Source: Streptomyces luteolus (GTDB taxonomy: Bacteria; Actinomycetota; Actinomycetes; Streptomycetales; Streptomycetaceae). From it: 64,000 nt of DNA. How positions within the stretch are numbered: position 1 is the stretch's first letter; each line of letters begins with the position of its first letter. The translations under genes and the position numbers were made by a program. Below are positions 1 to 64,000 of this stretch, one piece after another. The DNA is taken from positions 1-64,000 of the forward strand of contig NZ_JASCIS010000010.1 in NCBI RefSeq assembly GCF_029968015.1. Reading direction: 5' to 3'. Under the pieces are notes generated by a model. That model was not told where the DNA came from. It made no database searches and saw nothing but the letters and a program-made list of their open reading frames with translations.

Positions 1-580
1 CGAGGACCAGCCCGGTGCGGGTGTCCGTGCAGACGCCGACCACTGCCTCGATGATGTCCGTCATGTTCGACCGGGGCCGGACCGGCAGGCCCAGGAAGCG
101 GGCGAACTCGGCCGCGACCATGCGGGCGGTCGCGGCGGGCGGGACGGTGATGTAGAGCACCGGGATGCGGTCGGCAACGTTCGGATGGCGGGCCCGGTCG
201 AGGAGTTCATGGGCGAGCCCGAGCTGGGTGATGGCGCTGGTCTTGCCTGTGCCGGGCAGGCCGGAGACCATCAGGCCGCGGCGAGCGCTGATCGCATGAC
301 GGTTGAGCAGGACCAGCCGGCGGCCGCAGACCACCGTCTTCTCGACGAACGAGGTGGCGACCACGAGCATCCGGGCGTGATGGTCGAGTCGGTCCTCGTC
401 GTAGAGAGCCCGCCCGGTCGGGGACAGCCCTCGCGACTGGCCGGGAGACAGCAGAGCCGGGGGTTTGGGCGGGTCGTCGACGAACCGCCGCCATCCCTCC
501 AGGGTGGTGAGCTGCCGGTTGGCCACGGCATCGGCCTCTTGCAGGGCAGTATCCCGGCCTGCCGGTTCAGGGACGGTCAC
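1..580 (-). CDS. tniB: TniB/TnsC-like AAA+ ATPase of a Tn7-like transposon (3' end cut by window)
   Basis: About 193 residues are visible and the gene runs off the window start. I read it from a GTG at 578-580 that overlaps the tnsB stop (GTGA), so the two are probably translationally coupled. A Walker A motif, GLPGTGKTS, lies at about residues 107-115, after an N-terminal stretch with FVEKTVVCGRRLVLLNRH. This is the pattern of TniB/TnsC regulators, which bind target DNA as ATP-loaded oligomers and hand the site to the TnsB transposase. The Walker B and sensor motifs lie outside the window. Its position directly after tnsA and tnsB supports the call. Confidence 0.85.
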   Translation of the reverse strand, partial: MTVPEPAGRDTALQEADAVANRQLTTLEGWRRFVDDPPKPPALLSPGQSRGLSPTGRALYDEDRLDHHARMLVVATSFVEKTVVCGRRLVLLNRHAISARRGLMVSGLPGTGKTSAITQLGLAHELLDRARHPNVADRIPVLYITVPPAATARMVAAEFARFLGLPVRPRSNMTDIIEAVVGVCTDTRTGLVL

Positions 581-2460
581 GGGCGCCTCCAGGGGTTCGC
601 GAGCGGGTCGAACAGGCCCAGTGGGATGACCTTGGCCAGCTCGGTGTCCGCCGCTTCATCCGCCGGTGTCTCGGCGGCAGGCGGGTCGAAAATCGGCCGG
701 TCGGCGGTGGTGGCGCGGGTGCGGGCGGCGACGCGGCGGTCGCGGCGGGAACGCTTGGCCGGACGGTCCTTCTCCGGGGAGGGGCCGTCGTGGGCTCGCC
801 GCAGTAGTGCTGCTGCGGCGTCCGCGATCTGTTCCTCGGTGCCGCCGGGAACCTGTTCGCAGGCGTGGTCCCAGGCCATTTCGCCGAAGGGGACGCCAAC
901 GCGGTGCAGGTGTTTCCAGAACACGGTGATCCACCGTTCACGACGGCGGTCGCGTACCCAGATCCGGGAGATGTCGTAAGGGTCGTGGTGGATCTCCCAC
1001 AAGCCCTTCTTCTCCACCACCCCGGAGTGCTGGCGGCGCAGAGGGCTCAACTCGCGGTCGTCGTAGGTGCGGTGCTTGATCCGGATGCCGTAGGCGTTGA
1101 TCGCCTGCCACCGCTCGGGCAGCAGCTCGATGTAGTCCTCGCCGTTCAGCGGGACCGGGACATAGCCGCAGGACTCCACCAGCGCCGCGTACTTCTCGTT
1201 CGGCGAGAACGCTCGCTTCGGCGCGTCCGGGTCCCGTAAAGCGTCGTGTGGCCTGGTTTGCCAGACGGCGATGATCCACTCGTCGAGAAGGTTCTGTAAT
1301 TCGGGCAGCGACCACAGAGGCCCGTCTTCCAGATTCCGGCCCCGGCGGTCCGTTGACCGGCCGGTGTAACCGGCGACGAACTGTGCGAACAGAGTGGCGA
1401 TCGAGCCCAGCGTTTTCTCGATCGTGCCCTTGTCAGTAGGCGTCGCCTTGTGGGCGGGTTGCAGGTTGATGCCCAGATAACGGCAGGAGGCGCGGAAGTT
1501 GTTCGAGATGAACACCTTGCCGTGGTCGCAGACGATCGTCTCCGGCACGATCACCGGCCGTGCGGCCGCGTGCTCCAGGCGCTCGTCCAGAGGCAGGAGT
1601 CGCCGATGCGGCAGCACCGAGCGAGACATCCGCAGGGCCTCCGGCCAGCCCGGACGCATCGTCTCCGGGGTGACGCTGCGGGCCAGCAGCGCGGAGGCGT
1701 CGGCGGCCTTGGTGGTCGGCCGCAGCACTGCCGCGGTGATCGACCTGGTCGCGATGTCGACCATCGCCGTCAGCTCGACCTTCTCGGCGAGCCCGTCATC
1801 CAGCCGAACCAACACATCCAGCGGGGTGGAGTCGATCTGCATCAGCTCGCCCGGCGCGCTGGCCGGCACTTCCCCGAACGGGCCGGGCGGCCGCAAGGCG
1901 ATCGAGCGGCGGGTGCGGGCTGATCCGGTGGCGTGCGTGCCCGTGGCCAGCTTGTCGAACAGCCGGTAGAGCGTGGCCCGAGAGGGCATCTCGACGGCGG
2001 TGGTGCCCTCTCGGTCAGCCAGGATCTGCTTCGTTCGCCAGACGATGAATCCGATGGTCCTCGACGACGCGTCGGCGGCCTCGGCGATCGCTTGCCGCAT
2101 CGCCTCCACCACCGCGGGGTCGACCGTACCGAAGGCCGGCATCTGCTTGGCCGACCGGCCGTCCGCCAGCCCGACCAGCCCGTCGCGCTGGTAACGCTGC
2201 CGCCGCTGCTTGACGCCGCTGGCCGTCACCGTGTGCCCAACTGCCGTCAGCTCCGCCGCCTTGGCCAGCTCGCGCTGAGCCAGCGAGGTCTGCCTCGGGT
2301 CGAACTCCGGACGGGGGACAGCCCCATCCGGAGCATCAGGCGGCAGACCCTGCAGGACCTCCAAGATGTGCCCCTCCCACCAGCGAGCCTGTTCAGCTGC
2401 CGACTCAGGGAACTCCCCGATCCGCGCCGTCGGCGGAACCCACCGCCCCGTCCCACTCAC
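577..2460 (-). CDS. tnsB: TnsB-like DDE transposase (Mu/rve integrase fold)
   Basis: 627 residues, GTG start overlapping the tnsA stop (GTGA). The N-terminal ~180 residues look helix-rich and DNA-binding. The catalytic core follows with the DDE triad visible as D210 (MQIDSTPLD), D312 (VCDHGKVF) and E348 (KGTIEKT). After the core is a Mu-type C-terminal beta-barrel region (about 440-530) and a basic, proline-rich tail that could contact TniB. TnsB binds repeats at the element ends, cuts the 3' ends and joins them to target DNA. The three repeats at 3237-3305 are its likely binding sites. The open frame is intact, so the enzyme may be active. Confidence 0.92.
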   Translation of the reverse strand: MSGTGRWVPPTARIGEFPESAAEQARWWEGHILEVLQGLPPDAPDGAVPRPEFDPRQTSLAQRELAKAAELTAVGHTVTASGVKQRRQRYQRDGLVGLADGRSAKQMPAFGTVDPAVVEAMRQAIAEAADASSRTIGFIVWRTKQILADREGTTAVEMPSRATLYRLFDKLATGTHATGSARTRRSIALRPPGPFGEVPASAPGELMQIDSTPLDVLVRLDDGLAEKVELTAMVDIATRSITAAVLRPTTKAADASALLARSVTPETMRPGWPEALRMSRSVLPHRRLLPLDERLEHAAARPVIVPETIVCDHGKVFISNNFRASCRYLGINLQPAHKATPTDKGTIEKTLGSIATLFAQFVAGYTGRSTDRRGRNLEDGPLWSLPELQNLLDEWIIAVWQTRPHDALRDPDAPKRAFSPNEKYAALVESCGYVPVPLNGEDYIELLPERWQAINAYGIRIKHRTYDDRELSPLRRQHSGVVEKKGLWEIHHDPYDISRIWVRDRRRERWITVFWKHLHRVGVPFGEMAWDHACEQVPGGTEEQIADAAAALLRRAHDGPSPEKDRPAKRSRRDRRVAARTRATTADRPIFDPPAAETPADEAADTELAKVIPLGLFDPLANPWRRP

Positions 2461-3209
2461 GGAGCACCTCCACCAGACAGGCGCACGACCGTGCGCGGCC
2501 CCAACAACGCAACCGACAGATCCTCAGCAGCCAGTTCCTGGCGCCAGAGCAGATGGAAGAGCGCGGGCAGCGTCGCAAGCCGGTCCCCAGCCGTATCAGC
2601 CCCGGCCAGCAGCGGGCCCGGCGTCGCGAAGACCTCCAGAAGCCGGTTCGCGGCCCTGCGGTGCAGGCAACGCGGGTGCCGGTAGCGCGATAGCCACCGA
2701 ACATTCGCCAGCAGCACCGCCTCCGGCGCCCCGACCCGCTCGAACCTCCACCCCGCCTGAGCACAGGCGATCCGCGTCACCTCGAACGCCTCCGCGTCCT
2801 TCGGCTCGATCCGCTCATCCGCGCGGACGTCGATAACCACCGCCGAGCCGTCCGTACGGCGTACGAAGTAGTCCGGGGCGTGCCGACGCTCCCGCTTGCC
2901 GTCGCGCCAGTGCAGCCAGAATGGCTGCGAGGCGATCCCCACCACCTCGGGGTCCGAGTCCATGAGCACAAGCCGGTCTCGCTCCAGCCAGGACTCGAAG
3001 CCGACGTGCTGCCCAGTCGTAGCCGCCCAATACCAGCCCGCGAAGTTACGCTCACCACGAACCCACCGAAACGGCCTTACGGGCGATGTGTCCTCAAAGC
3101 GGGCCGTCACACAGTCCAACAGCGGACGCCGCTGACGCTCGCACGCAGCGTCTATGTACGAGAGCTCGACGTACGGCCCCGCGAGTTCTACCCCAGCCGG
3201 TACAGCCAC
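2457..3209 (-). CDS. tnsA: TnsA-like transposon endonuclease subunit
   Basis: 250 residues from a GTG preceded by a G-rich stretch about 10 bases upstream. The restriction-like nuclease core is visible as E72 (FESWLERDR), D113 (APDYFV) and IDVR at 126-129; the usual lysine of the D...(Q/D)xK motif is an arginine (R129) here. TnsA cuts the 5' strands at transposon ends so that the element moves by cut-and-paste rather than by replication. It is the first gene of a tnsA-tnsB-tniB operon whose stops and starts overlap by GTGA. Its start lies about 100 bases inside the inferred element end. Confidence 0.88.
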   Translation of the reverse strand: MAVPAGVELAGPYVELSYIDAACERQRRPLLDCVTARFEDTSPVRPFRWVRGERNFAGWYWAATTGQHVGFESWLERDRLVLMDSDPEVVGIASQPFWLHWRDGKRERRHAPDYFVRRTDGSAVVIDVRADERIEPKDAEAFEVTRIACAQAGWRFERVGAPEAVLLANVRWLSRYRHPRCLHRRAANRLLEVFATPGPLLAGADTAGDRLATLPALFHLLWRQELAAEDLSVALLGPRTVVRLSGGGAP

Positions 3210-3236
3210 CCAGCACCCCCAGTGCGTCCACCCCGT

Positions 3237-3254
3237 ACGACTAGGTTCACTGAG
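3237..3254 (+). repeat. Transposon-end repeat 1 (innermost)
   Basis: acgactaggttcactgag. It shares the acgact core and a tgag end with the copies at 3267 and 3288. The spacing to the next copy is 30 bp. Multiple spaced copies at one end are typical of TnsB binding arrays. Confidence 0.65.
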
Positions 3255-3266
3255 ACAGAAGGCGAA

Positions 3267-3305
3267 ACGACTGGGTTCGTTGAGTAAACGACTCGATTGG
3301 ATGAG
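3267..3305 (+). repeat. Transposon-end repeats 2 and 3
   Basis: acgactgggttcgttgag (3267-3284) and acgactcgattggatgag (3288-3305), 21 bp apart start to start. They are the second and third (outermost) copies of the putative TnsB site. Confidence 0.65.
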
Positions 3306-3355
3306 ACCGGTCAGCCGGGGCGGGGCATGACCGATCCGGCGGCATGTACTAGAGT

Positions 3356-3373
3356 TATCTCGACATCGAGATA
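3356..3373. promoter_or_regulatory. Perfect palindrome upstream of aconitase, TamR-type operator
   Basis: tatctcga-ca-tcgagata is an 8-bp perfect inverted repeat around a 2-bp centre. TamR, a MarR-family regulator of Streptomyces, is known to control aconitase, isocitrate dehydrogenase, malate synthase and trans-aconitate methyltransferase through a palindrome of this kind. The site is about 170 bp before the aconitase start and about 43 bp from the inferred transposon tip. Confidence 0.65.
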
Positions 3374-3428
3374 TCTGCCGAGGCGCACCGCAGCCACGCG
3401 ACGCTTCCGGTCCGGCAGTAAGGGTTAC

Positions 3429-3447
3429 CTAACTTAGCCCTACCTTA
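3429..3447 (-). promoter_or_regulatory. Possible iron box (DmdR/IdeR type) upstream of aconitase
   Basis: On the minus strand the site reads taaggtagggctaagttag. It matches 13 of 19 positions of the DmdR/IdeR consensus TTAGGTTAGGCTAACCTAA. It sits about 95 bp before the aconitase start. Aconitase needs a 4Fe-4S cluster, so iron control is plausible, but the match is imperfect. Confidence 0.35.
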
Positions 3448-3499
3448 GCGGATCGGTCCAGCGTCGTGACGGCAACCACGCGCCGGTAGGCGCAAGTAG

Positions 3500-6259
<2,760 letters not shown>

Positions 6260-6275
6260 GGACCTGCAGCCGATA

Positions 6276-6317
6276 CGGTCGGGCCGCACCTGGAGCTCTC
6301 CGGGTGCGGCCCGACCG
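6276..6317 (+). terminator. Strong hairpin terminator after aconitase
   Basis: A perfect 15-bp stem, cggtcgggccgcacc (6276-6290) pairing with 6303-6317, encloses a 12-base loop and is followed by a short T-containing stretch. It begins 16 bases after the aconitase stop. Confidence 0.85.
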
Positions 6318-6340
6318 CGTTTCTGTGAGGAGTCGCCTTG

Positions 6341-6505
6341 GTGCGCGACCTGTGCAAGGTGGGCGAAGTGCCGGGCGGCGTGGGCGAGTTCAGGCCCCGC
6401 CCGTTCACTCCGGACGAGGAGCCGCGCTACCGCACCGAGGTTGCGGAGGACATCTGCTCGATACGGTTCACGACCGGTCCGCGGCGGCTCCCCGGCCGGG
6501 CCTGA
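6341..6505 (+). CDS. Possible small protein, 54 aa, unknown
   Basis: A GTG-started frame, VRDLCKVGEV..., with a GTGAGGAG box about 8 bases upstream and roughly 90% G/C in third codon positions. It has no recognised family. It lies just after the aconitase terminator and its 3' end overlaps the convergent MFS fragment by 38 bases. It could be a real small gene or a remnant of a larger one. Confidence 0.25.
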   Translation: MRDLCKVGEVPGGVGEFRPRPFTPDEEPRYRTEVAEDICSIRFTTGPRRLPGRA

Positions 6506-7619
6506 GCGCCCACACACCCGCGGCGGCGACCGCCACCCCGATCAGCGCCCAGGTGAACGCCGCCCGGAATCCGGCCACTTGAGGCGTGGTGTGGGCGGCC
6601 GCCACGCCCACCAGGACCGCGAGGCCGAGCGAGCCGCCGAGCTGGTCGACCGAGCGCTGGACGCCCGCCGCCGTGCCCGCGTCCGCCTCGGTGACGTCGA
6701 GGAGCGCGGCGTTCTGCAGGGCGACCAGGCCGATGCCCATGCCCGTGGCCACGCCGAGCATGCCGGGCAGCACGTCCACCGCGTAACTCCCCTCGTCCGG
6801 CAGCCGGGTCAGCCACGCGAGTCCGGCCGCCGTCGCCCCGAGCCCGAGGAGCGCGGTGCCGCGCAGGCCGAGGGCGCCGATCAGCCGGGACACCTGCGAG
6901 AGGCCGAGGAGCAGCGCCCCGCAGAACGGCAGGTACGCCAACCCGGCCTGCAGCGGGGTGAGGTGGAGCACGTTCTGCAGCTGCAGCGTGAGCAGGTAGA
7001 ACGTCGTCGAGAGTGCCGCGCTGAGCAGGACCGTCGCCCCGTTGGCCACCGCACGGGCGCGGTGCGCGAAGAAGGCGAGCGGGACGAGCGGGGACTTCGT
7101 ACGCGCCTCGACGGCCACGAACGCGACGAGCAGCGCGCAACCCGCCGCGAGCACCGCCCCGTTCCGCTCGATCACCCCGTGCACGACCGTCAGCGGACCG
7201 GCGGTGAGCAGCACCGCACCCGGCACGTCCAGGCGCCCGGAGCGGGGTCGCGGCCCGTCAGGTCGTACGAGCAGAGGGGTGAGGGCGAGGACGGCCGCTG
7301 TGATCGGGACATTCACGCCGAAGATCCAGCGCCAGTGCAGGAGTTGGGTGAGCGCACCGGAGAGCAGGACGCCGACGACGAGGCCGCCCGCCGAGATCGT
7401 GCCCCAGATTCCGAGCGCCTTGGCGCGCTCCGCGGGCTCCGGGTAGAGCAGCGCGATCAGGGAGAGCGCGGCCGGGGAGGCGAGTGCCTCGCCGGCGCCC
7501 TGCGCGAAGCGGGCGGCGATCAGCGCCTCCAGGTTGGGCGCGAGCCCCGCGAGCAGCGAGGCCGCGGCGAACAGGGCGGCGCCGAGCACTTCGGTGACCC
7601 GGGCGCCGAACAGTGACAC
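6468..7619 (-). pseudogene. MFS drug transporter, 5'-truncated (DHA2-like)
   Basis: 383 residues from the first usable GTG. The sequence starts around the second or third membrane segment: LFGARVTEVLGAALFAAASLLAGLAPN is where family members have already passed helices 1-2 and are in or after motif A. Roughly 70 N-terminal residues are missing. The frame upstream runs into sequence belonging to a dispersed intergenic repeat ([11 protein letters not shown]...) and then a TAG. The remaining helices and motif C-like Gly-rich regions look intact. I infer a decayed or truncated exporter. A shorter functional protein is possible but unlikely, because motif A is important for the transport cycle. Confidence 0.65.
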
Positions 7620-7639
7620 CCCTCCGACCAGTGGGCGTG

Positions 7640-7986
7640 CGGCCCCTGCGGGGCGAGCTTTCCCCTACCCGCCCCTTCCCGAAGTCCTGCGGACCGCCAC
7701 GGGGGCCAGCCCCCGGACCCCTGTTCCTCAAGCGCCGGAGGGGCTGATTTTGCGAGCCAAGCCCCGGACCCTGCTCCTCAAGCGCCGGAGGGGCTGAGTT
7801 GTGCCACGACAGGGGCGGGCTGTGACACTTGCGGCTTCGTCGCGTGGGCGCGACCAGCCACGATGGGGCGGCAGCCGGATGTCACGCGGGCCACCCCTCG
7901 GTGACAGGCGCGCGGGGGCGCGAGGCGCGGGGGTGCGAGGCGCGCGGGCGCGAGGGCGGGGGGTGCGGATCACCCCCGCGTACGCC
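7640..7986. repeat. Intergenic region built of Streptomyces dispersed repeats
   Basis: No gene is seen. It contains two direct copies of cctcaagcgccggaggggct(ga), at 7726-7747 and 7776-7797, 50 bp apart. At 7821-7875 is another repeat (tgtgacacttgcggcttcg..., with gggcgcgaccagccac) that recurs inverted at 54061-54116. A G-rich low-complexity run (gcgcgggggcgcgagg...) follows at about 7910-7970. Confidence 0.7.
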
Positions 7987-8667
7987 TCACAGCATCCCCG
8001 CGTGCACCCCCGCCTGCACCACCGCGGCGTGCGCCAGCTGCCACTCGCCGAGCAGGGCCAGGGACACGGACAGGAGGGCGCGGCCCCACAGCATGTCCTG
8101 GGTGCGCTTGATGTGCCGGGTGAGCTGGGCGGCGAGCACGACCAGGCCGCCGACCTGAAGCACCCGCACCAGCGTGCTGTCCGGCGGCGCCACGAACGCG
8201 CCGAGCAGCAGGGGCAGCGAGGAGAGCGGCGCCAGGACGGCCAGGACGGCGGGCGTGCGGTGCAGGCCGCCGCGGCCGCCGAGGGCCCGCGCGAGCACCA
8301 CCGTGGTGACGCCGAGCAGGAGATGGCCGAGGAGCAGCACGAGCGTGGTGAGCAGCAGCCACAGGCCGGGGACGCGCAGGTCCGGATAGGAGGCCGCGAC
8401 CTCGGGAACCTCCCGGGTCAGCAGCGCCATCAGCACCATCTGTCCGCAGGCGGCGAGGAGTACGGCGCCGGCGAGCGTCCGGCCGCGCAGTCCGAGCAGC
8501 CACTCACCGGCGTGCAGCACGGTGGTGCAGCCCCGGCGCAGGGCGCGCCCGGCACGGGTGATCAGGGGTAGCCGCGGCGGCGGGGGAGGGTCCGGCCGCG
8601 GCGGGGCTATGAGGGTCGGGGGCGGGCCCCCGGGGCCCTCCGATCCTGACCCGGAACTGCTGCTCAT
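7987..8667 (-). CDS. Integral membrane protein, unknown function
   Basis: 226 residues from an ATG at 8665-8667 that has GGAGAG 5 bases upstream; the longer frame up to 8784 lacks family-like sequence. A disordered, proline-rich cytosolic N-terminus (PPRPDPPPPPR) precedes about five hydrophobic segments, including VLLAACGQMVLMALLT, LWLLLTTLVLLLGHLLLG and VLQVGGLVVLAA. No catalytic motif is visible. It lies downstream of the GH92 gene in the same direction, but the hairpin at 8751-8785 separates them, so it is probably transcribed on its own. Confidence 0.75.
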   Translation of the reverse strand: MSSSSGSGSEGPGGPPPTLIAPPRPDPPPPPRLPLITRAGRALRRGCTTVLHAGEWLLGLRGRTLAGAVLLAACGQMVLMALLTREVPEVAASYPDLRVPGLWLLLTTLVLLLGHLLLGVTTVVLARALGGRGGLHRTPAVLAVLAPLSSLPLLLGAFVAPPDSTLVRVLQVGGLVVLAAQLTRHIKRTQDMLWGRALLSVSLALLGEWQLAHAAVVQAGVHAGML

Positions 8668-8750
8668 CGCTCTCCAACTGCCCTTCCTGTCCGCGCCGTT
8701 CGCGGCAGTTCGCGCCGTTCGCGCTGTTCGTGCCGAACACGCCGAACGGC

Positions 8751-8785
8751 CGTGCCGGGTCCCGACGCGGTCGGGGCCCGGCACG
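8751..8785 (-). terminator. Hairpin terminator after the GH92 gene
   Basis: cgtgccgggtcccga (8751-8765) pairs with tcggggcccggcacg (8771-8785), with one G-U pair and a 5-base loop. It lies 25 bases after the GH92 stop in the minus direction. Confidence 0.75.
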
Positions 8786-8809
8786 GGGAGCAGAGCTCGG
8801 TCTACGGGA

Positions 8810-11800
8810 TCACGAGATCAACTCCACCTCCGCCAGTGTCGCAGCTCCCTTCGGAACGAGCCGATAGTGGCGGTACGTACCGGGATCGGACACGGAGAAC
8901 ACCCGCGTCTGGTGGTCCCACCGGAAGGACTGCTCGTCCCGCCGGTCCAGCACCTTCCACTGGTCGCCGTCCGCCGAGCCCTCAAGGACCCAGCCGTCCG
9001 GGGCGTTCGCGCGGTCCGCCGACGTGAGCGTGTACTGCACAGCACGCGTCTCGCCGGAGAGCGGCAGGTTCACCGAGGCCACCTGGGCGTCCGTCTTCGA
9101 GGAGTTGTCGAAGAGCGGCCCTTCGCTCTTCGTCGCGTCCTTCCGGGGCGAGGGGACCTTGTCGTCCTTCGTGAGGGAGACGGGCGCCGCGTCCTTGCCC
9201 GTGCCCCACTTCGACGGCTCCGGGCCCATGTCGAACTCCAGGGTGCCGCCGCGCGCGATCTCCTCGTGCGGCAGGGCCGTCGACGTCCAGCGCTTGCCGT
9301 TGACCTTCAGGCCCTGCACGTAGATGTTCTCCGCGCTGTTCTTCGGGGCCTTCACGACCAGCTTCTTCCCGCCGTCCAGGCGCACCGTGGCCTTGGTGAA
9401 CAGCGGGGAGCCGATGGCGTATTCGCCGCTGCCCATCACCAGCGGGTAGAAGCCGAGGGCGGAGAACAGATACCAGGCGCTCTGCTCGCCGTTGTCCTCG
9501 TCGCCGTGGTAGCCCTGGCCGATCTCGCTGCCGGTGTAGAGCCGGGAGAGCACCTCGCGGACCTTCTCCTGCGTCTTCCAGGGCTGCGAGGCCGCGTTGT
9601 ACATGTACGTGGCGTGGTGCGCGACCTGGTTGCTGTGCCCGTACATGCCCATCCGCACGTCACGGGCCTCCGTCATCTCGTGGATGACCCCGCCGTACGA
9701 GCCGGTGAACTCCGGGGACGCCGTCTCCGGGGTGGCGAAGTACGTGTCGAGCTTCTTGCCCAGGCCGGACCGGCCGCCGTACAGGTTCGCGAGGCCCCGC
9801 GAGTCCTGCGGCGCGGTGAAGGCGTAGCCCCAGCCGTTGGTCTCCGTGTAGTCGTAGCCCCACACGCGCGGGTCGTACTCCGACGACTCCACGCGCCAGT
9901 CGCCCTTCAGGTCACGGCCCTGGAAGAAGCCCGAACTCCCTTGTTCGGCACCGGCCTTGGCGTCGAACAGCTCGACATAGTTGCGGGCCCGGTTGAAGAA
10001 GTACTCCGACTCCTCCTTGTACCGCTTCTCACCGGTCTTCTCGTAGAGGGCCCGGCCCATCTTCGCGATGCCGTAGTCGTTGAGGTAGCCCTCCAGGGAC
10101 CAGGACAGGCCCTCGTGCGTCTCGGTGGACGCGTAGCCGAGGAACGGCGAGGTCTCCATGCCCTTGCGGCCCACGCCCGAACTCGGCGGCACCACCGTGG
10201 CGTTCTTCAGCGCGGCGTCGTACGCGGACTTCTCGTCGAAGTCCACACCCTTCACGTACGCGTCGGCGAAGGCCACGTCCGAGGACGTGCCGGTCATCAG
10301 GTCCGCGTAACCCGGAGAGGACCAGCGGGAGATCCAGCCGCCGTCCTTGTACTGCTGCACGAACCCGTCGACCAGCTCGCCCGCCTTCTTCGGAGTGAGG
10401 AACGAGTAGGCGGGCCACGTCGTGCGATACGTGTCCCAGAAGCCGTTGTTGACGTACACCTCGCCGTCGACGATCTTCGCGCCGGTGTGCGTCGGGGTGT
10501 CGGGGCCGGTCTGCTTCGAGAACGGGGACGCGTACTGCGTCTTCGTGGAGCCGTCCTTCTGCACCACCTTCTCGTGGCCCGAGTTGGGGTACAGGTAGAG
10601 GCGGTAAAGCCCGGAGTACAGCGTCGTCAGCTGGTCCTCCGTCGCGCCCTCCACCTTCACCTTGCCGAGCAGCGCGTCCCACTGCGCCCGGGCCTTGCTC
10701 TTCACGCGCTCGAAGGAGGTTCCCGCCGGAATCTCCTCGTCCAGGTTGGCCTTCGCCTGGTCGACGGATATGAGGGACGTGGCCAGGCGCAGCGTGACCG
10801 TGCGGTCCTTGCCCGCGTCGAAGCGGAGGTGGCCCTTGACCCCGCTCGCGTCACCGCTCTTGACCGGCTTGTCGAAGGTGCCGTACACGAACAGCCGCGT
10901 CGCGCCCGTGGACAGGCCGCTCTTGACGTCCGAGTAGCCGGTGACGACCCCCTTCTCCTTGTCGAGGCTCAGGCCCGCCTTGTCGGAGACGTTGTCGAAC
11001 AGGACGCTCGTGTCGTCGCCGGGGTAGGTGAAGCGCATCATCGCCGCGTGGTCCGTCGGCGTCATCTCGGCCTCGATGCCGTTCTCGAACTCGACGCCGT
11101 AGTAGTGCGGGCGGGCCGTCTCGTTCTCGTGCCTGAACGCGAGCGCGCGCTTCTTGCGGTCCAGGCCGGGCGTGCCTCCGGCCGCCGACGGAAGGACCTG
11201 GAACGTCTGCCGCTCACCCATCCACGGGCTCGGCTCATGGCTCGCGCTGAACGCCTGCAGCGTCGGCAGGTTGTCCTCGTTGTTGCCGCGCGCGTAGTCG
11301 TACAGCCAGCTCAGCGAGCCCGCGTTGGTCACCGGCGTCCAGAAGTTGAAGCCGTGCGGGACGGCCGTCGCCGGGATGGTGTTGCCGCGCGAGAAGCCGC
11401 CGCTGGAGTTGGTGCCGCGGATCGTGGACGCGTAGTCCGAGGGGTGCGCCTTCGGCTTCGCCGGCGGCACCCGCTTCAGGTTCACGTCGTCGACCCAGCC
11501 CTGGAACTTCGACGGTCCCTTCGGGGAGTCGTACGCCACCAGGATCCGGTCCACGGTCTTGCCCGCGGCGACCCGCCCGAGCTCGGCGGCGACATGGTTC
11601 CACTGGTTCACGTAGAGGCGCTTCGCCGCCGCCTGCCCCTGCGGCGTGAGCGACCCGCCATGCTTGTCGGTGGCCTTGAGGTCGCTCAGATACGTGCCGT
11701 CCGTGAACGCCAGGTCCACCGAGACGTGCGTCGCCGCATAGCTCAGATCGGGCGCGGGCTCGGGCATCGCCGGGAACACCCGGTACGACAGCTCGGTGTC

Positions 11801-12697
11801 GCGCGCGATCTCGACGTCCACGTCGAAGACCTTGTTGTACGAGTACGCGTGGCCGTCCGCCCGGTGCGTACCGGCGTAGCGCAGTGCCCGCTTGCCGGTG
11901 AACCCGGCACCGGGCTTCGCGGTTGGCGAGCCGCTCGGGCCGCGGTGGACCGCCGACCGCATGTCGTCCGGCGCGGGGTCGCCGGTACTGCCGTCGGAGA
12001 TCCGCAGGTCGGCGAGTTGAGTGGCGTCCTCCGCGCCGTTGTTGGCGGTGATCTCCAGGCGGTAGTGCGCGTACGCCGTGCCGCCCGCTATGTCGCCCGC
12101 TATGTCGTACGTCTTCGTCTCGAAGCGCTTGCCGAAGGTTTCCCCGGAGCGGGAGTCGAGGGTCTTCCACTCCTTGCCGTCCGCGGAGCCCTTCAGGACC
12201 CAGTCCTTGGGGTCGCGCTCGGCGTGGTCGTTGGCCGAAGTCAGGGCGTACTTGCGGACCTTGACGGCCTCCGCCAGGTCGTACTCCACCCAGCCCTTCG
12301 CGGCGAACGCCAGCCACTTGGTGCTCGCCTCGCCGTCGATGAGGTTCTCCTTCACCTCCCCCGAGCCGGCGTTCTCGTCGCTGGCGCGCACCTCGCTCAC
12401 CCGGTCGGTGACATCGCCCGGAAACCCGCCGCTGAACGCGCCGTCCACCCCGGCGGCCTTCTTCTTGCCGTCCGGGGTGGTCTCGACGGTGTCCGTCCAG
12501 TCGGGGCGTGGCTGCCCCTCTTCGAAGGACGAGCTGAACTCCCGCTGTTCGCCGCCGGGTCGGGGCGCTCCGGTCGCGGTGCCCTGGACGGCGGTGACGA
12601 GGAGGAGGGCGGCGACGGGAACGGTGGCGAGGGGTCTGTGCCACGGACTTCTGCCGCGCGCTCTCCGGCGCGACAGCAGGGGTTGGGGACTCTGCAT
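8810..12697 (-). CDS. Secreted GH92 alpha-mannosidase with two discoidin-like domains
   Basis: 1295 residues from ATG at 12697 with GGAGG upstream. A signal peptide (RRRARGR...VPVAALLLVTAVQGTATGA) directs export. An F5/8-type-C (discoidin, carbohydrate-binding) domain covers about residues 60-200, then a linker/beta domain, then the GH92 N-terminal beta-sandwich and alpha/alpha barrel (about 400-1110). The family signature GYHGDEDNGEQSAWYLFSALGFYP with IGSPLF is clear. A second discoidin-like domain ends the protein. GH92 enzymes are calcium-dependent exo-mannosidases that act on N-glycans and yeast or fungal mannans. A LacI-type palindrome lies 44 bp before the start. It may feed sugars to the nearby GlcNAc importer. 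Confidence 0.93.
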   Translation of the reverse strand: MQSPQPLLSRRRARGRSPWHRPLATVPVAALLLVTAVQGTATGAPRPGGEQREFSSSFEEGQPRPDWTDTVETTPDGKKKAAGVDGAFSGGFPGDVTDRVSEVRASDENAGSGEVKENLIDGEASTKWLAFAAKGWVEYDLAEAVKVRKYALTSANDHAERDPKDWVLKGSADGKEWKTLDSRSGETFGKRFETKTYDIAGDIAGGTAYAHYRLEITANNGAEDATQLADLRISDGSTGDPAPDDMRSAVHRGPSGSPTAKPGAGFTGKRALRYAGTHRADGHAYSYNKVFDVDVEIARDTELSYRVFPAMPEPAPDLSYAATHVSVDLAFTDGTYLSDLKATDKHGGSLTPQGQAAAKRLYVNQWNHVAAELGRVAAGKTVDRILVAYDSPKGPSKFQGWVDDVNLKRVPPAKPKAHPSDYASTIRGTNSSGGFSRGNTIPATAVPHGFNFWTPVTNAGSLSWLYDYARGNNEDNLPTLQAFSASHEPSPWMGERQTFQVLPSAAGGTPGLDRKKRALAFRHENETARPHYYGVEFENGIEAEMTPTDHAAMMRFTYPGDDTSVLFDNVSDKAGLSLDKEKGVVTGYSDVKSGLSTGATRLFVYGTFDKPVKSGDASGVKGHLRFDAGKDRTVTLRLATSLISVDQAKANLDEEIPAGTSFERVKSKARAQWDALLGKVKVEGATEDQLTTLYSGLYRLYLYPNSGHEKVVQKDGSTKTQYASPFSKQTGPDTPTHTGAKIVDGEVYVNNGFWDTYRTTWPAYSFLTPKKAGELVDGFVQQYKDGGWISRWSSPGYADLMTGTSSDVAFADAYVKGVDFDEKSAYDAALKNATVVPPSSGVGRKGMETSPFLGYASTETHEGLSWSLEGYLNDYGIAKMGRALYEKTGEKRYKEESEYFFNRARNYVELFDAKAGAEQGSSGFFQGRDLKGDWRVESSEYDPRVWGYDYTETNGWGYAFTAPQDSRGLANLYGGRSGLGKKLDTYFATPETASPEFTGSYGGVIHEMTEARDVRMGMYGHSNQVAHHATYMYNAASQPWKTQEKVREVLSRLYTGSEIGQGYHGDEDNGEQSAWYLFSALGFYPLVMGSGEYAIGSPLFTKATVRLDGGKKLVVKAPKNSAENIYVQGLKVNGKRWTSTALPHEEIARGGTLEFDMGPEPSKWGTGKDAAPVSLTKDDKVPSPRKDATKSEGPLFDNSSKTDAQVASVNLPLSGETRAVQYTLTSADRANAPDGWVLEGSADGDQWKVLDRRDEQSFRWDHQTRVFSVSDPGTYRHYRLVPKGAATLAEVELIS

Positions 12698-12740
12698 GCG
12701 GGGGCCTCCAGGCATGGCATGGCTCGGCGTCGGGCGGACG

Positions 12741-12752
12741 GACAACGTTGTC
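12741..12752. promoter_or_regulatory. LacI-family-like operator upstream of the GH92 gene
   Basis: gacaacgttgtc is a perfect 12-bp palindrome with a central CG, the typical form of LacI/GalR-family operators in sugar-utilisation genes. It is 44 bp upstream of the mannosidase start, in the promoter zone. The regulator is not in this window. Confidence 0.5.
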
Positions 12753-13063
12753 AGGTCGCTGCGCAGGGTCCAGTAGGGCGTCAAGTGAGCTGTGGTGTCA
12801 AGGGTGTTGAAAGGGGATCAGGGCCGCCGGCCGAGGCGCTACGAGGTTGCGAAATCCGGTGGAGCGACGGCGCGGTGCGCGGCTACCGTGTTCCGTCCCC
12901 GTCCCCGTCCCCGTCCCCGTCGTCTCGCGAAGGACCGGCCGTTGTACACCCTGTGAGATCTCCCGAGCGCTGAACTGTCGCGCGTCGCTGTGCAGCTCTG
13001 CTGCGCCTGTGCGCCGCGCTCCTTCTTGCTGCGGATTTTCCTCACTGAAACCGGTGTACTTCT
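12753..13063. other. Gene-free stretch between GH92 and DUF1062
   Basis: No convincing gene on either strand; the long minus-strand frame here is not protein-like. A hexamer run (gtcccc)x4 sits at 12895-12918, a simple-sequence repeat prone to slippage. The promoters of both divergent genes must lie in or next to this stretch. Confidence 0.55.
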
Positions 13064-13612
13064 GTGCTCACCAGCTGGGTGGTCATGCCCACCTGCCTGC
13101 CTCTCGTCCGCCGCCGTTGCCACGTGTGCGCGTCCGACCGCTTCCGGCCGCACGGCAGGTTCCGTGTCAACGCCCACCACAAACGCATCGACGTCTGGCT
13201 CCTCGCGCTCTGCACGACGTGCGGGGCGACGGCCGATCTCACGGTTCTGGAGCGGACCCAGGTGCGTTCCGTACGATCCGAACTCCTCGACCGGCTGCAC
13301 GCCAACGACCCGGCCCTGGCCGCCGAACTGCTCCAGGACCCGGCCGTACTGCGCCGCAACCGCATCGGCCTGGACTGGGCGGGCGCGTGGCGCCTTGACA
13401 CCGGGGGACCGGTTCACCTGGACCGGGAGGCCCTGGACGTCTCGGTCCGCTTCGCGGCACGGATACCCGTCCGGCCCGTACGCCTGATCGCCGAAGGCTG
13501 CGGCCTGCCGCGGGCCGAGGTGGAGAGGCTGGTCTCGGAGGGACGAGTGGTCGCGGCCGTACGCCTGACCGGCAAGCTCTCCGGCGACTTCACGTTCACG
13601 CTGAAGCGCTGA
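13064..13612 (+). CDS. DUF1062 family protein
   Basis: 182 residues from a GTG (VLTSWVVMPTCLPLVRRRCHVC). Family members start the same way, which favours this GTG over the later ATG. Two CxxC pairs (CHVC near residue 20 and CTTC about 30 residues later) suggest a zinc ribbon at the N-terminus. The rest is a mixed helix/strand region with a DLTVLERTQVRSV core. The function of DUF1062 is not known. It stands alone between the GH92 promoter region and the ngc operon leader. Confidence 0.85.
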   Translation: MLTSWVVMPTCLPLVRRRCHVCASDRFRPHGRFRVNAHHKRIDVWLLALCTTCGATADLTVLERTQVRSVRSELLDRLHANDPALAAELLQDPAVLRRNRIGLDWAGAWRLDTGGPVHLDREALDVSVRFAARIPVRPVRLIAEGCGLPRAEVERLVSEGRVVAAVRLTGKLSGDFTFTLKR

Positions 13613-14157
13613 GGAGCCCCTCCGGGGGTTGGGGGGCGGGGTGTCCGACGGGCCCCCGGCGCCCTGGGTGGTACAGGTGGCGCATTTCCGACGTGTGGGG
13701 ACCATCAGGGGTGTGGGGTGATGGCTGAGCCAGTCGGAAAACGGCCAAGTCGGGGTCCGGCGTGCGGTGTCGGGGAAGCGACCGCCCCGAGGTCGTGTGC
13801 GTGCGCGAAAGTCCAGGTGATCACGTACGAAAGTCCACTGGCCGGAGGCCGTGCCCTGAGGGAGGCTGCGACAGGGCGTCCGTGAGGTCTCAACTCGGGA
13901 AAGACTGCCGACCAAAGCTGTATTCGATCTTGCTCACCCGAAGGAGAGTGGACTATACCTGTCGGCGTCCGCGCAGCCGTTTCACGGCAGCGGGCACGGG
14001 GGCGGGGGCAAGGCGGGGGAGCCGGGGAAAAGGTTCCACCGCCCATCGGTTTCAGCCGTTCCCGACAAGAGATCGCACGACCCCAGCTTCACCACACCGC
14101 GGTGCCGGGGAGGGTCCGGTTCACCGCCTGAGTCCTGGAGAAGGCGAGGACTTGAGC
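13613..14157. other. Long leader/promoter region of the ngc operon
   Basis: 545 bases without a convincing gene. It holds two direct copies of cgaaagtcca (13806-13815 and 13828-13837), 22 bp apart and so on the same face of the helix. It also holds a DasR-like site at 13947-13962. The ngcE ribosome binding site (GGAGAAGGCGAGGA) is at its end. Confidence 0.6.
13947..13962. promoter_or_regulatory. DasR-responsive element (dre)-like site
   Basis: agtggactatacctgt matches 13 of 16 positions of the dre consensus A(G/C)TGGTCTAGACCA(G/C)T. DasR is the GntR-family master regulator of GlcNAc and chitin use in streptomycetes. The site is about 195 bp before ngcE, which imports GlcNAc and chitobiose. 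Confidence 0.55.
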
Positions 14158-15606
14158 ATGGGATCCACTTCAGCACGCAACGGCCACGACGGTGTCGGAC
14201 GCCGTGATCTGATCAAGCGCTCGGCCGCGCTCGGCCTGATTTCCGTGCCGGCGATGAGCTTCCTTTCGGCCTGTGCGAGCGGGGACGGGGGTGGCGGGGC
14301 CGTCGAGAAGGGCACGAAGAGCAAGAAGAACCCGCTGGGCGTCAACGAGTCGGCGCAGATGGAGTTCGTGCTCTTCGACGGCGGCTTCGGCACCCAGTAC
14401 GCCGAGGACGCCACCAAGACGTACGAGAAGAACTTCCCCAAGGCGAGCGTCAAGTTCTCCTCCACGCAGAAGATCCAGTCGGTGCTCCAGCCCCGCTTCA
14501 ACAGCGGCAACCCGCCGGACCTCATCGACAACTCCGGTGCCGAGCAGATGGACATGGGCGTCCTCGTCGGCAAGAAGCAGCTCACCGACCTCACCCCGCT
14601 GCTCGACGCCCCCTCCGTGGACGACCCGGACAAGAAGGTCCGCGACACCCTGCGCCCCGGCATCGTCGAGATGGGCCAGTTCGACGGCGACCCGGTGTGG
14701 ATCATGTACTACGCGTACACCGTGTACGGCGTCTGGTACTCGCAGACCGCCCTGGAGAAGCTCGACGCGGAGTACCCGGAGACCTGGGACGACATGCTCG
14801 CGGTCTGCGCCAAGGCCAAGAAGCAGGGCATCGCGGGCTGGACGTACCCGGGCAAGTACCCGTACTACATGCCCTTCTCGATGTACCCGATGATGGCCAA
14901 GATCGGTGGCCGGGAAGTCCTCGACGCCATCGACAACCTGGAGCCCAACGCCTGGAAGCACCCGGCGGTCAAGGCGGTCTTCGAGGCGTACTACGAGCTC
15001 TTCAAGAAGGGCTACATCCTCAAGGGCACCACGGGCATGACCCACATCCAGTCGCAGACCGCGTGGAACGAGGGCGACGCGCTGTTCATCCCGAACGGCT
15101 CCTGGGTGGAGAACGAGTCCGCCAGCACCACGCCCAAGGACTTCCGGATGTCCGTGGGCGCCCCGCAGGGCATGGACAGCTCCGACAAGATGCCCTTCGG
15201 CACCATCTGGGCCTCGGGCTCCGAGCCCTTCATCGTCCCGGCCAAGGCCAAGAACCCGGCCGGCGGCATGGAGCAGCTCCGCCTGATGCTCAGCGAGGAC
15301 GCCTCCCGCAACACCACCAAGCTGGTGAAGTCGCTCACGGCCTTCGACGGCGGCACCGACGGCGTCGAGCTGACCTCCGGCCTCAAGGGCTGCGAGGCGG
15401 CCCTGAAGCTGGCCGGCGAGAACGTCGTCAACCCGCGCATGCAGGACTGGTACGTGAAGCTCCAGAAGGAGCAGATCGGCGTCGCCGGTCTCGGCGAGCT
15501 GATGGCGGGACGCCTCACCCCGGCCGAGGCCATCAAGAAGATCCAGGGCTTCGCCGACAAGACGGCCAAGGACTCCTCGATCAAGCACTACAAGCACAAG
15601 AAGTGA
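14158..15606 (+). CDS. ngcE: NgcE, GlcNAc/chitobiose-binding lipoprotein of an ABC importer
   Basis: 482 residues from ATG at 14158 (GGAGAAGGCGAGGA upstream); longer in-frame starts run into non-coding sequence. The N-terminus has a twin-arginine-like GRRDLIKRSAALG and a lipobox ending at C39 (FLSAC), so it is an exported lipoprotein. The rest is a cluster-B family-1 solute-binding fold (MEFVLFDGGFGTQYAE..., DLIDNSGAEQMDMG, IWASGSEPFIVPAKAK). Sequence and order match NgcE of the Streptomyces NgcEFG system, which takes up GlcNAc and chitobiose. No ATPase gene follows; such systems use the shared MsiK ATPase encoded elsewhere. It heads an operon with ngcF and ngcG. Confidence 0.93.
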   Translation: MGSTSARNGHDGVGRRDLIKRSAALGLISVPAMSFLSACASGDGGGGAVEKGTKSKKNPLGVNESAQMEFVLFDGGFGTQYAEDATKTYEKNFPKASVKFSSTQKIQSVLQPRFNSGNPPDLIDNSGAEQMDMGVLVGKKQLTDLTPLLDAPSVDDPDKKVRDTLRPGIVEMGQFDGDPVWIMYYAYTVYGVWYSQTALEKLDAEYPETWDDMLAVCAKAKKQGIAGWTYPGKYPYYMPFSMYPMMAKIGGREVLDAIDNLEPNAWKHPAVKAVFEAYYELFKKGYILKGTTGMTHIQSQTAWNEGDALFIPNGSWVENESASTTPKDFRMSVGAPQGMDSSDKMPFGTIWASGSEPFIVPAKAKNPAGGMEQLRLMLSEDASRNTTKLVKSLTAFDGGTDGVELTSGLKGCEAALKLAGENVVNPRMQDWYVKLQKEQIGVAGLGELMAGRLTPAEAIKKIQGFADKTAKDSSIKHYKHKK

Positions 15607-15655
15607 CCGTGCGTCACCAGCGGCGGCACCCGCAGGAAGATCGAGGTCGGTGATC

Positions 15656-16579
15656 ATGCAACACGGCAAGTACCGGTTCATCGTGGGGTTCCTCGCGGCA
15701 CCCCTCGCGTTGTACGCGGTCTTCGTCATCTGGCCGTTCATCCAGGCGATCTACTACTCGTTCACGGACTGGACGGGGCTGAGCCCGGACTTCAAGATGG
15801 TCGGCTTCGCCAACTACCAGCGCATGTTCGAGGACGAGATCTTCTGGAAGTCACTGCAGCACAGTGTGCTGTTCGTGGTGCTGCTGCCGCTGGTGACGCT
15901 CTCCCTGGCGCTGTTCTTCGCCTTCATGATCAATGTCGGCGGCCGGGCCCGAAAGAGCGCCGCCGTCACGGGAGTTCGCGGCTCCGGCTTCTACAAGATC
16001 GCGTACTTCTTCCCCCAGGTCCTCTCCATCTCGATCGTCGCGCTGCTCTTCCAGTTCGCGTACAACCCACGGAACGGCGCCATCAACTCGGCGCTCGCCG
16101 CCATCGGTCTGGACGGCTTCCAGCCGTCCTGGCTCGGCGACCCGGACTACGCGCTGTGGGCCATCATGGCGGTCCTGGTGTGGAGCACCGTCGGCTTCTT
16201 CGTGGTGCTCTTCAGCGCCGGAATGGCCTCCATCCCCAGGGACTTCTACGAGGCGGCGCTGCTCGACGGGGCCAACCGGTTCACGACGTTCTTCCGCATC
16301 ACCCTGCCGCTGCTCTGGGACACCGTGCAGTCCGGCTGGATCTACATGGGAATCCTCGCTCTGGGCGCCGAGGCCTTCGCCGTCGTCCACATCATGAGTG
16401 TGGGCCCCGGCGGCCCGGACTACTCGACGTCGATCCTGCCGCTGTACATCTACCAATCGGCGTTCCGTGACGCCAACGCGGCCTACGCAACCACGATCGG
16501 TGTCGCCCTGCTCGTCGTCACGCTCTGCTTCGCGGCCGTCGTGATGCGACTCGGCCGGCGCGAGCGGCTGGAGTACTGA
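15656..16579 (+). CDS. ngcF: NgcF, sugar ABC permease
   Basis: 307 residues from ATG at 15656. A GTG six bases earlier is too close to the GAGG box. Six membrane segments are visible, starting with FIVGFLAAPLALYAVFVIWPF. The cytosolic EAA loop that docks the ATPase reads EAALLDGANRFTTFFRITLPLL. It forms the heterodimeric channel with NgcG and starts 49 bases after ngcE. The stop overlaps the ngcG start by one base (TGATG), indicating coupled translation and equal amounts of both subunits. Confidence 0.93.
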   Translation: MQHGKYRFIVGFLAAPLALYAVFVIWPFIQAIYYSFTDWTGLSPDFKMVGFANYQRMFEDEIFWKSLQHSVLFVVLLPLVTLSLALFFAFMINVGGRARKSAAVTGVRGSGFYKIAYFFPQVLSISIVALLFQFAYNPRNGAINSALAAIGLDGFQPSWLGDPDYALWAIMAVLVWSTVGFFVVLFSAGMASIPRDFYEAALLDGANRFTTFFRITLPLLWDTVQSGWIYMGILALGAEAFAVVHIMSVGPGGPDYSTSILPLYIYQSAFRDANAAYATTIGVALLVVTLCFAAVVMRLGRRERLEY

Positions 16580-17499
16580 TGAAGACGACCGACACACCTC
16601 CCGCCGAAGTCACCGGGAACCGCCCGCCCGCCGTGACCAAGACGAACGGCGCGCCGCCCGCGAAGCAGAAGCGCGAAGGCTCCGTCCTCAACGTCTTCTC
16701 CCACGGCATGCTCGTCCTCTGGGCGTTCATGGTGGTCATGCCGCTGCTGTGGGCGGTGATGACGTCCTTCAAGACCGACGCGGACATCTTCGGCTCGCCC
16801 TGGAAGCTGCCGGACTCGCTGCACTTCGAGAACTGGTCGCGCGCGTGGAGCGACGCGCACATGAGCGAGTACTTCCTCAACACCGTCGTGGTGGTGGGCT
16901 TTTCGCTCGTGGGCACGCTCATCCTCGGCTCGATGGCGGCGTACGTCCTGGCCCGCTTCACGTTCCCCGGGAATCGCTTCCTCTACTTCCTGTTCATCGG
17001 GGGGATGAGCTTCCCGATCATGCTGGCGCTCGTGCCGCTGTTCTTCGTGATGCAGAACATGAGCCTGCTCAACACGATCCCCGGGCTCGTCCTCGTCTAC
17101 ATCGCCTACTCGCTGCCGTTCACCGTCTTCTTCCTCACGGCGTTCTTCCGTACGCTGCCGACCTCGGTGGCGGAGGCGGCGTTCGTCGACGGTGCCTCGC
17201 ACACCCGGACGTTCTTCCAGATCATGCTGCCGATGGCGAAGCCGGGCCTGATCAGCGTGGGCATCTTCAACTTCCTCGGGCAGTGGAACCAGTACATGCT
17301 GCCCACGGTCCTCAACACGGATCCGGACCGCCGCGTCCTGGCCCAGGGCCTGGTCGAACTCGCCGTCAACCAGGGCTACAAGGGCGACTGGTCCGGCCTG
17401 TTCGCGGGCCTGGTCATGGCGATGCTGCCGGTGCTCGCCGCGTACATCATCTTCCAGCGGCAGGTGGTGGCGGGGCTCACCGCGGGTGCGCTGAAGTAG
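16579..17499 (+). CDS. ngcG: NgcG, sugar ABC permease
   Basis: 306 residues. A disordered proline-rich N-terminus of about 35 residues precedes six membrane segments. The EAA loop is EAAFVDGASHTRTFFQIMLPMAKPG, and LGQWNQYMLPT near the end is typical of the MalG-type partner. It pairs with NgcF. The gene ends only 10 bases from the stop of the convergent MFS exporter, leaving no room for a separate terminator. Confidence 0.93.
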   Translation: MKTTDTPPAEVTGNRPPAVTKTNGAPPAKQKREGSVLNVFSHGMLVLWAFMVVMPLLWAVMTSFKTDADIFGSPWKLPDSLHFENWSRAWSDAHMSEYFLNTVVVVGFSLVGTLILGSMAAYVLARFTFPGNRFLYFLFIGGMSFPIMLALVPLFFVMQNMSLLNTIPGLVLVYIAYSLPFTVFFLTAFFRTLPTSVAEAAFVDGASHTRTFFQIMLPMAKPGLISVGIFNFLGQWNQYMLPTVLNTDPDRRVLAQGLVELAVNQGYKGDWSGLFAGLVMAMLPVLAAYIIFQRQVVAGLTAGALK

Positions 17500-17509
17500 T
17501 GCGGCGGCG

Positions 17510-18991
17510 CTAGGTGGACCTGGGGAGGCTCCGTACCGCGAACAAGCCAAGGGCGGCGTGCAGTCCGCTCGCGACCACCGCCACCACATGCAGCCCCGTG
17601 ACGAACGCGGACCTGGCGTCGGACGCCAACGCCCCGCTCGCGCCAGCGAGTTGCAGTGTCTCGCCCAGCGTGCCCGCGAGCCCCGGCCCGTCGAGTCGGA
17701 AGATCAGGGCGGCGAGGGAGCCGAGGAGGGCGATGCCGAGGGCGTTGCCGAGCTCGTTGCTGGTCTCGGCGATCGCCGCGGCCGACCCGGCGCGCTCGGG
17801 CGGCACCGCTGCGACGGCGGTGTCGGCGACCACGCTGAACGAGATGCCGTACCCCACCCCGGTGACGACCGTGGCCGCCACGTACCAGCCGACCCCGCCC
17901 GAAGCCCCGGTCGCGAGCAGCAGAAGCAGGCCCCCGGCGATCGTGAAGTGCACGGTGACGAGCGCGGCGCGGACGCCTGTACGGGCGACCACGGCCGGCG
18001 TCACGACGCAGGTGACCGTGAGCACCGCCGCTCCCGGCAGCGCGGTCAGCGCGGCGTCCAGGACCGAGAGGCCGAGGACGGACTGCAGGTAGACGCCGCC
18101 GAGGTACGCGACCGCCGACCACGCCGCCAGCGGAAGCAGCCCGGTCACGGCGGCGATCGTGAACACCCGGTCGCGGAACAGCCGGAAGTCGATCAGGGGG
18201 TGGGCCAGGGAGAATTGGCGCCGTACGAACCAGACCAGCGCGCCCACGCCGACCGCACCGAGCGTGAGCGGTCCGACGGCGAGCCCTTCGGCGGCCGTGT
18301 GCTTGACGGCGTACACGGAGAACAGCAGACCGGCGGCGGAGAGCAGCACGCTCAGGACGTCGACGCGGTCGGTGCGCCCGCTCGGCACCTCGCGCAGCAG
18401 CAGCGGCGCGAGCAGCAGGAACAGTAGGACCACGGGCAGGTTGACCAGGAAGACCGAGCCCCACCAGAAGCCGCTGAGCAACTGCCCGCCGACCACCGGG
18501 CCGATCGCGAAGCCCGCCGCGAACGTCGCCGCGAAGATGCCGATCGCACGCGAGCGCTGCCGCGCATCGGGGAACAGCCCGCTGAGCACGGCGAGCGCCG
18601 ACGGCAGCAGGGTGGCACCGGCGACGCCCATCAACGCCCGGAAGGCGATGAGGAGTTCGGGGCTCGGGGCGAAGGCCGCCCCCGCCGAGGCGAGCCCGAA
18701 CACCGCCGCGCCGCCCTTGAGCAGCCGCAGCCGGCCGTACCGGTCACCGATCGCACCGAACGCGACCAGCAGGGAGCCGACGGCGAAGCCGTACCCGTCC
18801 AGGATCCAGAGCGCCTGGCCGGCGCTCGGCGCGAGTGCGGCGGACACCGCCGGCATCGCCAGGAACAGCACCGAGCTGTCCATCGCGACGAGCAGCACAG
18901 GACCGAGCACGACGAGCAGCCCGAGCCAGGCGCGCAGGCCGGGGGAGGGGGTGGGTGAGGTGGTTACGGGAGCGGGGTGTGTTGCGTTCAT
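17510..18991 (-). CDS. MFS exporter, DHA2 (14-helix, EmrB/QacA-like) family
   Basis: 493 residues from ATG at 18989-18991; the upstream GTG adds 19 residues of no family character. Motif A appears as GDRYGRLRLLKGG after helix 2, and the helix-1 motif reads VAMDSSVLFLAMPAVS (motif D1-like). The antiporter motif C region GFAIGPVVGG is present. About 14 helices are visible. Proteins of this family expel drugs or antibiotics in exchange for protons. No regulator gene is adjacent and the gene stands alone, convergent with ngcG. Confidence 0.9.
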   Translation of the reverse strand: MNATHPAPVTTSPTPSPGLRAWLGLLVVLGPVLLVAMDSSVLFLAMPAVSAALAPSAGQALWILDGYGFAVGSLLVAFGAIGDRYGRLRLLKGGAAVFGLASAGAAFAPSPELLIAFRALMGVAGATLLPSALAVLSGLFPDARQRSRAIGIFAATFAAGFAIGPVVGGQLLSGFWWGSVFLVNLPVVLLFLLLAPLLLREVPSGRTDRVDVLSVLLSAAGLLFSVYAVKHTAAEGLAVGPLTLGAVGVGALVWFVRRQFSLAHPLIDFRLFRDRVFTIAAVTGLLPLAAWSAVAYLGGVYLQSVLGLSVLDAALTALPGAAVLTVTCVVTPAVVARTGVRAALVTVHFTIAGGLLLLLATGASGGVGWYVAATVVTGVGYGISFSVVADTAVAAVPPERAGSAAAIAETSNELGNALGIALLGSLAALIFRLDGPGLAGTLGETLQLAGASGALASDARSAFVTGLHVVAVVASGLHAALGLFAVRSLPRST

Positions 18992-19076
18992 GCCTCGCAC
19001 GATGCGGCCTCGGCACGTACGGCAGACATCCCCCTCTCGTGGGTACACCTCGTGGGTTCACCCTGCGGGGCGAGGG

Positions 19077-19370
19077 TCACCGCTGGAGGGCGGCCAGGCC
19101 CTTCTGCAGGTCCTCCGCGTTCATCACCGGGTGGAGGTCGATCTTCGCGTTGAGCTCGTTGAGCAGCGGCTCGGCGATGGACGGCATCTGCGAGCTGTCC
19201 TGCATGTCGAAGACGAAGGTGCAGCAGCGACAACCCTCTTCGGGGCCGAAGTAGGCCGCCTCGGGCTTGAGGGTCTCGGTCAGCTGCTGCATGAGCTTCG
19301 GGAGGGTGCCGTTCTTGAACGCCTCGTTGGACGTCTCGGTGTCCAGTCGTGCTTTGAGCATCATCCTCAT
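19077..19370 (-). CDS. Conserved small actinobacterial protein, unknown function
   Basis: 97 residues, ATG start with GAGGAG 9 bases upstream. The sequence (MRMMLKARLDTETSNEAFKN...GPEEGCRCCTFVFDMQDSS) has the look of a dimeric alpha/beta-barrel (ferredoxin-like) fold, and close relatives occur across Streptomyces. The adjacent cysteines CRCC at about residues 47-50 are notable. It lies 85 bases upstream of the MFS exporter start on the same strand, so the two might be cotranscribed. Confidence 0.75.
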   Translation of the reverse strand: MRMMLKARLDTETSNEAFKNGTLPKLMQQLTETLKPEAAYFGPEEGCRCCTFVFDMQDSSQMPSIAEPLLNELNAKIDLHPVMNAEDLQKGLAALQR

Positions 19371-19552
19371 GACGCACGCTCCTCATGTACGACGGACCGG
19401 GAGCGGCTCTGTCCGCGACCGCTGGAATCCGGTCACGTCCCTTCGAACTCTACGCGCGCGAGCACCTCCGGAACATGCCACGGGTTCATGCCACGACCAC
19501 GGATCCCCGCCGAGCCGGAGCCGGACGGCCCGCCCTACGGCACCCTGGGGGT

Positions 19553-19765
19553 ATGAGTGCGCCGATAGTCGTCCACCCGCCGCAGGGCAGCGGAGGCCGC
19601 CGCGTCACCGTGCACGGCGAGATCCTGGGCCTGGCCCGCAACGACCGCGACCTGATCGAGTTCCTCCGGCGCACCGGCCTGGAAGAACCCGACGGTCTCG
19701 TCCTGGGCGACTCCCCGCTGATCGAGTGGCGTGGCGGCCGGGCCCATGAGTACGACGCGGCGTGA
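19553..19765 (+). CDS. Conserved small Streptomyces protein, 70 aa
   Basis: MSAPIVVHPPQGSGG... starts at an ATG shortly after a GGGGGT stretch. It contains RRVTVHGEILGLARNDRDLIEFLRRTGL and ends in IEWRGGRAHEYDAA. Related proteins of about 70 residues occur in other streptomycetes; none has a known function. A longer frame upstream is not protein-like. Confidence 0.6.
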   Translation: MSAPIVVHPPQGSGGRRVTVHGEILGLARNDRDLIEFLRRTGLEEPDGLVLGDSPLIEWRGGRAHEYDAA

Positions 19766-19810
19766 CGGGCCCGCACGCCGAAGCCCGCGCCCCCTGTCCG
19801 CACGTGACTC

Positions 19811-19908
19811 CACCTGACTCCACCTGACCCTGCCTGCACCTGACCTTGACGGCACCTGACCTTGACGGCACCTGACCCTGACGGCACCTGACCCTGACTG
19901 CACCTGAC
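19811..19908 (+). repeat. Array of seven CACCTGAC motifs, mostly with 16-bp period
   Basis: CACCTGAC starts at 19811, 19821, 19837, 19853, 19869, 19885 and 19901. From 19837 on the period is exactly 16 bp, with units such as cacctgaccttgacgg. The array ends 42 bp before the XRE-family regulator start. It could be a multimeric operator or a minisatellite. Confidence 0.85.
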
Positions 19909-19950
19909 AGGGACACCCACGCCCCGCCCCGCCCGCCTACGCTCGACGCC

Positions 19951-20874
19951 ATGCAGCCGGACAGCCTAGGGGCCTACCTCAAGAACCGCCGCGACCGCGT
20001 CACGCCCGCCGACGTCGGCCTGCGCACCTACGGCACCGCCCGTCGCGTACCGGGCCTGCGCCGCGAGGAGTTGGCGCAGCTCGCCGGGGTGAGCGCCGGG
20101 TACTACACGCGGCTCGAACAAGGGCAGGCGGGCACCGTGTCCCAGCAGGTGCTCGACGCCCTCGCCGGGGTGCTGCGGCTTGACCCGACCGAGACGGCCC
20201 ACCTGCACAACCTCGCCCTGCGGAGCGGCAGCCGCGGCGCCCCACGGCTCGTACGGCCCCGGCCCGAGCGGCCGCACCAGCGCGTCCTGAACCTGCTCGA
20301 CGCGCTCGGCGAGGCGAGCCCGGCCGTCGTGCTCGGGCGGCGCGGCGACATCCTCGCCTGGAACCGCACCGGGCACGCCCTCGTCGCCGAACACCTCGAC
20401 TCCGACGCGCCGTGGGACCCGGCCCACCGCCCCTCCGTACCGCGGATGTTCTTCCTCGACCCGCTCGCCCGTGAACTGCACCGCAACTGGGACGAGCTGG
20501 CCCGTATCCATGTCGCGTATCTGCGGCTGACCGCGGGCCGGTACCCCACCGACGGGCGGCTCGCCGAGCTGATCGGCGAACTGACCATGCGCAGCGCGGA
20601 CTTCGCGGCCCTGTGGGCCAAGGGCGACGTCGCCGACTGCACGGTCGGGCGGATGAGCCTTCAGCACCCGACGGTCGGCGGGGTCGACGTCGACTACCAG
20701 GTGTGGCTCCAGCCTGAGAGTCCCGACCACCGCCTGGAGCTCTACACCCCGGCCGACACCGCCTCGGCGGACGCGCTGCGGCTGCTCGCGGCGCAGGTCG
20801 GGGAGGGTTCGCAGGGGCAGCGGCGGCCCACGGGGCCGGTGCCGGTCCTGCCCGGGCAGGAAGCTGTCGTCTGA
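19951..20874 (+). CDS. XRE-family regulator with MmyB-like ligand-binding domain
   Basis: 307 residues. An N-terminal helix-turn-helix (about 35-85: RRVPGLRREELAQLAGVSAGYYTRLEQGQ) is followed by a PAS-like MmyB sensor domain (about 105-280: DILAWNRTGHAL, VAYLRLTAGRYP, QVWLQPESPDHRLELYTP). Proteins of this architecture are common in Streptomyces and often control an adjacent oxidoreductase or exporter, but no such target is next to it here. The 16-bp repeat array just upstream may be its own operator. The C-terminal 25 residues are low-complexity. Confidence 0.88.
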   Translation: MQPDSLGAYLKNRRDRVTPADVGLRTYGTARRVPGLRREELAQLAGVSAGYYTRLEQGQAGTVSQQVLDALAGVLRLDPTETAHLHNLALRSGSRGAPRLVRPRPERPHQRVLNLLDALGEASPAVVLGRRGDILAWNRTGHALVAEHLDSDAPWDPAHRPSVPRMFFLDPLARELHRNWDELARIHVAYLRLTAGRYPTDGRLAELIGELTMRSADFAALWAKGDVADCTVGRMSLQHPTVGGVDVDYQVWLQPESPDHRLELYTPADTASADALRLLAAQVGEGSQGQRRPTGPVPVLPGQEAVV

Positions 20875-20920
20875 ACCTACTTCCGTCAAGGGCTTGACGG
20901 GCATTGTCCCCGGAGGCTGA

Positions 20921-20947
20921 GCTTAGGGTTTACAAGTTTTACTAAGC
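20921..20947. promoter_or_regulatory. Candidate operator upstream of rok7B7
   Basis: gcttag (20921-20926) and ctaagc (20942-20947) form a perfect 6-bp inverted repeat around an AT-rich centre (ggtttacaagttttac shape), unusual in this GC-rich DNA. It is 40-66 bp before the rok7B7 start. ROK regulators commonly bind AT-rich inverted repeats, so autoregulation is plausible. Confidence 0.4.
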
Positions 20948-20986
20948 CGGGGCCTCAGAGAAGCGGCCTCGGCAAGGGAGGTCGTC

Positions 20987-22186
20987 GTGGAGACTCCGGG
21001 GTCGCAGTCGTCGCTGCACCGGGCCAATCTCGAACGGGTCGTGCGGGCCGTGCGGATGGCGGGATCGCTCACCCAGGCGGAGATCGCCAGGACGACCGGC
21101 CTGTCGGCGGCCACGGTCTCCAACATCGTCCGGGAGCTCAAGGACAGCGGCACCGTCGAGGTCACGCCGACCTCCGCGGGCGGCCGCCGGGCCCGCAGCG
21201 TCTCGCTCAGCGGGGACGCGGGTCTGGTCGTCGGCGTCGACTTCGGGCACACGCACCTGCGCGTCGCCATCGGCAACCTGGCCCACCAGGTGCTCGCCGA
21301 GGAGGCCGAGCCCCTTGACGTGGACGCCTCCGCCGCGCAGGGCTTCGACCGGGCCGAGGAGCTGGTCAACCGGCTGATCGAGGCGAGCGGAGTGGACCGC
21401 TCCAAGGTCGCGGGCGTCGGCCTCGGCGTGCCGGGACCGATCGACGTGGAGACGGGCACGCTCGGCTCGACGGCCATCCTGCCGGGCTGGCAGGGCACGA
21501 ACCCGGGCCAGGAGCTCGCGGGCCGCCTCGGCGTCCCGGTGTATGTCGACAACGACGCCAACCTCGGCGCCCTCGGCGAGCTGGTCTGGGGCAGCGGGCG
21601 GGGCGTGAAGGACCTCGCGTACATCAAGGTGGCGAGCGGCGTCGGCGCCGGGCTCGTCATCAACGGGCAGATCTACCGCGGCCCCGGCGGCACCGCGGGC
21701 GAGATCGGGCACATCACGCTCGACGAGTCGGGCCCGGTCTGCCGCTGCGGCAACCGCGGCTGCCTGGAGACCTTCACGGCCGCGCGGTACGTCCTGCCGC
21801 TCCTTGAGTCCAGCCACGGCTCGGGCCTGACCATGGAGAAGGTCGTCGCCCTCGCGCGTGACGGCGACCCGGGCTGCCGTCGCGTGATCGCCGACGTGGG
21901 CCGGCACATCGGCAGCGGCGTCGCCAACCTGTGCAACCTGCTCAACCCCTCGCGCGTGGTGCTCGGCGGGGACCTCGCGGACTCCGGTGAGCTGGTGCTC
22001 GGGCCGATCCGCGAGTCGGTGGGGCGGTACGCGATCCCGAGCGCGGCGCGGAAGCTCTCGGTGCTGCCGGGTGCACTCGGCGGGCGGGCCGAGGTGCTCG
22101 GCGCCCTGGCGCTGGCGCTGAGCGAGATGGGCGACTCGACCCTTCTGGACGGCGCGATGCCCGCACCCACCCCCGCCTTCACCTAG
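20987..22186 (+). CDS. rok7B7: ROK-family transcriptional regulator (Rok7B7 type)
   Basis: 399 residues from GTG at 20987 (AAGGGAGG 6 bases upstream). An N-terminal winged helix (about 10-65: LTQAEIARTTGLSAATVSNIVRELK) is fused to a sugar-kinase-like ROK domain with VGVDFGHTHLRVAIGN. The zinc motif is CRCGNRGCLETF. It lies between ngcEFG and xylFGH, as does S. coelicolor Rok7B7, which is known to control the xylose transporter and to influence carbon catabolite and antibiotic control. It probably senses a sugar or sugar phosphate and acts on the xylF promoter 135 bp downstream. Confidence 0.9.
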   Translation: METPGSQSSLHRANLERVVRAVRMAGSLTQAEIARTTGLSAATVSNIVRELKDSGTVEVTPTSAGGRRARSVSLSGDAGLVVGVDFGHTHLRVAIGNLAHQVLAEEAEPLDVDASAAQGFDRAEELVNRLIEASGVDRSKVAGVGLGVPGPIDVETGTLGSTAILPGWQGTNPGQELAGRLGVPVYVDNDANLGALGELVWGSGRGVKDLAYIKVASGVGAGLVINGQIYRGPGGTAGEIGHITLDESGPVCRCGNRGCLETFTAARYVLPLLESSHGSGLTMEKVVALARDGDPGCRRVIADVGRHIGSGVANLCNLLNPSRVVLGGDLADSGELVLGPIRESVGRYAIPSAARKLSVLPGALGGRAEVLGALALALSEMGDSTLLDGAMPAPTPAFT

Positions 22187-22321
22187 CCGCCTTCACTTAG
22201 ATAACGGATGGCACCGTTGTCATCTCGTTAAGGATTTACTCCTTGACGCTGCTCTCGCGGCCGAGTTGACTTCCAGCCACCTCGGCCGCAACGACGCGGC
22301 CTCGTCAGGGAGGCACCCCTT
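22187..22321 (+). promoter_or_regulatory. xylF promoter region
   Basis: An AT-richer stretch for this genome. It contains a short inverted repeat aacgg-atggca-ccgtt (22203-22218), a TTGACG (22243-22248) that could be a -35 element, and an AGGGAGG box before xylF. The operator assignment is weak. Confidence 0.4.
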
Positions 22322-23416
22322 ATGAACGCAATGACGCGCCGCGTCGTCATAGGCACCGCGACGGTTTCCATGGCACTGGCGATGACCGCCTGTGGCAAGG
22401 CCGGAGAAGGCGAAGAGTCCAGCGGCGGCGACAGCAAGACCATCGGTCTGCTGCTGCCGGAGAACAAGACCACGCGTTACGAGACCTTCGACCGCCCGCT
22501 GATCGAGGGCAAGATCAAGGAGCTGTGCTCCGACTGCGAGGTCAAGTACAACAACGCGGCCCAGGACACCGAGACCCAGAAGAAGCAGTTCGAGGCGCTG
22601 CTCACCGAGGGCGTCAAGGTGATCATCCTGGACGCCGTCGACTACAAGGCCACCAAGTCCTGGGTGAAGAAGGCCAAGGACCAGGGCGTGAAGGTCGTCG
22701 CGTACGACCGCCTGGCCGAGGGCCCGCTCGACGCCTACGTGTCGTACGACAACGAGAAGATCGGCCGCCTGCAGGGCGAGGGTCTGGTCAAGGCGCTCGG
22801 CGAGGACGCCGCCGACGCCAACGTCGTGATGATCAACGGCTCGCCGACCGACCCGAACGCCCCGCTGTTCAAGAAGGGCGCTCACAGCGTCCTGGACAAG
22901 CAGGTCGGCAAGATCGTGTACGAGCAGGACATCCCGGACTGGTCGCCGGACCAGGCCAACAAGAAGATGGCCGCCGCGATCGACTCCCTCGGCAAGGACG
23001 GCTTCGACGGCGTCTACTCCGCCAACGACGGCATGGCCGGCGGCATCATCACCGCCCTCGACAAGCGCGACGTGAAGGTCCCGGTCGGCGGCCAGGACGC
23101 CGAACTCGCCGGTCTGCAGCGGATCCTGAGCGGCAAGCAGTCGTTCACCATCTACAAGCAGATCAAGCCGGAGGCCGAGACCACCGCCGAGATCGCCGTC
23201 CGCCTGCTGCAGGGCAAGGACATCAAGGACCTGACGCCGACGAAGGTCGACTCGATCAGCGGCGAGTTCAAGGGCACCCCGGCCAAGCTGTACGACGCCC
23301 AGATCGTGACCAAGGCGGACATCGCGGGCACGATCCTGAAGGACAAGGTGTATAAGGCGAGCGAGATCTGCACGGCGGAGTTCAAGAAGGCGTGCGCGGC
23401 GGCGGGGATCAAGTAA
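22322..23416 (+). CDS. xylF: XylF, xylose-type sugar-binding lipoprotein
   Basis: 364 residues. The signal peptide ends in a lipobox with C24 (AMTAC). The mature part is a periplasmic-binding-protein-like I fold (IGLLLPENKTTRYETFDRPLIEGKIKELC, VIILDAVDYKA, VVAYDRLAEG, GVYSANDGMAGGIITAL, VPVGGQDAELAGLQRI), typical of XylF/RbsB proteins. It delivers D-xylose, or a related pentose, to XylGH. The gene context (ROK regulator upstream, xylG and xylH downstream) fits the characterised Streptomyces xylFGH operon. A repeat hairpin separates it from xylG. Confidence 0.92.
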   Translation: MNAMTRRVVIGTATVSMALAMTACGKAGEGEESSGGDSKTIGLLLPENKTTRYETFDRPLIEGKIKELCSDCEVKYNNAAQDTETQKKQFEALLTEGVKVIILDAVDYKATKSWVKKAKDQGVKVVAYDRLAEGPLDAYVSYDNEKIGRLQGEGLVKALGEDAADANVVMINGSPTDPNAPLFKKGAHSVLDKQVGKIVYEQDIPDWSPDQANKKMAAAIDSLGKDGFDGVYSANDGMAGGIITALDKRDVKVPVGGQDAELAGLQRILSGKQSFTIYKQIKPEAETTAEIAVRLLQGKDIKDLTPTKVDSISGEFKGTPAKLYDAQIVTKADIAGTILKDKVYKASEICTAEFKKACAAAGIK

Positions 23417-23460
23417 CGGTCGTACGGCACGAGTTCAGGTTCCGTCGGCTCGGTTGCCCT

Positions 23461-23533
23461 TGATCGCCCTCCGGGCTCGTCCTCAAACTCCCCCAGCCTT
23501 CGGCCGGGAGGTGCCCCCAGACGGGCTTGATTT
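23461..23533. repeat. Dispersed hairpin repeat between xylF and xylG (copy 1)
   Basis: A roughly 73-bp element with the hairpin ctcccccagccttcggccgg-gag (TTCG-type loop). It recurs with about 92% identity at 25804-25876, so the two copies flank xylG-xylH. The sequence is a common Streptomyces intergenic repeat. Confidence 0.8.
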
Positions 23534-23614
23534 AGCCCGGTGCTCGTCCACCGGACACCCCCCCCTCGTATCTCGCAAGTCCCGCCCCATCAGGCGGCGA
23601 AGGAGATGATTCAC

Positions 23615-24445
23615 GTGTCCGCTACGCCCGTGCTGGCGTTGCGCGGAGTCTCCAAGCGGTTCGGTGCCGTGCAGGCACTCACGAACGTTCACCTGGAGAT
23701 CCACGCCGGTGAGGTGGTCGCCCTGGTCGGCGACAACGGCGCCGGCAAGTCGACCCTCGTCAAGACCATTTCGGGGGTTCACCCGATCGACGACGGCGCC
23801 CTCGTCTGGGAGGGGCGGCCCGTCCGCGTCAACCGGCCGCAGGACGCCCAGAACCTCGGCGTCGCGACCGTCTACCAGGACCTGGCGCTCTGCGACAACC
23901 TCGATGTCGTCGCCAACCTCTTCCTCGGCAGCGAGCTGAAGCACGGCCCGGTCCTGGACGAGATCGGCATGGAGAAGCGGGCCAAGGAGCTGCTCGACAC
24001 GCTCTCCATCCGCATCCCCAGCGTCCGTATCCCGGTCGCCGCGCTCTCCGGCGGCCAGCGCCAGGTCGTCGCCATCGCCCGCGCCCTCGTCGGCGACCCG
24101 AAGGTGGTCATCCTCGACGAGCCGACCGCCGCCCTCGGCGTCGAGCAGACCGCGCAGGTCCTCGACCTGGTGGAGCGGCTGCGCGAGCGCGGCCACGCCG
24201 TGATCCTCATCAGCCACAACATGGCCGACGTGCAGGCCGTCGCCGACCGCGTCGCCGTGCTGCGCCTGGGCCGCAACAACGGAGTCTTCGACGTCGCGGG
24301 CACCTCCCACGAGGAGATCATCGCCGCCATCACCGGCGCCACGGACAACGCCGTGACCCGCCGCAACGCCCGTACGAGCAACGGCGGCGGCGAGGCCGAA
24401 GCCGGCGGCGCGGACGGCACGTTCACGAAGGGGGACGCGAAGTGA
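23615..24445 (+). CDS. xylG: XylG, sugar ABC transporter ATPase (single domain)
   Basis: 276 residues from GTG at 23615. The GAAGGAG box is 9 bases upstream of this GTG but directly abuts the alternative ATG at 23606. Walker A GDNGAGKST is at 39-47, the signature is LSGGQRQVVAIARAL, and Walker B is VVILDEPTAAL. Many XylG/RbsA ATPases have two fused ABC domains; this one has a single domain and presumably works as a homodimer. Its stop overlaps the xylH start (GTGA). Confidence 0.92.
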   Translation: MSATPVLALRGVSKRFGAVQALTNVHLEIHAGEVVALVGDNGAGKSTLVKTISGVHPIDDGALVWEGRPVRVNRPQDAQNLGVATVYQDLALCDNLDVVANLFLGSELKHGPVLDEIGMEKRAKELLDTLSIRIPSVRIPVAALSGGQRQVVAIARALVGDPKVVILDEPTAALGVEQTAQVLDLVERLRERGHAVILISHNMADVQAVADRVAVLRLGRNNGVFDVAGTSHEEIIAAITGATDNAVTRRNARTSNGGGEAEAGGADGTFTKGDAK

Positions 24446-25764
24446 GCGACCTCACCAAGAAGCCCGCGCCGGACAGCGAAAACGCCGAGTCCGTAGGCAA
24501 GGAGCCGCGCGCGGCCGAGGCCAGTGCCGCCCCCGTACCGGCCGTCGACCCCCGGCTGCTCGTCCGCGAGCAGGGGCTCAAGGGCTACTGGACGGAGTTC
24601 TCGCGGAAGATCCGCGGCGGTGAGCTGGGCTCGCTGCCCGTCGTCATCGGCCTGATCGTCATCGCGATCGTCTTCCAGGCGCAGAACGACAAGTTCCTCT
24701 CCGCGAGCAGCCTCACCAACATCGCGGTGTTCACCTCCGGCCTCGGCATCATGGCCGTCGGCATCGTCTTCGTCCTGCTGCTCGGCGAGATCGACCTGTC
24801 GGTCGGCTCGGTGGCGGGCATGGGCGCCGCGGTGTGGGCGGTCCTGAACGTCAGCAACGGCTGGGGCGACTGGCCCTCGGTCCTGGTGGCCGTCCTGTGC
24901 GGCCTGGCCATCGGCGCCCTGCACGGCTTCTTCTTCGCCAAGATCGGCGTACCGGCGTTCGTCGTCACCCTCGCCGGCTTCCTCGGCTGGAGCGGTCTGC
25001 AGATCTGGCTGATGGGCAACGAGGGCAGCATCAACGCGCCCTCCGGCGGCGTCGTCGAGAGCCTCACCGGCTACTTCTTCGAGGACAAGGCCGCCGCGTA
25101 CGGCCTGGCCCTGATAGCCATCGTCGGGTACGCCGCCTCGCTGCTCCTCGACACCAAGCGCCGCAAGAGCACCGGGCTTCCGGCCCGCCCGGTCAGCGAG
25201 ATCGTGCTGCGCACCGGCGTCGTCGCGGTCCTGGTGCTCGCCGCCGCGTACGTCCTGAACGAGCTGCCCGGCTCGCGCGGACTGCCGCTCGCCCTCGTGC
25301 TGTTCCTGGCCGTCCTCGTGATCGCGGACTTCGTGGCCCGGCGCACCACGTTCGGCCGCCAGGTCTTCGCGGTCGGCGGCAGCTCGGAGGCGGCGCGCCG
25401 CGCGGGCATCAACGTGGACCGGATCCGCATCACGGTCTTCGCGATCTCCGGCATGCTCGCCGCGTTCGGCGGCCTCTTCATTGCCTCGCTCTCCGGCGGC
25501 GCGACGAAGAACCTGGGCGCGGGCAACACGCTGATGCTGGTCATCGCCGCAGCCGTCATCGGCGGTACGAGCCTCTTCGGCGGCCGCGGCAAGGTCTGGT
25601 CGGCCCTCCTCGGCATGCTCGTGCTCCAGGCCATCCAGCAGGGCCTGAACCTGCTCGGCATGGCCAGCGAGATCCAGTTCATGATCACCGGCGCGGTGCT
25701 GCTCGCGGCGGTCGTGATCGACTCGGTCTCGCGCCGTACGCAGAAGACGGCGGGGCGGGCGTAG
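24442..25764 (+). CDS. xylH: XylH, sugar ABC transporter permease
   Basis: 440 residues from a GTG overlapping xylG. A polar 60-residue N-terminus precedes about 10 membrane segments. It carries family signatures LLGEIDLSVGSVAGMGAAVWA and GVPAFVVTLAGFLGWSGLQIWL, and near the end GTSLFGGRGKVWSALLGMLVLQAIQQGLNLLG. It belongs to the XylH/RbsC/AraH permease family and completes the importer. A dispersed hairpin repeat about 40 bp downstream may end the operon. Confidence 0.93.
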   Translation: MSDLTKKPAPDSENAESVGKEPRAAEASAAPVPAVDPRLLVREQGLKGYWTEFSRKIRGGELGSLPVVIGLIVIAIVFQAQNDKFLSASSLTNIAVFTSGLGIMAVGIVFVLLLGEIDLSVGSVAGMGAAVWAVLNVSNGWGDWPSVLVAVLCGLAIGALHGFFFAKIGVPAFVVTLAGFLGWSGLQIWLMGNEGSINAPSGGVVESLTGYFFEDKAAAYGLALIAIVGYAASLLLDTKRRKSTGLPARPVSEIVLRTGVVAVLVLAAAYVLNELPGSRGLPLALVLFLAVLVIADFVARRTTFGRQVFAVGGSSEAARRAGINVDRIRITVFAISGMLAAFGGLFIASLSGGATKNLGAGNTLMLVIAAAVIGGTSLFGGRGKVWSALLGMLVLQAIQQGLNLLGMASEIQFMITGAVLLAAVVIDSVSRRTQKTAGRA

Positions 25765-25803
25765 GTCCCGTCCCACGTCCCGCACCGTCGACTCGGGCGC
25801 CGT

Positions 25804-25876
25804 CGATCGCCCTGCGGGCTCGTCCTCAATCTCCCCCAGCCTTCGGCCGGGAGGTGCCCCCAGACGGGCTGGATTT
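25804..25876. repeat. Dispersed hairpin repeat after xylH (copy 2)
   Basis: The second copy of the element at 23461-23533, in the same orientation, with the same gccttcggc hairpin core. It is placed where an operon terminator would be expected. Confidence 0.8.
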
Positions 25877-26170
25877 CGTGCCCGGCACCGACACACCCCG
25901 GTGCCGGGCACACCCCTGTCCGCCACGCCACGCCACGCCACGCCCCGCCACGACACGCCCCGCCGCGCGGGCGACGCAACCCGGACCGGCGCGGACGCGT
26001 CTCCTCGCATACGGTCGGATGCGTCCCGTACGCCCCGATGGGTGAACCCACCCGGCGGCGGGCAGTGTGGGCGGAACATTAGACTCGACAGACCCGGCAC
26101 AGCTCGAACAGCTCGACTCGAAACGCTTGACCGAACAGCTCGACCGAACCACAGAACCTAGGAGGCACGG
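25877..26170. other. dxs leader region with short repeats
   Basis: No gene is seen. A pentamer run (about four copies of cgcca around 25920-25940) and then three copies of acagctcga in 26098-26150 precede the dxs ribosome binding site (AGGAGG at 26160-26165). The promoter should be in the AT-richer part around 26070-26095. Confidence 0.5.
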
Positions 26171-28099
26171 GTGGGCCTGCTGACCCGTATCAAGGGGCCG
26201 CGCGATCTGGACCGGCTCAGCCACGAGCAGCTGGACGAGCTCGCGGCAGAGATCCGTGGCTTCCTCGTCGACGCGGTCTCCAAGACCGGTGGCCACCTGG
26301 GCCCGAACCTCGGCGTGGTCGAGCTCACCATCGCCATGCACCGTGTGTTCGACTCCCCGAAGGACAAGGTCCTCTTCGACACCGGCCACCAGAGCTACGT
26401 CCACAAACTGCTCACCGGCCGCCAGGACTTCTCCAAGCTCAAGATGAAGGGCGGCCTCTCCGGCTACCCCTCGCAGGCGGAGTCCGAGCACGACGTGATC
26501 GAGAACTCGCACGCCTCCACCGTCCTCGGCTGGGCCGACGGCCTCGCCAAGGCCAACGAGCTGCGGAAGAAGGACGACCACGTGGTGGCCGTCATCGGCG
26601 ACGGCGCCCTCACCGGCGGCATGGCCTGGGAGGCGCTCAACAACATCGCCGCCGCCAAGGACCGCCCGCTCGTCATCGTCGTCAACGACAACGAGCGTTC
26701 GTACGCCCCCACGATCGGCGGTCTCGCCAACCACCTGGCCACCCTGCGCACCACCGACGGCTACGAGCGCTTCCTGGCCCGCGGCAAGGACCTCCTGGAG
26801 CGCACCCCGGTCGTCGGCAGGCCGCTCTACGAGACCCTGCACGGCGCCAAGAAGGGCCTGAAGGACTTCATCGCCCCGCAGGGCATGTTCGAGGACCTCG
26901 GCCTGAAGTACGTCGGCCCGATCGACGGCCACGACATCGAGGCCCTGGAGTCCGCCCTGCAGCGCGCCAAGCGCTTCGGCGGCCCGGTCATCGTGCACTG
27001 CCTCACCGAGAAGGGCCGCGGCTACAAGCCCGCCCTGGACGACGAGGCGGACCGCTTCCACGCCGTCGGCAAGATCCACCCGGACACCGGCCTGCCGATC
27101 TCGTCCTCCGGCCTCGACTGGACGTCGGTCTTCGGCGAGGAGATGGTCAAGCTCGGCCACGAGCGCGAGGACATCGTCGCGATCACCGCGGCCATGCTGC
27201 AGCCGGTCGGCCTGGACAGGTTCTCCAAGGCCTTCCCGGACCGGGTGTACGACGTCGGCATCGCTGAGCAGCACGGCGCGGTCAGCGCCGCCGGCCTCGC
27301 ACACGGCGGACTGCACCCCGTCTTCGCCGTGTACGCCACGTTCCTCAACCGCGCCTTCGACCAGCTCCTGATGGACGTGGCCCTGCACAAGTGCGGCGTC
27401 ACCTTCGTCCTGGACCGGGCCGGCGTCACCGGCACGGACGGCGCCTCGCACAACGGCATGTGGGACATGTCGATCCTGCAGTGCGTGCCCGACCTGCGCA
27501 TCGCCGCCCCGCGCGACGCCGACCAGGTCCGGATGCAGCTGCGCGAGGCCGTCGCCGTCGAGGACGCCCCGACCGTGGTCCGCTTCTCCAAGGGCGCCGT
27601 CGGCCCGTCCGTGAAGGCCGTCGGCACGGTCGGCGGCATGGACGTGCTGCGCAAGCCGGGCACCAACCGGCCCGACGTCCTCCTGGTCTCCGTCGGCGCC
27701 CTCGCGCCGATGTGCCTGGAGATCGCCGACCTCCTCAACAAGCAGGGCATCAGCACCACCGTCGTGGACCCGCGCTGGGTCAAGCCCGTCGACGAAGCCC
27801 TCGCCCCGCTCGCCGAGCAGCACCGCGTCGTCGTCACCGTCGAGGACAACTCCCGCGCGGGCGGCGTCGGTTCGGCCGTGGCGCAGGGCCTGCGGGACGC
27901 CGGTGTGGACGTACCGCTGCGTGACTTCGGCATCCCGCCGCGCTTCCTCGACCACGCCTCGCGCAAGGAAGTCATGGCCGAGATCGGTCTTACGGCACCG
28001 GACATCGCCCGCCAGGTCACCGGCCTCGTCGCCAAGCTGGACGGGCGGTACGAGAACCCGGCCGCCGAACAGAACACGGTGGAGCCCGCCCGAGACTGA
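26171..28099 (+). CDS. dxs: 1-Deoxy-D-xylulose-5-phosphate synthase
   Basis: Condenses pyruvate and glyceraldehyde 3-phosphate to DXP with thiamine diphosphate. This is the first step of the MEP isoprenoid route. The protein has 642 residues from GTG with AGGAGG 6 bases upstream. The ThDP-binding motif is [16 protein letters not shown] (about 154-169) with [13 protein letters not shown] after it. [15 protein letters not shown] and the catalytic-region [16 protein letters not shown] are present, with the transketolase C-terminal domain after about 510. It is a stand-alone gene closed by a strong terminator. The xylose transporter next door is probably unrelated functionally. Confidence 0.97.
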
Positions 28100-28150
28100 T
28101 CCGAACGGCGTACGCACACCACGGAACAGCGGCGCCCGCAAGGCGTCATC

Positions 28151-28193
28151 AGGCCCGGTCCGGCCACCCCCTACGGGTGGCCGGGCCGGGCCT
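28151..28193 (+). terminator. Strong terminator after dxs
   Basis: aggcccggtccggccaccc (28151-28169) pairs with gggtggccgggccgggcct (28175-28193), a 19-bp stem with one G-U pair and a 5-base loop. TTTC follows. Confidence 0.88.
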
Positions 28194-28289
28194 TTCGTGT
28201 GAAACTCCTTGCCATTCGGGCATACCGGCACACAGGCACGCCGCACAGATTTCGATCATGGCGAGCATCGTCAGCAAGGGAGCACGCCC

Positions 28290-29804
28290 GTGAGCAGCAG
28301 CACACCTCCGCCCTCCGGCGGACTGTTCCGCACCAAGACCATCGAACAGTCGATCCAGGACACCGAGGAGCCGGAGCACGCGCTCAGGAAGTCGCTGTCC
28401 GCGTGGGACCTGGTGGTCTTCGGCGTCGGCGTCATCATCGGCACCGGCATCTTCGTCCTCACCGGCAAGGTGGCGAAGGAGAACGCGGGACCGGCGACCG
28501 CCCTGGCCTTCGTCGCCGCGGGCATCGTCTGCGCGCTTGCCGCCCTGTGCTACGCGGAGTTCGCGTCCACCGTGCCCGTCGCCGGTTCGGCGTACACGTT
28601 CGCGTACGCGTCCATCGGTGAGCTGCCCGCCTGGATCATCGGCTGGGACCTCGTCCTGGAGTTCGCCCTCGGTACGGCGGTGGTCGCGGTCGGCTGGTCC
28701 GGCTATGTGCGCTCGCTGATGGACAACATCGGCTGGCACCTGCCAACGGGGCTCCAAGGGCCGGACGTGCCAGGAGGCACCTTCGACATCCTGGCCTTCA
28801 TCCTGGTTCTGGTCCTGACCGTGATCCTGGTCCTCGGCATGAAGCTGTCCGCCCGGATCACCGCCCTGGTCGTCGCGATCAAGGTCACCGTGGTCATGAT
28901 CGTCATCGTCGCCGGTCTGTTCTTCGTCGTCGGCGACAACTACAAGCCGTTCATCCCCGACCCGGTCACCCCGGAGACCGGCGGCGCCTGGGCGACCGCC
29001 CCGCTGGTCCAGCTGATGTTCGGCTACGAGCCCACCAACTTCGGCGTGATGGGCATCTTCACCGCAGCGTCCATCGTCTTCTTCGCCTTCATCGGCTTCG
29101 ACGTGGTGGCCACCGCCGCCGAGGAGACCAAGCTGCCGCAGCGCGACATGCCCCGCGGCATCCTCGGCTCGCTCCTCATCTGCACCGTGCTGTACGTGGC
29201 GGTGGCCTTGGTCGTCACCGGTATGCAGCACTACACCGAACTGTCCGTCAGCGCCCCGCTCGCCGACGCCTTCAAGTCGGTCGGGCACCCGTTCTACGCC
29301 GGCGTGATCAGCTTCGGAGCCGCCGTCGGCCTCACGACGGTCTGTCTGATCCTGCTCCTCGGCCAGACCAGGGTGTTCTTCGCGATGAGCCGGGACGGGC
29401 TGCTGCCGCGCGCCTTCGCCGTCACCCACCCGAAGTTCGGTACCCCGTACCGGCCGACGATCCTGCTCGGCGTGGTCATCGCGGTCATCGCCGGCTTCAC
29501 CAGCATCAACGAGCTGGCGACTCTGGTGAACATCGGCACCCTGTTCGCCTTCGTGGTGGTCGCCGCCGGCGTGCTTGTGCTCCGCCGCACCCGCCCCGAA
29601 CTGCCCCGCGCCTTCCGCACCCCGTGGGTGCCGGTGCTGCCGCTCCTCTCCATCGCCGCCTCGCTGTGGCTGATGCTGAACCTGCCGGGCGAGACCTGGG
29701 TCCGGTTCGGCGTCTGGATGGTCCTGGGCGTCATCGTCTACTTCCTGTACGGCCGCAGCCGCAGCAGGCTGGGACGGGCGCTGTCGGGCGGGGAGCCCCG
29801 ATAG
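28290..29804 (+). CDS. Amino-acid permease, APC superfamily (cationic amino-acid transporter-like)
   Basis: 504 residues from GTG at 28290 (AAGGGAG about 9 bases upstream); the upstream part of the frame is not family-like. The cytosolic N-terminus (RTKTIEQSIQDTEEPEHALRKSLS) and the first helix motif VVFGVGVIIGTGIFVLTG are characteristic of the CAT/YfnA branch. About 12-13 membrane segments are visible, with FFAFIGFDVVATAAEET in the middle. It imports amino acids by proton symport; the substrate cannot be told from the sequence. It is monocistronic. Confidence 0.92.
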   Translation: MSSSTPPPSGGLFRTKTIEQSIQDTEEPEHALRKSLSAWDLVVFGVGVIIGTGIFVLTGKVAKENAGPATALAFVAAGIVCALAALCYAEFASTVPVAGSAYTFAYASIGELPAWIIGWDLVLEFALGTAVVAVGWSGYVRSLMDNIGWHLPTGLQGPDVPGGTFDILAFILVLVLTVILVLGMKLSARITALVVAIKVTVVMIVIVAGLFFVVGDNYKPFIPDPVTPETGGAWATAPLVQLMFGYEPTNFGVMGIFTAASIVFFAFIGFDVVATAAEETKLPQRDMPRGILGSLLICTVLYVAVALVVTGMQHYTELSVSAPLADAFKSVGHPFYAGVISFGAAVGLTTVCLILLLGQTRVFFAMSRDGLLPRAFAVTHPKFGTPYRPTILLGVVIAVIAGFTSINELATLVNIGTLFAFVVVAAGVLVLRRTRPELPRAFRTPWVPVLPLLSIAASLWLMLNLPGETWVRFGVWMVLGVIVYFLYGRSRSRLGRALSGGEPR

Positions 29805-29901
29805 GGACGCGAAAGGGGCGGGGAGGGGAACCAATCGCCCGTAGGGCGAAGCCCGTACCCCCTCAACCGCCCCACCCGCCACGCCAGATACCTTGGCGCC
29901 C

Positions 29902-31404
29902 ATGCCGGCCGAGCAGCGTTCCGACCCACCCCCCAGTACGCCTACGCTGCCGCACCAGCGCGTCGGACGGGACGCGCGCCCCGTCCGCGCGCGGCCAAGG
30001 CGGCGGACCGCGTACTGGCCCCCGCTCGTCATCGCCCTCGCCCTGCTCGCCTGCGTCACCCGCATCCCGTCGTTCCGCCTCAAGCTGTGGAACCCCGACG
30101 AGGGCTATCTCGCCGTCCAGGCCCGCATGCTGGCCGACGGCGGCACGCTCTACGAGACCGTCGTCGACCGCAAACCCCCGCTCCTGCCCTGGCTGTACGA
30201 GGCCGCCTTCGCCGTGTTCGGCGACGACTCGCTGTTACCCCTGAAGGTCCTCGCCGTCCTCGCCCACCTCGCCACGGCCCTGCTCCTCGCCTCGCTCGCC
30301 CGCCGCCGCTGGGGCGACGGCGCGGGCCGCACCGCCGGCGTCCTCTACCTGCTCCTCTCCATCGGGCTGAACCCCGAGGACACGCAGGCCGCCACGTTCG
30401 AGGTGTTCATGCTCCCGGCGACCGCGGCCGCCGTATGGCTCGCCGACCGGCGCCGCTGGGCCTGGTGCGGTCTCGCCGTCGCCGCGGCCTTCCTCGCCAA
30501 GCAGACCGGCGGGGCCGTCCTCCTGCCCGTGCTCTGGATGCTGTGGCGCTCCGGTGCGCGGCGGGCCGACGTGCTGCGGCTCGCGGCGGGTGCCGTGCTG
30601 CCCGTCCTTGCGGCCGCCGTCGCCACCGACCCGCGGGGCTTTCTCTTCTGGACGGTCACCGGATCGGGCGCGTACGCCTCGTTCACCGGCTCCGAACTGC
30701 ACGTACTCTCCCGGGCGTTGACCAACACCGCGCTGCTCGCCATCGCCTGCGCGGGGCTGATCCCGGCTGTCCTGCGGGTGCTGCGGATCGCCCGCACCGG
30801 GGCGGCCGACCTGTGGGTGTGGCTCGGCGCGTCCGCGGTCGCCGTCTGCGTCGGCTTCCACTTCTTCGGCCATTACTACCTCCAACTGGTTCCCGCCCTC
30901 GCCCTGTTGGGCACTGCCGCCCTGCAGAGCCTGCCGCGCGACTGGACCCCGGCGACGCTCAGCACGTCCGCGCTCGCCTGCGCCCTGTTCCTCGCCTGGG
31001 GCCTGCTCGCGCCGCGCCCCGGCCTCGCGCACTCCGAACGGCTCGCCCAGGCGATCGGCCGCGCCACGGAGCCCGAGGACCGCGTCCTCGTCTGGGGCAT
31101 GCACCCCGAGACGTACTGGCTCGCCGACCGCGCCCCCGCCACCCGCTACCTCACCGCGGGCTTCCTCACCAACTACAGCGGCGGCCGCAACGGCCCCCAG
31201 GTGGGGGAGAAGTACGCCGTAGAAGGCGCCTGGGACGTGTTCCGTACGGAAATGGCCGAGAACCCGCCCGCCCTGATCGTCGACGACTCCCGCGGCAAGC
31301 CCTACACCCCCGACGCCCTCCCCACGCTCCGCGCCCTCCTCGCCGCCGGGTACGAGCGCACGGCGGTCGTGGAGGGCGCGATCATCTACCGCCGCGTCGG
31401 ATAG
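29902..31404 (+). CDS. Membrane glycosyltransferase, GT39/ArnT-like (PMT_2)
   Basis: 500 residues from ATG at 29902; a TTG three codons earlier is possible. A basic N-terminus precedes about 10 membrane segments. The acidic motif after helix 1, WNPDEGYLAVQARMLADGG, followed by VVDRKPPLLPW, is the catalytic loop of lipid-linked-sugar glycosyltransferases of the PMT/ArnT type. The C-terminal ~110 residues are a soluble extracytoplasmic domain (VLVWGMHPETYWLADRAP). It probably transfers a sugar from a polyprenyl-phosphate donor outside the membrane; the acceptor is unknown. Its end overlaps the convergent NYN gene by 19 bp. Confidence 0.85.
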   Translation: MPAEQRSDPPPSTPTLPHQRVGRDARPVRARPRRRTAYWPPLVIALALLACVTRIPSFRLKLWNPDEGYLAVQARMLADGGTLYETVVDRKPPLLPWLYEAAFAVFGDDSLLPLKVLAVLAHLATALLLASLARRRWGDGAGRTAGVLYLLLSIGLNPEDTQAATFEVFMLPATAAAVWLADRRRWAWCGLAVAAAFLAKQTGGAVLLPVLWMLWRSGARRADVLRLAAGAVLPVLAAAVATDPRGFLFWTVTGSGAYASFTGSELHVLSRALTNTALLAIACAGLIPAVLRVLRIARTGAADLWVWLGASAVAVCVGFHFFGHYYLQLVPALALLGTAALQSLPRDWTPATLSTSALACALFLAWGLLAPRPGLAHSERLAQAIGRATEPEDRVLVWGMHPETYWLADRAPATRYLTAGFLTNYSGGRNGPQVGEKYAVEGAWDVFRTEMAENPPALIVDDSRGKPYTPDALPTLRALLAAGYERTAVVEGAIIYRRVG

Positions 31405-31763
31405 ACCGTACGCGGCCCGACGCACACCGCGCCCAACTCCTCGACCCTGCGCCGCAGTTCACGGTCGGCGGTGACCACGACCACGACCTCCGCGGCGGCC
31501 TCCGCGACCAGCTCCACGATCCGGTCGTCACCGCTCGCGGGCGCCGACTCGACCCGCACATCCGGCAGGGACTCCACGCCGCGCGCGGCGCCCTCCACGA
31601 CGAGGACGACATCGAGCGGGCCGGGATGGCCGTCGATCCCCGCCTCGACGTACGCCACGAGCCCGTCCCGCAGCCGCTCGGCCGCACCCCTGCGGTCCCG
31701 CCACCATCCGTCCGGCACCGATCCGACGGTGTTGGCGGCGTCCACGACGAGCAGAGTGCGCAT
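31386..31763 (-). CDS. NYN/PIN-like domain protein
   Basis: 125 residues. The acidic residues of the NYN nuclease fold are in place: VVDAANTVGS at the N-terminus, SGDDRIVELV in the middle, and VVTADRELRRRVEELGA. Such single-domain proteins are often annotated as NTP pyrophosphohydrolase in streptomycetes, but the fold is that of an RNA-cleaving enzyme. The gene is alone and convergent with the membrane glycosyltransferase. Confidence 0.8.
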   Translation of the reverse strand: MRTLLVVDAANTVGSVPDGWWRDRRGAAERLRDGLVAYVEAGIDGHPGPLDVVLVVEGAARGVESLPDVRVESAPASGDDRIVELVAEAAAEVVVVVTADRELRRRVEELGAVCVGPRTVYPTRR

Positions 31764-31832
31764 ACGCCGACTCTTTCACGCCGCGCCCCGACCGTCGTAC
31801 GAGAGCACCTCCTGTACGACCCCGGAGGCACC

Positions 31833-31868
31833 GCTGCCCCCGATGCCGACGAGGGCATCAGGGGCAGC
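31833..31868 (-). terminator. Hairpin after the beta-oxidation operon
   Basis: gctgcccccgatgcc (31833-31847) pairs with ggcatcaggggcagc (31854-31868), with one mismatch and a 6-base loop. It lies 20 bases downstream of the 3-hydroxyacyl-CoA dehydrogenase stop. Confidence 0.75.
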
Positions 31869-31887
31869 CGTACGGGAAAGGGCCGGA

Positions 31888-34023
31888 CTAGGCGGGAATG
31901 CTCGCCACGCCCTGCTCCAGGAACCGCTTGCCGTTGACGCGCTCGGAGACGCCCTCACGGTCCAGGTACGGCGTGACGCCGCCCAGGTGGAAGGGCCAGC
32001 CGGCGCCGGTGATCAGGCACAGGTCGATGTCCTGGGCCTCGGCGACGACACCCTCGTCGAGCATCAGGCCGATCTCCTGGGCCACCGCGTCGAGCACGCG
32101 GTCGCGGACCTGCTCCTCCGTCAGGACGCTGTCGCCCTGCTGGAGGAGCGCCTGGACCTCGGGGTCGAGCTCCGGCTTCCCGCTGTCGTAGACGTAGAAG
32201 CCGCGCTTGCCGGCGTCCACGACGGCCTTCAGGTTCGGGGAGACCGTGAAGCGCTCCGGGAAGGCGCGGTTCAGTGTCTCGGAGACGTGCAGGCCGATCG
32301 CCGGGCCGACGAGCTCCAGGAGCACCAGCGGCGACATCGGCAGACCGAGCGGCTCGACCGCCTTCTCGGCGACGGCGACCGGGGTGCCCTCGTCGATGAC
32401 GTTCTGCACCTCGCCCATGAAGCGGGTCAGGATGCGGTTCACGACGAACGCCGGGGCGTCCTTCACGAGAACCGCGGTCTTCTTCAGCTTCTTGGCGACA
32501 CCGAACGCGGTGGCCAGGGAGGCGTCGTCGGTCTGCTCGCCGCGGACGATCTCCAGGAGCGGAAGCACGGCGACCGGGTTGAAGAAGTGGAAGCCGACGA
32601 CCCGCTCGGGGTGCTTCAGCTTCGACGCCATCTCGGTGACCGAAAGCGAGGAGGTGTTGGTGGCGAGGATCGCGTGCGCCGGGGCGACCGCCTCGACCTC
32701 CGCGAACACCTGCTGCTTGACGCCGATCTCCTCGAAGACGGCCTCGATGACAAAGTCGGCGTCCGCGAAGCCCTCGGCCTTGTCGAGCACGCCGGTCACC
32801 AGGGCCTTCAGGCGGTTGGCCTTGTCCTGGTTGATGCGGCCCTTGCCGAGCAGCTTGTCGATCTCGGCGTGGACGTAGCCCACACCCTTGTCGACGCGCT
32901 CCTGGTCGATGTCGGTCAGCACGACCGGCACCTCCAGGCGGCGCAGGAAGAGCAGCGCGAGCTGCGAGGCCATCAGGCCCGCACCCACGACGCCGACCTT
33001 GCTGACCGGACGCGCCAGGTCCTTCGACGGGGCGCCCGCGGGACGCTTGCCGCGCTTCTGGACCAGGTTGAACGCGTAGAGCCCGGCGCGCAGTTCGCCG
33101 CCCATGATGAGGTCGGCGAGCGCCTGGTCCTCGGCGTCGAAGCCGGCCTGGAGGTCACCGTCCTTGGCGGCGGCGATGATGTCGAGCGCGCGGTACGCGG
33201 CCGGGGCGGCGCCGTGCACCTTGGAGTCGGCGATGAACCGGCCCTTGGCGACGGCCTGGTCCCAGGCCTCACCGCGGTCCACCTCGGGGCGCTCCACCTT
33301 GACGTCGCCGCCCAGGACCCGAGCGGTCCAAAGCAGCGACTGCTCCAGGAAGTCCGCACCCTCGAACAGCGCGTCCGCGATGCCGAGTTCGAAGACCTGC
33401 TTGCCCTTGAGCTGGCGGTTCTGGTTGAGCGAGTTCTCGATGATGACCTGGACGGCCCGCTCGGCGCCGATCAGGTTCGGCAGCAGCGCGCAGCCGCCCC
33501 AGCCGGGCACCAGACCGAGGAAGACCTCGGGCAGCGAGAACGCGGGCAGCGCCTTGGACACGGTGCGGTAGGTGCAGTGCAGACCGGCCTCGACACCGCC
33601 GCCCATGGCCGCGCCGTTGTAGTACGCGAAGGTCGGCACGGCGAGCGCGGAGAGGCGCTTGAAGACGTCGTGGCCGCCCTTGCCGATGGCCAGCGCGTCC
33701 GAGTGCCGCTTGAGCAGCTCGACGCCCTTGAGGTCCGCGCCCACGGCGAAGATGAACGGCTTGCCGGTGAGGCCGACGCCGACGATGGAGCCCTCGGCGG
33801 CCTCCTTCTCGACCTGGCTGATTGCCACGTCGAGGTTGGCCAGGGACTGCGGCCCGAAGGTGGTCGGCTTGGTGTGGTCCAGGCCGTTGTCGAGCGTGAT
33901 GAGGGCGAACTTGCCTGCCCCGTACGGCAGGTCGAGGTGGCGTACGTGCGCCTGCGTGACGATCTCGTCGGGGAACAGCTCGGCCGCGCCCTTCAGAAGC
34001 TCAGCGGTGGTGGTGGTGCTCAC
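31888..34023 (-). CDS. Beta-oxidation multifunctional protein (enoyl-CoA hydratase / 3-hydroxyacyl-CoA dehydrogenase)
   Basis: 711 residues from GTG at 34021-34023, overlapping the thiolase stop (GTGA); the longer frame reads back into thiolase. The N-terminal crotonase domain (about 1-290) has the oxyanion-hole region YYNGAAMGGGVEAGLH and SLPEVFLGLVPGWGG. The NAD-binding domain starts with VGVVGAGLMASQLALLF (about residue 330) and carries NTSSLSV. C-terminal helices follow (GFHFFNPV). It hydrates enoyl-CoA and oxidises 3-hydroxyacyl-CoA. With the upstream thiolase it forms an FadB/FadA-type complex for fatty-acid breakdown. Confidence 0.93.
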   Translation of the reverse strand: MSTTTTAELLKGAAELFPDEIVTQAHVRHLDLPYGAGKFALITLDNGLDHTKPTTFGPQSLANLDVAISQVEKEAAEGSIVGVGLTGKPFIFAVGADLKGVELLKRHSDALAIGKGGHDVFKRLSALAVPTFAYYNGAAMGGGVEAGLHCTYRTVSKALPAFSLPEVFLGLVPGWGGCALLPNLIGAERAVQVIIENSLNQNRQLKGKQVFELGIADALFEGADFLEQSLLWTARVLGGDVKVERPEVDRGEAWDQAVAKGRFIADSKVHGAAPAAYRALDIIAAAKDGDLQAGFDAEDQALADLIMGGELRAGLYAFNLVQKRGKRPAGAPSKDLARPVSKVGVVGAGLMASQLALLFLRRLEVPVVLTDIDQERVDKGVGYVHAEIDKLLGKGRINQDKANRLKALVTGVLDKAEGFADADFVIEAVFEEIGVKQQVFAEVEAVAPAHAILATNTSSLSVTEMASKLKHPERVVGFHFFNPVAVLPLLEIVRGEQTDDASLATAFGVAKKLKKTAVLVKDAPAFVVNRILTRFMGEVQNVIDEGTPVAVAEKAVEPLGLPMSPLVLLELVGPAIGLHVSETLNRAFPERFTVSPNLKAVVDAGKRGFYVYDSGKPELDPEVQALLQQGDSVLTEEQVRDRVLDAVAQEIGLMLDEGVVAEAQDIDLCLITGAGWPFHLGGVTPYLDREGVSERVNGKRFLEQGVASIPA

Positions 34024-35246
34024 TTGCTGCCTCCGGCGTCCTTGTGGTGCGGGTTCTCCCAGATGACCGTGGCGCCCATGCCGAAGCCGACGCACATGGT
34101 GGTGAGGCCGTAACGGACCTCGGGCTGCTCCTCGAACTGCCGCGCCAGCTGCGTCATCAGACGCACACCGGAGGAGGCGAGGGGGTGGCCGAACGCGATG
34201 GCGCCGCCGTACTGGTTGACGCGCGCGTCGTCGTCCGCGATGCCGTAGTGCTCCAGGAACGCGAGCACCTGCACGGCGAAGGCCTCGTTGACCTCGAACA
34301 GGCCGATGTCGTCGATCGACAGCTCGGCCTTGGCGAGGGCCTTCTCGGTCGCGGGGATCGGACCGTAGCCCATGACCTCCGGCTCGACACCCGCGAAGGC
34401 GTACGAGACGAGGCGCATCTTGACCGGCAGGTCGTTCTCGCGCGCGAAGTCCTCTGACGCGATCAGCGAGGCGGTGGCGCCGTCGTTCAGCCCCGCTGCG
34501 TTACCGGCGGTGACGCGACCATGCGTACGGAACGGGGTCTTGAGCCCGGCCAGGCTCTCCAGGGTCGTGCCCGGACGCATCGGCTCGTCGGCGGTGGCGA
34601 GCCCCCAACCGGTCTCACCGGCCTCTTCATTCGTCCGACGTACGGAGATCGGCACCAGGTCGGCCTGGATCTTGCCGTCGGCGTACGCCTTGGCGGCCTT
34701 CTCCTGCGAGCGCACGGCGTACTCGTCGGCACGCTGCTTGGTGATGCTCGGGTAGCGGTCGTGCAGGTTCTCGGCGGTCATGCCCATGAACAGGGCCGAC
34801 TCGTCCACCAGCTTCTCGCTGACGAACCGCGGGTTCGGGTCCACGCCCTCACCCATCGGGTGACGGCCCATGTGCTCGACACCACCGGCGACGGCGATGT
34901 CGTACGCGCCGAAGGCGACGGAACCGGCGACCGAGGTCACGGCGGTCAGGGCGCCGGCGCACATGCGGTCGATCGAGTATCCGGGCACGGACTGCGGAAG
35001 CCCGGCGAGGATGCCTGCGGTCCGGCCGATGGTCAGACCCTGGTCACCGATCTGGGTGGTCGCGGCGATGGCGACCTCGTCGATGGTGGCGGGGTCGAGG
35101 TTCGGGTTGCGGCGCAGCAGCTCCCGGATGGACTTCACGACGAGATCGTCGGCGCGGGTCTCGTGGTAGATGCCCTTCGGGCCCGCCTTGCCGAACGGGG
35201 TGCGGACGCCGTCGACGAAGACGACGTCCCTGACGGTACGAGGCAC
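34020..35246 (-). CDS. Thiolase (acetyl-CoA C-acyltransferase), FadA-like
   Basis: 408 residues from GTG at 35244-35246 (GGAGGAG 6 bases upstream); an upstream start adds a non-homologous 22 residues. The acylated cysteine is C96 in DRMCAGAL. The catalytic histidine and second cysteine are in FGHPLASSG and TTMCVGFGMG. It cleaves 3-ketoacyl-CoA with CoA to release acetyl-CoA, the last step of beta-oxidation. It is the first gene of a two-gene operon with the multifunctional protein. Confidence 0.94.
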   Translation of the reverse strand: MPRTVRDVVFVDGVRTPFGKAGPKGIYHETRADDLVVKSIRELLRRNPNLDPATIDEVAIAATTQIGDQGLTIGRTAGILAGLPQSVPGYSIDRMCAGALTAVTSVAGSVAFGAYDIAVAGGVEHMGRHPMGEGVDPNPRFVSEKLVDESALFMGMTAENLHDRYPSITKQRADEYAVRSQEKAAKAYADGKIQADLVPISVRRTNEEAGETGWGLATADEPMRPGTTLESLAGLKTPFRTHGRVTAGNAAGLNDGATASLIASEDFARENDLPVKMRLVSYAFAGVEPEVMGYGPIPATEKALAKAELSIDDIGLFEVNEAFAVQVLAFLEHYGIADDDARVNQYGGAIAFGHPLASSGVRLMTQLARQFEEQPEVRYGLTTMCVGFGMGATVIWENPHHKDAGGSK

Positions 35247-35387
35247 GATGGCTCTCCTCCAGGGGTGCGGGATCGCTGCCGCTGGGCGTGCTCCGGCGGC
35301 TACACGGCTCATGCTACTTGCCGGTAACCAAGTGGAACAGGCCCCCCGCCCGGAGCGGCGAAGGTCACACTCAATGGTGGAGACGTA

Positions 35388-35427
35388 AAACGCCGGAGAG
35401 GCTGAGAATTCAGCCTCTCCGGCGTTT
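35388..35427. terminator. Palindromic repeat terminator downstream of the RNase D-like gene
   Basis: aaacgccggagaggctga (35388-35405) pairs perfectly with tcagcctctccggcgttt (35410-35427) over a 4-base loop. A second hairpin with ctgggg/ccccag arms and a ttcgggaaggggcgggg arm follow, as in the nested element at 43521-43661. It ends the minus-strand gene at 35490. Confidence 0.75.
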
Positions 35428-35489
35428 GAGGAGCGGGGTCTGGGGCGGAGCCCCAGTTCGGGAAGGGGCGGGGTGGGGAAGAAGGAGCC

Positions 35490-36779
35490 CTACCCGGCCC
35501 CGACCGCCAGTGCCTCCACCAGAACCGGCGTCACCTGCTCGATCTGCCAGGCCCGCGCCCCGTACCCCGAGAGCCCCGAGGCGACGGACTCCGCGTCGAG
35601 GGACGCCGGCGGCTCCCAGCACACCCGCCGCACCGTGTCCGGCGTGATCAGGTTCTCCTGCGGCATGTTCAGCCGCTCCGCGAGCGCCGTCACCGCCGCC
35701 CGCGCCGCCGAGAGGCGTGCGGCCGCCGCCGGGTCGCGGTCCGCCCACGATCGGGGCGGCGGCGGGCCCGCCAACTGCTGTCCCGGCTGCGGGAGTTCGC
35801 TCTCCGGCAGCGCCTTGGCGCGGTCCACCGCGGCCTGCCACTGCTCCAGCTGACGCTGGCCCATCCGGTGCCCGAAGCCGGGCAGCTGCCGCAGCGCGTG
35901 CACGTTGGGCGGCAGCGCGAGCGCGGCCTCCACGATCGCGGCGTCGCCGAGCACCTTGCCGGGCGACACGTCACGCCGCTGCGCCACCTTGTCGCGGGCC
36001 GTCCACAGCTCCCGTACGGCCGCCATCTGCCGGCGTCGGCGCACCTTGTGCATGCCCGACGTACGCCGCCACGGGTCCTTGCGCGGGGGCGGCGGCGGGG
36101 CACTGGCGATCGCGTCGAACTCCTGGTGCGCCCACTCCAGCTTGCCCTGCCGGTCGAGCTCCTTCTCCAGGCTGTCGCGCAGGTCCACGAGGAGTTCCAC
36201 GTCGAGCGCGGCGTACCGCAGCCAGGGGTCGGGCAGCGGCCGCGTCGACCAGTCGACGGCGGAGTGGCCCTTCTCCAGCACGTACCCGAGCACCGACTCC
36301 ACCATCGCGCCGAGGCCGACGCGCGGGAAGCCCGCGAGCCGTCCGGCCAGCTCGGTGTCGAAGATGCGGGTGGGGATCATGCCTATTTCGCGCAGGCACG
36401 GCAGGTCCTGAGTCGCGGCGTGCAGCACCCACTCGGCATCCGCGATCGCCGCTGAGAGCCCCGACAGGTCGGGACAGGCGATCGGGTCGATCAGGGCGCT
36501 GCCGGCACCTTCGCGGCGCAGCTGTACGAGATAGGCGCGCTGGCCGTAGCGGTAGCCGGAGGCCCGCTCGGCGTCGACGGCGACGGGTCCCCGGCCTGCG
36601 GCGAAAGCGGCGACGACCTCGGCGAGCGAGTCCTCGTCGGCGATCACCTCGGGGACGCCCTCGCGCGGTTCGAGCAGCGGAATCGGCTCCTCCTCGGGGG
36701 CTGCGACGCCTTCGTCCGGAGGAGCGCCTCCGGTGGTTCGCAGTGGTCTGTCTTCTGCGGTCTCTTGGGCGTCGGTCAC
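35490..36779 (-). CDS. RNase D-like 3'-5' exoribonuclease with HRDC domain
   Basis: 429 residues. The DEDDy exonuclease motifs are intact: D69 and E71 (VAVDAERAS), D125 (LHAATQDLPCL), and Y189/D193 (WLRYAALDVELL). An HRDC helical domain follows at about 240-320 (MAAVRELWTARDKVAQRRDVSPGKVL, LRQLPGF). The C-terminal ~100 residues are an extra domain found in actinobacterial members. It probably trims the 3' ends of structured RNAs. It is transcribed in the same direction as whiI upstream but a strong palindrome separates the two. Confidence 0.92.
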   Translation of the reverse strand: MTDAQETAEDRPLRTTGGAPPDEGVAAPEEEPIPLLEPREGVPEVIADEDSLAEVVAAFAAGRGPVAVDAERASGYRYGQRAYLVQLRREGAGSALIDPIACPDLSGLSAAIADAEWVLHAATQDLPCLREIGMIPTRIFDTELAGRLAGFPRVGLGAMVESVLGYVLEKGHSAVDWSTRPLPDPWLRYAALDVELLVDLRDSLEKELDRQGKLEWAHQEFDAIASAPPPPPRKDPWRRTSGMHKVRRRRQMAAVRELWTARDKVAQRRDVSPGKVLGDAAIVEAALALPPNVHALRQLPGFGHRMGQRQLEQWQAAVDRAKALPESELPQPGQQLAGPPPPRSWADRDPAAAARLSAARAAVTALAERLNMPQENLITPDTVRRVCWEPPASLDAESVASGLSGYGARAWQIEQVTPVLVEALAVGAG

Positions 36780-36805
36780 CGGTCAAGGGTATCTGTGCGA
36801 GCAGA

Positions 36806-36839
36806 GCGCCCGCCGACGGAACGTTCCGTCGGCGGGCGC
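36806..36839 (-). terminator. Perfect 34-bp palindrome between whiI and the RNase D-like gene
   Basis: gcgcccgccgacggaac (36806-36822) is followed directly by its exact reverse complement (36823-36839). It lies 59-92 bases after the whiI stop and 27 bases before the next start. It most likely ends whiI transcription. Confidence 0.8.
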
Positions 36840-36897
36840 GGGACTTATGTGCTGGGTTTTGAGCGGTTATGTACCCGTGTGCGGCAAGGGGTCGGGG

Positions 36898-37560
36898 TCA
36901 GTGGATGATGCCGGTGCGCAGGGCGACGGCGACCATTCCGGCCCGGTCGCCCGTGCCGAGCTTGCGGGCGATGCGGGCGAGGTGGCTCTTGACGGTCAGG
37001 GCCGACAGGCCCATCGAGACGCCGATGGCCTTGTTGGACTGGCCCTCCGCGACGAGCCGCAGCACCTCCACCTCGCGGCCGGACAGCTCGCGGTACCCGC
37101 CCGGGTGGCTCGGGGCGCCCGGCGGGCGGCGGTGCATACGGGCCGCGGCGGCGCCGATGGGTGCGGCGCCGGGGCGGGTGGGGAGGCCGACGTTGGTCCG
37201 CGTACCGGTGACGACATAGCCCTTGACGCCGCCCGCGAGGGCGTTGCGTACGGCGCCGATGTCGTCGGCGGCGGAGAGGGCGAGGCCGTTGGGCCAGCCC
37301 GCGGCGCGGGTCTCGGACAGCAGGGTCAGGCCCGAGCCGTCGGGCAGGTGGACATCGGCGACGCAGATGTCGCGCGGGTTGCCGATGCGGGGACGGGCCT
37401 CCGCGATCGAGGACGCCTCGATCACGTCGCGCACTCCGAGCGCCCAGAGGTGGCGGGTGACGGTGGAACGGACGCGCGGGTCCGCCACGACGACCATGGC
37501 GGTCGGCTTGTTCGGGCGGTAGGCGACCAGGCTTGCGGGCTGCTCGAGGAGAACGGACAC
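36898..37560 (-). CDS. whiI: WhiI-like atypical response regulator for sporulation
   Basis: 220 residues from GTG with AGGAGG upstream. The N-terminal receiver-like domain (about 20-125) keeps D69 (VADVHLPDG), but only one acidic residue remains at the first site (VVVADPRV, D27), and the usual lysine is a threonine (GYVVTGT, T118). The LuxR/NarL helix-turn-helix is at about 155-215 (LSGREVEVLRLVAEGQSNKAIG). WhiI of S. coelicolor is an orphan regulator needed for late aerial-hypha sporulation and is known to have a degenerate phosphorylation pocket and a sigma-WhiG promoter; both features are seen here. No kinase gene is adjacent. Confidence 0.87.
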   Translation of the reverse strand: MSVLLEQPASLVAYRPNKPTAMVVVADPRVRSTVTRHLWALGVRDVIEASSIAEARPRIGNPRDICVADVHLPDGSGLTLLSETRAAGWPNGLALSAADDIGAVRNALAGGVKGYVVTGTRTNVGLPTRPGAAPIGAAAARMHRRPPGAPSHPGGYRELSGREVEVLRLVAEGQSNKAIGVSMGLSALTVKSHLARIARKLGTGDRAGMVAVALRTGIIH

Positions 37561-37638
37561 CAGGCCTCCTGAAGGATGGCGGGGACGGGCCGGCTCGGGG
37601 AAGAAGCCGGGACAACCGTGCTTTCAAGGTCACAGACG

Positions 37639-37666
37639 TCTTCGGCAGCAAACCCACCCGCCTTTA
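37639..37666 (-). promoter_or_regulatory. Sigma-WhiG-type promoter of whiI
   Basis: On the minus strand: TAAA (37663-37666), a spacer of exactly 16 bases, then GCCGAAGA (37639-37646). The consensus is TAAA-N16-GCCGATAA, so the -35 is perfect and the -10 matches 6 of 8. It lies about 80 bases before the whiI start. S. coelicolor whiI is transcribed by sigma-WhiG. Confidence 0.75.
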
Positions 37667-37847
37667 GCGAATGATCACGATTTGGTGACTCGCAATTCGG
37701 GCAATTCAGACGTGTGATCGATCATCCGAAGATCGAACCGAGTCGCCCGTCGGTCAGTCACCGGTCAACGACGGTCCCGTACCGCATCCGTTCGAAGCGT
37801 TGATGGGCCGTACGGATGACGCGCCGCCGGTGTGCCTCGCACACGCG

Positions 37848-37875
37848 GACGGGCCCGGCGACCGCCGGGCCCGTC
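37848..37875 (-). terminator. Hairpin terminator after the DUF3000 gene
   Basis: gacgggcccgg (37848-37858) pairs with ccgggcccgtc (37865-37875) over a 6-base loop, 20 bases past the DUF3000 stop. In the minus direction it insulates whiI from DUF3000 transcription. Confidence 0.75.
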
Positions 37876-37894
37876 GGTTGTCGGGGGAACGTGT

Positions 37895-38515
37895 TCAGTG
37901 CGTCTGCGGCCCGCGGCGCTGCGGCAGCGACACCACCGAGGCGTCCGCCGGACCGGCCGGCGGCAGCCCGGCGACCTGGCAGAGCAGATCGCACCACGCG
38001 GCCAGATGCGCCGCCGTGTCCGGCACTCCGCCCATGCCTTCGCGCGGCGTCCACGACGCCCGGATCTCGATCTGCGAGGCGGGCCGGCGCGTGCCGAGCC
38101 CGCCGAAGTAGTGCGAACTGGCCCGTGTGACGGTGCCGCTGGGTTCTCCGTACGAGAGTCCGCGGCCCTGCAGTGCGCCGGTCAGCCAGGACCAGCAGAC
38201 CTCGGGGAGCAGCGGGTCGGCGGCCATCTCGGGTTCGAGCTCCGCGCGGACCAGGGTCACGAGGCGGAACGTGCCCTGCCAGGCGTCGTGGCCGGCCGGG
38301 TCGTGCAGCAGGACGAGACGGCCGTCCGCGAGGTCCTCGTCGTCCTCGACCACCGCCGCCTCCAGGGCGTACGCGTGCGGGGCGAGCCGCTTCGGCGCGC
38401 GGGTCGGGTCGATCTCGATCTCCGGCCGCAGCCGGGCCGCGCGCAGCGCGTCCACGGCGGTGCGGAACGGGAGCGGAACAGCATCGGCCGCCGCATTCCC
38501 CTCCCTACTGTCCAT
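37895..38515 (-). CDS. DUF3000 family protein
   Basis: 206 residues from ATG at 38513-38515, which has GGAGG 11 bases upstream. An ATG at 38555-38557 ([14 protein letters not shown]) is an alternative but has no ribosome binding site. The sequence ([73 protein letters not shown]) is the actinobacterial DUF3000 family. It has no known function and sits divergent from hemE, as it does in other streptomycetes from memory. Confidence 0.85.
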
Positions 38516-38648
38516 CCCGTCAGCATCCTCCGAGAGTCGTCCCTGCGCCGCAGCCATGCGGGGAAGATTAAGCGGAACGGGCCGCCTCTGCAGGGAAGGA
38601 CACCCGGTCCCGGCCGCGCAGTTCGCGGCACGTGCGAGACTTTCCGAC

Positions 38649-39740
38649 GTGAGCGCCAACGACCTTCCCCGAGCGGGCCAGCAGCCGAACCCGAACCCGA
38701 CCGCCGCCGACGCGGTCAAGGACTCCGCCTTCCTGCGGGCGTGCAGGCGGGAGCCCGTGCCGCACACCCCGGTCTGGTTCATGCGACAGGCGGGGCGCTC
38801 GCTGCCCGAGTACCGCAAGGTGCGCGAGGGCACCACGATGCTCGACTCGTGCATGCGGCCCGACCTCGTCACCGAGATCACGCTGCAGCCGGTGCGCCGC
38901 CACAACGTGGACGCGGCGATCTACTTCAGCGACATCGTCGTCCCGCTGAAGGCCATCGGGATCGACCTCGACATCAAGCCCGGCGTCGGCCCCGTCGTGG
39001 AGCGGCCGATCCGTTCCCGCGCCGACCTGGCGCAGCTGCGCGACCTCACCCCTCAGGACGTCTCGTACGTCACCGAGGCCATCGGCATGCTGACCGGTGA
39101 GCTGGGCGCGACGCCGCTGATCGGCTTCGCCGGGGCGCCGTTCACGCTCGCCAGCTACCTCGTGGAGGGCGGCCCGAGCCGCAACCACGAGCACACCAAG
39201 GCCCTGATGTACGGCGACCCGCAGCTCTGGGCCGACCTGCTCGACCGGCTCTCCGACATCACCGCGGCCTTCCTGAAGGTGCAGATCGAGGCGGGCGCCT
39301 CGGCCGTGCAGCTCTTCGACTCCTGGGTGGGCGCCCTGTCGCCCGCCGACTACCGCCGCTCCGTGATGCCCGCCTCGCGGAAGGTCTTCGAGGCCGTCTC
39401 CGGGTACGGGGTGCCGCGCATCCACTTCGGCGTCGGCACCGGTGAACTGCTCGGGCTGCTCGGCGAGGCAGGTGCGGACGTCGTCGGCGTCGACTGGCGC
39501 GTCCCGCTCGACGAGGCCGCCCGCCGCGTCGGCCCCGGCAAGGCGCTCCAGGGCAACCTCGACCCGGCCGTCCTCTTCTCCACGCAGGACGCGGTGGAGG
39601 CCAAGACGGACGAGGTCCTCGCGGCGGCCGACGGCCTGGAGGGCCACGTCTTCAACCTCGGCCACGGAGTGCTCCCGACCACCGACCCGGACGCGCTCAC
39701 CCGCCTCGTGGAATACGTGCACACGCGCACCGCTCGCTGA
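38649..39740 (+). CDS. hemE: Uroporphyrinogen III decarboxylase
   Basis: 363 residues from GTG at 38649. Decarboxylates the four acetate arms of uroporphyrinogen III to give coproporphyrinogen III. The substrate-binding motif [16 protein letters not shown] is at about residues 37-52, followed by [10 protein letters not shown] (active-site aspartate), [17 protein letters not shown], and FNLGHGVLP with the conserved histidine near the end. No clear ribosome binding site precedes the GTG, so the message may be leaderless or weakly initiated. Its product is the substrate of the HemY enzyme encoded 1.6 kb downstream; a flavoprotein gene on the other strand lies between them. Confidence 0.95.
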
Positions 39741-39765
39741 GGAACTCCCGCCTCCGTGCTCCGGC

Positions 39766-39811
39766 GGCCCTCAACGCTCCGTCAAATGGCTGGAATTGAG
39801 CGCTGAGGGCC
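39766..39811. terminator. Convergent terminator between hemE and the flavoprotein gene
   Basis: ggccctcaacgct (39766-39778) pairs with agcgctgagggcc (39799-39811) with one mismatch and a 20-base loop. It is placed between two converging stops and could serve both. Confidence 0.6.
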
Positions 39812-39824
39812 GGGCGGGGGCTCC

Positions 39825-41198
39825 CTACCCCCCCTTTCGTACCGCTGTCACCGCCTTCCGTGCCGCCACCAGGACCGGGTCCCAGACCGGGGAGAAGGGT
39901 GGGGCGTACCCGAGGTCCAGGGTGGTGAGCTGCTCGGCCGTCATGCGGGCCGTGAGCGCGACCGCCGCGATGTCCACGCGCTTGGCGGCGCCCTCCCTGC
40001 CGACGATCTGCACGCCGAGGAGGCGGCCCGTGCGGCGCTCGGCGAGCATCTTCACCGTCATCAGGGCGGCGCCGGGGAAGTAGCCCGCGCGACTGGTCGA
40101 CTCGATGGTGGCCGTGACGTACTGCAGGCCCGCCGCCCTGGCGTCCTTCTCGCGCAGTCCCGTACGGGCGATCTCCAGGTCGCAGACCTTGCTGACCGCC
40201 GTGCCGACGACGCCCGGGAACGTGCCGTAGTCCCCGCCGACGCCCGAACCGATGATCTGGCCGTGCTTGTTGGCGTGCGTGCCCAGGGCGACATGCCGTT
40301 CGCGGCCGGAGACGAGGTCGAGGACCTCGACGCAGTCGCCGCCCGCCCAGATGTCCTCATGGCCCCGCACCCGCATCGCCAGGTCCGTGAGCAGGCCGCC
40401 GTGTTCGCCGAGGGGCAGGCCGGCGTTCCTGGCCAGGTCGGTGTTCGGGCGGACGCCGATGCCGAGGATCACGATGTCCGCCGCGTACTCGGCGTCGTCC
40501 GTGGCGACCGCGCGGACCCGGCCGTCCTCGCCCGTGAGAATCTTCGTGACCTCGGCGTCGTTGACCATCTCCATGCCCATGCCGGTCATCGCCTCGCCGA
40601 CCAGGGCGCCCATGTCCGGGTCGAGCGTCGCCATGGGCTGGGGGTCGGCATTGACGACCGTGACCTGATAGCCCCTCTTCGTCAGCGCCTCCGCCATCTC
40701 CACGCCGATGTACCCGGCGCCCACCACGACCGCGCGCTCCCCGCGCGTCCGCCGCAGCGTGTCGAGCAGGGCCTGGCCGTCCTCCAGGGTCTGCACGCCG
40801 TGCACGCCCGGTGCGTCGATGCCCGGCAGCTCCGGGCGGACCGGGCGGGCGCCGGTGGCGATCACGAGCTTGTCGTACGCAGTCCAGGCCTCCTCGCCCG
40901 ATTCCAGGTCACGGGCGCGTACCCGCCGCCCCGGCACGTCGATCTCCGTGACCTCGGTGCGCATCCGCAGGTCGATGGAGCGCTTCCGGTGCTCCTCGGG
41001 CGTACGCGCGATCAGCTCGTCCCGGCTGTCCACGTCACCGCCCACCCAGTACGGGATGCCGCACGCCGAGTAGGACGTGAACCGTCCCCGCTCGAACGCG
41101 ACGATCTCCAGCTCGTCCGGCCCCTTCAGTCTGCGCGCCTGCGACGCCGCCGACATGCCCGCCGCGTCCGCCCCGATGACCACCAGTCGTTCGCTCAT
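39825..41198 (-). CDS. FAD-dependent pyridine nucleotide-disulfide oxidoreductase (CoA-disulfide reductase-like)
   Basis: 457 residues. FAD-binding VVIGADAAGMSAASQARR is at the N-terminus, and the single redox cysteine is in FTSYSACGIPYWVGG (about residue 46). This single-cysteine pattern is typical of CoA-disulfide reductase and NADH peroxidase relatives, rather than of CxxxxC enzymes. The NAD(P)H site is VVVGAGYIGVEMAEAL; a second FAD contact is IWAGGDCVEV. A dimerisation domain covers the last ~120 residues. Substrate is inferred only from family. It is convergent with hemE and divergent from hemY. Confidence 0.88.
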   Translation of the reverse strand: MSERLVVIGADAAGMSAASQARRLKGPDELEIVAFERGRFTSYSACGIPYWVGGDVDSRDELIARTPEEHRKRSIDLRMRTEVTEIDVPGRRVRARDLESGEEAWTAYDKLVIATGARPVRPELPGIDAPGVHGVQTLEDGQALLDTLRRTRGERAVVVGAGYIGVEMAEALTKRGYQVTVVNADPQPMATLDPDMGALVGEAMTGMGMEMVNDAEVTKILTGEDGRVRAVATDDAEYAADIVILGIGVRPNTDLARNAGLPLGEHGGLLTDLAMRVRGHEDIWAGGDCVEVLDLVSGRERHVALGTHANKHGQIIGSGVGGDYGTFPGVVGTAVSKVCDLEIARTGLREKDARAAGLQYVTATIESTSRAGYFPGAALMTVKMLAERRTGRLLGVQIVGREGAAKRVDIAAVALTARMTAEQLTTLDLGYAPPFSPVWDPVLVAARKAVTAVRKGG

Positions 41199-41298
41199 GA
41201 GGCAACGCTACGTGCGGAACGCGGGGTTCCCGCAGTGCTCTGCTGACAGCGAAGCGGAGCGTGGCCGGGGCACGCCGCCGGTCTGAGAGGCTTGCGGT

Positions 41299-42780
41299 AT
41301 GCGCGCATCGGATGCCAGGACCAGCCAGAAACAGGGGCGATCGCCCCGCACCGTCGTCGTCGGCGGCGGCATCGCCGGACTCGCCGCCGCCCACCGGCTG
41401 CTCGCGGGCGGTGCGCAGGTCACCGTCCTGGAGGCGTCCGGCCGGGTCGGCGGCAAGCTGCACGCCGGGGAGATCGAGGGGGTCCGCGTCGACCTCGGCG
41501 CCGAGTCGATGCTGGCCCGGCGCCCCGAGGCGGTCGCCCTCGCCCGCGAAGTGGGCCTCGACGCCGCGCTGCAACCGCCCGCCGTCGCGAGCGCCGCCCT
41601 GTGGAACCGCGGCCATCTCACGCCCATGCCGAAGGGCCACGTGATGGGCGTGCCCGGCGACGCGGCCGTGCTCGCCGAGGTGCTGTCAGCCGAGGGCCTG
41701 CGCCGCGTCGAGGCCGAGCGCGAGCTGCCGCCCACGGAGGCCGGCGAGATCGGCGAGGACATCGCGGTCGGCGAGTACGTCGCGTCCCGCGTCGGCCGTG
41801 AGGTCGTGGACCGCCTCGTGGAGCCGCTGCTCGGCGGGGTGTACGCGGGCGACGCGTACCGCCTGTCGCTGCGCATGGCCGTGCCGCAGCTCTTCGACGT
41901 CGCGCGCTCCGGCGGCTCGCTGCTCGCCGGGGTCCGCGCGGTGCAGGAGCGGGCCGCCCGGAACCAGCGGACCGGGCCGGTGTTCATGGGCATCGAGGGC
42001 GGCATCGGCCGGCTGCCCCTCGCGGTCGCCGACGCCGTCCGCGCGAAGGGTGCCGAAATCGCCCTCCACGCGCGCGTGGACGCGGTCCGCCGCACTCCCG
42101 ACGGCTGGTCGGTGCGCACCGAGGGCCGTGAACTGCTCGCCGACGCCGTGGTCCTGGCCGTGCCCGCCGCGCAGGCCGCCCGGCTGCTCGCCCCGGACGC
42201 GCCCGCCGCGGCCGCCGAACTGCGCGCCGTCGAGTACGCCTCGATGGCCCTGATGACGCTCGCGTTCCGGCGCCGGGACGTGGACCTGCCCGAGGGCAGC
42301 GGCTTCCTCGTACCGCCCGTGGATGGACACACCATCAAGGCGTCAACCTTCGCCTCGCAGAAGTGGGCGTGGATCGCCGAGGAGAACCCCGAACTGGTCG
42401 TGCTGCGCACCTCCGTGGGCCGGTACGGCGAGGAGGAGGTGCTGCGGCGCGGCGACGACGAGCTGGTCGACGTGTCCCGCGCCGACCTGCGCGCCGCCGT
42501 CGGCCTGACCGCCGCGCCCGTCGCCACCCGGGTCACGCGCTGGGACGACGGACTGCCGCAGTACCCGGTCGGGCACCACGCGCGCGTGGCGCGGATCCGG
42601 GCGCACGTGGCGGAACTGCCGGGGCTCGCGGTCTGCGGGGCGGCGTACGACGGCGTCGGCATCCCGGCCTGCGTCGCGAGCGCGCACGCGGCCGTCGACC
42701 AGCTGGCGGGCGACCGTACGGGGATCGATCTGCTGAGCGCGAACCCGGTGCAGAGTCTGCACGGCGGCGGAGGAGAATAG
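41299..42780 (+). CDS. hemY: Coproporphyrinogen III oxidase, HemY/CgoX type (often annotated as protoporphyrinogen oxidase)
   Basis: 493 residues. The FAD motif [16 protein letters not shown] (about 18-33) and [21 protein letters not shown] follow the HemY pattern. [17 protein letters not shown] and [11 protein letters not shown] are family blocks, and the C-terminal [15 protein letters not shown] contacts FAD. In actinobacteria this enzyme oxidises coproporphyrinogen III to coproporphyrin III, not protoporphyrinogen. hemQ follows 4 bases later, which supports the coproporphyrin-dependent route. Names in use include hemY, hemG and cgoX. Confidence 0.94.
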
Positions 42781-42784
42781 CCGC

Positions 42785-43504
42785 ATGAGTGACGACGCCC
42801 CCGCCAAGATCCCCAACGCCGGCAAGAAGGCCAAGGACCTCAACGAGGTCATCCGGTACACGCTGTGGTCGGTCTTCAAGCTGAAGGACCTGCTGCCCGA
42901 AGACCGGGCCGGTTACGCCGACGAGGTCCAGGACCTGTTCGACCAGCTCGCCGCCAAGGACATCACCGTCCGCGGCACGTACGACGTCTCCGGCCTGCGC
43001 GCCGACGCCGACGTCATGATCTGGTGGCACGCCGAGACCGCGGACGAGCTGCAGGAGGCGTACAACCTCTTCCGCCGCACGAAGCTGGGCCGCGCCCTCG
43101 AACCGGTCTGGTCGAACATGGCCCTGCACCGCCCCGCCGAGTTCAACAAGGCGCACATCCCGGCGTTCCTCGCCGACGAGACCCCGCGCAACTACGTCTC
43201 GGTGTACCCCTTCGTGCGCTCGTACGACTGGTACCTGCTGCCCGACGAGGACCGCCGCCGCATGCTCGCCGACCACGGCAAGATGGCCCGCGGCTACCCG
43301 GACGTGCGCGCCAACACCGTCGCGTCCTTCTCCCTCGGGGACTACGAATGGCTGCTCGCCTTCGAGGCGGACGAGCTGTACCGCATCGTGGACCTGATGC
43401 GGCATCTGCGGGCGTCCGAGGCGCGGATGCATGTGCGTGAGGAAGTCCCGTTCTACACGGGGCGGCGGAAGTCTGTGGCGGACTTGGTGGCGGGCCTCGC
43501 CTGA
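42785..43504 (+). CDS. hemQ: HemQ/ChdC coproheme decarboxylase
   Basis: 239 residues. ATG with GGAGGAG about 12 bases upstream, the box lying inside the end of hemY, so the two are coupled. The chlorite-dismutase-like fold is recognisable from [39 protein letters not shown] and [32 protein letters not shown]. It converts coproheme to heme b with peroxide, the last step of the coproporphyrin-dependent pathway of actinobacteria. Its end is followed by the nested palindromic repeat. Confidence 0.95.
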
Positions 43505-43520
43505 GGCGTCGAATTCCCCA

Positions 43521-43661
43521 CCCCGCCCCTTCCCGAAAGACTGCCGTCGGCACGGGGGCCAGCCCCCGGACCCCCGCTCCTCAAGCGCCGGAGGGGCTGA
43601 GTTTCAGCCCCTCCGGCGCTTGAGGAGGCCCGTCCGGCGAGGACTTCGGGAAGGGGCGGGG
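43521..43661. repeat. Nested palindromic repeat and bidirectional terminator
   Basis: Outer arms ccccgccccttcccgaa (43521-43537) and its exact complement (43645-43661) enclose an inner 22-bp perfect stem (43579-43600 with 43604-43625) with a 3-base loop. Half of the inner stem recurs at 7726-7747 and 7776-7797. It lies between converging hemQ and the peptidase gene. Confidence 0.85.
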
Positions 43662-43699
43662 AGGGGAAAGAACCTCGCGGCGTCCGGGGCGAGACCCGC

Positions 43700-45277
43700 T
43701 CAGGCCGTCGCCTCCGGCTCCGCGTGCGGGGCGCACTCCTCGCGGGGGGTCTGCGGGGTGCGGCCCGACAGCATGTACGTGTCCACGTGGCCGTTGACGC
43801 ACTTGTTGGTGCCGCCCGCGACCCCGTGCGTCCCCGCGTCCCGTTCCGTGACGAGCGCCGACCCGGCCAGCCTGCGGTGGAGTTCGACGGCGCCCTCGTA
43901 CGGGGTGGCCGCGTCCCGCTCCGCCGCGAGGATCAGTGTGGCGGGCAGCGCGCCCGGCGCCGTACGGACGTCGACGGGCTCCTGCCGGGGCGCGGGCCAG
44001 TACGCGCAGGGCAGGTTCATCCAGGCGTTGTCCCAGGTCTCGAAGGGCGCGAGGCGGGCCAGGGCCGAGTTGTCGCGGTCCCAGGTGGCGAAGTCGCGCG
44101 GCCAGTTGCCGGAGTCGTTGCACTCGACGGCGATGTAGACCGCGTTGCCGTTCTCGTTCTCCACGGCCGCCCGCGGCTTCGGCGCGGCCTGCTCGATCAG
44201 CGGCTCCGGGTCGCCCTTCAGATACTTCGACAGTGCGGTGGCGCGGCGCGGCCAGTAGTCGTCGTGGTACCCGGCCTGGAGGAACGCGGACTGCAGCTGG
44301 CCGGGGCCGACCTTGCCGCCGGCAGGCTTCTTCGCGAGCCGGTCGCGCACCTTCTCGTAGCTGCGCTCCACCGCGCGGGCCGTCTTGCCGAGGTGGTACG
44401 TCTTGTCGTGCTTGGCGACCCAGGTGCGGAAGTCGGCCCAGCGGGCCTCGAAGGCCAGGGACTGGTCGAGGTTGTTGCGGTACCAGATCTGCTCCGGGTC
44501 CGGGTTGACCGCCGAGTCGAAGACCATGCGGCGTACGTGCGAGGGGAACAGCGTGGCGTACACCGCGCCGTAGTACGTCCCGTACGAGGCGCCCATGAAG
44601 TTGAGCTTCTTCTCGCCGAGCGCCGCGCGCAGCACGTCCAGATCACGGGCGTTGTTCAGCGTGTTGAAGTGCCGCAGCGCCTCGCCCGCGTTCCGCGCGC
44701 AGCCCTCGGCGTACGCCTTGGCCTGGGCGATGCGCTTCTCCTTGTGCGCCCGGTCCGGGTGGGTCGGCTCGTCCGTCGGCGCCTTGGCGAACTCCTTCGG
44801 GTCCTGGCAGGACAGCGGCGCCGACCGGCCCACGCCGCGCGGCGCGTAGCCGACGAAGTCGTACGCCTTCGCGATCCGCCGCCACTCCGGGGTGCCCGCC
44901 GCCAGCGGCCAGTACATTCCGGAACCGCCGGGCCCGCCCGGGTTGAAGACGAAAGCGCCCTGCCGCTCGGACGCCTTGCCCTTGGCCTTGGCGCGGCTGA
45001 CGGTCAGCTTGATCTTCTTGCCGTCGGGCCGCGCGTAGTCGAGGGGTACGGTCACCGTCGCGCACTTCACGGAATCCGGCAGGGCCTCCTCCTTCGGGCA
45101 CGCCGCCCAGTCGAGCCCGGCGGCCGCGGCGCGCTGCGCGGCCTGCGCGGTGCCGCGCGCCTCGGCGGACCTCGGGGGCGCGGGGACGCTTCCCGCGGGG
45201 GTGCTTCCCGCGGGGGCGGCGGTCAGGGCGGTGAGGACCAGTGAACCGGCGAATCCGTACAGCAGCGGTGCACGCAT
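43700..45277 (-). CDS. Secreted alpha/beta-hydrolase, tripeptidyl aminopeptidase-like (TAP-like)
   Basis: 525 residues from ATG at 45275-45277; the longer frame adds non-homologous sequence. A signal peptide (LLYGFAGSLVLTALTAAPAGS) is followed by the S33-type hydrolase domain. The oxyanion loop is FNPGGPGGSG, the nucleophile elbow is FMGASYGTYYG, and the acid and base are in ILAAERDAATPYEGA and ERDAGTHGV. The C-terminal TAP domain is at about 420-525. It probably cleaves N-terminal peptides outside the cell. Such enzymes are abundant in Streptomyces, so this is not tied to the neighbouring MNIO genes. Confidence 0.92.
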   Translation of the reverse strand: MRAPLLYGFAGSLVLTALTAAPAGSTPAGSVPAPPRSAEARGTAQAAQRAAAAGLDWAACPKEEALPDSVKCATVTVPLDYARPDGKKIKLTVSRAKAKGKASERQGAFVFNPGGPGGSGMYWPLAAGTPEWRRIAKAYDFVGYAPRGVGRSAPLSCQDPKEFAKAPTDEPTHPDRAHKEKRIAQAKAYAEGCARNAGEALRHFNTLNNARDLDVLRAALGEKKLNFMGASYGTYYGAVYATLFPSHVRRMVFDSAVNPDPEQIWYRNNLDQSLAFEARWADFRTWVAKHDKTYHLGKTARAVERSYEKVRDRLAKKPAGGKVGPGQLQSAFLQAGYHDDYWPRRATALSKYLKGDPEPLIEQAAPKPRAAVENENGNAVYIAVECNDSGNWPRDFATWDRDNSALARLAPFETWDNAWMNLPCAYWPAPRQEPVDVRTAPGALPATLILAAERDAATPYEGAVELHRRLAGSALVTERDAGTHGVAGGTNKCVNGHVDTYMLSGRTPQTPREECAPHAEPEATA

Positions 45278-45379
45278 CGTGCTTCGGCATCCCTTCGAGC
45301 GGCGGCAGACGGCAGCAGAACAGAAGGGATCCTTCGGCGGGCGGTTGGCGAAGTAAAGCAACGCCGCGCCCCATCCGGG

Positions 45380-46162
45380 CTATTGACCCTGACGAGTACG
45401 CCCGTGCGCGAACGCGGCCCGCAGGCGCGGGTCGGAGAGCGCGTCCACGCCGCGCACCGCGACCGCCGCGAGCGGGTCCCGTTGGTCGAGCGCCGGGCCG
45501 AGCGCCCCGAGCAGCCGCCGGCCCGCGGGGGAGGCCCAGCGGGTGTACGCGTGGATCTCGGTGCGGGCGATCGCGAGCGAGCCGAGGGTCAGCGCGAGCG
45601 GCAGCGCGAACCAGGCCAGGACCGGAAGCGCACCGCCCGCTTCCCGCGGGTGCAGGGCAAGGGCCACCACGGCGAGCGCGAACACCGCGAGGGCCGCCGC
45701 CCGCACCTGCCGGATCGCCCCCGTGACGTGCAGCCGCGCCGCGGTCGGTACGGCGAGCCCCGCCGCGGTGAGCCGTTCGGCGAGTGCGTGCACCGGGACC
45801 GTGGCGGCGGCCGAGGCGCGCACCGGGGCGATCCGCTGCTGGCCCTCGGGCCCGATCGCGCCGAGCACACAGCGCTCCATCTCGTCCCGGCCGTCCGGGT
45901 CGACGACGGTTGCCCAGCCGGTGTGCGCGAGCAGCAGCCGTCCGGCGCCGGCCATCGAGACCAGGGTCAGGTCGGCGACCCGGCGCGGCCCGCCGGCCAG
46001 GAACGCGGCCTCGTACAGGGTCAGTTCATGCCGGGCCGCCGCGCGCCGCTCGGCCGCGGGGCTTTCCGCGGCGCGGGTCGCCGCGACACACAGGCGGGCG
46101 CAGGCAAGGCCGGCGATGGCCCAGGCCGGAACGAGGAAGAACACCCAGAACATGGCGGACAT
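45380..46162 (-). CDS. TIGR04222-family membrane protein without Cys-rich tail
   Basis: 260 residues; ATG at 46162, or 46153 (MFWVFFLVPAW). An N-terminal membrane segment is followed by the family block [32 protein letters not shown], then two further membrane helices (LAVFALAVVALAL, LPVLAWFALPLALTLGSLAI). The C-terminus is short and ordered (SDPRLRAAFAHGRTRQGQ), unlike the paralogue upstream. It follows that gene after 131 bases on the same strand, so it may be the last gene of the DUF692 operon. Function unknown. Confidence 0.8.
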   Translation of the reverse strand: MSAMFWVFFLVPAWAIAGLACARLCVAATRAAESPAAERRAAARHELTLYEAAFLAGGPRRVADLTLVSMAGAGRLLLAHTGWATVVDPDGRDEMERCVLGAIGPEGQQRIAPVRASAAATVPVHALAERLTAAGLAVPTAARLHVTGAIRQVRAAALAVFALAVVALALHPREAGGALPVLAWFALPLALTLGSLAIARTEIHAYTRWASPAGRRLLGALGPALDQRDPLAAVAVRGVDALSDPRLRAAFAHGRTRQGQ

Positions 46163-46293
46163 GGCGGATTTTGTATGCGAGGTGGGGGCCGGTGCGCCAT
46201 GGGGCGTTCACGATGCGGACGACCGGGGACGGTGGAGGGCGGGCGATCTGTGACGCGGGGGTGGAGGTCGGCGGGCCGAGGGGCGTACGCGGA

Positions 46294-47304
46294 TCAGGAG
46301 CCGCCGCCTCCGCAACCCCCACCGCCACCACCGCCTCCGCCACCCCCACCGCAGCTGGAACCGCCCCCTCCGCCCCCGCAACTGGAGCCGCCCGAGCCGC
46401 CCGACGAGCCGCCGCAGGACGAGCCGCCGCAGGACGACCCCCCGCAGGAGGAGCCGCCGCTGCCGCCGCCGCACCACGTCACCGAGGTGTCGCCGACGAA
46501 CACCACCGGCGCGCCGACCCCCGCCGAGGCCGCCGCGCTGTTCGCCCGCATCCGGCTCGCCGTCGTCAGCTGCTCGCGCATCACCGGGTCCGGCACGACA
46601 CGCGGACCGTCGCATGCCACGAGGTGCACCGGGTCCGCGCCGTTGCCCGCCGACCGGAACTGGAAGAGCGCCCGCTTGCCCGCGCCGGTCACCCGCGCTC
46701 CGGTGATCCCCAGGCACACCAGGCCGATCACGAACCCGGCGCCGGTCACCGGGATCGCGACGACGACGAAGGGCACCCCGAAGCCCGCACCGTCGAGGGC
46801 CGCGAACTGGACCACCGTCAGGACGACCGCCAGACAGAACGCCAGGAACGACACCAGGGTCTGCGTGCCGGACCAGCGCCGCAGCGGGCGCTGCTCCTCG
46901 GGCCGCACCAGGAGCCCGCGCAGCGCGAGGGCGTCCCCGACCGCCTGCACGGACGGGCTGCGCATCACGCCGATCCGCAGCCAGTGCAGGGCGCCGCTCG
47001 GCGCCGCCGCGTGCGCGTCCAGGACCGCCTGCTCCACCGGGTGGTACGCGACGGCCTGCCGCACGCCGACCACGCCGGGCCCGGCGAGGGCGAGCCGTCC
47101 GTCCGCGTGCATCGCCGTCAGGACCGTGTCCGCGACCCGGCCGGGACCGCCCGCGAGGAACGCCGCCTCCAGCGGGTCGGACACGTACGGATGCGTGGGC
47201 GTGCCCGCCGAGCGGGCCTTGACCACGTTGACGAGCAGCCCGATCGCGGAGCCGCCGATGCCCAGGTAGTACAGGAGCGTCAGGACGATGTACATGTCGC
47301 TCAC
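46294..47304 (-). CDS. TIGR04222-family membrane protein with Gly/Ser/Cys-rich tail, likely MNIO substrate
   Basis: 336 residues from GTG overlapping the DUF692 stop (GTGA). An N-terminal helix ([23 protein letters not shown]) precedes the family block [31 protein letters not shown] and two central helices (about 165-230). The last 59 residues (278-336, bases 46297-46473) consist only of Gly, Ser and Cys. Seven cysteines stand at 278, 287, 292, 297, 309, 318 and 331; five are in SSCGG units. TIGR04222 proteins are known for such near-low-complexity tails. Coupling to a DUF692 enzyme, a family that oxidises peptide cysteines, suggests the tail is modified. Confidence 0.82.
46297..46473 (-). 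repeat. Coding repeat: SSCGG / poly-Gly tail of the TIGR04222 protein
   Basis: The codons of the tail are strongly repetitive (tcctgcggcggc-type units, then glycine runs). The serine-serine-cysteine-glycine-glycine unit starts at residues 285, 290, 295, 307 and 316. The glycine stretch near the end is 12 long. Codon choice varies (GGC, GGT, GGG, GGA), so it is not a simple slippage product. Confidence 0.85.
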
Positions 47305-48770
47305 CGTCCGGTCAGGGTGTAGCGGGCCCGGCGTACGAAACGGGCCACGGGGTGGGTGGAGACCGGTGCTGGCCCGGACCGCTCCAGCCACCAGTCGCTC
47401 AACTCCCGCCGCGCTTCGGCGTCTTCGGGTCGGCCGTCGAGCAGCAGATGCTCGGCGAAGTCCAGGGCGTCGCGGCGGTAGCCGCCGGTCATCGGGCGCT
47501 TCGCGGCGTACGCGAAGAAGCTGGGGCGGTACGTGTCGCCGAGGATCACGGGCAGTTCCGGGGCGACCTTCGCGATCACGTCGGCCCGCTTGCCGGTGAG
47601 CGCGCGGCTCTGCACGGCGAGCCGCTGCCGGTCGTAGCCCTCGGGCACGGGTGTACCGGCGACGAGCGCGGAGAGCAGCGCGGCCTGCGCGAGCGCGAGC
47701 CGCTGCCGGGCGGGGTCGGGAACGGTCTCCGTCTCCGTGGCCGGGGAGTCGGCCTCGGACTCCGACTCGGGATCCGCCTCCGTTTCCCTGGCCGGAGGGG
47801 GCGTTCCCGTACCGAGCGGGGCGCCGGAGGGGCGGCCGACGGTGACGTGTTCGGTCGCCGTGCGCTCGGCGCGGGCCGGGGCGGCGGTGACCAGCTCGGC
47901 GGCCCGCTCCGGAGTGGCCGGGATCAGCCGCCGGGCGGCGCCGGCCGCGACGGTACGGCGGATCGCCTGCAGCTCCCGCTCCAGCTCCTCGGGCGCCGGG
48001 AAGTTCTCGTCCCGCTCCAGGAGCACCCCGGGCGGGCTGACCCGCGAGGCGAGTTCGGCGAGCACGTCAAGGACCGGCTGCGTGACCGGGTGGGCGTGGC
48101 TGTCGTGCCACACGCCGTCCCGCTCGAACCCGCCCGCCACGTGCACGTACGCGATGGCCTCCACCGGCAGCTCGTCGAGCGCGGTGCACGGGTCCTCGCC
48201 CCGGTTGACGTGGTTGGTGTGCAGATTGGCGACGTCGATCAGGAGCCGTACGCCGGTCCGGTCCACCAGGTCGTACAGGAACTGGCCCTCGGTCATCTCC
48301 TCGCCCGGCCAGTTGATCAGGGCGGCGATGTTCTCCAGGGCGAGCGGCACCGGCAGGGCGTCCTGCGCGATCCGGACGTGCTCGCACAGCACGTCGAGGG
48401 AGTCCTTGGTGCGCGGCACCGGCAGCAGATGCCCGGCCTCCAGGCGCGGGGAGGCGGTCAGGGCACCCCCGGCCCGTACGAACGCGATGTGCTCGGTGAC
48501 CAGCGGCGAACCCAGTGCCTGGGCGCGCTCGGCGAGGGCGGTGAGCCGCTCCGGGTCGGGCCGCTCGGCGCCGCCGATGCCGAGGCCCACACCGTGCGGG
48601 ACGACGGTGACGCCGCGCTCGCGCAGCCGCGTCAGGGAGTCCGGTATGTGGCCGGGGCACACGTTCTCGGCGACGACCTCGACCCAGTCGAGCCCGGGCA
48701 TCCGCTCCACGGCCTCGGCGATCTCCGGGCGCCAGCCCATGCCGGTCCCCAGGTGTGCTGTCTGCTGCAT
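47301..48770 (-). CDS. DUF692 multinuclear iron oxidase (MNIO) fused to a C-terminal partner-like domain
   Basis: 489 residues from ATG at 48768-48770 with GGAGGGGG directly upstream; the longer frame is non-coding. Residues 1-275 are a DUF692 TIM barrel ([24 protein letters not shown]) with metal-binding candidates H59, E93/H94, E146, D179, H184/H187, H210, H222-D223-H225-H227 and E252. DUF692 enzymes such as MbnB and TglH use two or three irons to modify cysteines of peptide substrates. A disordered Glu/Pro linker (about 285-350) leads to a 140-residue domain ([21 protein letters not shown]..., [17 protein letters not shown]) that may replace the separate substrate-binding partner. The overlapping next gene encodes a Cys-rich tail, its likely substrate. 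Confidence 0.88.
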
Positions 48771-48926
48771 GTCCCCCTCCTTCGCCGCACCGATGTCTCT
48801 CGGCACCACACTGTGCGTGCAGGTGTCATGGCCCCGGCAGCGGTCGCCGAACCCATGCACGGGGACGTTCAGAGGTTGATTTGAGGTTTCGCGACACCGT
48901 GGGCCGATCAGGTGCTGTTGTACGTA

Positions 48927-48964
48927 CGTACTCAGTGCGGCTGCACGCACGTACTCAGTGCGGC
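48927..48964 (+). repeat. 15-bp direct repeat at the 3' end of the DUF4142 gene
   Basis: cgtactcagtgcggc occurs at 48927-48941 and again at 48950-48964. The second copy contains the DUF4142 stop codon and last codons; the first lies just downstream. It looks like a short local duplication of the gene end. Confidence 0.7.
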
Positions 48965-49695
48965 ATCTCCGACGGCTTCGGCCGGGACGTGAACGACTGG
49001 TTGCCGGTCGGCGTCGCCGGGACCGGGTCGGTGGGCAGCGGGCCCGAGGGCGGTGGCGGTCCGGTCGGGCTCGCGGTGGCCTGGTTCGCGGCCTCGGAGG
49101 CGAGGGCGTCGAAGTCCACGAGCCCGGTGGCCTCCAGCATCGTGATGTGGTCGAGCACGGTCTGGTTGGCGTCACTGGCGAGCTGCCGGACCAGGGTGTT
49201 GCGGGTGGTGTGCCGCACCTGCGCGATCAGGGAGAACACCTTGCCGTGCGCGTTGCGCAGCAGGTTCGCGAACTTCCGCTGGTACGTCTCGCCCTGCGCC
49301 TCGGTCAACTCGTCCAGCCAGCCCTGCTGTTGCTCGTTCGGCTGGTTCGGCAGCTCGACGCCCAGCTGGGCCGCGACCGCGCGCACCCGCTCGTCGAGAT
49401 CGGCGTGCCCGACGACCAGATGGTCACCGGCCGCCTTGATCGCCTCGCTGGGCGCCCGCTCGATCGCCTGCTGGCCGGCGGGCAGCTCCCACAGCCCGGC
49501 GAGCCTGACCTTCACGATGAAATCCCGGTCGGTCGCCGACAACGGCCCCCACCGCGTGGCGACACTCGACGCGTCCAGATTGGCCTCCCCGGTCCCGGAC
49601 CGGTCCCCGTACGACCAGACGGGGAACGCGAGCGCCCCGAGGGTCGCCACGAGGGCGGCGATGATCAGGACCGTGCCGTTGATCCGTCGGAACAA
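48955..49695 (-). CDS. Secreted DUF4142 protein
   Basis: 246 residues from TTG, the only start that includes the signal peptide ([29 protein letters not shown]). The helical DUF4142 domain covers about 50-190 ([57 protein letters not shown]). A proline-rich tail follows. The family is ferritin-like in helical content but metal residues are not obvious. It is upstream of the DUF692 gene on the same strand with a 184-bp gap, so cotranscription is possible. Confidence 0.85.
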
Positions 49696-49866
49696 GAGCC
49701 TCGCCTCTCACGATCGACATCCCCCGCGAACGCTGTTGCACGGGCATACGTAGTGCGGGGCGGGCGTGTTCAACAGGGCCCGGAAACGGCTGACTTCCGT
49801 CCGTCAGGTTGACGCTCCCCACCGACCGCAGCAGGGTGGGCGCACCCGCCGCCGAGAGGAATCACG

Positions 49867-50943
49867 ATGACGCAGGTCCAGACCGTGCGCGGCCCCGTCG
49901 ACAGCACCGCTCTCGGTGTGACGCTGATGCACGAGCACCTCTTCGTGCTCACCGCGGACGTGCAGGCCAACCACCCCGAGGAGTGGGGCTCGGAGGAGGA
50001 ACGCGTCACCGACGCCGTCCACCGACTGCAGCGCGCGTTCGACGCGGGGGTGCGCACGATCGTCGACCCCACCGTGATCGGTCTGGGGCGCTACATTCCC
50101 CGGGTCCGGGCGATCGCCGAGTCGACTCCGCTGAACATCGTGGTGGCCACGGGCGTCTACACGTACGACGACGTCCCCTTCTACTTCCACCACCGCGGGC
50201 CCGCGCTCAACGAGGCGCTCGGCACCGAAGTGCCGGACCCCATGGTCGACATGTTCGTCGGCGACATCCGCGACGGCATCGCGGGCACCGGTGTCCGGGC
50301 GGGCATGCTGAAGTGCGCGATCGACGAGAAGGGCCTGACTCCCGGCGTCGAGCGGGTGATGCGGGCGGTCGGGCGGGCGCACCGGGAGACCGGCACCCCC
50401 ATCACCGTGCACACCCATCCCGCCTCGCACACCGGCCGGGAGGTCGAGCGGGTGATGTGCGAGGAGGAGGGCGTCGACCCCGGCCGTATCGTCCTCGGCC
50501 ACAGTGGCGACAGCACGGACTGCGACCACCTCGCGAGCCTCGCCGACGCGGGTTTCGTCCTCGGCATGGACCGCTTCGGCATCAACCTCGACACGACCTT
50601 CGAGGCCCGCGCGAAGACCCTCATCGAGATGGTGCGCCGCGGCTACGGCGAGCGGATGGTCCTCTCGCAGGACGCGTCCTGCTACATCGACTGGATCGAC
50701 CCGGCCGTCCGCGAACTCCTGCCGCAGTGGCACTACACGCACCTCTTCGAGGACGTCATCCCGTACGCACTCGAACACGGCCTGACCCGCGAGCAGTTCG
50801 ACGTGATGCTCACGGAGGTGCCGCGGCGGTTCTTCGAGGGCGGCCAGGACGGCCCAGGGGCCGTCTCTAGCGTGCCTGCGGAGCGCCCCGCAGTGCCGGA
50901 TGGTCCGCCACCACCGTGCACGACCCCGGAGCGATCTCCGTGA
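49867..50943 (+). CDS. Phosphotriesterase-family metal hydrolase (lactonase-like)
   Basis: 358 residues from ATG with GAGAGGAA upstream. Metal ligands of the amidohydrolase barrel are visible: HEHLF near residue 22-26, the bridging lysine region (MLKCAIDEKGLTP), HTHPASHTG, GHSGDSTD, and SQDASCY. The fold is that of PTE/Php enzymes, many of which act as lactonases or carboxylesterases. The natural substrate is unknown. The last ~30 residues read through into the convergent PTH2 gene (77-bp overlap) and look like an added, unstructured tail after RRFFEGG. Confidence 0.88.
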   Translation: MTQVQTVRGPVDSTALGVTLMHEHLFVLTADVQANHPEEWGSEEERVTDAVHRLQRAFDAGVRTIVDPTVIGLGRYIPRVRAIAESTPLNIVVATGVYTYDDVPFYFHHRGPALNEALGTEVPDPMVDMFVGDIRDGIAGTGVRAGMLKCAIDEKGLTPGVERVMRAVGRAHRETGTPITVHTHPASHTGREVERVMCEEEGVDPGRIVLGHSGDSTDCDHLASLADAGFVLGMDRFGINLDTTFEARAKTLIEMVRRGYGERMVLSQDASCYIDWIDPAVRELLPQWHYTHLFEDVIPYALEHGLTREQFDVMLTEVPRRFFEGGQDGPGAVSSVPAERPAVPDGPPPPCTTPERSP

Positions 50944-51592
50944 AGCCCGCGTCCCGTACGACCGGCAGGCCGCTCGTCGTCAGCGTGGGCCAGTCGGCCG
51001 GGGTGGCCGTGCGGACCGCGAGGGGGAAGTGCGCGTCGCGCCACTCCTCGCGCCGGGCGTCGGAGAGTGCCCACCAGGCGAGTTGCGCGCCGTGGCCCGC
51101 CTGGGCCATCGCCTTGCCCGCCGACATGTCGAGGTCCGGGCTGAGCCAGAGCACCGGCTCGGCGCGGTCCGGGGCGGGCGGGGGCTCCGGGTCGTCCAGG
51201 TCGGTGCCGGAGACCTGGAGGCGGGCCAGGTCCTTGGGCCAGCCGTCGAGCGGCACCGGCGGGTAGACCCGCACCTCCGTGGCCTTGCCGGTGACCGTGA
51301 TCCCGGGCAGCGCCTCCGCCCGCCGCCACTCCGCGCCGCGCGCCCGCCGGACCACCTTGCGGATCCGGGCGTCCTGCCAGTCCCGTACGGCCTGCGCCCA
51401 GGGGCCCTCGCCGAGGGCGTGCTCGTCGGCGAGGAGGGTCAGGACGGCGCGGGCGGCGGTCTCCAGGGCGTCGGTGCGGGCCGGCGGCGCGGCCTTCTCG
51501 ATGCGGACGACGAGGGGGAGGACGAACTGCGGTGCCTCGTCGGGGTCGCGGGAGACGTTCTCGGGCTCGGCGGAGGGGTTCAGGCTGCTCAC
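50867..51592 (-). CDS. Peptidyl-tRNA hydrolase 2 family protein
   Basis: 241 residues from GTG at 51590-51592 (CGGA box close upstream). The C-terminal ~125 residues are a PTH2 (Bit1-like) domain: LSPDLDMSAGKAMAQAGHGAQLAWWAL, HFPLAVRTATPADWP, and VRDAGFTEIAPGSCTVVADHPAL. The N-terminal ~110 residues are an actinobacterial extension (FVLPLVVRIEKAAPPARTDALETAARAVLTLLADE). It probably releases tRNA from stalled peptidyl-tRNAs alongside the usual Pth. The gene is alone and convergent with the phosphotriesterase gene. Confidence 0.85.
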   Translation of the reverse strand: MSSLNPSAEPENVSRDPDEAPQFVLPLVVRIEKAAPPARTDALETAARAVLTLLADEHALGEGPWAQAVRDWQDARIRKVVRRARGAEWRRAEALPGITVTGKATEVRVYPPVPLDGWPKDLARLQVSGTDLDDPEPPPAPDRAEPVLWLSPDLDMSAGKAMAQAGHGAQLAWWALSDARREEWRDAHFPLAVRTATPADWPTLTTSGLPVVRDAGFTEIAPGSCTVVADHPALRGAPQAR

Positions 51593-51729
51593 TCCGTCCA
51601 GTGTGCCAGCGAGGCACGGCCACCCTCCCGCCGGGCGCCGCACCGCAGTTAGAGTCGACCCTGCCCTCCCGACCCGGAGGGACGCACCGGCGCACAGACC
51701 GGTCGACGGCAGCAGAACCGGGGGTTCCG

Positions 51730-52407
51730 ATGAAGAGCGAACTGTTCGCTTCGCAGAACATGGCACAGCCCGCCACGGCGCCGGGCATGAGCCAGCAGAA
51801 CTCGAAGTCCATCAAGTACGTGGTGAATGGCGAGATGTACGCCCGGCAGGGCTCGATGATCGCCTTCCGCGGCAATCTGCAGTTCGAGCACAAGGGGCAG
51901 GGCGTCGGCGGCATGCTCAAGCGGGCCATCACGGGCGAGGGCCTGGCGCTGATGGCGGTGCGCGGCCAGGGCGAGGCGTGGTTCGCGCAGGAGGCGGCCA
52001 ACTGCTTCATCGTCGACATCGACCCCGGCGACTCGCTCACCATCAACGGCCGCAACGTCCTCTGCTTCGACCCCTCCCTCTCGTACGACATCCAGACGGT
52101 GAAGGGCGCGGGCATGGCCGGAGGCGGGCTGTTCAACAGTGTCTTCACCGGGCAGGGCAAGCTCGCCGTCATCTGCGAGGGCGACCCCATCGTGATCCCC
52201 GTCAGCCAGCAGGCCCCGGTGTACGTGGACACCGACGCCGTCGTCGGCTGGAGCTCGCAGCTGCACACCTCGCTGAACCGCTCGCAGAGCTTCGGCTCGA
52301 TGATCCGCGGCGGCTCCGGCGAGGCGGTCCAACTCATGCTGCAGGGCGACGGTTTCGTGATCGTGCGCCCGAGCGAGGCCGTCCCGCACAAGCCCGGCCA
52401 GAACTGA
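51730..52407 (+). CDS. AIM24/TIGR00266 family protein
   Basis: 225 residues from ATG with GGGGG 5 bases upstream. A beta-sheet-rich AIM24 fold is recognisable from VNGEMYARQGSMIAFRGNLQF, GEAWFAQEAANCFIVDIDPGDSLTINGRNVLCFD and GDGFVIVRPSEAV. These proteins occur in all kingdoms; a tryptophan-biosynthesis-RNA-binding-like fold is known but the role is unclear. It is followed by an ABC ATPase 5 bases after its stop, so it may be part of the same operon. Confidence 0.88.
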   Translation: MKSELFASQNMAQPATAPGMSQQNSKSIKYVVNGEMYARQGSMIAFRGNLQFEHKGQGVGGMLKRAITGEGLALMAVRGQGEAWFAQEAANCFIVDIDPGDSLTINGRNVLCFDPSLSYDIQTVKGAGMAGGGLFNSVFTGQGKLAVICEGDPIVIPVSQQAPVYVDTDAVVGWSSQLHTSLNRSQSFGSMIRGGSGEAVQLMLQGDGFVIVRPSEAVPHKPGQN

Positions 52408-52431
52408 CCGAGGTGACCGAGGTGACCGAGG
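52405..52431 (+). repeat. 9-bp triplet repeat carrying three in-frame GTG starts
   Basis: gaccgaggt is repeated three times directly after the AIM24 stop (the first overlaps the TGA). It supplies GTG codons at 52413, 52422 and 52431, all in the ABC ATPase frame, each with a GAG box from the preceding unit. Confidence 0.85.
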
Positions 52432-53321
52432 TGCGCACCCGCCGTACGGGGCCCGCCCGGATGCGGCTCACCGGGGTCGGCCGGCGGTACGGACCGGTCG
52501 GCCCCTGGGTGCTGCGCGGCGTCGACCTGGAGGTGCCGGCCGGCGCGCTGCTGCGGATCTCCGGGGCCAACGGCAGCGGCAAGTCGACGCTGCTGCGGCT
52601 GCTCGCCGGTATCGGCGCGCCCAGCGAGGGCCGGATCACCGGCCGCCCGCGCACCGCGTACGTACCCGAACGCTTCCCGTCCGCACTGCCGTTCACGGCG
52701 ATCGGCTACCTGACGCACCTGGGCCGCGTGCACGGACTGCCCGGCCCGGTCGCCGCGGACCGGGCGACGGCCTGGCTCGCGCGCTTCGGCGCGGAGGAGC
52801 ACGCCGGTACGCAGCTGCGCGAGCTGTCCAAGGGCACCAGCCAGAAGGTCGCCGTCAGCCAGGCCCTGCTTGCCGAGCCGGAGTTGCTGGTGCTCGACGA
52901 GGCCTGGACCGGGCTCGACGCCGAAGCGCGCGCGGAACTCGACCTGGCCGTAGGGGAGTTGACGTCCACGGGTGCCCGTGTGGTGTACGTCGACCACGAC
53001 CCGCGCCGCCTCGCGGGCACGGTGGACGCGGCCCACCGGGTCGAGGGCACGGCCCTGGTACCCGACACCACCCGGCCCCCGGAACCCGCGCCACAGGTCA
53101 CGGTGCTTGCCCGCGCCCGTGCGGGCACGCCGCTGCCCGCCGCCCTCCCCGAGGGCACCCACGCCGAGGTCGACGCGGCGGGCACCGCCCGCTTCACGGT
53201 CGCGGCCGCGCACTCGGACACGCTCCTGCGCACGCTGCTGCACGCCGATCCGCCGTGGCACGTCCGGGCGGTACGAGAACCGGTGGCCGACGCGAACACC
53301 CCAGAGGACATGCGCCGATGA
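52413..53321 (+). CDS. ABC transporter ATPase (exporter type)
   Basis: 302 residues from the first GTG of the 9-bp repeat; starts at 52422 or 52431 are equally possible and shorten it by 3 or 6 residues. Walker A is GANGSGKST, the signature is a divergent LSKGTSQKVAVSQALL, and Walker B is LLVLDEAWTGLD with an H-loop in YVDHDPRRLAG. A C-terminal ~90 residues (VTVLARARAGTPLP...) is an extra domain. It forms a pair with the following membrane protein (ATGA overlap). Confidence 0.88.
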   Translation: MTEVTEVRTRRTGPARMRLTGVGRRYGPVGPWVLRGVDLEVPAGALLRISGANGSGKSTLLRLLAGIGAPSEGRITGRPRTAYVPERFPSALPFTAIGYLTHLGRVHGLPGPVAADRATAWLARFGAEEHAGTQLRELSKGTSQKVAVSQALLAEPELLVLDEAWTGLDAEARAELDLAVGELTSTGARVVYVDHDPRRLAGTVDAAHRVEGTALVPDTTRPPEPAPQVTVLARARAGTPLPAALPEGTHAEVDAAGTARFTVAAAHSDTLLRTLLHADPPWHVRAVREPVADANTPEDMRR

Positions 53322-53986
53322 CCGCTCTCGTCCGCTACCAGTCGGCCCTGCTGCTGCGCTCACAGCGCTGGCTCCCGCCCGTACTGCTGTACGCCGTCCT
53401 GGTCGCCGTCGGCGCTCGGGCGGGCGACCCGGTGCTCGACTCGCTCGGCTACGCGAGCGCCGCGCTGCTCCCCGTCGCCGCCTGGCTCGCGAGGATCTGC
53501 GCCACGCAGGAACCGCCCGCGGCCCGCCAGGTCACGGCCGCCGCGGCCGGTCCGGCGCGGGCTCAGCTCGCCGCGCTGCTCACGGCGTCGGGCGGTGCGG
53601 TGGCGCTCGGGGTGGCCGGGAACGCGCTGGTCGTGGCCATGAGCGACTGGCGGAACACCAGCCATCAGGTGCGGGTCGACCCGCTGCCCATGGTGGTGGC
53701 CGCACTTCTCGCGGTCCTGGTCTGCGCGTCGGTCGGCACGGCGGTCGGGACCCTGTGCACCTGGCCGCTGCTGCGCAGCCCCGGCTGGTCGGTCACGCTC
53801 ACGGCACTGCTCGCCCTGCTGGCCGTGGTGACGGTCGGTTCACCGGCCCGCGCGGTGGTGTGGGGCCTGGTCTCCGGGTCCCGCACGGGGGCGGTGCCGG
53901 TGCTGGTGCTGCCGCTGGTAGGGGCGTTGGGGGTTGCTGCTGCCGCTGCGGGTGCGGCGTGCGTGCTGAGCTCGCGCCGCGCGTGA
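53318..53986 (+). CDS. ABC exporter membrane subunit
   Basis: 222 residues from ATG overlapping the ATPase stop; the frame upstream belongs to the ATPase gene. About six membrane segments are visible (WLPPVLLYAVLVAVG, ASAALLPVAAWLARI, LAALLTASGGAVALGVAGNAL, VVAALLAVLVCASVGTAVG, LTALLALLAVVTVG, PVLVLPLVGALGVAAAAAGAACVL). No family signature beyond hydrophobicity. By position it is the permease of this two-gene exporter; the cargo is unknown. Confidence 0.8.
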   Translation: MTALVRYQSALLLRSQRWLPPVLLYAVLVAVGARAGDPVLDSLGYASAALLPVAAWLARICATQEPPAARQVTAAAAGPARAQLAALLTASGGAVALGVAGNALVVAMSDWRNTSHQVRVDPLPMVVAALLAVLVCASVGTAVGTLCTWPLLRSPGWSVTLTALLALLAVVTVGSPARAVVWGLVSGSRTGAVPVLVLPLVGALGVAAAAAGAACVLSSRRA

Positions 53987-53989
53987 GTC

Positions 53990-54144
53990 TTCCCCTCCCC
54001 GCCCCTTCCCGGCTGGGTCCGATATGCGGCTGGCGCCGCGTGGCTGCGGCGCTGTTCGTTCGTCTGCTGCGCCGTTGTGGCTGGTCGCGCCCCGCGGCGG
54101 AGCCGCAAATGTCACAGCCCCGCGCCCCTGACCGGGGAGGGGAA
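53990..54144. repeat. Repeat-filled gap with inverted arms between convergent genes
   Basis: ttcccctccccg (53990-54001) and cggggaggggaa (54133-54144) are inverted arms. Inside is a copy, on the minus strand (54061-54116), of the element at 7821-7875 that shares gggcgcgaccagccac. It separates the ABC permease from the convergent deacetylase gene. Confidence 0.75.
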
Positions 54145-54147
54145 AGC

Positions 54148-55005
54148 TCAGCGCGTGCCCGAGCCGGCGGCCCCGATCAGCTCCGACACCCGTACGAAGC
54201 GATAGCCGCGCTTGCGCAACTCCGGGACGACCTTGCGGATCGCTCGCTCCGTCGCCGGGGCCGCGCTGCGTGTGCAGTGCAGGACGACGACCGAGCCGGG
54301 GCGGACCCCGCGCAGAACCTCCTCGGCGACCGCGTCCGCGTCCGTGGCGAACGCGTCGCCGCCGACCACGTCCCACTGCACGGCCGTCACGCCCGCCCGC
54401 GCGACGTTGCGCAGGGCGGTGCGGTCGTAACAGCCGCCGGGGAAGCGGAAGTACGGCATGGCGTTCTCGATGCCGACCTTCTTGAACGCCGTGAACGCCC
54501 GCTCCACATCGGCCGTCATCCGGTCCGGCGCGACGGTCGGCAGCCCGTAGCAGTGCGAGGTGAACGCGTAGTGGCTGTACGAGTGGTTGGCGACCTCGAA
54601 CAGCGGGTCCGCGCCGATCGAGCGGGCCTGGTCGGGGTACTCCTCGGCCCACCGCCCGGTCATGAACACGGTCGCGGGCACCTTGAGGCGGCGGAGCGTG
54701 GCGAGCAGCGCCGGGTTGTCGAACCGCTCGCCCCGAGCCGCGCGCGGTCCCTGGTCGGCGGTCATGTCGGCGTCGAAGGTGAGCGCGACGGTCTTGCCGA
54801 CGGCGTGCCGCGCGCTCTTGAACACGGGCGCGAGTCCCTCGGGTCCGGGCGCGAGTGTCGGCGGCCGGGCGGCGGCGGAGGCGCTGGGCGAGGCCTGCCC
54901 GGAGGGCCGGGACGGGTCGGGTGCGGAGGTGTGGCCGGTACCGCAGCCGGTGACGACGGCACCAAGGACACAGAGGGCGGCGAGTCTTCGTACGGGAACG
55001 ATCAC
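54148..55005 (-). CDS. Polysaccharide deacetylase lipoprotein (NodB homology)
   Basis: 285 residues from GTG. The lipobox ends at C21 (AVVTGCG), followed by a Ser/Pro-rich tether. The NodB domain has the general-base motif ALTFDADM (DAD, a variant of the usual DDG/DDD), metal-binding NHSYSH, and the RFPGGCYD arginine motif, then VVLHCTRSAAPAT. CE4 enzymes remove N-acetyl groups from peptidoglycan or chitin-like polymers. It acts at the outer face of the membrane. The third motif-3 and base residues are standard, so activity is likely. Confidence 0.9.
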   Translation of the reverse strand: MIVPVRRLAALCVLGAVVTGCGTGHTSAPDPSRPSGQASPSASAAARPPTLAPGPEGLAPVFKSARHAVGKTVALTFDADMTADQGPRAARGERFDNPALLATLRRLKVPATVFMTGRWAEEYPDQARSIGADPLFEVANHSYSHYAFTSHCYGLPTVAPDRMTADVERAFTAFKKVGIENAMPYFRFPGGCYDRTALRNVARAGVTAVQWDVVGGDAFATDADAVAEEVLRGVRPGSVVVLHCTRSAAPATERAIRKVVPELRKRGYRFVRVSELIGAAGSGTR

Positions 55006-55097
55006 CCGGCGACCATAACGCCGTAAATAGGACTATTTGCTCTGCCGCGCTGGGGCCCGGGGGTGGTCCCGTGCCGGAGTGAGGTCTCGGTGCGGAC

Positions 55098-55706
55098 TCA
55101 CTCCGGGACGTTGGGCGCCACCGAACCCGCGAACTCGCTCGCCAGGTCACATGGGTTCTCGTACAAGTCCTCGGCCGAGGGGATAGCGCGGACCGCTGCC
55201 TGTCCGAACGAGGTCGGCCAGACGATCAGGCAGGCCACCTCGTTGCCCGAGACCTCCGCCGCGGGGACGCCGTCGACCGGGGTCGGCGTCGGCGTGGGCT
55301 CGACGGGGATCCTCTTGCCGTAAAACAGGGAGAGTTGCGTCAAGGACCCCGAGACGTCACCCGGCATCGTCCAGGTGCAGCCGCTGAACAGGGACGCCGC
55401 GGTGTTCTCCACGTTCTCCTCGGTGCCGCTGCCGAGGCCCCACTCGGCGCTGATCGCGGTGTCCACGGCCTCGCACGCGGAGGAGGCGGACGGCGTGGCC
55501 GAATCGCCGCCCATGCCGGGCGGGTCGCCGCCCGTGTCGTCGTCCGTCCACAGCCAGATCCCGCCGACGAGCGCGCCGCACAGCAGCAGGGTCGCGGCCG
55601 CGGCGATCAGCGCGCGGCGCGCCCGGCTCGGCGGTGGCGGGATGTCCTTGTCGGGCGGCCGGGCCCACTCCTGCCGGTCCTCGTCCCACAGGTCCATGCC
55701 GGTCAC
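55098..55706 (-). CDS. Membrane-anchored DUF3558-like protein, third gene of a motif operon
   Basis: 202 residues from GTG overlapping the upstream stop (GTGA). A cytosolic Pro-rich N-terminus is followed by one membrane helix (ALIAAAATLLLCGALVGGIWLW). The extracellular domain has cysteines in SACEAVDTAI, LFSGCTWTM, VACLIVWP and NPCDLASEFAGSV. This cysteine layout resembles DUF3558 lipoproteins of actinobacteria, though there is no lipobox. It may be the surface-exposed partner of the two upstream proteins. Confidence 0.75.
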   Translation of the reverse strand: MTGMDLWDEDRQEWARPPDKDIPPPPSRARRALIAAAATLLLCGALVGGIWLWTDDDTGGDPPGMGGDSATPSASSACEAVDTAISAEWGLGSGTEENVENTAASLFSGCTWTMPGDVSGSLTQLSLFYGKRIPVEPTPTPTPVDGVPAAEVSGNEVACLIVWPTSFGQAAVRAIPSAEDLYENPCDLASEFAGSVAPNVPE

Positions 55707-56458
55707 CCCTGTCCGCCCAGGAGTTGGGCGATCTGCTGGGCGAGCGCGGCCGTCGACGCGAGTCCGGCCGCTGCCGTCGCGCCGAGCTCCAGGCGCTCGC
55801 GCAGCCGCCGCAGCCGGTCCTGGCGCACCTGCCCGGTCGCGTCGATCTCGTCCTCGGCCTCGGCGAGTCCGGCGTCGAGCTCGGCCAGCTCTTCGTCCAG
55901 CCCTTCGTCGGAGACGTCCTCGCCCGGAGGGGGCTGCTCGGGCCGGTCCGCTTCGCCCGCGGGCAGCAGTACCCGCAGCTGGGCGCGCAACTCCGCGATG
56001 GCCGCGCGGAGTTCGTCCGGTACGGCGACGGGGTCCGCGCCCGGCGCGGCGCGGGTCGACGCGTCCACCGCCCTGGCCCGCGGCCCGGACGCCACGGCTC
56101 CGCCGCTCATCGCGCCGATGCTGATACCGCCCGCGGTGGGCGGCGGCACCGCGGGCGCGGCGCCCGCGCCTCGGCCCTCCGGCACCGGGTCGGCGACGCG
56201 CTCCGCGCGGTCCTCCGCCGTGGCGCCGCGCCCGGCGGCGACCGCGCCGCCGGACAGCGCTCCGATCGACACGCCCCCCGAGCCGTCCTCCGAGCCGCCC
56301 CTCGAACCGCCTCCCGAACCGCCCCCCGAACCGCCCCCCGAACCGTCCCCCGAACCGTCCCCCGAACCGTCCCCCGAACCGTCCCTCGAACCGCCCTCAG
56401 GAGAGCCCGAGTCGGCGGGCTCGTCGCCTTCCGGCTCCCGCCCCGTGGCCTCACTCAC
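55703..56458 (-). CDS. Gly/Ser-rich protein with two GAVA motifs and C-terminal coiled coil
   Basis: 251 residues from GTG overlapping the upstream stop (GTGA). Residues 20-60 are Gly-Ser-Asp repeats (GDGSGDGSG...). Two near-identical motifs follow: GGVSIGALSGGAVAAG at 61-76 and GGISIGAMSGGAVASG at 110-125. Residues 147-225 form a charged coiled coil (LRAAIAELRAQLRVL, EELAELDAGLAEAEDEI). No enzyme domain. The same motif is at the C-terminus of the protein encoded immediately upstream, suggesting the two meet through it. Family unknown. Confidence 0.75.
   Translation of the reverse strand: MSEATGREPEGDEPADSGSPEGGSRDGSGDGSGDGSGDGSGGGSGGGSGGGSRGGSEDGSGGVSIGALSGGAVAAGRGATAEDRAERVADPVPEGRGAGAAPAVPPPTAGGISIGAMSGGAVASGPRARAVDASTRAAPGADPVAVPDELRAAIAELRAQLRVLLPAGEADRPEQPPPGEDVSDEGLDEELAELDAGLAEAEDEIDATGQVRQDRLRRLRERLELGATAAAGLASTAALAQQIAQLLGGQG
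56084..56131 (-). repeat. Coding copy of the 16-residue GAVA motif (second in this protein)
   Basis: Encodes GGISIGAMSGGAVASG, residues 110-125. It differs from the copy at 56231-56278 at three residues (V/I, L/M and A/S) and from the copy at 56536-56583 at a similar number. Confidence 0.85.
56231..56278 (-). repeat. Coding copy of the 16-residue GAVA motif (first in this protein)
   Basis: Encodes GGVSIGALSGGAVAAG, residues 61-76, directly after the Gly-Ser-Asp repeats. Confidence 0.85.
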
Positions 56459-58167
56459 CGCAGACCCCCTCCCGTCTCCGACTTCGCCGCCGTACGGGAG
56501 CGACGGGAGTCGACCTGCTTGGCCAGGGCCCCCTCGCCGCTCGCGACCGCTCCGCCGCTCATCTGGCCGATAAACACGCCACCCTCGCCCACGTTGATGA
56601 CGTACTTCTCGAACTCGCCCGTCTCGTAGCCCCGTACGCGCAGCGCCTCCCGTACGCCGCCCGTGATGCGGTCCTGCAGCGTCTTGACGTACCGGCTGAT
56701 GTCCATCTCCTGGAACAGCGACACCTCCTGCGCGCTGCCCAGCTCCCGCACCGATCTGTCCGGTCCGTCCGGCGGGGCGAACTCCGGGATGTTCAGCCAG
56801 GTGCGGCCGATCGAGTACGCCGTCGTCACCAGGCACACGCCCGCCGCGAAACCGGCCGACGGCGCGGTGACCAGGGCGCGCACGGCGTCGCGCAGCGGAC
56901 CGTCGTCCAGGCGCTCCGCCAGGACGTCCACCGACTTGTACTCGGGCCGCACCGGCGTCAGCACATGCGGCACGACCTCCAGTACGAGCACACCGCCCTG
57001 CGTGTGGACCCGGACCAGGAGCGAGATGCCGATCTGCTCGTCCCACGCGCCGACCCGCACCCGCAGGAAGTGGCGGCGCGCCTCCGCGCCTTCGCCGACC
57101 GCGCCCTCGCGGTGGTGGCGGACGTTGTCCGGGTCGTAGTCCACGAGGTCGCGCGCGACCCCGACCGGCAGGTAGACCATCTCGTCGACCTCGAGCGAGC
57201 GCAGCCGGTCGCGGCTGGTGGCCGCCGCCGACGTCCGCAGGTCCTCCAGGCGCGGCCGGATCAGGTCGATCACGTCCCGCCCGGTCAGCGTCGCGACGCC
57301 GCCGCCCGCCGCGTCCGGCCGCAGCTGCTTGCGCGCGCCGGGCTGCAGCTCGACCACGAACGACCAGGGTTTGTACGGCTCTCCGGCGCCCACGAACGGC
57401 CGGAACGGGTCGTAGATGGCCAGGCCCGCGTACTGTTCGCGCGCGATCGCCTGGCCGATGCGGCGGTACTGCGCGGTGTCCGGCAGTCGTTCGCGCGGCG
57501 CCCGGTCGAAGGCCTGGCGGCTCAGGCCGTGGCGCATCAGGGCCGTCACCCGCTGCCGGTGCGCCCACACCGGCAGCACCATCAGGAGCGGGAGGACCAC
57601 GGCCGCCCACACGTCCGCGCCGCCGAACAGGGCGATGAGCGCCAGCGCCCAGTAGCCGAGCGCCGCCGCGACCGGCAGCACCGGGAGCACGGACTTCAGC
57701 CGCCCGCGCGTCGCCTCCTTCAGGACGGAGCGGCCCAGCGCGAACACGGAACCCTTGTTGCCGCGCACCCCCCACGCGAGCACGCAGACCACGGCGTACG
57801 CCAGGGACCAGGGGATCGGAGCCGTCGCCGGGTCGGAGCCGGTCCCGGTGATCCCGAGGACGACGAACGTCACCCAGAGCGCGAGCAGCGCGAGGCCGGT
57901 GCCGATCTCCTGCCGGCGGGCCCGTACGGCGTGGGCGAGCACCGGCAGGGCGTCGATGCCGAGCGACGGCGCGATCGGACGCTCCTCGTGCTCCACCAGC
58001 TGCTCGATCACCGCACGCCGGAAGTCGCCGTCGAAGTACACCCCCGCACACAGCAGCCGCGTGGCCTCGCTGCGGGCCTGCGGTGGCAGGGACTGGGCGG
58101 GCGGCACGGTGGACGCCGAGGCGCGGGTGGCGGACGGCGGGGAGGAGGGTTGTTCGGGCACGGACAT
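56455..58167 (-). CDS. Large membrane protein ending in a GAVA motif, unknown function
   Basis: 570 residues from ATG at 58165-58167. A disordered Ser/Ala/Pro-rich N-terminus precedes four to five membrane helices between about 88 and 210 (IGTGLALLALWVTFVVLGITG, WSLAYAVVCVLAW, VLPVAAALGYWALALIALF, AAVVLPLLMVLPVW). The remaining ~330 residues are soluble (VVELQPGARKQLRPD, IGISLLVRVHTQGGVLVLEVVP). The motif GGVFIGQMSGGAVASG is at 529-544, just before the basic C-terminus. It heads a three-gene operon linked by two GTGA overlaps. Confidence 0.8.
   Translation of the reverse strand: MSVPEQPSSPPSATRASASTVPPAQSLPPQARSEATRLLCAGVYFDGDFRRAVIEQLVEHEERPIAPSLGIDALPVLAHAVRARRQEIGTGLALLALWVTFVVLGITGTGSDPATAPIPWSLAYAVVCVLAWGVRGNKGSVFALGRSVLKEATRGRLKSVLPVLPVAAALGYWALALIALFGGADVWAAVVLPLLMVLPVWAHRQRVTALMRHGLSRQAFDRAPRERLPDTAQYRRIGQAIAREQYAGLAIYDPFRPFVGAGEPYKPWSFVVELQPGARKQLRPDAAGGGVATLTGRDVIDLIRPRLEDLRTSAAATSRDRLRSLEVDEMVYLPVGVARDLVDYDPDNVRHHREGAVGEGAEARRHFLRVRVGAWDEQIGISLLVRVHTQGGVLVLEVVPHVLTPVRPEYKSVDVLAERLDDGPLRDAVRALVTAPSAGFAAGVCLVTTAYSIGRTWLNIPEFAPPDGPDRSVRELGSAQEVSLFQEMDISRYVKTLQDRITGGVREALRVRGYETGEFEKYVINVGEGGVFIGQMSGGAVASGEGALAKQVDSRRSRTAAKSETGGGLR
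56536..56583 (-). repeat. Coding copy of the GAVA motif in the upstream membrane protein
   Basis: Encodes GGVFIGQMSGGAVASG, residues 529-544 of the membrane protein; the tail continues EGALAKQVD, which parallels the residues after the other copies (RARAVD, GATAED). Confidence 0.85.
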
Positions 58168-58432
58168 GCAATCCCCGATCGTTGCCCTGATGGTCCGACT
58201 CTTCCGACTCCCTTGTGCTGCAAGGGAGTTGAGGGGTCCATGGTGCACGCAGTATGGCCCGCGCCGGCCGGGTCTCAAACGGCGCACCGAGGCACGTGGG
58301 CCAGGAATCGGCCGACAGCACGCGCCCCCGGTCGGCACCGGGGCGCAGGGGGCGGGGGCGGGGCAGGGCCGGATGCCGGGAAGCTTCCGCATCGGTCGCC
58401 GGGGCCGGGGACCTGGTGCCACCATGGGCGGC

Positions 58433-58957
58433 ATGTCGGGAACCCCTGCCTCTGCCTCTGCCCCTGCCTCTGCCTCTGCCGCACCCTCCGGAGCCGCCAC
58501 CGCCGCCGCGCGCGACCTCCACGAGCGGGTGCTGCGCGCCTGGAACGCCCGCGACGCCGCCGGGTACGCGGCCCTCTTCGAGCCCGCTGCCGCGCTCGTC
58601 GGCTTCGACGGCAGCCAGGTGCCCGGTGACCGGGTCGAGGCCCACCTCGCACCGATCTTCGCGGACCACCCCACGGCCTCGTACGTGTGGAAGGTCCGGG
58701 ACGTGACGGAGCTCGCCGACGGGGTGGTGCTGCTGCGCGCCGTCGTGGGGATGGTGCCGCCGGGGCGGGACGAGCTGAACCCCGAGGCGAACGCCGTGCA
58801 GTCGCTGGTCGCGCGCCGCCGCTCGGGGGAGTGGCGGGTGGCGCTGTTCCAGAACACCCCGGCCCAGTACCACGGCAGGCCCGAACTGGCGGAGCAGCAC
58901 ACCGAAGAGCTGCGTCAGGTGCTGCGCCAGGCAGGGCCGGCCCCCGCCGCGGACTGA
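58433..58957 (+). CDS. SnoaL/NTF2-like protein (SgcJ/EcaC family)
   Basis: 174 residues from ATG at 58433; an ATG 9 bases upstream (MGGMSG) is an alternative. The N-terminus is an Ala-Ser-Pro repeat encoded by gcctct/gccct hexamers. The NTF2-like cone follows (DLHERVLRAWNARDAAGYAALFEPAAALVGFDGSQVPGDRVEAHL, VVLLRAVVGMVPPGRDELNPEANAVQSLVARRRSGEWRVALFQNTPAQYHG). The asparagine-glutamine pair ANAVQS is typical of the family. Role unknown; members range from polyketide cyclases to detoxification proteins. Confidence 0.85.
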   Translation: MSGTPASASAPASASAAPSGAATAAARDLHERVLRAWNARDAAGYAALFEPAAALVGFDGSQVPGDRVEAHLAPIFADHPTASYVWKVRDVTELADGVVLLRAVVGMVPPGRDELNPEANAVQSLVARRRSGEWRVALFQNTPAQYHGRPELAEQHTEELRQVLRQAGPAPAAD

Positions 58958-58966
58958 CCCGAGCGG

Positions 58967-59034
58967 CCCCGTCCGACGTGACCGGCCCGTCCGACGTGAC
59001 ACGCCCGTCCGACGTGATAGGCCCGTCCACATGA
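58967..59034 (+). repeat. 18-bp tandem repeat before the AAC(3) gene
   Basis: gtccgacgtg starts at 58971, 58989 and 59007, followed by a partial copy at 59025. The unit is about cccgtccgacgtgaccgg. It lies between the SnoaL-like stop and the acetyltransferase start. Confidence 0.85.
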
Positions 59035-59068
59035 CCGGCCCGACAGACCCGACCGGAAAGGCGCGTCC

Positions 59069-59920
59069 ATGGACGAACGGGAGCTGCTCGAACGGTCCGG
59101 CGGACCCATCACCCGCGGTCGGCTGCGCCGCGACCTGGCCGCGCTCGGCCTCGGGCCCGGCGACACCGTCATGTTCCACACCCGGATGTCCGCCATCGGC
59201 TATGTCGCGGGCGGTTCCGCCACCGTCATCGACGCCCTGCGGGACGCGGTCGGCCCCGCCGGCACGCTGATGGTGACCTGCGGCTGGAACGACGCCCTGC
59301 CGTACGACTTCCTCACCTGGCCACCTCCCTGGCAGGACGCGCTGCGCGCCGAACACCCCGCCTACGACCCGGAGTTCAGCGAGGCGGCCCACGACAACGG
59401 GCGGCTCCCCGAAGCCCTGCGCCGCCTCCCCGGAGCGGCCCGCAGCCGGCACCCGGACGTCAGCTTCGCCGCCCTCGGCGCGGCGGCCGCCGAGTTGACC
59501 GCCGACCACCCCTGGGACGACCCGCACGGCCCTGGCAGCCCGCTCGCCCGCCTGGTCGCCCGGCGAGGTCGCGTCCTGCTGCTCGGCGCCCCGCTCGACA
59601 CGATGACGCTCCTGCATCACGCCGAAGCCCTCGCGCACGCGCCGGGCAAGCGGTACGTGACGTACGAGCAGCCCGTCCTCGCCGAGGGGCGCCGCGTCTG
59701 GCGCCGCTTCCGCGACATCGATTCGGAGCACGGCGCGTTCGACTACGCGGGCGTGGTGCCCGAGGGGCAGGACCCGTTCGAGACGATCACCCGGGCCCTG
59801 CTCGCGGCGGGCCAGGGGCGCAGCGGCCTGGTGGGTGCCGCCGAGAGCCACCTCTTCGAGGCGGAACAGGTGGTCGCGTTCGCGGTGGACTGGATCGAGC
59901 GGAAGATTGGCGCGGAGTAA
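59069..59920 (+). CDS. Aminoglycoside 3-N-acetyltransferase-like protein, AAC(3)
   Basis: 283 residues from ATG with GGAAAGG upstream. The Antibiotic_NAT fold is clear: VMFHTRMSAIGYVAGGSATVIDALRDAVGPAGTLMVTCGWN, AARSRHPDVSFAALGAAAAELTADHPWDDPHGPGSPLARLVARRGRVLLLGAPLDTMTLLHHAEALAH. The acetyl-CoA contacts and the H-P-x-x-S-F-A stretch are conserved. It acetylates the 3-amino group of aminoglycosides, or an unknown amine. No antibiotic gene cluster is next to it, so it is probably a chromosomal housekeeping-type homologue. Confidence 0.9.
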   Translation: MDERELLERSGGPITRGRLRRDLAALGLGPGDTVMFHTRMSAIGYVAGGSATVIDALRDAVGPAGTLMVTCGWNDALPYDFLTWPPPWQDALRAEHPAYDPEFSEAAHDNGRLPEALRRLPGAARSRHPDVSFAALGAAAAELTADHPWDDPHGPGSPLARLVARRGRVLLLGAPLDTMTLLHHAEALAHAPGKRYVTYEQPVLAEGRRVWRRFRDIDSEHGAFDYAGVVPEGQDPFETITRALLAAGQGRSGLVGAAESHLFEAEQVVAFAVDWIERKIGAE

Positions 59921-59946
59921 GGGGCGGAGTAAGGGGCGGAGTAAGA
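59914..59946 (+). repeat. 12-bp tandem repeat across the AAC(3) stop codon
   Basis: ggggcggagtaa is repeated about three times; the first unit supplies the last codons and the TAA stop of the acetyltransferase gene. Confidence 0.8.
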
Positions 59947-59994
59947 GACTGAGCGCTGGGTAAAATGACGGTAATTCTCGTCAATTGGCACCGG

Positions 59995-60070
59995 CATATA
60001 CGGCACATAGCACTGGCGGCACATAGCACTGGCGTATGCGGCACACAGCATTGGCGTATACGGCACATAT
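59995..60070 (+). repeat. 22-bp AT-richer repeat array before nfeD
   Basis: Units of gtatacggcacatagcactggc type start near 59996, 60018 (shortened), 60034 and 60056. The array ends about 40 bp before the nfeD start, in a stretch that is unusually AT-rich for this genome. Possible operator or promoter repeat. Confidence 0.75.
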
Positions 60071-60107
60071 CCGTGACCTCGACGCGCTCAGAATTGGTGC
60101 GTGCGCA

Positions 60108-60539
60108 ATGGACCCCTGGCTGATCTGGCTGATCGTCGCCGCCGTCCTTTCCGTGGCCGAGATCCTCACGCTCACGGCCGCGCTCGGAATGCTCGGCGTG
60201 GCCGCACTCGTCACCTCGGGAACAGCGGCGCTCGGACTCCCGACGCCCCTCCAGTTCCTCGTGTTCGCCGCCGTGGCGACGGTCACGCTGCTGTTCGTAC
60301 GCCCCGTCGCGATGCGGCATCTGCGTCGGCCCCAGGTGGCCCGCTTCGGCGTGGACGCGCTGGTCGGCCAGGCCGCGTACGTCGTCGCGGAGGTCTCGGC
60401 CGTGGACGGCAGGGTCCGGATAGGCGGTGAGGAGTGGACGGCCCGCGCCTATGACGAGACGCTGGTGATTCCTCGGGGCAAGACCGTCGACGTCATGGAG
60501 ATCAGCGGTACCACCGCGTTCGTCTACCCCCGGGACTGA
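60108..60539 (+). CDS. NfeD-like membrane protein
   Basis: 143 residues from ATG at 60108. Three membrane segments (WLIWLIVAAVLSVAEILTLTAALGMLGVAALVTSG, LQFLVFAAVATVTLLFV) precede a soluble OB-fold domain (about 75-143: FGVDALVGQAAYVVAEVSAVDGRVRIGGEEWTARAYDE). NfeD proteins partner SPFH/flotillin proteins in membrane-quality or lipid-domain roles. The SPFH gene follows 4 bases later, the standard pairing. Confidence 0.93.
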   Translation: MDPWLIWLIVAAVLSVAEILTLTAALGMLGVAALVTSGTAALGLPTPLQFLVFAAVATVTLLFVRPVAMRHLRRPQVARFGVDALVGQAAYVVAEVSAVDGRVRIGGEEWTARAYDETLVIPRGKTVDVMEISGTTAFVYPRD

Positions 60540-60543
60540 AGCC

Positions 60544-61581
60544 ATGGACATTTCCGCGTTCCTCATCGCCGGACTGATCGTCGCGCTGTTCGCGATCTTC
60601 ACGGTCGTACGGGCGGTGCGCATCGTTCCGCAGGCCCGAGCCCGCAATGTGGAACGACTGGGCCGATACCACCGCACCCTGAATCCCGGCCTCAATCTGG
60701 TGATCCCCTATATCGACCGCGTCCATCCGGTGATCGATCTGCGCGAACAGGTCGTCTCGTTCCAGCCGCAGCCGGTGATCACCGAGGACAATCTCGTCGT
60801 CGAGATCGACACGGTCCTGTACTGCCAGGTGACCGACCCGCGCGCGGCCTTCTACGAGATCGCGAATTTCCTTCAGGCCGTCGAGCAGCTGACCGTCACC
60901 ACGCTGCGCAATGTCGTCGGCTCCATGGACCTGGAGAAGACCCTGACGTCCCGCGACACCATCAACAGCCAGCTGCGCGGCGTGCTCGACGAGGCCACCG
61001 GGAAGTGGGGGCTGCGCGTCAACCGTGTCGAGATCAAGGCCATCGACCCGCCGCAGAGCATCAAGGACGCGATGCAGAAGCAGATGCGGGCCGAGCGCGA
61101 CAAGCGGGCCGCGATCCTCGGCGCCGAGGGCCAGCGCCAGTCGCAGATCCTCACCGCCGAGGGCGACAAGCAGGCCGCGGTCCTGCGCGCGGAGGGCAAC
61201 CGCACGGCCGCGATCCTCCAGGCCGAGGGCCAGTCCCGGGCCATCGACGAGGTCTTCCAGGCCGTACACCGCAACGATCCCGACCCGAAGCTGCTCGCCT
61301 ACCAGTACCTCCAGACCCTGCCCCAGCTCGCCCAGGGCCAGGGCAACAACTTCTGGGTGATCCCCAGCGAGATCACCTCGGCCCTGCAAGGCGTCTCCAA
61401 GGCTTTCAACGTCGATCTGCCCCAGTCCCCGGCGACGCGCGAGATGCCCGCCGCCGACGACATGGCCTCCAAGGCCGCCGACGACAAGGCCGAGGCGGCG
61501 GAAGCAGCCGCAGAGGCGTTGGCGGACGCGGCCAAGGCCGACAGCACCACCCCGACACTCCCGCCCGACCTGCGGAGCTGA
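60544..61581 (+). CDS. SPFH/band-7 (flotillin/slipin-like) membrane protein
   Basis: 345 residues. An N-terminal membrane hairpin (FLIAGLIVALFAIFTVV) anchors it. The SPFH domain covers about 25-190 (IVPQARARNVERLGRYHRTLNPGLNLVIPYIDRV, VVEIDTVLYCQVTDPRAAFYEI). A long coiled coil rich in AEG repeats follows (AILGAEGQRQSQILTAEGDKQAAVLRAEG). It forms large rings in the inner membrane with NfeD and is implicated in membrane order and protein quality control. The C-terminus is Ala-rich and charged. Confidence 0.94.
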   Translation: MDISAFLIAGLIVALFAIFTVVRAVRIVPQARARNVERLGRYHRTLNPGLNLVIPYIDRVHPVIDLREQVVSFQPQPVITEDNLVVEIDTVLYCQVTDPRAAFYEIANFLQAVEQLTVTTLRNVVGSMDLEKTLTSRDTINSQLRGVLDEATGKWGLRVNRVEIKAIDPPQSIKDAMQKQMRAERDKRAAILGAEGQRQSQILTAEGDKQAAVLRAEGNRTAAILQAEGQSRAIDEVFQAVHRNDPDPKLLAYQYLQTLPQLAQGQGNNFWVIPSEITSALQGVSKAFNVDLPQSPATREMPAADDMASKAADDKAEAAEAAAEALADAAKADSTTPTLPPDLRS

Positions 61582-61609
61582 CCCTCTCGGCCGGTCTCCC
61601 GGGAACGCG

Positions 61610-61649
61610 CGCGGCCCGCGTCCGCCCGGGCAGGGGGACGCGGGCCGCG
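61610..61649 (+). terminator. Hairpin terminator after the SPFH gene
   Basis: cgcggcccgcgtcc (61610-61623) pairs perfectly with ggacgcgggccgcg (61636-61649) over a 12-base loop. The right arm is part of the 23-bp repeats that follow. Confidence 0.75.
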
Positions 61650-61706
61650 AGGCCCAGGGGACGCGGGCCGTGAGGCCCAGGGGACGCGGGCCGTGAGGCG
61701 CAGGGG
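61636..61706 (+). repeat. 23-bp tandem repeat, three copies
   Basis: acgcgggccg(c/t)gaggcccagggg starts at 61638, 61661 and 61684. It lies between the SPFH terminator stem and the convergent PhoX-like stop. Confidence 0.85.
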
Positions 61707-63098
61707 TCAGTGGTCCCAGGGGCCGGTCACCGCGAACGTCGTGCCCGGCCTGTAGCAGTTCACGTACATCGTGTCCTCGTCGGGCGAGAACGTGACGCCC
61801 GCGAACTCGCCCCACGCGGGCTCCTCGGGCGTGCCGATGTTCTGCCGGCCGCGGGCCATCGCGTACACCTCGCCGCGCCGCGTGAGGCCGAAGACGTGCT
61901 GGGCGCCCTCGCCGTCCTCGCACACCATCAGGCCGCCGCTGGGCGCGAGGCAGATGTTGTCCGGCTCCTCGCCGGGGAGCTGGAGGTCGGTGTCGGGGCC
62001 GAACACGATCACGAGGGTGAGGCGGCGCCTGGACGGCTCGTAGCGCCAGATCTGCCCGTAGTGGTCGGCGGCTGAGCCCTCCGCGCTCTTGGCGTAACTG
62101 GAGACGAAGTACACGGACTTGCCGCCCCAGTAGCAGCCCTCCAGCTTCTGCGCGTGCGTGATGCCCCGCGACCCGAAGTCCTGGAAGCGGATGGGGGTTT
62201 CGACGGCCAGCGGGTCCGGTACGTCGACCCACTCGATGTCGTCGAAGCAGGCGCCGGTCTCCTGGATCCGGGACAGATCCGGAACGCCGGGCACGCGCAT
62301 CGCCTGCAGCCTGCCGCCCGCCTGCAGCGAACCCGGACCGCCGAGCGGCTTCTCGGGCAGGAAGCGGTAGAACAGGCCGAACGGCTTCTCGAAGGCGTCC
62401 TCGGTCTCGTAGACCACACCCCTGCGCGGGTCGATGGCGATCGCCTCGTGCTGGAAGCGCCCCATCGCGGTGAGCGGCACCGCGCCGCCGAGCCTGCGGG
62501 TGTCGGTCGGGTCCACCTCGAAGATGAATCCGTGGTCCTTGGTGTAGCCGTTGGTGCCGGCCTTGTCCTCGGTCTCCTCGCAGGTCAGCCAGGTGCCCCA
62601 GAGAGAGGGGCCGCCCGCGCAGTTGACGGCCGTGCCGGCGATGGCGACGTGCTCGCCCCTGACGTCGTTGTGCCCGTCGAGCGTGAGCGACGTACAGCCG
62701 CCCTTGCCCATCGGGTCGTACGTGATGCCGTCCACGACCGGCACCGGGATCTTGGCGTCGACCCGGTTCTCGTGGTTGCGGATCAGGTGGACGCCGCCCC
62801 GGCGGGCCCGGAAGGCGGCCATGCCGTCGTGGTTGCTGGGGACCTTGCCCTCGCCCGAGCGCAGCCGGTCGCCCTCGCGGGACAGGACCTTGTAGCGGAA
62901 GCCCTTCGGCAGGTCGAGCAGGCCGTCGGGGTCGGGCACGAGCGGCCCGTACCCGGCCCTGCCGCGGGCGGCCGCCGTGCCGGCGAAGAGCTCCGAGAAG
63001 GCGCCGGTGAAAGCGATACCGACGCCCAACGCGCCGGTACCGGCGAGGACTTGGCGTCTCGTCGCGGAGGGTCGTGCGGACTGTCGTGTTTCGGACAT
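61707..63098 (-). CDS. PhoX/DUF839-like secreted phosphatase
   Basis: 463 residues from ATG at 63096-63098; the upstream frame lacks a signal peptide context. A Tat signal is visible (SATRRQVLAGTGALGVGIAFTGAF, twin arginine at 14-15). The DUF839 beta-propeller has WLTCEETEDKAG, VYFVSSYAKSAE and EEPDNICLAPSGGLMVCEDGEG. Such proteins include calcium-dependent alkaline phosphatases of the PhoX type, folded in the cytosol and exported by Tat. Regulation by phosphate cannot be shown; no PHO box was seen. Confidence 0.88.
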   Translation of the reverse strand: MSETRQSARPSATRRQVLAGTGALGVGIAFTGAFSELFAGTAAARGRAGYGPLVPDPDGLLDLPKGFRYKVLSREGDRLRSGEGKVPSNHDGMAAFRARRGGVHLIRNHENRVDAKIPVPVVDGITYDPMGKGGCTSLTLDGHNDVRGEHVAIAGTAVNCAGGPSLWGTWLTCEETEDKAGTNGYTKDHGFIFEVDPTDTRRLGGAVPLTAMGRFQHEAIAIDPRRGVVYETEDAFEKPFGLFYRFLPEKPLGGPGSLQAGGRLQAMRVPGVPDLSRIQETGACFDDIEWVDVPDPLAVETPIRFQDFGSRGITHAQKLEGCYWGGKSVYFVSSYAKSAEGSAADHYGQIWRYEPSRRRLTLVIVFGPDTDLQLPGEEPDNICLAPSGGLMVCEDGEGAQHVFGLTRRGEVYAMARGRQNIGTPEEPAWGEFAGVTFSPDEDTMYVNCYRPGTTFAVTGPWDH

Positions 63099-63220
63099 AC
63101 GGGCAACTCCCTGCTGGCGGACAGGAATACGACCCGCTGTGTGTACCACGCAGCCGGAGCTCCGGGAACCACGCGCGTAGAAGCCGACACTTGTGTCGTA
63201 CGCGGTCCCGGAGCCCGTCC

Positions 63221-63305
63221 GGAGTCCTTGTGGGGCGCGTGCGGAGTCCTTGTGGGGCGCGTGCGGAGCCCGTGTGGGGCGCGCGCGGAGCCCGTGTGGG
63301 GAGCG
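63221..63305 (+). repeat. 22-bp tandem repeat, four copies
   Basis: ggagtccttgtggggcgcgt or ggagcccgtgtggggcgcg units start at 63221, 63243, 63265 and 63287. The array abuts the zapE stop region. Confidence 0.85.
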
Positions 63306-64000
63306 TCAGCCCTCCTGCGCGCCCGGGATCTTGCGGGAGTCGCGGGCCAGGGCCGTGAGGCGGGAGATCGCGCGGAAGTACTTCTTGCGGTACCCGCCGT
63401 TCAGCATCTCCTCGCTGAACAGCCGGTCGAAGGGGACCCCGGAGGCGAGCACCGGCACCTCGCGGTCGTAGAGCCGGTCGGCGAGGACCACGAGCCGCAG
63501 CGCCGTCGACTGGTCGGGCACCGGCGTGACCCCGGTGAGGCAGACCGCGCGGACGCCGTCGGTCAGCGCTCCGTACCGGCTCGGGTGGACCTTCGCGAGG
63601 TGCTCAAGCAGGTGCGGGAAGTCGTCCAGCGAGGCCCCGTCGGTGGCGTACGCGACCTTCGTGACCTGCTCGTCGCCGTACGGCGGCGGGGCCTCGGGCA
63701 GGCCGCGGTGGCGGTAGTCCTCGCCGTCGATGCGCAGTGCGCGGAAGTGCGCGGACAGGCCCTGGATCTCGCGCATGAAGTCGGCCGCGGCGAACCGGCC
63801 CTCGCCGAGCTTGCCGGGCAGCGTGTTGGAGGTGGCGGCGAGCGCCACGCCCGCGTCGACCAGCTTGCCGAGCAGGCTGGAGACGAGCACCGTGTCGCCC
63901 GGGTCGTCCAGCTCGAACTCGTCGATGCACAGCAGCCGGTGCCCGGAGAGGGTCTGCACGGTCTGCTGGAAGCCGAGGGCGCCGACCAGGTTGGTGAGCT
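63306..64000 (-). CDS. zapE: ZapE/AFG1-like ATPase (5' end outside window)
   Basis: The C-terminal ~230 residues are present. Walker B appears as LLCIDEFELDD, followed by VSSLLGKLVDAGVALAATSNTLPGKL (sensor-1 region) and the AFG1 C-terminal region (LVVLADRLYDREVPVLASGVPFDRLFSEEMLNGGYRKKYFRAISRL). Walker A is upstream of the window. ZapE/AFG1 ATPases act at the division septum in Gram-negatives and in mitochondrial protein turnover; in Streptomyces the role is not settled. It is transcribed toward the PhoX-like gene but a repeat array separates them. Confidence 0.9.
   Translation of the reverse strand, partial: LTNLVGALGFQQTVQTLSGHRLLCIDEFELDDPGDTVLVSSLLGKLVDAGVALAATSNTLPGKLGEGRFAAADFMREIQGLSAHFRALRIDGEDYRHRGLPEAPPPYGDEQVTKVAYATDGASLDDFPHLLEHLAKVHPSRYGALTDGVRAVCLTGVTPVPDQSTALRLVVLADRLYDREVPVLASGVPFDRLFSEEMLNGGYRKKYFRAISRLTALARDSRKIPGAQEG

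What the first reader, a model, noticed from the sequence alone, without database searches (positions are those of the whole stretch)
46294..48770. DUF692/MNIO oxidase translationally coupled to a membrane protein with a seven-cysteine Gly/Ser tail
The MNIO gene (47301-48770) ends in a GTGA overlap with a TIGR04222 membrane protein (46294-47304). That protein's last 59 residues are only Gly, Ser and Cys, with cysteines at 278, 287, 292, 297, 309, 318 and 331, five of them in SSCGG units. Characterised MNIOs (MbnB, TglH, ChrH) oxidise cysteines of free ribosomal peptides. Here the likely substrate is fused to a multi-helix membrane protein, which would make a surface-anchored modified tail rather than a released natural product. 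That arrangement is not, to my knowledge, chemically described. The coupling is seen; the reaction is inference.
Basis: partly seen in the sequence, partly recalled or inferred. Interest (0 to 1): 0.85.

Follow-up and report, generated by a model that had tools for sequence, protein, structure and literature searches.

The report
Iron oxidase beside cysteine-tailed membrane protein
A Streptomyces gene pair encodes an iron-dependent peptide-modifying enzyme, fused to what looks like its helper domain, and a membrane protein with a glycine-serine-cysteine tail that it may modify; the pairing was published in 2025, but the tail probably faces the inside of the cell and the enzyme often survives without it.

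Summary
In detail: an intact MNIO gene (47301-48770, -) overlaps by GTGA a TIGR04222 membrane protein (46294-47304, -) whose last 59 residues are only G, S and C, with seven Cys. It is not new as a kind: Antoine et al. 2025 (PMC12452194) describe Cys-tailed TIGR04222 proteins next to MNIOs, mostly in Actinomycetota, as putative substrates; no chemistry is shown. Three things are added. (1) The MNIO's C-terminal extension holds a helical partner-type domain, fused in 63 of 97 loci and a separate gene in 33, with weak DUF2063 similarity. Best reading: a fused MNIO-partner enzyme oxidises Cys-Gly units of a membrane-tethered, cytosol-facing tail and has at least one further substrate. The reaction is untested.

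The parts
47952..48746 (-). MNIO catalytic TIM-barrel domain (protein residues 9-273)
   Evidence: PF05114 E 1.9e-77; model matches TglH 8hi7_B with VIA Z 28.2, rmsd 2.9 over 269 residues; candidate ligands H59, H94, E146, D179, H210, D223, H225, E252 invariant in 36 fused MNIOs and aligned to identical residues of TglH
47721..47882 (-). low-confidence, variable linker (residues 297-350)
   Evidence: pLDDT under 50 for 304-343; length and sequence differ widely between homologues
47379..47714 (-). fused helical partner-like domain (residues 353-464), probable PME-type 2 / DUF2063-like
   Evidence: pLDDT mostly 93-98; separate gene after the MNIO in 33 of 97 loci, fused in 63; DUF2063 is the commonest Pfam match, 6 of 39 members, best E 1.7e-4, none for the window's own copy; hhalign to six DUF2063 proteins E 6.4e-4, probability 27.8%
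46294..47304 (-). TIGR04222-A membrane protein with Cys tail, start GTG overlapping the MNIO stop (alternative ATG start at 47295)
   Evidence: TIGR04222 E 2.6e-36; GTGA overlap
47209..47292 (-). TM helix 1, predicted N-terminus outside
   Evidence: model helix 2-29; no K/R in the N-terminal stretch of 26 of 32 coupled homologues
46906..47175 (-). domain between TM1 and TM2, winged-helix-like by my reading, predicted cytoplasmic
   Evidence: model helices 41-49, 51-64, strands 68-71, 75-78, helices 86-97, 103-111, 114-125; weak Pfam hits of family members: DUF2207_C 12 of 54, HTH_20 3, GPP34 3; none for the window's copy
46699..46902 (-). TM helices 2 and 3 with a short hairpin, predicted outside
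   Evidence: helices 132-166 and 176-199; hairpin has 0.41 K/R in 8 residues on average, against 3.1-3.6 in 17-19 residues of the other flanks
46297..46473 (-). 59-residue Gly/Ser/Cys tail, seven Cys, first one in W-C
   Evidence: disordered in the model; first Cys in W-C in 30 of 48 same-genus Cys tails
45380..46162 (-). TIGR04222-B, tail-less paralogue
   Evidence: TIGR04222 E 2.3e-35; a Cys-less copy lies downstream of the MNIO in 37 of 61 same-genus loci
48955..49695 (-). DUF4142 protein upstream of the MNIO; recurrent neighbour, role unknown
   Evidence: PF13628 E 2.7e-20; a DUF4142 homologue lies up- or downstream of the MNIO in 31 of 61 same-genus loci

Best explanation
The two genes form a coupled enzyme-substrate pair. 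The MNIO, with its own partner domain fused at the C-terminus, is a cytosolic iron- and oxygen-dependent enzyme. The TIGR04222 protein inserts with its N-terminus outside, so that its winged-helix-like domain and its disordered Gly/Ser/Cys tail both lie in the cytoplasm, where the MNIO can reach them without export. The enzyme then oxidises some of the Cys-Gly units of the tail (a 5-thiooxazole or an oxazolone/thioamide is the obvious guess from characterised relatives), giving a membrane-tethered soft-metal ligand on the inner face of the membrane, probably for copper or another thiophilic metal. Shown by sequence: both genes, the overlap, the intact candidate ligand set, the partner-like domain fused or separate, the Cys-Gly bias, the charge bias. 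Inferred: the topology itself, that the tail is modified, which product forms, and the metal. The enzyme must have another use as well, because many close relatives keep it without the tail.
For: Intact MNIO fold and candidate ligands. Cys tails go with MNIO adjacency: 64 of 73 against 9 of 53. The association holds with the opposite gene order in other genera: by the first-pass profile 23 of 36 loci have an adjacent Cys-tail gene, 22 scored as upstream and one (L203) with copies on both sides. Cys is followed by Gly in 70% of cases against 45% in 500 shuffles of the same tails (maximum 52%), and preceded by Ser in 46% against 29% (maximum 34%); Cys-Gly is also the unit in EGKCG precursors, where a Gly is part of the assigned 5-thiooxazole connectivity (PMC13097082, passages). 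Partner-like domain fused or following. Topology: K/R density favours N-out/C-in in 110 of 123 homologues and in 42 of 47 representatives under 50% identity.
Against: No modification has been shown. 21 of 61 same-genus MNIO loci read have no adjacent Cys-tail protein, and in four of those 21 genomes no TIGR04222-type match was found at E 0.001 (which scored the best 106 candidates per genome), though the enzyme is still there. In other genera five of 12 re-searched genomes had an MNIO and no TIGR04222 match. Antoine et al. report that 490 of 1372 genomes with TIGR04222 genes lack MNIO genes and that more than a quarter of these proteins lack C-proximal Cys, and they place the tail in the periplasm from predicted topology. 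The charge rule is a statistical predictor; 11 of 123 homologues go the other way. Identification of the fused domain as a PME rests on weak sequence similarity and gene position; it was not folded and searched on its own.
Confidence: 0.5

Rival explanations
1. The main substrate of this Streptomyces MNIO is an unlinked peptide or protein; the Cys-tailed TIGR04222 protein is a secondary, dispensable client, or a membrane anchor or metal-supplying partner of the enzyme.
For: Some MNIO is present in 114 of 121 same-genus genomes and stays intact in loci without the tail: the A2 alignment, in which the candidate ligands are invariant, includes 11 of the 21 tail-less loci, L118 among them. In the window's clade 18 of 20 rows have no adjacent Cys tail. 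No short Cys-rich gene with a ribosome site and coding-type composition was seen to recur near the MNIO in the 21 tail-less loci, judged by eye.
Against: The strong adjacency of Cys tails and MNIOs across genera and with either gene order; no alternative substrate could be named.
Confidence: 0.35
2. The tail is extracytoplasmic, as Antoine et al. predict and the reader assumed: it is modified in the cytosol before or during insertion and then displayed outside as a bufferin-like metal sponge.
For: Published topology prediction; by analogy, bufferin precursors carry Sec signal peptides.
Against: K/R per protein: 3.1 after TM1, 3.1 before TM2, 3.6 after TM3 (17-19 residues each), 0.41 in the TM2-TM3 hairpin (8 residues); by density 110 of 123 favour the tail inside. 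The N-terminus has no K/R in 26 of 32 coupled genes, unlike a signal peptide or an N-in anchor. The domain between TM1 and TM2 weakly matches winged-helix families in a few members, usually cytosolic (recalled).
Confidence: 0.25
3. The tail cysteines stay free thiols that bind metal directly, and the MNIO acts on something else in the operon.
For: Gly/Ser-rich disordered tails with spaced Cys resemble metal-binding tails; some TIGR04222-like relatives carry His/Gly tails instead (L237, L243); membrane-anchored cytosolic metal-binding tails exist, e.g. PacL1 (PMC9374683, abstract and passages). In tail-less loci a DUF4142 gene often lies downstream of the MNIO, 15 of 21 against 4 of 40 with the tail.
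Against: Does not explain why Cys tails go with MNIO adjacency; the window's DUF4142 protein has no Cys.
Confidence: 0.15

Closest known systems
MNIO-associated TIGR04222 proteins (Antoine et al. 2025, PMC12452194)
   Same: Same family, Cys-containing Ser/Gly-rich C-terminus, several TM segments, neighbouring MNIO, mostly Actinomycetota, no DUF2063 gene, PME-type 2 partners in at least 10%
   Different: Here the partner-like domain is fused to the MNIO, a case not mentioned in the passages and sections of that paper that I read; charge bias argues for a cytoplasmic tail; the tail gene is often missing while the MNIO stays
Bufferins Buf1/Buf2 and EGKCG peptides (oxazolins, fontiphorins)
   Same: Cys-rich MNIO substrates, Cys-Gly units in the EGKCG type, metal binding
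   Different: Those have Sec signal peptides and PME-type 1 (DUF2063-RRE) partners; this one shows neither and is an integral membrane protein
TglH-TglI (8hi7) and MbnB-MbnC (7dz9, 7tcr)
   Same: Closest solved enzyme folds: Z 28.2 for 8hi7_B, 27.8 for 7dz9_A, 26.3 for 7tcr_A; enzyme acts with a partner protein
   Different: Partner is a separate chain there; substrates are free peptides (recalled)
DUF2207 membrane proteins
   Same: DUF2207_C is the commonest Pfam match among TIGR04222 members (12 of 54, best E 0.0048)
   Different: Weak matches only, none for the window's protein; function unknown

Membership tests
MNIO (PF05114) | Family profile above cut-off | tested here: met
   260.5 bits against 25
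MNIO (PF05114) | TIM barrel with the conserved His/Asp/Glu metal-site residues | tested here: met
   Fold; H59, H94, E146, D179, H210, D223, H225, E252 invariant in 36 sequences and identical in the TglH alignment. That these are the ligands is recalled
MNIO (PF05114) | Iron- and oxygen-dependent oxidation of a substrate residue | not testable with these tools
   -
TIGR04222 | Family profile above cut-off | tested here: met
   125.4 bits against 43
MNIO-associated TIGR04222 putative substrates (Antoine et al.) | Cys-containing Ser/Gly-rich C-terminus next to an MNIO gene | tested here: met
MNIO-associated TIGR04222 putative substrates (Antoine et al.) | Tail outside the cytoplasm (claimed, not defining) | tested here: inconclusive
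   Charge bias points the other way in 110 of 123; no experiment
PME-type 2 partner | Gene after the MNIO, no DUF2063 Pfam signature | tested here: met
   Separate gene after the MNIO in 33 of 97 loci, gap of 171 nt or less in 28 of 33; no Pfam hit for the window's copy, weak DUF2063 hits in 6 of 39 members
PME-type 2 partner | Structural similarity to NGO1945 (3dee) or TglI | tested here: inconclusive
   The fused model's search was filled by the barrel; hhalign to DUF2063 weak; domain not folded alone
Bufferin / EGKCG RiPP precursor | Sec signal peptide | tested here: not met
   N-terminus without K/R and K/R-rich after TM1, the opposite of a signal peptide; no signal-peptide program was run
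Bufferin / EGKCG RiPP precursor | DUF2282 or EGKCG sequence | tested here: not met
   No Pfam family at E 1 or better; no EGKCG in the sequence

The most novel reading that the evidence does not exclude
A single-chain MNIO-partner enzyme works at the inner face of the membrane on the cytosolic tail of an integral membrane protein, making a tethered, inward-facing Cys-derived metal ligand rather than an exported natural product; and in most of the window's clade the same enzyme keeps serving a second, unidentified substrate after the tail protein was lost.
Probability: 0.3. Interest if true: 0.75.

Novelty: new member of a known kind. Interest (0 to 1): 0.45.

Why it matters
MNIOs are known for modifying small, mostly exported peptides. 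A substrate that is an integral membrane protein would extend the chemistry to proteins that stay in the cell, and an inward-facing tail would change its meaning from secreted metal sponge to membrane-bound metal handling. The single-chain enzyme-partner fusion is a convenient reagent for testing this. The strains that keep the enzyme but lack the tail give a natural control for finding the missing second substrate. An MNIO of some type is found in 114 of 121 genomes of the window's genus, so its role is likely of general use to the genus.

Tried and rejected
Tried without result. Rfam scan of the window: 0 matches. PDB sequence search with the partner-domain profile: one hit, E 0.64. Foldseek of the TIGR04222 model: nothing at E 0.001 or better; among the top hits TolQ and ExbB (E 0.2 and 0.55, probability 0.51 and 0.30) are a suggestive three-TM resemblance only. 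The VIA second look for the fused enzyme was filled by TIM barrels, so the partner domain was not tested there. Search for an alternative short Cys-rich gene near the MNIO in 21 tail-less loci: 33 rows, judged by eye to be mostly out-of-frame shadows of known genes, none seen to recur as a real gene. TIGR04222-A remnants in the tail-less loci: by position, matches other than L118 fall on the tail-less paralogue.

Considered and rejected. Chance low-complexity tail: rejected, since tails recur in frame across genera with Cys-Gly bias. Tail read in a wrong frame: rejected, since the family profile runs in the same frame up to the tail. DUF4142 as an alternative Cys substrate: the window's copy has no Cys; other copies looked at have few, mostly before the likely start, though L090 and L098 have two near the end. 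MNIOs can modify other residues, so this does not exclude DUF4142.

Caveats on counts. The 60 same-genus loci were chosen by me from the 114 genomes with an MNIO and purposely include four without TIGR04222 matches, so 21 of 61 (window included) is not an unbiased rate. L118 has the TIGR04222-A body with a 1-Cys tail, so 20 loci lack the gene outright. L107 is a second locus of one genome. In other genera 36 of 40 fetched loci were counted; L199, L201, L210 and L211 (other MNIO types by my judgement) were dropped. Of the 13 'none' there, a second look found a Cys-tailed copy upstream of two (L175, L188) and elsewhere in three more genomes (G352, G362, G448); one contig is cut (L213) and one adjacent copy has no tail Cys (L195). 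The 80 named loci are the best 80 of a capped scan, so biased to the window's clade: 14 Cys, 59 none by script, 7 with too little sequence; one of the 59 (L244) has the gene with a broken frame, and two of the 7 (L246, L262) end inside the gene. Low-complexity tails may also drop out of assemblies. One of the 74 tails (L142) is an overlong frame. The genus searches scored only the best 21 TIGR04222 candidates per genome. In the 21 tail-less genomes three TIGR04222-type proteins with three or more tail Cys were seen elsewhere (G009, G077, G027) among the matches that became loci; not all matches were read. The tree is a quick search with SH-aLRT support only and several long branches.

Full report
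What is there. On the minus strand a 489-residue MNIO (47301-48770) is followed by a TIGR04222 membrane protein (46294-47304) whose GTG start overlaps the MNIO stop, and then by a second, tail-less TIGR04222 gene (45380-46162). The genome is a Streptomyces by inference: the 80 named MNIO loci returned as nearest are all Streptomyces, the best at 89% identity.

How common it is. In the same genus 114 of 121 genomes have an MNIO of some type and 106 of 121 a TIGR04222 match. In the class 66 of 296 genomes have an MNIO; in the phylum 9 of 149, with TIGR04222 over its cut-off in 6 of 149. So both families are an ordinary part of Streptomyces genomes, not a rarity.

The enzyme. The predicted structure (mean pLDDT 87.1) is a TIM barrel closest to TglH and MbnB (Foldseek E 1.6e-17 for 8hci_B; VIA Z 28.2 for 8hi7_B). 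Eight candidate metal-site residues are invariant in 36 homologues and identical in TglH. After a disordered linker comes a well-predicted all-helical domain, residues 353-464. It is fused to the MNIO in 63 of 97 loci and a separate gene in 33, usually starting within 171 nt of the MNIO stop (28 of 33); one locus has none. In the own genus it is fused in 53 of 61, in other genera separate in 26 of 36. A domain that is now fused, now next door, is a classic sign of working together. Its commonest Pfam match is DUF2063, the domain of known MNIO partners, but only in 6 of 39 members and weakly (best E 1.7e-4); a profile comparison with six DUF2063 proteins from other MNIO loci (all six match PF09836 at E 0.001 or better, best 3.9e-22) gives E 6.4e-4 over 50 columns at 27.8% probability. 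I take it as a fused PME-type 2 partner, with moderate confidence. The passages and sections of Antoine et al. that I read do not mention an MNIO-partner fusion. Of the other papers listed by searches aimed at one I read passages of PMC13174530, PMC12710340 and PMC13097082 and saw none; PMC13419390, PMC11002830 and PMC12141560 I did not open. Supplements were not readable.

The membrane protein. The model shows TM1 (2-29), a domain of helices and a two-strand element (41-130) that I read as winged-helix-like, TM2, TM3 and a disordered tail (mean pLDDT 81.5). Weak Pfam matches of 54 members point to DUF2207_C (12), FA_desaturase (4), HTH_20 (3) and GPP34 (3), with many singletons; the window's protein matches none. 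Over 123 homologues, K/R per protein is 3.1 after TM1, 3.1 before TM2, 3.6 after TM3 and 0.41 in the TM2-TM3 hairpin (mean lengths 17, 17, 19 and 8 residues); by density 110 favour N-out/C-in, 11 the opposite, 2 tie; among 47 representatives under 50% identity it is 42, 4 and 1. For the coupled genes the N-terminus can hardly be misplaced, since the MNIO stop limits it, and 26 of 32 have no K/R there. It also removes a difficulty: a cytosolic enzyme can reach the tail at any time.

The tail. In 74 tails with three or more Cys, Cys is followed by Gly in 70% (shuffles 45%, maximum of 500 52%) and preceded by Ser in 46% (29%, maximum 34%). In 30 of 48 same-genus Cys tails the first Cys is in W-C, against 1 of 26 in other genera; this may be a recognition site. 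Copies within 700 nt of an MNIO have three or more tail Cys in 64 of 73 cases, others in 9 of 53 (not corrected for relatedness); of 17 same-genus copies away from any MNIO, 6 have such a tail.

Results against the simple reading. Of 61 same-genus MNIO loci read, 40 have an adjacent Cys tail and 21 do not. On an MNIO tree of 97 rows the window lies in a supported clade of 20 with 18 tail-less rows; the label needs 12 changes. Four tail-less genomes have no TIGR04222-type match at E 0.001. Of the 80 named Streptomyces loci nearest the window, 14 have the tail, 58 lack it, one has the gene with a broken frame, and 7 are too short to judge. Of three same-genus genomes with TIGR04222 but no MNIO, two have a protein without tail Cys and one has three tail Cys. 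In other genera the first-pass count is 23 of 36 with an adjacent Cys tail, and a second look adds two; five of 12 re-searched genomes have an MNIO and no TIGR04222 match. Antoine et al. add that 490 of 1372 genomes with TIGR04222 genes lack MNIO genes. So neither is tied to the other alone.

Literature. Two papers in the searchable library name TIGR04222. Antoine et al. 2025 (abstract, passages, sections 18 and 19 read) already propose that subsets of Cys-tailed TIGR04222 proteins are MNIO substrates, with the product unknown. Thiooxazole chemistry on EGKCG peptides is from PMC13097082 (passages). [quoted passage not shown]

Verdict. Real, intact, and already described as a kind. What is added is the fused partner-like domain, the case for a cytosol-facing tail, and the loss pattern that implies a second substrate.

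Noticed in passing
window 48955-49695 and loci such as L074, L090, L119: DUF4142 proteins lie upstream of the MNIO in 16 and downstream in 19 of 61 same-genus loci; downstream copies go with tail-less loci (15 of 21 against 4 of 40). Their P/S-rich C-termini often end in similar short motifs (around SFTSRP in the upstream type, TYxLPPAASSPPP in the downstream type; by eye).
   Followed up: partly
window 41299-43504 (+): The locus lies beside a chlorite-dismutase family gene and a flavin amine-oxidase-like gene, perhaps haem-pathway genes (recalled); the chlorite-dismutase neighbour matches in all 21 tail-less loci and 30 of 40 others.
   Followed up: no
L237, L243: TIGR04222-like proteins of the same genus with His/Gly-rich tails in place of Cys tails, suggesting a metal-related theme.
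   Followed up: no
L144, L145, L147, L148, L149, L034: A second MNIO type with an upstream Cys-rich protein (HVCMGLNxC...) and a clear DUF2063 protein downstream; L199 and L211 are larger copies of two of these places.
   Followed up: partly
L244, L246, L262: The closest named relative has the TIGR04222-A frame broken in its body but a Cys-rich tail still encoded; two other contigs end inside the gene, so assemblies may lose it.
   Followed up: partly
window 50867-51766 (-): A PTH2-type peptidyl-tRNA hydrolase lies near; Antoine et al. list a peptidyl-tRNA hydrolase family (adjamnio-II, PF01195, a different Pfam) beside MNIO-TIGR04222 genes.
   Followed up: no
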